A stretch of 23,045 nt of DNA from a virus. The stretch is from positions 1 through 23,045 of IMG/VR virus record IMGVR_UViG_3300022868_000101. The stretch is one strand, 5' to 3'. A program made the translations under genes and the position numbers. The notes beneath the pieces are model-generated. The model was given only the letters and a program-made list of their open reading frames with translations. It made no database searches and was not told the origin of the DNA. Below are positions 1-23,045 of this stretch, piece by piece; position 1 is the first letter of the stretch, and the number at the start of each line of letters is the position of its first letter.

Positions 1-620
1 CATTTATATCTGCTTCTTTCGATGCACATAATTTTGAACATAATATGATAGCAGAATATAAAGCGAGCATGTACCCCAAACTCTCAAACTGCTTACGACT
101 AAACAGCGTCGAGGCTGTGAAGGAGATTTATCCTTCTTATTTTTGGCAAGTAACGCAACAGCTTTTCGTGAGCGGGGCATCATCTTGCGACTTGGTAACA
201 CTCAGTAAAGAAGGCGAGCTGTTAATCGTTAATATCCCCCGCAATGAGAAGGATATCGACTTCATGCTGAAAGGTCTTGTTGAGTTTCAGAAGTTTATCG
301 AGGACGACATCGCACCCCCACCCCCTATCTTGACATTAACCGACCCTCTAGCCACTTCCATGGCAGCAGAGCTATCAATTGTCATCGATAAGCAAAAGGA
401 GCTTAAAGAGCGTGAGGCTCAATTGCGTGAGAATATCATCGAGCTCGGAGAAGACGGAGACTTTAACGTCGGCGAACTTTCTTTCAAAAGGACTAAGCCT
501 CGCGCGAAGTTCGATAAAGAGGGCTTGTATCTTGAGTTCTTCGTGACGAAAGAAGACATCAAGCGTTTCACAAAAAATAATGACGATGATATCGGCTTTT
601 ACCGGGTCAGCAAAAAATAA
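1..620 (+). CDS. YqaJ-type viral recombinase/exonuclease, C-terminal part
   Basis: The reading frame is open to the left edge (from base 3), so the N-terminal half with most catalytic residues lies outside the window. The visible part matches the end of the YqaJ/lambda-exonuclease fold: a segment around YFWQVTQQLFVSGASSCDLV (the usual Q-x2-QL-x-VTG strand and helix), then a strand reading LLIVNIPRNEKDI, then a helix ending EFQKFIEDDIAPPPP. A coiled-coil tail follows (KQKELKEREAQLRENI), as is common in phage members. Known family members degrade one strand of double-stranded DNA for single-strand-annealing recombination, usually with a Rec T/Erf-like partner, which is not visible here. The stop codon overlaps the next start by one base (TAATG), so it heads a co-translated operon. 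The family call is good; the exact substrate cannot be judged from this fragment. Confidence 0.8.
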   Translation, partial: FISASFDAHNFEHNMIAEYKASMYPKLSNCLRLNSVEAVKEIYPSYFWQVTQQLFVSGASSCDLVTLSKEGELLIVNIPRNEKDIDFMLKGLVEFQKFIEDDIAPPPPILTLTDPLATSMAAELSIVIDKQKELKEREAQLRENIIELGEDGDFNVGELSFKRTKPRAKFDKEGLYLEFFVTKEDIKRFTKNNDDDIGFYRVSKK

Positions 621-1114
621 TGAGCATAGAATACGAAAAAAAAGAAGATATTAGTCGCGGCGAAACGAATAGATATAATAAATATATCGATAACTTCACG
701 GTAAAATGCGATCAATGTGAAAATATTTTTACATCTAAATGTGAGTCATGGATTCCTGCACATGGAGAGCATCGCGATATATGCTCAATTATTAAGCGTC
801 ATTTATTTAGAAACTATAACTACAGACATCGCGAAGGAAAATTTATTTGTGGCGATTGTAATAAAAAAAATGAAGAAAAGTTCAGAAACACTTGGCATAG
901 ATTTTCAGATATACAGCCCAAAGTAGAAGGCGAATATATTATATGCGTAAAAAAGAAGAATAGCGAAGGTCTTTCTAAAAAGATATGCAGATACTATATC
1001 AAAGAAGGAAAGAAACCCTATTTTTTATTAAATGATAAAGTGACGAGAAAACCCGTGCTTTTCTGGAGACCACTTCCAAACGATCCAGAGAAAACGTTTC
1101 TTGGGGAAATATGA
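620..1114 (+). CDS. Zinc-knuckle protein with DUF551-like C-terminus
   Basis: This 164-residue protein has cysteine pairs at CDQC (about residues 30-33) and CGDC (about 77-80), with further cysteines between, arranged as if to bind zinc. The C-terminal half starts with a W-x-R-x2-DIQP-x2-EGEYIIC pattern and ends FWRPLPNDPE. This resembles DUF551 (W at the start of the domain, a VTHWMPLP-like end), a small domain common in phage early regions with no known activity. Its start overlaps the previous stop by one base and its stop overlaps the next start by four (ATGA), so it is translationally coupled on both sides. The gene is visibly more AT-rich than the exonuclease before it. The zinc binding is inferred only from cysteine spacing. 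The function is unknown. Confidence 0.7.
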   Translation: MSIEYEKKEDISRGETNRYNKYIDNFTVKCDQCENIFTSKCESWIPAHGEHRDICSIIKRHLFRNYNYRHREGKFICGDCNKKNEEKFRNTWHRFSDIQPKVEGEYIICVKKKNSEGLSKKICRYYIKEGKKPYFLLNDKVTRKPVLFWRPLPNDPEKTFLGEI

Positions 1115-1326
1115 CAGACAAACTAAAAGTAAACACACTCACTTCGTACTCAAACAAAGTCCAATGCCCGTGGTGCGACCACGAAGCTAAGATTAACAGC
1201 TTGCTAGAACAGGTAAGGCTTGATGCCGTGCGATGCAAGAAGTGCAAAAAGCCCTTCGAGATCTTTGTCGGTGTCGAGGTGGTAACGAATACAATCAAAT
1301 TAGAAGAAGAGGATCTCGAATGGTAG
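1111..1326 (+). CDS. Small zinc-ribbon protein
   Basis: The 71-residue product has two Cys-x2-Cys knuckles, CPWC near residue 19 and CKKC near residue 42, separated by about 20 residues. This is the spacing of a one-domain zinc ribbon. Such proteins in phage early operons may bind nucleic acid or a host protein, but nothing in the sequence says which. It overlaps the preceding gene by four bases (ATGA), so it is probably translated by reinitiation. The C-terminus is acidic (LEEEDLEW). Confidence 0.7.
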   Translation: MTDKLKVNTLTSYSNKVQCPWCDHEAKINSLLEQVRLDAVRCKKCKKPFEIFVGVEVVTNTIKLEEEDLEW

Positions 1327-1379
1327 AAAATGAGGAAGTGCTATATTGGGCTTACTTTCCAGCGATGATACAACAATAG
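1320..1379 (+). CDS. Possible 19-residue microprotein
   Basis: An ATG at 1320 overlaps the end of the zinc-ribbon gene and opens a 19-codon frame (MVENEEVLYWAYFPAMIQQ) to a TAG. An AGAGGA sequence sits six bases before the ATG, which is good Shine-Dalgarno spacing, and the frame fills what would otherwise be an untranslated gap of about 60 bases in a tightly packed operon. It has no recognisable domain. It could equally be chance; only conservation in related phages would decide. Confidence 0.3.
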   Translation: MVENEEVLYWAYFPAMIQQ

Positions 1380-1387
1380 GTTAAAAC

Positions 1388-1573
1388 ATGGAATACAAAT
1401 TTTGCCCCCACTGCGGCGAAGCACTACAAGAAGAAGTCTACATTACAATGCCTGCTGAAAAGATTAGCGACGTAGACAAGAAAGTCGTTTACAAAACGAC
1501 TTCGATGAAAATCAACGGATATGCGGGAGACTTAGAGAGTTCTGAGATTTTAAAAAAGCATAAAATAACTTAA
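1388..1573 (+). CDS. Small protein with single CxxC knuckle
   Basis: This 61-residue protein begins with the zinc-ribbon-like start FCPHCGEAL, but no second Cys pair follows, so either two chains share a metal or the motif is a remnant. The rest is charged and shows no known fold. A weak TAGG lies seven bases before the ATG. It sits in the same plus-strand operon as two other zinc-knuckle proteins, so related roles are possible but not shown. Confidence 0.55.
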   Translation: MEYKFCPHCGEALQEEVYITMPAEKISDVDKKVVYKTTSMKINGYAGDLESSEILKKHKIT

Positions 1574-1593
1574 GGGACAAGATAGCTAAAAGT

Positions 1594-1809
1594 ATGAAAG
1601 ATGAAAAAAGCGAGAACCCCTCTATATCACTAACATGGTATTTATCCGATGTTATGTATACAGCTAGCACTGATATGAGAACTTATTTAAATGAAGATCA
1701 AGCACGCATAGTAATGAAAAATGTTGAACGTAAGCACAAAGAAGAAGTAGACAAAACATGGGCTATCTTTGAGAGTGAAATTTATGAAGTTCTGGAAAAG
1801 GAAAAATAA
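1594..1809 (+). CDS. Small hypothetical phage protein
   Basis: A 71-residue product that I do not recognise. The N-terminal third reads SLTWYLSDVMYTASTDM; the C-terminal half is a strongly charged predicted helix (about residues 38-71, rich in E, K and R). There is no cysteine, no signal peptide and no membrane segment. It is cotranscribed with its neighbours, with a gap of 20 bases before it and 24 bases after. No good Shine-Dalgarno stands directly before the ATG (an AAGGGA lies about 18 bases upstream), so expression may be weak or coupled. Confidence 0.55.
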   Translation: MKDEKSENPSISLTWYLSDVMYTASTDMRTYLNEDQARIVMKNVERKHKEEVDKTWAIFESEIYEVLEKEK

Positions 1810-1833
1810 GCAAAACCGAAAAAAGGAAATAAA

Positions 1834-2043
1834 ATGAAAAAGATATTATTTATCGCACTAGCACTAAGTGCCACAATCTTCGCTGTCGCAGAAGCTAAAT
1901 GCTTTAGCGCAACAGAATGCAAGGAATGCGAAGTAGAGAGTCACTCGCAGAGTAAAGGTCGTTGGTGGGACTGCCCGAGATGCGGCACTATGAATAGCGT
2001 TTCGTCTGCTTACTGTACAAATTGTGGGATGAGGCAGCGTTAA
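1834..2043 (+). CDS. Exported small protein with RanBP2-like zinc finger
   Basis: The 69-residue product starts with a classic signal peptide: MKK, a hydrophobic core of about 14 residues (ILFIALALSATIFAVA), and an AEA site before K22. The mature part has three closely spaced cysteines (CFSATECKEC), then a C-terminal module W-D-C-x2-C-x3-N-x6-C-x2-C (WDCPRCGTMNSVSSAYCTNC). That spacing, with the W and N, matches the RanBP2-type zinc finger pattern, although a bacterial zinc ribbon of the same spacing is a simpler reading. The start is supported by AAGGAAAT just upstream. If exported, it could act at the cell envelope (for example in exclusion of other phages), but that is inference. Confidence 0.65.
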   Translation: MKKILFIALALSATIFAVAEAKCFSATECKECEVESHSQSKGRWWDCPRCGTMNSVSSAYCTNCGMRQR

Positions 2044-2056
2044 AAAGGAGAAAACA

Positions 2057-2611
2057 ATGCAATGGAAAGATACAAAAAATAATCGTCCTCCTGTTTCATA
2101 TGTTCAATTTGATATATTTAATAAAATTTTATTTAAAACCGAAAAAGAAATATATATAGGTTATTTGTTTTTAGATAATGAATGTGAAAGTTTGTATTAT
2201 CATGATATTGAAAGAGCTCTTTGGCAGACGGTAGCTTGTGATGATGTGGTTGAAAAAGTGACGCACTGGTCTTATATACAGGATATTATATATTCTTGTG
2301 AGTGGAAAGAGTTTAAGCATATAAAACCAACTGAATCAAAATGGTATTTACTGAGATATATTAGTCTTTATGATCGTCATGAGTTAACAATATACGAAAA
2401 GATGTCTTACTGGGTTGGTGATGATATAAGAAAAGAACTTAGGACACCTTATAATGAAAATGGCGGTGGAACTGGTGTGACATATCCATTGAGCGAGTCC
2501 ATAAGAGAAAGGGTGGAATGGGCGCAAGAAGACTACTGCGATGAATTAGGGAAAGAAGTATTTGTCCCAGAGGAAGGCATACCGATATTTTGGATGCCAA
2601 TTTCGCAATAG
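2057..2611 (+). CDS. Tandem DUF551-like protein
   Basis: The 184-residue product appears to contain two DUF551-like units. The first runs from MQWKDTKNNRPP to VTHWSYIQ (residues 1 to about 75). The second runs from CEWKEFKHIKPTESKWYLLRY to FWMPISQ at the C-terminus. Each has the family's opening Trp with a Pro-rich turn and a closing W/F-x-P-like strand, with the second stretched by an insert. The domain is common in phage early operons and its function is unknown. A strong AAAGGAG precedes the start. The gene is clearly AT-rich compared with the late genes. It is the last gene of the plus-strand operon and faces the late operon. Confidence 0.65.
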   Translation: MQWKDTKNNRPPVSYVQFDIFNKILFKTEKEIYIGYLFLDNECESLYYHDIERALWQTVACDDVVEKVTHWSYIQDIIYSCEWKEFKHIKPTESKWYLLRYISLYDRHELTIYEKMSYWVGDDIRKELRTPYNENGGGTGVTYPLSESIRERVEWAQEDYCDELGKEVFVPEEGIPIFWMPISQ

Positions 2612-2615
2612 GTTA

Positions 2616-2630
2616 GTTCCACTTTGGAAC
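2616..2630. other. Small hairpin just after the last plus-strand gene
   Basis: GTTCC-ACTTT-GGAAC forms a perfect five-base-pair stem with a five-base loop a few bases after the stop of the tandem DUF551-like gene. There is no T-run, so a role as terminator is uncertain. Confidence 0.3.
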
Positions 2631-2651
2631 ATACCACTCAACATTTCCATC

Positions 2652-2709
2652 GCGGCGACAGGGAGGCTGGTAGCGTTAAGCGCTGTCGAACAAGAGCTAC
2701 TATCGCCGC
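2652..2709. terminator. Candidate bidirectional terminator between converging operons
   Basis: GCGGCGA at 2652-2658 pairs perfectly with TCGCCGC at 2703-2709. Inside, GTAGC at 2670-2674 pairs with GCTAC at 2696-2700, and AGCG/CGCT (72-75 with 81-84) can form a smaller competing hairpin. The structure lies in the only gap between the plus-strand early operon and the minus-strand late operon, where a two-way terminator would be expected. Neither strand has a clear U-tract right after the stem (TTTGGTTTC on the plus side), so it may be factor-dependent or only block read-through. Confidence 0.4.
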
Positions 2710-2716
2710 TTTGGTT

Positions 2717-2809
2717 TCAAAGCGCTCTCTTAAGCAAGATAGCAATCAAGAGCATCGCAAGAGCTAAAGCAATCAACTGCCAGTTTTTTGGTTCTTCCCG
2801 AGGATACAT
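2717..2809 (-). CDS. 30-residue single-span membrane protein
   Basis: An ATG two bases after the stop of the upstream membrane protein opens a 30-codon frame: MYPREEPKNW, then a hydrophobic stretch of about 16 residues (LIALALAMLLIAILL), then KRAL. This is a polar head, one transmembrane helix and a positive tail, so the C-terminus is probably cytoplasmic. The frame is too short for most gene finders. Its place at the end of the late operon, directly coupled to another one-span membrane protein, fits a lysis or envelope accessory such as a small holin or pinholin-like protein, but no family could be assigned. A Shine-Dalgarno is not obvious, so coupling to the upstream gene is likely. Confidence 0.5.
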   Translation of the reverse strand: MYPREEPKNWQLIALALAMLLIAILLKRAL

Positions 2810-2811
2810 CG

Positions 2812-3072
2812 CTAGATTTTAGCTTCGTCGGACAGCTTGAGATAGCTGAGATCTTCTCTAAGACGTTCTTTTTGCTCTGTGGAGTGAGGAGTTAAGTCTA
2901 AACTTCCAGGCTCTAAATCAAGTACCATCTCAGCTATGGGCTCGATGATAACGTCTTCAATAAATGAGTCCTCTGGCAGTACACCAGGCTTGACTTTCAT
3001 GAATATCGAGTAGCCTGCTGCTACGACTATGACTGCAACGAAAATTGCTGTGAATGGCTCTAGTAGTTTCAT
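2812..3072 (-). CDS. Membrane-anchored small protein
   Basis: The 86-residue product has one N-terminal transmembrane helix (about residues 8-26, FTAIFVAVIVVAAGYSIF), a KVKPG turn and then an acidic, proline-containing tail ending in a charged helix (about 65-86). AAGGAG eight bases before the ATG supports the start. Such an architecture is seen in spanin- or holin-accessory proteins and in unrelated phage membrane proteins, so the role is uncertain. It is followed after two bases by a second tiny membrane protein. A TG-C-TATAAC extended -10-like sequence and an inverted repeat lie just upstream and may allow separate control. Confidence 0.65.
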   Translation of the reverse strand: MKLLEPFTAIFVAVIVVAAGYSIFMKVKPGVLPEDSFIEDVIIEPIAEMVLDLEPGSLDLTPHSTEQKERLREDLSYLKLSDEAKI

Positions 3073-3091
3073 TGTTAGACTCCTTGTTGAG

Positions 3092-3113
3092 TTATAGCAG
3101 ATTCTAGCTATAA
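3092..3113. repeat. Inverted repeat TTATAGC-N8-GCTATAA
   Basis: TTATAGC (3092-3098) and GCTATAA (3107-3113) form a perfect seven-base inverted repeat with an eight-base loop. A further GCTATAA stands at 3126-3132. On the minus strand the repeat includes TGCTATAAC, which resembles an extended -10 element upstream of the membrane-protein gene, with a weak TATACA 18 bases before it. It may be an operator or a promoter with a hairpin. There is no T-run to suggest a terminator. Confidence 0.35.
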
Positions 3114-3132
3114 GTGTATATCTTCGCTATAA

Positions 3133-3432
3133 CTATAATAATTTCGCTTGTTCTTGTGCTGTCTCAAGAGCAATACGCGCTATCTCAATGTCATGCGCTT
3201 TTGATTCGTCTTCTAGCTGCTTAGGGCGAGCTATAACGGCTCTGTTTGCTATTCGTGTTGCTATTGCGTCAATAGATGTTGAGTCATCTATAATCGTAGC
3301 TACATCGCTAGCTGTGAGCCATAGAGCTTTTTGAAAGACATCGGTGTCTGTTGATATTTCGAGCTGTAAGAATATCTCGTCTTCGTCTGTGCTAGATTTA
3401 CGTTGTTCTTGTCTTAGTATTGAATATTCCAT
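3133..3432 (-). CDS. Small tail-fibre-associated protein, unknown
   Basis: The 99-residue product is acidic and largely helical in appearance. The middle reads ALWLTASDVATIIDDSTS, which resembles short proteins found directly downstream of tail-fibre genes, some of which act as fibre chaperones, but I cannot assign a family. The C-terminal third is a charged helix (ESKAHDIEIARIALETAQEQA). AAGGAGAAAG precedes the start. It lies 17 bases after the leucine-rich-repeat adhesin gene in the same operon, so a helper role in folding or attaching that protein is reasonable but unproven. Confidence 0.55.
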   Translation of the reverse strand: MEYSILRQEQRKSSTDEDEIFLQLEISTDTDVFQKALWLTASDVATIIDDSTSIDAIATRIANRAVIARPKQLEDESKAHDIEIARIALETAQEQAKLL

Positions 3433-3449
3433 GCTTTCTCCTTATTTTT

Positions 3450-5123
3450 TTATTGCCACGCTGCTGCGAATGTTGGCGCACCTGCGTTTTGGTCGGCTAA
3501 TTTATCAGCGTTACCTGTAACTCCTATGACCTCAGCATCAGTATATGATCCTGTCTCAGTATCAGTCCAGTATTTTAAATCCGAATCATGCGGATATGCT
3601 GACATAATATTACATGTCTCTGTGCTCGTCTGACCTGTTATGATATCTGTTTTAGCCCAGTCTGTTGTCGGAGCAACATTTATAGTTAGTAGACGTGTAG
3701 GTATAGCAGTGTAGTTATCAAGACTTGTTCCATCATTACCAGCACCACTAAAACAATTTGATGTTACTTGAGATCCAGTTCCAAAATCAAAATCCCATAA
3801 AGCAGGAGCCGTACCCTGAGTTCCTGTAAATGAGGTTCTGAAAAAACAAAAATTGAAAGCTACTGATTGATTTAAGAAACGAGACCCCTCTTCACCAGAG
3901 GCACAAAAAACTGTAGAGTGGTGTTGAAGTTTATTGCTTCCACTAAATGTAGATGAGAAAGTAAGACATGATGTATTATATCGGAATAAATCGACTCCAA
4001 TCGTTTCTAATAGAGGACATGTATCAAAACTGGAAATAAAGCTTGCAGCAGAAGTATTATATGTAAATGAATTATTTGGAATGGCTGTTAATACAGAGCA
4101 TCCTTTGAATACACTGCTAAAAGAAGCTGAAGATATTGATATATTATATCGGAATAAATCGGTCGGAATAGTTGTAATCTTATTGCAATTGATAAAGGTG
4201 CTTCCAAATGCCGATGTAGTTATATTTGTATTAAACTTGAATAAATCGGTTGGTATCGATGTTAATGATGTATTTTTACAGTCTTTGAATGTATTTCTAA
4301 ATGATGTTTTAGTCATTGCTGTATTATAGTCAAATAAACTTCCAACTATAGCTGTAAGTGCTTCACATGCATTGAAACAATCTGAAAATGCTGTCGTTGT
4401 TATATTTATATTATATTTGAAAAGGTCAGCAACTATTGATGTAAGAGCTATACAATAACGAAATGTACTGCTAAATGCTACTGTTGTTAATTGAGGTTGA
4501 TATCTGAAAAGATCAGCAGGAATTGATGTTATAGTAGTACATGCATAAAACGTCCAGGAGAATCCATTAGCTGCTGCCATACCTGAACAACCATCAAACA
4601 ATCCTGATGGTATAGACGTAAGCGCAGAACATGAATAAAACATTTCTGTCGCATTAATCAAAGATGCCATAGTTCCAAGAGCACATGCAGTATGTAGAGA
4701 AGTACATCCATTAAAATTCAGAACTTTGAATCCCATGTCACCAGTAAATGCGTTAAGTTCTACAATAAGCGTCTTATCTCCTGCATTGTTGAACTTAAAC
4801 CACTCACAAGTTCCTGTCATAACAACGGTAAACGTTCCGGCTCCTGTGTATGAATGAGTTCTATCAGCGTCGTCATACGATGTTATAGTGCTTGATGAGC
4901 TATCACCCCAGTCAACTTCAAAATCTTGAGTCATTCCTGCGCCGCCTGCTAATATAGGAAGCTCGAAAGTGTCAGCAGCTGCCGTAGTGACGTCAAAAGA
5001 GAAGGTAGAAGGAACAGGAGGGGCAAAATCAATACCGATAATCTTCCCAATAGAAGCAGCAGCGACGCCATTGACTTTGCCTATGCTCGCTTGAGCAACG
5101 CCCATAAATTTTCCTAATGTCAT
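3450..5123 (-). CDS. BspA/DUF285-like leucine-rich-repeat adhesin with PKD-like domain
   Basis: A 557-residue likely receptor-binding or fibre protein. Residues 1-31 hold a repeated motif, ASIGKVNGVAAASIGKI, which is often found at the start of phage appendage proteins. Residues about 38-104 look like a PKD fold (VDWGDSSSS, then THSYTGAGTFTVVMTG). Residues about 137-400 hold seven or eight repeats of about 29-30 residues with the pattern LTSIP-x-DLF-x-YN, then F-x2-F-x2-C. That is the BspA-type/DUF285 leucine-rich repeat known from surface adhesins. The C-terminal 120 residues form a distinct domain. The start overlaps the HNH gene's stop by four bases, and its AAAGGAG Shine-Dalgarno lies inside that gene's last codons. 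The repeat class is clear; binding to a host surface is inferred from the location among fibre genes. Confidence 0.75.
   Translation of the reverse strand: MTLGKFMGVAQASIGKVNGVAAASIGKIIGIDFAPPVPSTFSFDVTTAAADTFELPILAGGAGMTQDFEVDWGDSSSSTITSYDDADRTHSYTGAGTFTVVMTGTCEWFKFNNAGDKTLIVELNAFTGDMGFKVLNFNGCTSLHTACALGTMASLINATEMFYSCSALTSIPSGLFDGCSGMAAANGFSWTFYACTTITSIPADLFRYQPQLTTVAFSSTFRYCIALTSIVADLFKYNINITTTAFSDCFNACEALTAIVGSLFDYNTAMTKTSFRNTFKDCKNTSLTSIPTDLFKFNTNITTSAFGSTFINCNKITTIPTDLFRYNISISSASFSSVFKGCSVLTAIPNNSFTYNTSAASFISSFDTCPLLETIGVDLFRYNTSCLTFSSTFSGSNKLQHHSTVFCASGEEGSRFLNQSVAFNFCFFRTSFTGTQGTAPALWDFDFGTGSQVTSNCFSGAGNDGTSLDNYTAIPTRLLTINVAPTTDWAKTDIITGQTSTETCNIMSAYPHDSDLKYWTDTETGSYTDAEVIGVTGNADKLADQNAGAPTFAAAWQ
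3924..4715 (-). repeat. Leucine-rich-repeat coding array
   Basis: This DNA encodes the tandem repeats of the adhesin, with a period of about 87-90 bases. The same AT-rich words recur on the plus strand (for example ATATCGGAATAAATCG at about 3978 and 4149, and close variants further along). The array may change repeat number by recombination. Confidence 0.6.
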
Positions 5124-6052
5124 AGAATGTCTCCTTTAAGCGATTTCTTCATGCCCTTGTTCCATGGGATTTTTCCTTTATGAGCATCGCTAAGTTTTTG
5201 CTTGTGTTCGTCGGATAGTTTTCCGCCCTTATTCCATGGAGCTTGTCCTTTATGCGAATCACTTAATTTTTTCTTTTGTTCCTCTGTCATAGGGATTCCT
5301 TTATTGATAGAAATCTTACCTTTATTTGCTTTGCTTATTTTTTCCTTTTGCTCTTCTGTCATTGGAATTCCTTTATTCCATGGAATACTACCTTTCTTTG
5401 ACTCGCTCATCTTTTGTTTTGCTTCTTCAGTTATCGGTATCCCTTTGTTCCATGGGATTACTGAAAAGTCCCCTCTCTCCCAGTGAACTTTTGCATGACA
5501 TGAATTACAATAAGTAATACCATTATCAATATTAAATCGAAGTTCATCATTTTTATTCCATGGTATAATATGATGGGCGCTTAAACTTTCTGCCGTCCCA
5601 CATATCATACACTTTCCATCTCTAACTTTGACAGCTTTTGCCCATTTTTTAGCTTCACGTCCATGCCTATCAAGATTCTTATCTTTTTTTTCATGATAAG
5701 CAAGCAATGATTGTCGTCTTTTTTCTATTTCTTCTTTCGGTTGTTTCTTCCCTCTATTTTGATGTCCAACCCTCTCGCAATATTCGGGAGACATCTTTTT
5801 TCCTTTATTCCAAGGAGTGCGGCCTATTTTAGATATGCTAGATTTTTTCGTGCCTTCCTTTACTCTTACATTTGTGTCTGCTGTTAATCCTTTATTCCAA
5901 GGTATTCTCCCTTTTGCAAGTTTATTATCCTTCATCTTTAATGAAAATGCTATTCCATAACATTTTCTAGAACAATATTTCCTTGGTTTCTTAAGACATT
6001 CTCCACTAGGATTAAATTTTTTTTCGCATATTTTACAAATTCTTATTTTCAT
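5120..6052 (-). CDS. HNH homing-type endonuclease with NUMOD3 repeats
   Basis: A 310-residue nuclease. Residues 5-31 form a treble-clef-like zinc unit (CKIC, then YCSRKC). PWNKG boxes at about 51 and 80 begin NUMOD3 DNA-binding repeats. The HNH core covers about 138-192: CMIC at 148-151, AHH at 159-161, NGITYCNSCH at 177-186. After the core come five more repeats of about 24 residues, each with a PWNKG-like box followed by a TEEQK/SDEHK helix. Known relatives nick or cut DNA to spread their own genes. The gene stands among fibre genes with its own strong promoter (6080-6108), and its last codons serve as the ribosome binding site of the downstream adhesin. There is no sign of an intron: it is a free-standing insertion. 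Confidence 0.85.
   Translation of the reverse strand: MKIRICKICEKKFNPSGECLKKPRKYCSRKCYGIAFSLKMKDNKLAKGRIPWNKGLTADTNVRVKEGTKKSSISKIGRTPWNKGKKMSPEYCERVGHQNRGKKQPKEEIEKRRQSLLAYHEKKDKNLDRHGREAKKWAKAVKVRDGKCMICGTAESLSAHHIIPWNKNDELRFNIDNGITYCNSCHAKVHWERGDFSVIPWNKGIPITEEAKQKMSESKKGSIPWNKGIPMTEEQKEKISKANKGKISINKGIPMTEEQKKKLSDSHKGQAPWNKGGKLSDEHKQKLSDAHKGKIPWNKGMKKSLKGDIL
5138..5461 (-). repeat. NUMOD3-coding tandem repeats, 72-base period
   Basis: Repeated units encode PWNKG-x-PMTEEQK-like modules. On the plus strand the repeats show as TTCCATGG boxes spaced by about 72 bases. They are protein-coding repeats, not a CRISPR array, because the units are adjacent and keep one reading frame. Confidence 0.75.
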
Positions 6053-6079
6053 AATATACCTAATCTTTTACTTAGATAT

Positions 6080-6108
6080 ATTATATCATATTGCGTTATA
6101 CGATGCAA
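6080..6108 (-). promoter_or_regulatory. Extended -10 promoter for the HNH gene
   Basis: On the minus strand, TTGCAT (6103-6108), a 17-base spacer and a perfect TATAAT (6080-6085) stand in order, and the spacer ends in TGA, giving a TGnTATAAT extended -10. The predicted start of transcription lies about 20 bases before the HNH ATG, which has AGG seven bases upstream. This would let the nuclease be expressed apart from the late operon. Confidence 0.6.
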
Positions 6109-6132
6109 TGGCTCACATCATTTTTTACGCTA

Positions 6133-6579
6133 TCACGCTATTTCCACGATCGCGCTATTCGGGTTCACCAGCATCAAAGTAGCAGACAAAGCGATGCCAA
6201 CTATAACAACAGCTTCGGAACTTGCCGAGGGAGCGGTCTCAGTGAGTGTCGCACCTATAGTTCCTGTCAAACTCAAATAAATAGGAACACCAGGTGCTGA
6301 CCAGTTCCAACTATCATCACGAGCAATTCCCATTAGTAAATATTGACCCTTCGCATCAGCCGAAACGCTACTAGAAATACAAACTGCCATAACTCGACTT
6401 GTTGCTATCGCAGAAGCGTCAGCAAGATAAGCTTCGCTTGACGCACCTAAGATCACTGCATCACCGAACGTATGAGCTTCATTTGCTGTGAGAATCACTT
6501 TAACACCATCAGCCGTAAGATCGGTAGATAGAGATGTATTAAGGTATGAGCTATTATTTATTGAGCTTACTATAGCCAT
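6133..6579 (-). CDS. Small tail-appendage beta-domain protein
   Basis: A 148-residue protein rich in A, S, T and V. The central part (GDAVILGASSEAYLADA, then DAKGQYLLMGIARDDSWNW, then GVPIYLSLTG, then TAPSASSEAVVIVGIALSA) matches a domain that recurs in phage appendage proteins, where it forms a small beta-barrel, either alone or fused to fibres. AAGGAAATA upstream supports the start. It sits between a fibre gene and the HNH gene. It is probably a structural decoration or linker of the fibre, although no catalytic or binding residue can be named. Confidence 0.6.
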   Translation of the reverse strand: MAIVSSINNSSYLNTSLSTDLTADGVKVILTANEAHTFGDAVILGASSEAYLADASAIATSRVMAVCISSSVSADAKGQYLLMGIARDDSWNWSAPGVPIYLSLTGTIGATLTETAPSASSEAVVIVGIALSATLMLVNPNSAIVEIA

Positions 6580-6607
6580 TGTATTTCCTTCTTTTAATGT
6601 CTAAATA

Positions 6608-6632
6608 TGCGCCCATCATAACGACCGGCGCA
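6608..6632. other. Hairpin in the 82-base gap between fibre genes
   Basis: TGCGCC (6608-6613) and GGCGCA (6627-6632) form a perfect six-base-pair stem with a 13-base loop. It lies downstream of the 386-residue fibre gene on the minus strand. No U-tract follows, so it may slow polymerase, protect the 3' end, or do nothing. Confidence 0.3.
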
Positions 6633-6661
6633 ATATAATTCAATATTACATAAGTTATTGA

Positions 6662-7822
6662 TTAAACAGCAGTTAAGTTTCCGACCATCTGTATTGCTGT
6701 CCATTCTGTGTCTGCAACTGTACACACAAGATAAACGATGTCATACTGTTCAGTCGCTGCTAGACTACCACCAACGCCATTTGTTGTTGTTGTTGTTCCT
6801 GCATGTATTTCCTCAGAAGCGTTCTGTGCGATCTTCCAGAGGCCTGCACCTTTTCCGATAATACCTACGGTGCTACCTACAGCAGCAGTATCAGGTAATG
6901 TCACAGTAACCAGTGCTACGTTATCGCATGTATATACAGTGTCTACAACAGCTTGTTTTGTTGTATCAGTAACAGCTTCAAAACCCATACCAGACGCCGT
7001 TGCAGCAATAGTTATAGTACCATTACCGTTCGTGATTCCGATACCTGCGCCTGCTGTAAGCGTAGCTTTAGCAAGAGTATTTCCAGTCGTATTACCGATC
7101 AAGATTTGTCCGTCGGTGTACGTCGTTTGCCCAGTACCAGCATTTGCAACAGGAAGAGTTCCAGTCACGCCGTTTGCAACGTTTATTTGCGCCCACGCTG
7201 CATTGTTGTCAGCTCCGGTGTTTGAAAGATAACGAGTTGCGTCTGTGTTTTTAGCAAGAGCTGAAATTACATTAGCAGCAGAACTAAGAAGGATATCGCC
7301 CTGAGAAGTAGTAGCAGGATATGTCGCAGTAGTAAACACTGGAGCGTCACCTGTTACACCTGTGAGAAGAGTTCCTGTTGCTCCTTCTGCTGTAGCCGCA
7401 AGATTGAAGCCTGCTCCACCGCCAGCGATCATTACACCGTGATCCGTCTGTACACCGAGGCGGGTATCTAAGGCTTTAGGATGAACAGCGAGAGCCTCTG
7501 ATGTCGCTGTCGTTGTTTGAGCCGCAGTCGCGTATTGAACGACACCTGTAACAGCTTCTGTACCTGCACGAGCTTGTGCTGTGAGAGTGTTTGCTCCTAA
7601 TGTCCACGCTATCGTGCTATCAGTAGAGCCTGGAGTTCCGAATACTGGATCATTATCAGTCTTTCCTATCGGAATTTGTCCGTCGGTCGCTATTGCCATA
7701 ATGTTCAACGGATTTGTGCCATCGCCTAAAGTGAGGCAATGTGCCGTTACTGTATCTAGTCCTGTGCCACCCTTTCCAGCTTCAACGGGAATCTGGGTGC
7801 CTATCGCGTTTATAGTTGTCAT
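6662..7822 (-). CDS. Tail-fibre-like protein with shared C-terminal domain
   Basis: A 386-residue fibre protein of low complexity, rich in G, A, T and N. The N-terminus carries the VEAGKGGTGLDTVTAHCLTL motif, and the same kind of motif recurs later (VANAGTGQTTYTDGQILIGN, ending TAGAGIGITNGNGTI); both are typical of phage fibres and pyocin-like appendages. The final 90 residues or so (from CDNVALVTVTLPD to the end) closely resemble the C-terminus of the next upstream fibre protein, with aligned IIGKGAGLWKIAQNASEEIH and NTEW/DTEW-like ends. That domain is probably a trimerisation or receptor-facing tip. The gene is in the late operon with a 15-base gap from its neighbour. Confidence 0.7.
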   Translation of the reverse strand: MTTINAIGTQIPVEAGKGGTGLDTVTAHCLTLGDGTNPLNIMAIATDGQIPIGKTDNDPVFGTPGSTDSTIAWTLGANTLTAQARAGTEAVTGVVQYATAAQTTTATSEALAVHPKALDTRLGVQTDHGVMIAGGGAGFNLAATAEGATGTLLTGVTGDAPVFTTATYPATTSQGDILLSSAANVISALAKNTDATRYLSNTGADNNAAWAQINVANGVTGTLPVANAGTGQTTYTDGQILIGNTTGNTLAKATLTAGAGIGITNGNGTITIAATASGMGFEAVTDTTKQAVVDTVYTCDNVALVTVTLPDTAAVGSTVGIIGKGAGLWKIAQNASEEIHAGTTTTTNGVGGSLAATEQYDIVYLVCTVADTEWTAIQMVGNLTAV

Positions 7823-7837
7823 AATTTGACTCCTTAG

Positions 7838-9760
7838 TTAAATAATTGTTATGTTACCTGTAATACTTACTTCTTTCCATTCTGTATTTGCAACAAAACA
7901 GATAAGAGATATACAGTCATCAGTCTGTGTGCTTTCTAATTTTCCTGCAATACCTGTTGTCGTCGCATAACCATTTGAATGTATGATATTACCTGCGTTC
8001 TGAGCGACTTCCCAACCAGCCGCGCCAACACCTGCGATTGCGACTATATCTCCGACTGCCGACACGGCAGGAAGCGTAACAACGACTCTGGTCGCCGCAT
8101 GATTACAGAAATAACCATTGCCGACTACTCCTGAAGTAGCTCCTGTTATAGTAGACCATGCCATAGCACCGCCGTATTCCGGTGCTAAATTAGTACCTAG
8201 AGTTAAAGCTCCCGATATCGACCAATTGCCATCGGACGGAGAATTGACTTGAATAAACGTTCCAGAAATAGTATTGCCGTCAGCAGCGACTATATCATCA
8301 AGCTGAGAAATTAGTGTCGAGCCAGTTCCGACATTAAAGCCATAACTTGAGCCGCCGATATCTGTAACGTGGATATGGTTGAAAAAGGAACATGTTGTCG
8401 AGGCTGTATCACCAGTAAAAATTCCATAGCCAGCATTTGTAGCACCAATATTAACATGAATATTGTTTCTGCGGTGTTCGTGATCTGTTCCTGTTCCGCC
8501 TAGGTGTGCAAGTCCAGCAACAACTAAAGCATCTGCATCATTAACAGTAATGTCATTTTCATAAAATTTGAAAACGCCTGTCGATGACGTATCTATACCA
8601 GTTCCCGTAACAAGAGCTGTACCGCTGTTGTTGATAGTAGCGTCCTTTACTAGCCCAAGTTCTATTACACCACCATCTTCTACTTTAAAAGCTCCCTTGT
8701 TAGCAGTTCCGCCACAAGCACCAGTATGAGCATAAGACACCTTCCCTAGAATAACCTTCAGCGTGCCAGCAGTGCCAGCACCAGGGTCAGTTATAGCGCC
8801 GACAGCAGGTTGAGCAACAGCAACGATATTGGCAGAAGATGTCATTTTTAGATGACACTCTTTAAAAGCACATAAACCTGATGTTCCTTGCACTGTATTT
8901 ATCGCCGACGTTGCAGCAGTACACTGTATTGTGAAACCCTTATATTGCAATCCAGTATAGATTCCGAAGTCAACGACGTTGGCATCGGCTTGAGTAATAA
9001 TTACAGAATTTGGCTTGCCTACAGCGATAAGGCTCATATTACTGCAGTCGTTCGTTACTGTCTCTGTATATGTCCCGGGGTGAACAAGTATTGTGCCTCC
9101 CGTTGTACAAGCCGTAACAGCAGCTTGTATCGTCAGCTTTGCACTACTATATGTTAGACCATCGGCGGCGTCATTCCCCCATTTTCCGACGAAGCATACT
9201 CCGCTACCAGGGCGTTGCGAAACAGCACCTGACGAAACATTAAAGTCATACTGATCGAAAGACGCTACGCCCTTCGTTGTCGTCGTGGCATCAGGGATAG
9301 CCGCTGTAATATTATTCCAGCTCGACGAGAAAATATACAAAGTAGTCTCATCAAGAACATAACAGAAACCTCCAGACGAAGGCGTCGTTGATATCCACGT
9401 TGCACCGTCATACTGAACAACATCATCACCGATAGCGCCATCCCAATCTGCGTGAACTGGAGTTGATCTGTCAAGAATATATCTTGCTCCAACAATTTCA
9501 CTAGGAGGGGAAAGTGTTGCATCAGCTATCGAAAGAACATCATCATAAAAGTCAGTTGTCGATGATGATAGTTTTTCCCATTGAGCTGCATTTGCTGTAT
9601 TATTGCGAAGGATATAAAAATCTTCCGTAGCTTTATTTCTTCCAAGCGTTCCTACCGTATAGCCAAAATCTGTGATCTTAGGAACGCCCTCAAACGGGAC
9701 AACCCTCATTCCTACAGTTGTCAATTGTCTAGTGATAGCGTCGATTACTTGTGCTGTCAT
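7838..9760 (-). CDS. Large tail fibre/tailspike with beta-helix
   Basis: A 640-residue fibre. Residues 86-160 resemble DUF2793 (GARYIL, GDDVVQYDGATWISTTP, then CYVLDETTLYIFSSSWN), a linker module of phage fibres. Residues about 188-480 look like a right-handed beta-helix of the pectate-lyase type, opening with KLTIQAAVTACTTGGTILVHPGTYTETV and continuing with repeated short strands. No catalytic residues for depolymerisation can be identified. The final 85 residues or so match the C-terminal domain of the neighbouring fibre protein. In a myovirus this would be a side or tip fibre that contacts a surface sugar; enzymatic activity is only possible. Confidence 0.75.
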   Translation of the reverse strand: MTAQVIDAITRQLTTVGMRVVPFEGVPKITDFGYTVGTLGRNKATEDFYILRNNTANAAQWEKLSSSTTDFYDDVLSIADATLSPPSEIVGARYILDRSTPVHADWDGAIGDDVVQYDGATWISTTPSSGGFCYVLDETTLYIFSSSWNNITAAIPDATTTTKGVASFDQYDFNVSSGAVSQRPGSGVCFVGKWGNDAADGLTYSSAKLTIQAAVTACTTGGTILVHPGTYTETVTNDCSNMSLIAVGKPNSVIITQADANVVDFGIYTGLQYKGFTIQCTAATSAINTVQGTSGLCAFKECHLKMTSSANIVAVAQPAVGAITDPGAGTAGTLKVILGKVSYAHTGACGGTANKGAFKVEDGGVIELGLVKDATINNSGTALVTGTGIDTSSTGVFKFYENDITVNDADALVVAGLAHLGGTGTDHEHRRNNIHVNIGATNAGYGIFTGDTASTTCSFFNHIHVTDIGGSSYGFNVGTGSTLISQLDDIVAADGNTISGTFIQVNSPSDGNWSISGALTLGTNLAPEYGGAMAWSTITGATSGVVGNGYFCNHAATRVVVTLPAVSAVGDIVAIAGVGAAGWEVAQNAGNIIHSNGYATTTGIAGKLESTQTDDCISLICFVANTEWKEVSITGNITII

Positions 9761-9781
9761 ATTATTCTACTCCCAAAAATT

Positions 9782-10336
9782 TTATGTATAATCACAGTTT
9801 CCGTATGATCTTTTATATACAGTTCCCGATGTTCCTGCCGCAGCCCATCCTGACGAATCAACATCGAGATCGGTATTGACATCGACAAGAGTGAATTTTT
9901 TAACACCTGTTACTTTTATCTTATACATGATGCTTCCGTATCCATCGCCGTTGGCTTCGGTGGCATCACTACCTATAATCTCAATTCTATCCCCTGTCGA
10001 ATAATCATGGTCGGTATCTGTCTGAACTTCTGCGATCAGAGCTTTCGATATTGCTGTGATAGTAACTCCGACAGAATTGTCGATGACATGATCTCGTAAG
10101 ACAAAAGTATTCGTTCCTGTCGTCGCTTGACGAACTCGTACTATATTACCTTTTGCGTCATAGGTTATTTTTAGGAGTTTCCACCCAGCAACATCAAGTG
10201 CTATATTAGGTACAGCGGCTCCTATAAAAACGATATTCGGAGTTCCACCGTATGAGTACCAACTACTGTCATCTGACGATAAGAAAGGCATAAGTTGTTG
10301 TTGAGCATCTCTCATCTGAAAAGGGTCGTAAGTCAT
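9782..10336 (-). CDS. Tail appendage/fibre-linked structural protein
   Basis: A 184-residue protein with MTYDPFQMRDAQQQLMPF at the start, a central VAGWKLLKITYDAKGNIVRVRQA strand pair that recurs in small phage structural proteins, and a second domain (TDHDYSTGDRIEIIGSD to SSGWAAAGTSGTVYKRSY) of the kind often called ubiquitin-activating-enzyme-like in phage fibres. It probably links fibres to the baseplate. GGAG lies about nine bases before the ATG. It is now the first gene after the plus-strand HNH insertion, so its late transcription may have to read through that cassette. Confidence 0.55.
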   Translation of the reverse strand: MTYDPFQMRDAQQQLMPFLSSDDSSWYSYGGTPNIVFIGAAVPNIALDVAGWKLLKITYDAKGNIVRVRQATTGTNTFVLRDHVIDNSVGVTITAISKALIAEVQTDTDHDYSTGDRIEIIGSDATEANGDGYGSIMYKIKVTGVKKFTLVDVNTDLDVDSSGWAAAGTSGTVYKRSYGNCDYT

Positions 10337-10384
10337 TTATTTTTCTCCGTTAATCTAAAAATAATGATACTGAAATATATATTA

Positions 10385-10413
10385 TGTATGATTCATTTTT
10401 AAATGATTGTCAA
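10385..10413 (-). promoter_or_regulatory. Possible minus-strand promoter upstream of the appendage gene
   Basis: A perfect -35 hexamer TTGACA occurs on the minus strand at 10408-10413. The -10 position 17 bases further on is poor (CATACA); a better CATAAT lies 21 bases on, which is too far for a standard promoter. It could still provide weak transcription of the fibre genes below the HNH cassette. Confidence 0.25.
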
Positions 10414-10436
10414 GATATGATTAATTGTATTTATAT
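10407..10436 (+). promoter_or_regulatory. Possible upstream promoter of the plus-strand HNH gene
   Basis: TTGTCA at 10407-10412 and TTATAT at 10431-10436 are 18 bases apart and face the HNH gene. A perfect palindrome, GATACC-TAT-GGTATC (10437-10451), follows at once, where a repressor could block it. It overlaps the candidate opposite-strand -35 element. Confidence 0.3.
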
Positions 10437-10451
10437 GATACCTATGGTATC
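10437..10451. promoter_or_regulatory. Palindrome GATACC-TAT-GGTATC
   Basis: Six-base arms are perfectly symmetric around TAT, placed between two promoter-like sequences upstream of the HNH gene. It may be an operator or a short hairpin in a transcript from the upstream promoter. Confidence 0.35.
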
Positions 10452-10483
10452 CCCGGATTTCTATTTATTTTTATTCTAAATTG

Positions 10484-10492
10484 TGGTATATA
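10484..10492 (+). promoter_or_regulatory. Extended -10 promoter for the plus-strand HNH leader
   Basis: TGGTATATA (TGnTATATA) is an extended -10 element. It predicts a transcript starting at about 10499-10500, exactly where the structured leader begins. The -35 region is weak (TTTATT), which extended -10 promoters tolerate. Confidence 0.45.
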
Positions 10493-10499
10493 TAAAAGC

Positions 10500-10629
10500 A
10501 AGAGATAGGGGTCGTACGTCCGAAAAGTGCCTTTCTCTGATATTTGTGCTGTTGGTTAGGGTAGCTCCCGAGTCTCGTCAGTGAGTAGATGAGAGCCTGC
10601 AGCATTCTTTTAATCTCTAACTCAAGAGG
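10500..10629 (+). ncRNA. Structured 5' leader of the HNH gene, possible RNA switch
   Basis: The leader can fold as follows. Hairpin 1 pairs AGAGA at 10501-10505 with TCTCT at 10534-10538, continuing after one U-U mismatch with AGG/CCT. A three-way junction is closed by GTGCTG/CAGCAT (10546-10551 with 10600-10605); it encloses GGG/CCC (10559-10561, 10567-10569) and a seven-pair hairpin, TCTCGTC/GATGAGA (10573-10579, 10588-10594). At the 3' end, TCTCT (10614-10618) can pair with AGAGG (10625-10629), the Shine-Dalgarno. The same ATCTCT (10613-10618) can instead pair with AGAGAT (10501-10506), which would free the ribosome site. I recognise no known family. The fold was drawn by eye from base pairing only. 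Confidence 0.45.
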
Positions 10630-10637
10630 TCTATAGT

Positions 10638-11336
10638 ATGAAAGTCAAATGTGATTTCTGCTCTAAAGAATTTGATATTTTTCCATATGCTCTGAAAAGG
10701 ACTAAACTCCATTTCTGCTCTAGAGAATGTTACTCGGAATTCAGACCAAAACCAGCTCTTGTAAAGTGTCTTTTCTGCAAAAAAGAGTTTAAAAAGAATC
10801 TCAGTCAAATCGAAATATATAAAAATCATTTCTGCTCTAAAGAATGTCATATCAAGCATTATCATCTACCTAATATCATAGAAGAACGGTTTTTTAAGTA
10901 CATTGAAAAACAAGAGAACGGATGCTGGATATGGACGGGGCATGTAAAACGAGATGGATATGGAGCAAGCAGACACATTGGTAAATACGTACTATCTCAT
11001 CGCTTATCATGGATAATTCACAACGGAGAAATTCCAAAAGGAATGTTTATTCTACATAAATGTGACGTTAGGTCATGTGTCAATCCCGAACATTTATTTT
11101 TAGGAACTCATCAGGATAATATGGACGACATGATAAATAAAAAAAGAGACAGACATCTAAAAGGAGAAGATAGTGCCTTGTCTAAACTTACTGACGAAAA
11201 TGTAAGAGAAATAAGATCTCTATACAAATCCGGAAAATTCACACAAGAAGAGTTAGCTAATAAATTCCCTTGTAGCAGAGCCAACATATCTAGCATAATA
11301 TTGAGAAAGATATGGAGACACTTGGAGGACTGTTAA
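10638..11336 (+). CDS. HNH endonuclease, I-HmuI-like, on the opposite strand
   Basis: A 232-residue nuclease. The N-terminus has two treble-clef-like zinc units (residues 5-32 and 44-71), each of the form C-x2-C-x-K-x-F then HFCS-x-EC. Residues 82-165 form an HNH_3-type core: GCWIWTG at 95-101, a GDG-like DGYG turn, SHRLSW at 120-125, LHKCD at 139-143, C147, VNPEHL at 148-153 and GTHQDNMDDM. The C-terminal 184-229 looks like a helix-turn-helix for DNA binding (LTDENVREIRSLYKSGKFTQEELANKF). AGAGG eight bases upstream supports the start. It is the only plus-strand gene among the late genes, has its own promoter and leader, and ends in a hairpin, so it behaves as a free-standing mobile unit. Confidence 0.85.
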   Translation: MKVKCDFCSKEFDIFPYALKRTKLHFCSRECYSEFRPKPALVKCLFCKKEFKKNLSQIEIYKNHFCSKECHIKHYHLPNIIEERFFKYIEKQENGCWIWTGHVKRDGYGASRHIGKYVLSHRLSWIIHNGEIPKGMFILHKCDVRSCVNPEHLFLGTHQDNMDDMINKKRDRHLKGEDSALSKLTDENVREIRSLYKSGKFTQEELANKFPCSRANISSIILRKIWRHLEDC

Positions 11337-11343
11337 TCCTCCA
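11323..11343. terminator. Hairpin over the HNH stop codon
   Basis: TGGAGGA (11323-11329) pairs perfectly with TCCTCCA (11337-11343) around a seven-base loop that contains the HNH stop codon TAA. On the minus strand the same hairpin lies just after the end of the 238-residue fibre gene. It has no long U-tract, so it is a weak or two-way terminator, or a stability element. Confidence 0.45.
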
Positions 11344-11350
11344 CCTTAAA

Positions 11351-12067
11351 TTAAACTGTGAAGTTGTAACTATAACTTGCAACCCAGTTCCAATCTTCAG
11401 CTAAAACCCCAGTAACAAGAAGACGAATGTTGTTTCCAGAAACATCTGCATCAATCGCAGGCACTCCTGTCCCTGAATCATGGACAGAAACAATGCTCGG
11501 CACTCCCACTTCAACCGCTCCTGCGCCGACCCTACGAACGGTGTAAGTTATCGTACCTCCGACCGCCGCAGAATAGTCATCGATGATTCCATTTATTTTA
11601 GCTTCGATAGTTATACATGAATTCTCTGGTACGGCTATCGTGGAAATCGCTGTAGGTGTCGCGTCAGCCGTAGCCACTATAGTCCTCCCGCCCGATATAT
11701 CTTTCCATTTATCTGGAGAAGACGAAGGGTCATTTCCCGTATTTGGAGTCGTCTGCGATACATAAACCTTGCCATCATGGACTACCGCCGATCCAAGATA
11801 ATACTCCTGGAGAGTTCTCCATTCAACAATTCCCATCTGATGAATGTAAGCCAACACTTGAGACAACGTAAAACCTAAACCATTAAAGTCTTGCAGTGCG
11901 GGAGCATCATTTGCCGTTACAATTTCCCACCCAAGAAGAAAATCTGAATTCACATTATCGTCGATAGTATCTGATTGAGCAGTGTCTCCAAAAACAGTCC
12001 GTTCCGTTCCTGTCGCTGTCGAAGCGAAAGCCGTGAGGTTTCCGGTAAATCTTGCAATTTTAGTCAT
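11351..12067 (-). CDS. Tail-fibre paralogue with shared N-terminal domain
   Basis: A 238-residue protein. Its first 125 residues or so align along their length with the next protein's N-terminus: FTGNLTAFAS against YNGNLAAFGS, then ERTVFG, then DFNGLGF, YIHQMGIVEW, EYYLGSA and TTPNTGNDPS in the same order. The C-terminal half is different (GAGAVEVGVPSIVSVHDSG, then EDWNWVASYSYNFTV) and resembles a small beta-rich tip domain. The shared N-terminus is probably the baseplate- or fibre-attachment part. AAGAGG before the ATG overlaps the stop of the upstream gene. The minus-strand transcript continues downstream into the HNH insertion. Confidence 0.7.
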   Translation of the reverse strand: MTKIARFTGNLTAFASTATGTERTVFGDTAQSDTIDDNVNSDFLLGWEIVTANDAPALQDFNGLGFTLSQVLAYIHQMGIVEWRTLQEYYLGSAVVHDGKVYVSQTTPNTGNDPSSSPDKWKDISGGRTIVATADATPTAISTIAVPENSCITIEAKINGIIDDYSAAVGGTITYTVRRVGAGAVEVGVPSIVSVHDSGTGVPAIDADVSGNNIRLLVTGVLAEDWNWVASYSYNFTV

Positions 12068-12078
12068 CTATCAACCTC

Positions 12079-13167
12079 TTAATATTTTATACACGCAAAC
12101 AATGCGATATTTTTGACTCGTGTTTCTGCTTGTGCAGTGTTTGCGCTTGTCGTTGCGCCTTCTTTTGCTCCTGATATTGATGCACCTGAACTTAACACCC
12201 CGCTTGTAACACCATTAACACCACTCGGAGCATCTTCACCCTGAACGTGCCGTCCTCCACCGAGAACGTCTGTCGTATATCCAGCTTTGCAATAAGCATC
12301 AAGTTCCGATGATTGTGCGCCGATTCCAGAATAGTGAGAGTGTTGTTCAAGTGCGTCATCTTGATTCGATCCCATGACACGACCTATATCAACTCCTGCA
12401 CCGTCGTCCCAACCTCTGGCAAACTGTCCTCTCATGTCGGGAATGTTGAAAGTCAATGCGCCATCGCCAGCACCATATGTTATTCCTATCGCCGCAAAAA
12501 GAACAGAGTATGCCGCCCTTGATATTGCCGCTCCGTTTGCCTGTAGCCATCCGGTAGGAGCTGTAGCCATTGCGAAAAATTGTACTGCGCCTGCGGGAAT
12601 ACCCGCCTCGACAACAAGTTCGTCGATTGCAGTTTTTACATTCGTTGCCGCCAAGCCTGATATCGCATTGTCATAAGTTATACTGCTAGAGATAGAAAGC
12701 TCGTCAAGGGCATCCTGTACATTTGTTGCCGCTAGTCCTGAAGCAATATTGTCATAGGTTATGCTAACAGCATCTTCGAGGTCTTCCATCGCAGCCATCA
12801 ATTTCCAGCTTACTGTATCTGTAGCAGGATTATTGCCTGTGTTAGGCGTAACTTTAGAAATATAAAGATTTCCTGCCGTTATCGTCGCCGACCCAAGATA
12901 ATATTCTTGTGAAGAATTCCACTCGGCAATCCCCATTTGATGCAGATATGATAAAAGAAACGTTGTTGTGTATCCAAGACCGTTGAAATCCTGCTTCGAC
13001 GGCGGCGTGCTTGCGCTCACTATTCCCCATCCCGTAAGAAAATCCGCGTTGATATTATCAGCAAGCGTGTCGGATTGTAGAACTCCTCCAAAAACAGTTC
13101 TTTCAACTCCTGCGGCATTAGAGCCAAAAGCCGCCAAGTTTCCGTTATATCTAACAATTTTAGCCAT
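12079..13167 (-). CDS. Tail-collar fibre protein
   Basis: A 362-residue fibre protein. Residues 1-125 form the attachment-like domain shared with the next gene downstream. Residues 135-184 hold two copies of a SITYDN-x-SGLAATNV-x-AIDEL repeat, a common shaft motif of phage fibres. Residues 190-250 match the phage tail-collar domain (IPAGAVQFFAMATAPTGWLQANG, then YSVLFAAIGITYGAGDG, then FNIPDMRGQFARGWDDG). The C-terminus is rich in G, S and H, with HSHYSGIG, as seen in knob domains that fold around metal. This is probably a distal or short fibre. AAAGG seven bases before the ATG supports the start. Confidence 0.8.
   Translation of the reverse strand: MAKIVRYNGNLAAFGSNAAGVERTVFGGVLQSDTLADNINADFLTGWGIVSASTPPSKQDFNGLGYTTTFLLSYLHQMGIAEWNSSQEYYLGSATITAGNLYISKVTPNTGNNPATDTVSWKLMAAMEDLEDAVSITYDNIASGLAATNVQDALDELSISSSITYDNAISGLAATNVKTAIDELVVEAGIPAGAVQFFAMATAPTGWLQANGAAISRAAYSVLFAAIGITYGAGDGALTFNIPDMRGQFARGWDDGAGVDIGRVMGSNQDDALEQHSHYSGIGAQSSELDAYCKAGYTTDVLGGGRHVQGEDAPSGVNGVTSGVLSSGASISGAKEGATTSANTAQAETRVKNIALFACIKY
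12616..12765 (-). repeat. Two-copy fibre shaft repeat
   Basis: Two adjacent units of about 27 codons encode SITYDN-x-SGLAATNV-x-x-AIDEL. They are also similar at the DNA level and may recombine to change shaft length. Confidence 0.6.
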
Positions 13168-13179
13168 TTCATTACCTTT

Positions 13180-13896
13180 CTATAATAGTTTTCTTAAAAA
13201 ATACCCGCCCGCTTCAACGAGAGGATCGTCTTTATTTTTAAAGCCTTTGCAATTAACATTATTGGAAAACCCGAAATTATTTGTCGGGTCTGACTGTACA
13301 AGGATATATCTAACTCCTTGAGGCTTTGGCAGAACTCCGAGTGCTATGATGATACGAACTCTGTCATCATTAACAAGAGGGCTTATATGTAGTGTTAAGC
13401 TCATATCAAAATTATCTTGGACGTAAGCAAGACCTTCAAATAAATCAACAATAGCAATTTGCATCGATACATAATCAGCAGAAGTCATAATACCATGAGC
13501 GATATTCTTTCTTATCTTAGCTTTAATAAAAAAGCGAAAGTCTGGATCGTCAAGTTCCAAATCATCATATTGAGATGAAAATTTATTATACATCACACCA
13601 AGCTCGCCAAGATCAACAAATTTATCATCAAATTCTGTTGAGTTTGGATTGTCGTCGAATCCAAAAAAAACCTTAGCCAGGACAGAAGGAACGACCCTAT
13701 CAACTCCAACGATGCGACCTATTATATTAAGCCTATCTCCCGTAGCTTCGTCAATATCAAACTCTACTTCGAATGACTTTAAGAAGTCGAATACCCTTTC
13801 CCAGGTTCCAGATTGCAAAGCTATTTCTGCGCGAGCATTCGTCTTTTCCCAGTATTGTTTTATTAAAAGATCTTCGTATTCGCTTGTATAACTCAT
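13180..13896 (-). CDS. DUF2612 baseplate protein
   Basis: A 238-residue product matching DUF2612 phage proteins: an N-terminal helix with YEDLLIKQYWEK, then a core with DEATGDRLNIIGRIVGVDR, then DDLELDDPDFRFFIKAKIRKNIA, and a C-terminal strand region ending QGVRYILVQSD. The family sits directly after baseplate J in many myoviruses and takes the place of P2 gpI, joining the baseplate to the fibres. The order here, J then DUF2612 then fibres, fits. The ATG lies two bases after the J stop, so translation is coupled; no clear Shine-Dalgarno is present. The C-terminal 30 residues beyond the usual core are charged and probably specific to this phage. Confidence 0.75.
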   Translation of the reverse strand: MSYTSEYEDLLIKQYWEKTNARAEIALQSGTWERVFDFLKSFEVEFDIDEATGDRLNIIGRIVGVDRVVPSVLAKVFFGFDDNPNSTEFDDKFVDLGELGVMYNKFSSQYDDLELDDPDFRFFIKAKIRKNIAHGIMTSADYVSMQIAIVDLFEGLAYVQDNFDMSLTLHISPLVNDDRVRIIIALGVLPKPQGVRYILVQSDPTNNFGFSNNVNCKGFKNKDDPLVEAGGYFLRKLL

Positions 13897-13898
13897 TT

Positions 13899-15071
13899 TT
13901 AAGCCGTTGTTATAGCAATATTAGCTGTTGAGATAGTGAACTTTTGTTCTGCTGTAGCTGCCTGACTTGCGGCTGTGTATGTGATTCCGTCAAGTCCAAC
14001 CTCAAGACCTGTTGCAACGAACGTATCACCTGCTCCATAAACGATACTATATAGTTCGCTAGCACTTGCGTTCTCTCCTATATCATATTTCTTCGCAACT
14101 AAAGCTTCTGAAACTAGGCTTGTAACGATTGGAAAAGCGGGGTCTTTTTCGGTAAGCGTCATCTTGACATATAGTTCAGTTGGGCTAGGGATGTCGAAAA
14201 GCATATTATGAGCATAAGTAAAAGTAGTTCCATCAGGCAACGTAATCTCTTCATTATATGTCCCTGTCACACCACCTTTTAAACCTGTGCCTGCGTTCTT
14301 TGTTTTAGCGAGAACCTCGCCTATCTCAGCATTAGTCCCACCTTCAACAATACACCATATCGTATGAGGATCAAGAGTAAGAGTTACATCTACTGAATCA
14401 GTATCGTTTTCATATATTTTTAACTTTGTCACGGATTTAATATCTGCTAGGGCTGAATATAGCCCAGAAATAGAACTTGTTTCTGGCGTAGCTAGAGAAA
14501 GGTTTCGGCGAATTCTGAGGTCTTCGTCGGTCTCTTCATCTTCTCCTATTGTAGCTATCGCCGCGTTTGTTACTGATAAAACACCGATGATTATCGTTAC
14601 AGGAATAGTAACTTTATCCACCCCTGTCGATATCGCACCAAAATTCTCGGCGTATAATGTTGTTGTGTTAGCTCCAGATACTATGCTTACAGTCTCTAAA
14701 GTCTTCCAGTTTTGACCGATATCATCTGATACTGTGTAGCCTATCGGCAAAGTAGCAGATCGATCGGCTGTAATTGTGACAGAAACGTACGATCTGACAG
14801 CAGATTGACGACTTATTCCAGAGAATTTTACAAGCCTGTTAAGAGCTTGTCCGATAGCAAAATCAGGGTCGAGCTGATTATACAGTTGAATCCCGAACGA
14901 TTGAAGATCGAGCCTCGCCTGTGCTTCTATAGCAACCCTTTGACCATCGGGGCTATCAGAATCAAGATTGATGTCTGAGCCATAAATGGTCTTGTAGCCG
15001 TCAGATAATTCCGTTACGATCTCGTCGAAAGTCTGTACTTCGATGCCGTCTTCTGTAAAATTTGGTTTCAT
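13899..15071 (-). CDS. Baseplate J-like wedge protein
   Basis: A 390-residue baseplate wedge protein. The N-terminus has the typical FDEIVTELSDGYKTIYGSDINLD-SDSPDGQ start. The region LNRLVKFSGISRQSA follows, then a beta domain, then EDEETDEDLRIRRNLSLATPETSSISGLYSALADI (the J-like core, roughly residues 170-215), and a C-terminal VKMTL-like strand region. In T4 terms it corresponds to gp6 and forms the ring that opens when the tail contracts. AGGGGT eight bases before the ATG supports the start. The neighbours (gp25-like upstream, DUF2612 downstream) are the usual ones, with one extra small protein in between. Confidence 0.85.
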   Translation of the reverse strand: MKPNFTEDGIEVQTFDEIVTELSDGYKTIYGSDINLDSDSPDGQRVAIEAQARLDLQSFGIQLYNQLDPDFAIGQALNRLVKFSGISRQSAVRSYVSVTITADRSATLPIGYTVSDDIGQNWKTLETVSIVSGANTTTLYAENFGAISTGVDKVTIPVTIIIGVLSVTNAAIATIGEDEETDEDLRIRRNLSLATPETSSISGLYSALADIKSVTKLKIYENDTDSVDVTLTLDPHTIWCIVEGGTNAEIGEVLAKTKNAGTGLKGGVTGTYNEEITLPDGTTFTYAHNMLFDIPSPTELYVKMTLTEKDPAFPIVTSLVSEALVAKKYDIGENASASELYSIVYGAGDTFVATGLEVGLDGITYTAASQAATAEQKFTISTANIAITTA

Positions 15072-15092
15072 CTGTCGACCCCTAGATTACTA

Positions 15093-15419
15093 TTATTTTT
15101 TCTTTGAAACTTTCTCAGGCTTCATAGCCATGTCTTTTCTTAAAACTTTAGCTGTCTTTTTAGCAGGAGTTTTTAACCTGCCTTCTTCATGCTTAACTTC
15201 AACAAGTTTTATTTTTTCTTCGTTTTGTATTGCAATGGCTTCTTGTTGTTGTTTACTTATCGTATTATATATTACACGAAGCTCTTCAAGAATTTTTTCA
15301 TGACTCAATTTTATTGGAAATATAAATTCTGCTCCAGTGCTTAAATTCATAACAATAGATTCTTTCATTGAATATGTAATTTTAGGTTCGTCCTGTTTCT
15401 CTTCTGTTTTATCAGTCAT
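15093..15419 (-). CDS. Small Lys-rich protein between baseplate genes
   Basis: I do not recognise this 108-residue product. I start it at 15419 (MTDKTEEKQ) because CGGAGA lies nine bases upstream; a longer frame back to 15485 would overlap the gp25-like gene by about 45 bases. The first half could fold as a short beta unit (YSMKESIVMNLSTGAEFIF), the middle is a helix (EKILEELRVIYNTISKQQQEAI), and the last 30 residues or so are very basic (KTPAKKTAKVLRKD, PEKVSKKK), which could bind nucleic acid or acidic protein surfaces. It is an extra gene between gp25-like and J, and it may be a baseplate assembly helper. Confidence 0.6.
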   Translation of the reverse strand: MTDKTEEKQDEPKITYSMKESIVMNLSTGAEFIFPIKLSHEKILEELRVIYNTISKQQQEAIAIQNEEKIKLVEVKHEEGRLKTPAKKTAKVLRKDMAMKPEKVSKKK

Positions 15420-15438
15420 TTTTTGTCTCCGTTTTGTT

Positions 15439-15798
15439 TTATGGTAGTATCTCAATTTCTTCGTAATTTTCAACGTCAAAGACATCGTTATAATTTATTA
15501 TAATACTTATCGCCCGATTTTTTCTATCTTCTTCTATTTCAAGCTTTGAAATCGATTTTACTCCGACCGTCTGTAACACCGATTTCTCAACAGCACTTTT
15601 GATATTATCAGTATTACTTTTCGAACTCATAATGTCAATCCAATCGCTACCCGCATCGATATCAAGAAACCAATCATTTTTGAAAGACCTCAATCGCGTT
15701 ACAACATTCTGCGCGATAGCATTGCTTTTAGTCTTATATGACGCCTTTCCACGTCCAAAGATGAAGTCGCCCTCGCTCGTTATTCCTGCTACTCTCAT
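15439..15798 (-). CDS. gp25/W-like baseplate wedge protein
   Basis: A 119-residue product. I use the ATG at 15798 (MRVAGITSEGDF) because AGAGG stands just upstream and the longer frame (to 15906) would overlap the spike gene by about 100 bases. The core SNAIAQNVVTRLRSFKNDWFLDIDAGSDW, then ISKLEIEEDRKNRAISIIINY, matches the gp25/P2 W/Mu gp46 wedge family (QNI-x2-RL-x2-F-x-GEW pattern). The protein normally binds the sheath ring and starts sheath assembly. The family's usual lysozyme-like name does not imply activity. Its place between spike and J is standard. Confidence 0.75.
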   Translation of the reverse strand: MRVAGITSEGDFIFGRGKASYKTKSNAIAQNVVTRLRSFKNDWFLDIDAGSDWIDIMSSKSNTDNIKSAVEKSVLQTVGVKSISKLEIEEDRKNRAISIIINYNDVFDVENYEEIEILP

Positions 15799-15808
15799 AA
15801 AAAAACCT

Positions 15809-16534
15809 CTAGTTTGGCGACGCCGTTGTTCCACTTCCTGCCGGATCAGTCCATGTGTAGTTATGTGTATGAGCTGATAACGTCTTCCCGTTCGCTGTAA
15901 CTTCACCAGAGGTCTCGAAGTCTACAGTACTTGACATCGGCGCACCTGCTACACCGCTAAAGCTCGCCGCCGCTATATTTCCAGAGCATAGTATATTACC
16001 AGTTATAATCAGGTCTCCAGTAAGATTAAGATCGCCGACAATGGTCATATTACCTTTTTGATCAAATTTTCCAGTAAGTTTATAGTTTCCTGTGTGATCT
16101 ATGTTTCCTATATACTCTTTGTCACCGACCTCTTTTATCGTCGTAGGTATATCTATTGCTTTGCTTAAAGGGTTTATTCCAACGATAGCAAAAGCATCGC
16201 TATAATCCATCATTCTAAGTTCTGCAGGGCTAACAAAATCTTGTCCATCGTACCACCTATCGAAGCATCGCTCGCTTATTATAAGAAGGCAATAATCTCC
16301 TATCGCTATCGGGTGAGCCGTATAACTAGTTCCGCCCTGCATAAAAATAGGAGGAACTTCTACGAATTCAGGAAGCTCTATAGATTCGCCTTTTACAGCT
16401 CTATTTATAACCGGGCGAGCGTTTATCGTCGTAGCATTGACTTTCGTAACAACGGCAATAACTGCCGTATGCACGTTAGCAAGTGCGCTCTTTAACGCTA
16501 TATCAAGTACGTCGATTAGTTGCTTGCTAGTCAT
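15809..16534 (-). CDS. Baseplate central spike protein (gp138/V-like)
   Basis: A 241-residue spike. Residues 30-122 match the gp138-type OB-fold N-terminus (LPEFVEVPPIFMQGG, then IAIGDYCLLIISERCFDRWYDG). Residues about 140-190 form a beta-helix with TG-turn repeats (GDLNLTGDLIITGNILCSGN). The C-terminal tip has AHTHNYTW at 221-228, the H-x-H motif by which relatives such as P2 gpV and phi92 gp138 hold an iron ion at the needle point. It would pierce the outer membrane when the tail contracts, so a Gram-negative host is likelier, though not proven. The start overlaps the hub gene's stop by one base (TAATG). Confidence 0.85.
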   Translation of the reverse strand: MTSKQLIDVLDIALKSALANVHTAVIAVVTKVNATTINARPVINRAVKGESIELPEFVEVPPIFMQGGTSYTAHPIAIGDYCLLIISERCFDRWYDGQDFVSPAELRMMDYSDAFAIVGINPLSKAIDIPTTIKEVGDKEYIGNIDHTGNYKLTGKFDQKGNMTIVGDLNLTGDLIITGNILCSGNIAAASFSGVAGAPMSSTVDFETSGEVTANGKTLSAHTHNYTWTDPAGSGTTASPN

Positions 16535-17364
16535 TATATTGTTACCAATTCAGTATTAAGCATCCCAGTACACGTTTGTACCCAAGCTTCACCATAATTA
16601 TCGCCATCATAAATTGCATTTATTATTTTATATATTCCGTCAAGATGAGGAGCTGTCTTGCTAATAAGCTTTACTGCTCGACCGATTTTTACTGTCGGAT
16701 CGATTAGCATCTTAAATGTTACAAGGCTTGCTTCTCTTGTCGGTGTGCTTATTAGTCCGCTTTTTGCGTTAACAACTGGTATATAGCTACTCGTGATGTC
16801 GTCTTCGTTTATCACATAGAGCTTTTCATCGTCGATATACCACGTCTCATCCTCTCCAATAGCATCGTTTATCAGCTTTATAGAATTACCCACCAGAACC
16901 CTCGGACGCGTTAGAACAGGACGAGGCGTTATCTTTCCATTCTCTGTATGCGTCATATCCCTTAGAATCTCAGCTATGACTTCTTCGCCGCCTAAAACTG
17001 TTGAGCTTGTAAAAGAGTTCATGTAATCGAAGCCACCGTCGTAAGCATCGATTGACGTTGTTATATCCGCTCCCCTTCGCTCATTCGAACACTTATTGAT
17101 ATTGCCTTTGAACATGAGTTCAAGTCTGTCTTTATATCCAACTGAAAAAGAAATTGGAATCAGCTTTACCTCTTCGACATCTTTAACGATAGCAAGCCTT
17201 TTCAATGGGCTGAGATTATAAACCTTAATCCTTATCTTGTTAAGTTGTCCGCTTATTGATTTCATACAGCTAAAGACAACTTTCATCGGTGGCTTAATAA
17301 CCGTATCGATTCCGTTGACGGTTATAGTTAGCTTAAAATCTCTGTTGAATTTTGTAGTTATCAT
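16534..17364 (-). CDS. Baseplate hub protein (gp27/Mu gp44-like)
   Basis: A 276-residue hub. It starts with a strand region (KLTITVNGIDTVIKPPMKVVFSCMKS), followed by NKIRIKVYNLSPLKRLAIV, which is the usual motif for the first tail-tube-like domain of the hub. The middle has GYKDRLELMFKGNI and DAYDGGFDYMN, and later LVTFKMLIDPTVKIGRAVKLIS and HLDGIYKIINAIYDGDNYGEAWVQTC, which close the second tube-like domain. The trimer joins the tube to the spike. The gene lies directly before the spike gene and is coupled to it. Confidence 0.8.
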   Translation of the reverse strand: MITTKFNRDFKLTITVNGIDTVIKPPMKVVFSCMKSISGQLNKIRIKVYNLSPLKRLAIVKDVEEVKLIPISFSVGYKDRLELMFKGNINKCSNERRGADITTSIDAYDGGFDYMNSFTSSTVLGGEEVIAEILRDMTHTENGKITPRPVLTRPRVLVGNSIKLINDAIGEDETWYIDDEKLYVINEDDITSSYIPVVNAKSGLISTPTREASLVTFKMLIDPTVKIGRAVKLISKTAPHLDGIYKIINAIYDGDNYGEAWVQTCTGMLNTELVTI

Positions 17365-17702
17365 TCTGGAACTTCAACCCCTCGAATGCTTTCCATGTCA
17401 GAGGATTCGAGAAGATAAAGAGCGCATCGCCCCTCGCTGAAATCCTCACTCTTGAAAGGATCGATTCCATTACCAGAAAGATCGCGAACTACAAAATCAA
17501 AAGGGAGATTCTGGCTAAGGATATGTAATACACCGACTGATAACTTTATCCCACGAACTGCATGAGTTCCGTATTCAGCATCCATACACCACATCGAACT
17601 CTTAGAATAGAATCTCAATGTCAGTATTATTTCAGCGTCGCCGAATAATATCGTATGTCGCTGTATAGATTCTGAGCCGATATTTTGAATAACTTTTGAC
17701 AT
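17361..17702 (-). CDS. Baseplate plug protein
   Basis: A 113-residue product starting at ATG 17702 (MSKVIQNIG); the longer frame from 17771 overlaps the previous gene by 68 bases and starts without a ribosome site, while the short start follows the previous stop after one base. The sequence FGDAEIILTLRFYSKSSMWCMDAEY, then LSVGVLHILSQNLPFDFVVRD, then FSEGRCALYLLESSD, resembles the baseplate plug family found between Dit-like and hub genes in many myoviruses. It probably sits on the hub axis and closes the tube end before contraction. Confidence 0.7.
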   Translation of the reverse strand: MSKVIQNIGSESIQRHTILFGDAEIILTLRFYSKSSMWCMDAEYGTHAVRGIKLSVGVLHILSQNLPFDFVVRDLSGNGIDPFKSEDFSEGRCALYLLESSDMESIRGVEVPE

Positions 17703-17703
17703 A

Positions 17704-18465
17704 TTAAAATCCGAATGTTTGTAAAAGATAGGCAAGCGATGATGTTGGCATATCTCCGCCTTTCTGAACACCTTTATCCTCTAGATTTTCAGTCGCTCCG
17801 TCTGTTCCTTTCGAAGGAGAAGGAGCAAGTGCTATTTGAGTAAAAATGCTGTCTGCGAATCGTAGTTGCTGTGCTTCTATCCTGAATGAGATGGCGTTGA
17901 ATTCGTTGTCACGCTCGATTTCAAGATGAGTAATTCTCATGTCTTTATGCAGTCCCGATATTGTGTCAATTTCCATGAGCTGATCGCTCTGGTAATAAGA
18001 TTCCATGTCTCCGATGAAAGCTTCAACGTTGCTCTTTGAAGCAGAATCGATAAGACCGATAAACCCTGAAAGCTGTTCTCCTGCTTCTATTGCGGCGTCG
18101 ATTTGATTTACTGCAGATATAAAATTGTTTGTTATCTCTTCGACTTTGTTTGCTTGAGCTTCTGTTCGTTCAGGAATATATTGCGTTATTATACCGATGT
18201 ATCCCTGTGTTCTCTTTATAGCCTCTATCACTTTTGATGGTCGAATGTGTACGTCTGAAACATTTCCCTCGATTAAAAGGAAAAGAGGATCTCTGATTAT
18301 ATGATCGTTTATATGACTTCCATCTTCAAGATATGTTGTCGGCACGCTTGACGTTCTTATATATCTTTCGCGCGTTCTTACAAGAGCAGTAAATCCGCCG
18401 ATACCAATTTCTTTTGTTTTGATTGGAAGAAAATGACCGTCGATGAAATCTTTAATAATAGACAT
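17704..18465 (-). CDS. Dit-like baseplate/tail-tip protein
   Basis: A 253-residue product. Its first 75 residues or so match the Dit-like N-terminal domain: SVPTTYLEDGSHINDHII, then DPLFLLIEGNVSDVHI. The middle (about 85-150) is helical (KVEEITNNFISAVNQIDAAIEAGEQL), then come strands with HLEIERDNEFNAISFRIEAQQLRF. The C-terminus is low in structure. The protein would form the ring at the bottom of the tail tube to which the hub attaches. It follows the tape measure with a one-base overlap (TAATG), the usual order. Confidence 0.75.
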   Translation of the reverse strand: MSIIKDFIDGHFLPIKTKEIGIGGFTALVRTRERYIRTSSVPTTYLEDGSHINDHIIRDPLFLLIEGNVSDVHIRPSKVIEAIKRTQGYIGIITQYIPERTEAQANKVEEITNNFISAVNQIDAAIEAGEQLSGFIGLIDSASKSNVEAFIGDMESYYQSDQLMEIDTISGLHKDMRITHLEIERDNEFNAISFRIEAQQLRFADSIFTQIALAPSPSKGTDGATENLEDKGVQKGGDMPTSSLAYLLQTFGF

Positions 18466-19568
18466 TACATACCACCTCCGCTACCTACTGCCTGAGTCTG
18501 AGCATCTTCAAGCTGATATTGCACACTGTTCGCGATAACCTCGCCAACGTCTTCGATATTTGTATTTATCTGTATAGAGTTGTTCTGGGTGACAGATGAA
18601 CTTTCTCCTCCTCGACCGAAAAACTCTCCGATCTTCCCACCTACAAAATTCGGGCTTTTAATAAGAGAAGACACTCTTTCTGCGATTTCAGATTTCCCTC
18701 CGATCAGAGGCATGGTGAGATCTTCAGCAACAAAAACGGGAGCTAAAACAATACCTGTAAGGAGAAGCGCAGTTTTCTTTATTGCGCTTCCAACCATTGC
18801 TAAAGTTTCAATTGTAGTTTTTGCCCAGAATATAATTTCATTTCCATTTTCGGATAAAAAAGTATTAAAGCCATTTGCAAGATTTTCAAGTTCTGGAGCA
18901 AGCCCGATGGCGATTAAGTTTTTCATCCCATCAAATCCGAAGCTTAGGCGCTGAATTGATTTGTTATATGACTCTACTTGAGAAACCTGCTGCGCCGTAA
19001 GTATTCCAAAACCTTTTGATTGATCTTGTAGATCTTTAAGCTCATTAGAAGTTTTACCGAGCAATTCAATAAGTGACGGATCGATTCCAAGCGACGACGC
19101 CATCGAGCGCTGCTGTGCAAGCGAAAAATTAAGCTCTCTAAATCGTGTTGATATTTCACCCAACACTTCGTCGGCGGTTTTTATCTCTCCGGTAGCTTTC
19201 CTTACAGAAATTCCAAGCCTTGAGAAATCAGCGTCTCCACTTAGAGCAGATTTTCCTATCTTGTTAGTGAGGCTCGATAATGTTCCTTCCATAGCGCTTA
19301 AACTCGACCCGCTCATTATTGCTGCGAAGCCTAGTTCTTGAATTGTCTGTACTGAGATACCTATCTGCTTCGATAGCTGAATTATCGGATTAAGCGATGA
19401 AAGAATATTGTTTGTCCACTTTGTAAAAACAACAGCTGAAGCGGCGGCGGCGGCGGCAAAACTTCCAAGAAGAAGAATACTCTTTCCCATACCTTTATTG
19501 AAATTAGCAAGTTTCGTTGTATCCCCTTGGAAAACGAATTTTGTGACGAGTTCTGTTACGACTGCCAT
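18465..19568 (-). CDS. Tail tape-measure protein
   Basis: A 367-residue tape measure. A hydrophobic helix lies at about 29-50 (SILLLGSFAAAAAASAVVF) with a run of six alanines encoded by repeated GCC. Typical tape-measure helices follow, with IIQLSKQIGISVQTIQELGFAA, and a second hydrophobic stretch at about 266-284 (TALLLTGIVLAPVFVA). With about 0.15 nm per residue in a helix, the tail would be roughly 55 nm long, which is short for a myovirus. The AAGGGG Shine-Dalgarno lies inside the frameshifted chaperone extension just upstream. The C-terminus is Gln/Asn-rich and ends in a Gly tail. Confidence 0.8.
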   Translation of the reverse strand: MAVVTELVTKFVFQGDTTKLANFNKGMGKSILLLGSFAAAAAASAVVFTKWTNNILSSLNPIIQLSKQIGISVQTIQELGFAAIMSGSSLSAMEGTLSSLTNKIGKSALSGDADFSRLGISVRKATGEIKTADEVLGEISTRFRELNFSLAQQRSMASSLGIDPSLIELLGKTSNELKDLQDQSKGFGILTAQQVSQVESYNKSIQRLSFGFDGMKNLIAIGLAPELENLANGFNTFLSENGNEIIFWAKTTIETLAMVGSAIKKTALLLTGIVLAPVFVAEDLTMPLIGGKSEIAERVSSLIKSPNFVGGKIGEFFGRGGESSSVTQNNSIQINTNIEDVGEVIANSVQYQLEDAQTQAVGSGGGM

Positions 19569-19570
19569 GA

Positions 19571-20148
19571 TTAACCCCTTGATGCCTCAGCGATGCTGTA
19601 TTGCTCTATCGCTTTTGTTATCTGTTCGAACTCTATGAGATCAAGAAATTCGGTCGTATCGAGTTCTCTTATTTCTACGATACTACCATAACCTTGCTTT
19701 GATAAGTAAAAGACAGTCATATCGTCATCGGTAATATTAGTTTTTTCGATAAGACTAGGCTCTGCCGGTGGTAAGCCTACTTTGAGCTTCCAGCGGCGCC
19801 TCTCAAAAAAGGGTAACTTAGCGCCCCCATCATGGTACTGACAAAGAGTATATAATCTTCTGGATAGGTCTCCCAGTGATCTGGAAGGCGTGATAGAAGG
19901 TCTCCATCAAATAATATTATATTGCTTATTACCTTTTCAACCTCTTCAAACTCTTTTGATTCAAGGAATGAAAAATCGCCTTCTTTAACTGACGTGAAAA
20001 AAGCGAAAATCTTTCGCCTTTTCTTATGCGTTGTCTTAGTCAAAGTATATACGCGACCATTGATTTCAGCTTCTCCATCTTCATAGACAGCTTTTATCAT
20101 ATTCTGGGCTTCTAAAGCGGCAATAGCTTTTAATTCTTCGTCATTCAT
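19571..20148 (-). CDS. Tail assembly chaperone, -1 frameshift product
   Basis: Two frames share one start. The zero frame (20148 to 19777) gives 123 residues ending RGAAGSSK. A -1 slip at CCCTTTTTTG (19804-19813) gives about 192 residues. After SYPF the shifted frame reads FERRRWKLKVGLPPAEP and ends SIAEASRG at a TAA (19571-19573), three bases before the tape-measure ATG. This is the lambda G/GT-type arrangement: both forms coat the tape measure during tail assembly, and the extension recruits the tube protein. The gene order tube, chaperone, tape measure is the usual one. The zero-frame protein has a helical start (MNDEELKAIAALEAQNMIK) and ends as acidic beta/helix. The start is supported by AGGA about 11 bases before the ATG. 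Confidence 0.8.
19764..19813 (-). other. -1 frameshift signal: slippery site and stem-loop
   Basis: The minus strand reads CCCTTTTTTG at 19813-19804, which contains two overlapping slippery heptamers in the right phase (C CCT TTT and T TTT TTG). After six bases a stem-loop begins: GCCG-C-TGG-AAGC (19797-19786) pairs with GCTT-A-CCA-C-CGGC (19776-19764), leaving one C-C mismatch, one bulged A and a nine-base loop. This spacing is typical of known -1 sites. Confidence 0.75.
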
Positions 20149-20161
20149 AAAAATTTACGTC

Positions 20162-20593
20162 CTAGAGGTTGCGGGTAGCATTTCTGAATCGAATCGTATA
20201 CTCTGAAAGAGCATTACCATCTTCGTCGTTCACAGTTTTTGTCGGCTGTGTAGTTATGCTTCCGCTTTCTAGTAAATACGATTCCACGAAATCTGATCCG
20301 TCACGTGTAAAATTCTCTTTTAGCGATCCGTTTAAAACAGTTGGAGGAGATACGCGAAGGGTATTGTTTAAGAAAACATCTGAACCGCTGAATCTCTGAA
20401 CTCTGATAACAAGATCAAAAACGCCCTTGTCTGTGCGTTCATTAATATTAACTCCGCCGTTTGAAGCGTTGATCTGAGCCGTTGCGGGATTTACTGGCGT
20501 GAGTGTTATGATATCACCTGATACTGTATCTGTTATTGCCGTCCCGTTAAGAACGAGTGTAGTTGCGCTTGCTGAAACTGAAATTGTAGCCAT
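20162..20593 (-). CDS. Tail tube protein (DUF3277-like)
   Basis: A 143-residue beta-rich protein. The pattern TTLVLNGTAITDTVSGDIITLTP, then NINERTDKGVFDLVIRVQRFSGSDVFLN, then VESYLLESGSITTQPTKTVND and EYTIRFRNATRN matches DUF3277 tube proteins that follow DUF3383 sheath genes in KPP10-like phages. It would stack as hexamers to form the inner tail tube. It lies 15 bases after the sheath gene and is preceded by an AAGAGG. No unusual residue was seen. Confidence 0.75.
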   Translation of the reverse strand: MATISVSASATTLVLNGTAITDTVSGDIITLTPVNPATAQINASNGGVNINERTDKGVFDLVIRVQRFSGSDVFLNNTLRVSPPTVLNGSLKENFTRDGSDFVESYLLESGSITTQPTKTVNDEDGNALSEYTIRFRNATRNL

Positions 20594-20608
20594 TGTTAAG
20601 CCTCTTTT

Positions 20609-22114
20609 TTAAAGATTAAAGTATATTACCAAATCGGCTGAATGAATCGCGCCGCTATTTTTTACAGCGCCAGAAATAACCGGTGACTTCCTAGCCGCAC
20701 GATCTGCAACAGACTGATCTGCTAAAGAACCTGCAAGGAAATAAAATCCATTATCTTCGATGTTCTGATTGAACGTTGTAACATTACCAAAGAAATCTGT
20801 GCTAGTCCAAGTTCCAGGAGCAAAAACGCTCGCTCTTACAAACTCTCTAGTTGTCTTTTCAGCTTGATCGACTAAACGATTAACGCCTTGAAGCGTCTGA
20901 GGTATTTTTGTTCCTGATGATGCAAGTAAATTGTATAAATCAGTTTGCAAAGCATCGATGAAAGCTATGATATTGTATCGATTATCTACAAAATCATTCG
21001 CTCCGCTTGTTAGTACAACAGAAGTATTCTTTATAGTAGTGTAAAGATCAAGACCAACGGTTTTTGCGTTAGTGATCTGTGTTTGAGTGTAATCTTCTGC
21101 GGGAACTGATAGCTGTTTCAAATGCATCGTGATAGCGGAGTTTTCTGCGCCAAAATTAACGCTGTGAACTCGTGACATGTAAGATGCTGCCATCTTTCTG
21201 TTTGCCGACTTACTATAAAGCATGCGATAGTTTGTTTGTCCTGCAAGCTTTATAGACCAGACGATATTTGTTGTATCGACGACAAGATTATCTGTATCGC
21301 TAAAGACGTCATACATAAGAACATCATTTGCCTGCGACCATGTTGCTAAGAGAGCGACGTCAGCATCAGAAGGTTTGTCGATGAACATCGCACCTTTGAT
21401 ATTGATAGCGGCTTTCAACGCTGTCATTCCCGCTGTCTTTGTCTCTACTGATAAAACAACGACATCAGCTCCTTGCGTTGCTACAGCTCCTGTTCCTGAC
21501 GCTAGTCCAAGTAATGTTCCCACAAAAGTTCCGGTAGCACCGGTAGACGCTACAGTGATTAAACTCGCCACGCCAGTAGTATCTGATGTTATAAGGAAAG
21601 TTAGGTTGCTAGAATTATAACTCGCTGTGCCGCCTGATAACTTGTCATCAATAACAGTTACGATATCTGACATCTCTGTGACTTCTCTGAAATCCATTGT
21701 TGTTAGTGCTTCGGTAGCGCCGTCGATGTCGATGCTCATAGATCCATCAGAGATTTCTTGTAATTGACTTACAAGAGTTGCTTCTGATATCTGCGCTCCT
21801 GTTAGTATTGCTGATGTTGCAGCGACTGTTTCTTCTGCGCCCCTCCAATATCCTGCGACCAGTGCTCCACCTGCGTTAATAGAGTTCGGCTGTGTTGCAA
21901 AAAAGCTCGCTGCATATAAACTCATCGCGCTATCAGAACCGAAGTCTGAGGCTACGCTTGCGGCGTCGATATATCTTTCATAGCGATTAGCTGTCGAAAT
22001 TGTTCCGTCTTGCTGAGATGTCATAATTGCTACGACGTTCATTTGATCTCTGTCTGCTATTTCACCGTCAGCGGAAAGAGAAACATTGATGACATTACTG
22101 ATATTTGCGCTCAT
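20609..22114 (-). CDS. Tail sheath protein (DUF3383-like)
   Basis: A 501-residue sheath protein. The start MSANISNVINVSLSADGEI, then RYERYIDAASVASDFGSDS and AASFFATQPNSINAGGALVAGYW, is the DUF3383 signature. The middle domain (about 100-215) is an insert rich in S, T and A. The C-terminal half (NYRMLYSKSANRKMAASYMSRVH, then LTSGANDFVDNRYNIIAFIDALQTDLYNLL, and the end HSADLVIYFNL) is the conserved contractile core. It would form the outer tube that shortens to drive the inner tube into the cell. AAGGAG before the ATG. Length is typical for the family. Confidence 0.85.
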   Translation of the reverse strand: MSANISNVINVSLSADGEIADRDQMNVVAIMTSQQDGTISTANRYERYIDAASVASDFGSDSAMSLYAASFFATQPNSINAGGALVAGYWRGAEETVAATSAILTGAQISEATLVSQLQEISDGSMSIDIDGATEALTTMDFREVTEMSDIVTVIDDKLSGGTASYNSSNLTFLITSDTTGVASLITVASTGATGTFVGTLLGLASGTGAVATQGADVVVLSVETKTAGMTALKAAINIKGAMFIDKPSDADVALLATWSQANDVLMYDVFSDTDNLVVDTTNIVWSIKLAGQTNYRMLYSKSANRKMAASYMSRVHSVNFGAENSAITMHLKQLSVPAEDYTQTQITNAKTVGLDLYTTIKNTSVVLTSGANDFVDNRYNIIAFIDALQTDLYNLLASSGTKIPQTLQGVNRLVDQAEKTTREFVRASVFAPGTWTSTDFFGNVTTFNQNIEDNGFYFLAGSLADQSVADRAARKSPVISGAVKNSGAIHSADLVIYFNL

Positions 22115-22125
22115 TGACTAGCTCC

Positions 22126-22614
22126 TTAATTATCTATGATTAATGTTGTCTCTGCTGTATCTATCCGTAAAGTGTCGATATTTGCTGAGATACTATACTG
22201 TACGTTAATTGTTGATTCTATACGATTGTTATACTTCTGACCAGTTAAAATTTTAATGTCGGTAAGACCAGAAGATTTATGTACTGCGATTCCGAGAGTC
22301 TTTTGTAATTCGATTGATGATTGTGATTGGAGATAAAGAGAAAACTTGCTCGCCGTCGTCGAAGCTAAATCACCGTAAAACGAAATTATTACCGGAAGCA
22401 TCCATTGTTCTTGATACTCCATTATCTCGTTTGTCGCATCGAAGTATTGACCGCTACCGAGCCGCTTCGCTGATATGACGCTATCGATACCGATATAATC
22501 CTTCTCAAAACCGTCGAGGGTAAAGTTAAGACGACCTATTCGAATAAGACTTTCGTCGGTATATCCGAGAAGATCACGAACGAACATTGCTGTTTTTCTC
22601 AAGCCTTCATTCAT
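22126..22614 (-). CDS. Neck/tail terminator protein
   Basis: A 162-residue product resembling phage neck terminator proteins: RIGRLNFTLDGFEKDYIGIDSV near the start, then EIMEYQEQWMLPVIISFYGDLA, then SSIELQKTLGIAVHKSSGLTDI, and strands to the end. It caps the tail and joins it to the head completion ring. It is coupled to the preceding gene: that stop is followed after one base by this ATG. The next gene, the sheath, starts 11 bases after its stop. The assignment rests on the pattern and on the neighbourhood. Confidence 0.65.
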   Translation of the reverse strand: MNEGLRKTAMFVRDLLGYTDESLIRIGRLNFTLDGFEKDYIGIDSVISAKRLGSGQYFDATNEIMEYQEQWMLPVIISFYGDLASTTASKFSLYLQSQSSIELQKTLGIAVHKSSGLTDIKILTGQKYNNRIESTINVQYSISANIDTLRIDTAETTLIIDN

Positions 22615-22615
22615 A

Positions 22616-22966
22616 TTATGGCACTACCGTTTCAGTTACTAAAGGACGTCCAGTTTCTTCGGCGATACACTCTATATACCCATAACCATTCCAATCTCCA
22701 CCCTGAATAACTTTATAGTCCTTTCCATCGAATTGTACAAGCTCTTCCAATTCGAGGGCTTCTCTGGTGTGTAATTGAAGGTATTGTAATGCCCAGTTTA
22801 TCGTTACTGAGTTAAGCGCTTCTTTCTCTGCAACTTGAACGACGATAAGCTGATCCCTAAACACAACCGTATCAGTTTCGACGAAATTCGTTGTTGCCCG
22901 TGTTGTTGTTTTCACGATGATCGTTCTTTCCCAGGATCGTAAAACGTCTGACATATCTGGTAACAT
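22616..22966 (-). CDS. Head-tail connector-type protein, unknown family
   Basis: A 116-residue product. I start at the ATG at 22966 (MLPDMSDVLRSWERTI) because it overlaps the upstream stop as TAATG; a GTG at 22981 would overlap further. The sequence has a beta-rich core with VFRDQLIVVQVAEKE, WALQYLQLHTREALELEELVQFDGKDYKVIQGGDWNGYGYIEC. The W-x-YGY end and its place between the morphogenesis gene and the terminator suggest a head-tail joining (stopper-like) role, but I cannot name a family with confidence. Confidence 0.55.
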   Translation of the reverse strand: MLPDMSDVLRSWERTIIVKTTTRATTNFVETDTVVFRDQLIVVQVAEKEALNSVTINWALQYLQLHTREALELEELVQFDGKDYKVIQGGDWNGYGYIECIAEETGRPLVTETVVP

Positions 22967-23045
22967 TATCTCACCACCCACGTTATCGCATTTCGAAGAA
23001 TGCCTGTGTCTATCAATATTTTAGAAGAACCTTTCAAATCCTTTG
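22966..23045 (-). CDS. Virion morphogenesis protein, C-terminal end (partial)
   Basis: The frame enters from the right edge and ends at a TAA that overlaps the next ATG. Only 25 residues are visible (KDLKGSSKILIDTGILRNAI, then TWVVR). The LIDTGILRNAIT motif is typical of the Mu gpG/HK97 gp10-like morphogenesis and tail-completion family (usually LIDTG-x-LR-x-SI). The family is a reasonable guess from this motif and the gene order, but the fragment is too short to be certain. Confidence 0.55.
   Translation of the reverse strand, partial: KDLKGSSKILIDTGILRNAITWVVR

What the first reader, a model, noticed from the sequence alone, without database searches (positions are those of the whole stretch)
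10484..10640. Structured RNA leader with a possible ribosome-site switch before an HNH endonuclease gene
Seen: an extended -10 element points to a transcript that begins at a possible hairpin. That hairpin is followed by a three-way junction (closing stem GTGCTG/CAGCAT, inner seven-pair hairpin). Then ATCTCT (10613-10618) can pair either with the Shine-Dalgarno AGAGG or with the leader's own AGAGAT at 10501. The two pairings exclude each other, so the leader could switch translation of the nuclease. Known: phage homing endonucleases are often held down by RNA structures. Inference: the complexity here goes beyond a simple hairpin and may be a new RNA class.
Basis: partly seen in the sequence, partly recalled or inferred. 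Interest (0 to 1): 0.7.

Follow-up and report, generated by a model that had tools for sequence, protein, structure and literature searches.

The report
Phage RNA leader gating endonuclease translation
Just upstream of a mobile DNA-cutting gene in this phage lies a folded RNA, related to a widespread but unexplained family called int-alpA, whose loops probably clasp the ribosome-binding site; the family's recurring sequence pattern suggests how such RNAs could switch translation on and off.

Summary
The three-way junction upstream of the HNH gene (10546-10605) is real and belongs to a recurrent family. Its core TTAGGGTAGCTCCCGA recurs, with the same junction, in phages and prophages of many bacterial groups, about 75-85 nt before a start codon. 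These elements overlap Rfam int-alpA (RF02996, listed as an sRNA of unknown function). The window scores below Rfam detection, so it is a divergent relative, not a formal member.

Against its closest relative (L105, another phage with an HNH gene), 31 of 32 proposed pairs survive 22 substitutions, six through double changes (null 23.5, 0/20000). New anatomy: the P2 loop (TGAGT) pairs with the loop (ACTCA) of a hairpin holding the Shine-Dalgarno, a kissing interaction that would mask the ribosome site. In the wider family the P2 loop is complementary to the Shine-Dalgarno region and to a decoy site upstream of it; both pairings cannot form together (both >=5 nt in 43/121 against 1.8 in swapped controls).

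RNA and HNH gene lie together in an insert absent from a related phage. Structure is well supported; translational control is inferred; trigger unknown.

The parts
10420..11345 (.). inserted segment (approximate ends): RNA leader plus HNH gene, absent from related phage L070, where the two flanking genes are 73 bp apart
   Evidence: L070 matches 7865-9991 and 11390-15065 at 66-68% nt; its 73-bp intergene keeps the TTGACA promoter of the downstream gene but has no RNA or HNH gene
10484..10492 (+). candidate extended -10 (TGG TATATA); weak, one of many such matches
10546..10556 (+). P1 5' strand of the three-way junction
10557..10572 (+). conserved core TAGGGTAGCTCCCGAG with mini-hairpin GGG(TAGCT)CCC 10559-10569
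10573..10594 (+). P2 hairpin, 7 bp, loop AGTGAGTA 10580-10587
10582..10586 (+). P2-loop half of the kissing helix (TGAGT)
   Evidence: two double compensatory changes against L105
10595..10605 (+). P1 3' strand
10606..10612 (+). pyrimidine-rich linker TCTTTTA
   Evidence: T-rich, G-poor linker is a family feature
10613..10630 (+). P4 hairpin ATCTCT(AACTCA)AGAGGT holding the Shine-Dalgarno AGAGG 10625-10629
10620..10624 (+). P4-loop half of the kissing helix (ACTCA)
10638..11336 (+). HNH endonuclease gene (zf-FCS-like N-terminus, HNH_3, C-terminal HTH-like end)

Best explanation
The leader is a cis-acting RNA, a divergent relative of int-alpA RNA, that holds down translation of the HNH gene. 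P1, the GGG-TAGCT-CCC mini-hairpin and P2 form a compact three-way junction; the P2 loop (TGAGT) docks on the loop (ACTCA) of hairpin P4, whose 3' strand is the Shine-Dalgarno AGAGG, so the ribosome site is masked. In the wider family the P2 loop can instead pair with a decoy site just 3' of P1, which would release the Shine-Dalgarno; the window keeps only the masking partner. Shown by comparison: P1, P2, kissing helix, P4, fixed spacing to the start codon. Inferred: that masking lowers translation, and that some ligand, protein, temperature change or co-transcriptional event lifts it. Trigger unknown.
For: Window against L105: 31/32 pairs kept, six double changes (two of them in the 5-bp kissing helix), null 23.5 +/- 1.7, 0/20000. 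Family: 37 gap-free sequences, 87.8% cells paired against 59.0 shuffled, covariation 0.715 against 0.174, slid structures 0.09-0.17. P2 loop complementary (>=5 nt) to the 21 nt before the start codon in 81/121 nonredundant elements against 14.6 when loops are swapped between elements (max 25 in 200 swaps); decoy site 61 against 4.7; both 43 against 1.8. P4 stem >=5 bp around that site in 69% against 30% shuffled. Start codon 72-86 nt after the core in most; window 82. Model R1, trained without the window, finds it once in 23 kb, 20.8 bits, E 1.9e-5. A homologue of this HNH protein (38% over 149 aa) sits behind a classical element in L227.
Against: No expression data. R1 matches the window mainly on the core: its alignment does not place P2 or P1' correctly, because the window has shorter junction strands (GAG instead of GAAAAG, none before P1'). 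Only one relative of this sub-type (L105) was found, and a 5-nt loop match alone is weak. Rfam does not detect the window. The window lacks the decoy site, so its release mechanism is unclear. No element at E <= 0.5 lies near any of the 62 other HNH homologues fetched, so the RNA is not tied to this protein.
Confidence: 0.66

Rival explanations
1. The RNA acts in trans, as an independent small RNA (Rfam labels int-alpA an sRNA); nearness to a start codon is incidental.
For: Rfam type 'Gene; sRNA'; some elements have a -10-like box abutting P1 (62/149 against 39.6 shuffled).
Against: Start codon at a nearly fixed distance, P2 loop covaries with the Shine-Dalgarno region of its own transcript, P4 stem around the SD, no consistent terminator before the gene.
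Confidence: 0.1
2. One reading: AGAGAT at 10501 and the Shine-Dalgarno compete for ATCTCT, making a two-state switch with the outer hairpin.
For: The complementarity exists in the sequence.
Against: Not conserved in L105 (longest complement there 4 nt) and chance level (12-32% of shuffles); the MFE pairs AGAGA with TTCTCT 10533-10538 instead.
Confidence: 0.06
3. A self-cleaving ribozyme or processing element that frees the inserted gene's mRNA from the host operon transcript.
For: Compact, pseudoknotted three-way junction with a conserved core, carried by insertions, often just after an upstream stop codon (70/112); 5' start abutting P1 in some.
Against: No match to any known ribozyme family; does not explain P2-loop complementarity to the SD.
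Confidence: 0.08
4. A transcription attenuator: P1 followed by a T-rich linker ends transcription before the gene.
For: T-rich linker after P1' (TTCTTTT in the window; 42-53% T in the family).
Against: The linker is mixed C/T/A in many members and no intrinsic terminator was called; SD-loop complementarity would be unexplained.
Confidence: 0.06

Closest known systems
int-alpA RNA (Rfam RF02996)
   Same: Three-way junction, TAG-hairpin-CGA core, P2 hairpin whose loop pairs 3' of P1, phage/prophage setting; the classical relatives of the window's element score above or near its cut-off (8 of 8 genomes).
   Different: The window scores below any reportable level, has GAG in place of GAAAAG, no 3' junction strand, and a single kissing partner beside the SD. 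Rfam lists int-alpA as an sRNA; here it behaves as a cis leader.
Ribosome-site hairpins of T4-type homing endonucleases (I-TevI, SegB, MobE; PMC2988022)
   Same: RNA structure masks the RBS of a phage endonuclease gene.
   Different: Those are single hairpins bypassed by a late promoter; here a conserved junction with a kissing loop, shared with unrelated genes, and no TATAAATA-type late promoter is seen in 10546-10637.
HEARO / IscB omega-RNA
   Same: RNA next to an HNH-type gene in a mobile unit.
   Different: No Rfam match; the window protein is HNH_3 with zinc fingers, not IscB.

Membership tests
int-alpA RNA (RF02996) | score at or above the Rfam gathering cut-off of 35.8 bits | tested here: not met
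   no match to the window even at E <= 10
int-alpA RNA (RF02996) | P1 / mini-hairpin / P2 three-way junction with TAG..CGA core | tested here: met
   core TAGGGTAGCTCCCGA identical to classical members
int-alpA RNA (RF02996) | CGAAA(AG) joining strand between mini-hairpin and P2 | tested here: not met
   window has CGAG
int-alpA RNA (RF02996) | P2 loop pairs with a site just 3' of P1 | tested here: inconclusive
   window pairs with a site in the P4 loop next to the SD instead; no decoy site
RBS-masking leader of phage homing endonucleases | SD sequestered in a helix | tested here: met
   P4 10613-10630 predicted in window and L105, 5 of 6 pairs kept; not measured
RBS-masking leader of phage homing endonucleases | internal late promoter that yields an unmasked transcript | tested here: inconclusive
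   no TATAAATA in 10546-10637 by reading the sequence; this phage's late promoters are unknown
riboswitch | ligand binding by the conserved core changes the expression platform | not testable with these tools
   platform-like alternation seen in relatives; no ligand known

The most novel reading that the evidence does not exclude
int-alpA and its relatives are not sRNAs but a very widespread class of phage and mobile-element translational switches: a conserved sensing junction presents an anti-Shine-Dalgarno loop that toggles between a decoy site and the ribosome site of the next gene (endonucleases, replication, Rha, integrase and unknown genes). The window is a derived sub-type in which only the masking kissing loop remains.
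Probability: 0.5. Interest if true: 0.8.

Novelty: new variant of a known kind. Interest (0 to 1): 0.64.

Why it matters
int-alpA RNA has had no assigned function; the only paper in the held library that names it lists it in a table. The two-partner loop pattern gives a concrete, testable mechanism and a reason to look for its trigger, which would be a signal that many phages and mobile genes read. The window extends the family to a form that Rfam cannot see and ties it to an inserted endonuclease cassette.

Tried and rejected
Rfam on the window, gathering and E <= 10: only chance hits. Upstream regions of 62 other HNH homologues: no shared leader. blastn of the leader against phages: nothing beyond AT-rich noise and the zinc-finger codons. 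The neighbouring phage genes as anchors gave only the same species plus L070 and L073. L370 (17-mer match) does not fold alike: chance. L096, L098, L104 and L129 have weak fits and may be chance; L342 was removed from the training set as a probable tRNA overlap. The Gordonia HNH coding hits (H69-H79) were not followed and look like chance. Hammerhead- and pistol-like cores were considered by eye and not matched.

Full report
Setting. The window is a 23-kb fragment of a tailed phage (sheath, baseplate J, tape measure, collar fibre genes on the minus strand). The HNH gene 10638-11336 (plus strand) sits between a tail-fibre gene and the next gene. A relative, L070 (66-68% nt over both flanks), has these genes 73 bp apart with the same TTGACA promoter but no HNH gene and no leader. 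RNA and gene are therefore found together in one insert of roughly 10420-11345.

Checking the claim. The junction 10541-10606 folds better than shuffles (z -2.8), the whole leader does not (z -0.9). The outer hairpin (z -0.8) and the AGAGAT alternative (12-32% by chance) are unremarkable. The leader's GC is about 50% in flanks of 21-23%. Rfam gave nothing.

Finding relatives. An exact scan of the 16-mer core TTAGGGTAGCTCCCGA gave loci in which, in several cases, the same architecture surrounds the core. Short blastn queries then found it in about 50 phage records, nearly all in unannotated intergenic gaps some 60-80 nt before a gene, often an inserted HNH or NUMOD gene. The Rfam int-alpA model recognises several of these, and did so in 8 of 8 bacterial genomes tested. 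In a survey of 395 genomes it found the family in 18 (17 above the cut-off); members found that way, without my core pattern, have other mini-hairpins (GGGGGACGCCCC, GACCGGCCAGTC) and include members with the same downstream layout. So the broad family is int-alpA, and GGGTAGCTCCC is one common version of its mini-hairpin. The core conservation in my sets is forced by the search pattern; the evidence below uses only positions outside it.

Family structure. On 37 gap-free sequences P1 and P2 covary strongly. Over 121 nonredundant elements the P2 loop is complementary to two places: a decoy just after P1 and the Shine-Dalgarno region; swapping loops between elements removes most of both signals, so this is element-specific covariation and not only generic anti-SD sequence. 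The SD-side site lies in the loop of a hairpin P4. The two pairings use the same loop and cannot coexist.

The window. L105, a different phage with an HNH gene, aligns without gaps over the structured region. Of 32 proposed pairs 31 are kept in L105 despite 22 substitutions, six by double changes (one of which turns a window U.U mismatch into G-C), including two of the five kissing pairs. The window and L105 differ from classical members in junction strands and in having no decoy; their P2 loop meets the P4 loop immediately before the SD. A model trained without the window finds it uniquely (E 1.9e-5) but aligns only the core well, so the relationship rests on core, topology, spacing and L105, not on that score alone. 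The proteins of the window and L105 share only a short C-terminal segment (36% over 56 aa), so the RNA similarity is not explained by close gene relationship. A better homologue of the HNH protein stands behind a classical element in L227, while 62 other homologues have none: the RNA and the endonucleases assort freely.

Genes behind the element. Of 149 proteins (clustered at 50% identity) at least 25 match one HNH PHROG, with NUMOD, GIY-YIG, endonuclease VII, Rha, replication and integrase families among the rest and many unknown. The union over all endonuclease models was not counted. The element is thus not endonuclease-specific.

Mechanism. Best reading: SD masking through a kissing loop, with toggling in classical members. 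Masking of phage endonuclease ribosome sites is established for T4-type genes (PMC2988022). Trigger, sign and size of the effect are unknown. The description of int-alpA as an sRNA is Rfam's label; the original description could not be read here.

Noticed in passing
window 5120-6052 (-): A second HNH-type gene lies within the structural region on the minus strand (PHROG HNH matches).
   Followed up: no
window 11911-12067 and 13011-13167: The starts of two neighbouring tail-fibre genes are 70% identical over about 158 bp, a duplicated fibre N-terminus.
   Followed up: no
window 11325-11343: GGAGGA CTGTTAA TCCTCC inverted repeat overlaps the HNH stop codon, near the insert's end; possible terminator or insertion scar.
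   Followed up: no
L390 / L400 (one genome): Two int-alpA elements 692 bp apart on the same strand, possibly tandem gene cassettes each with its own leader.
   Followed up: no
L106-L131, L132-L369: In many elements a TATAAT-like -10 begins 15-20 nt before the end of the P1 5' strand, so transcripts would start at P1 itself; the window lacks this.
   Followed up: partly
E. coli prophages, e.g. L371: 52 of 5426 complete E. coli genomes match one classical element; in L371 it lies upstream of a small unknown prophage gene after a Rha gene.
   Followed up: partly
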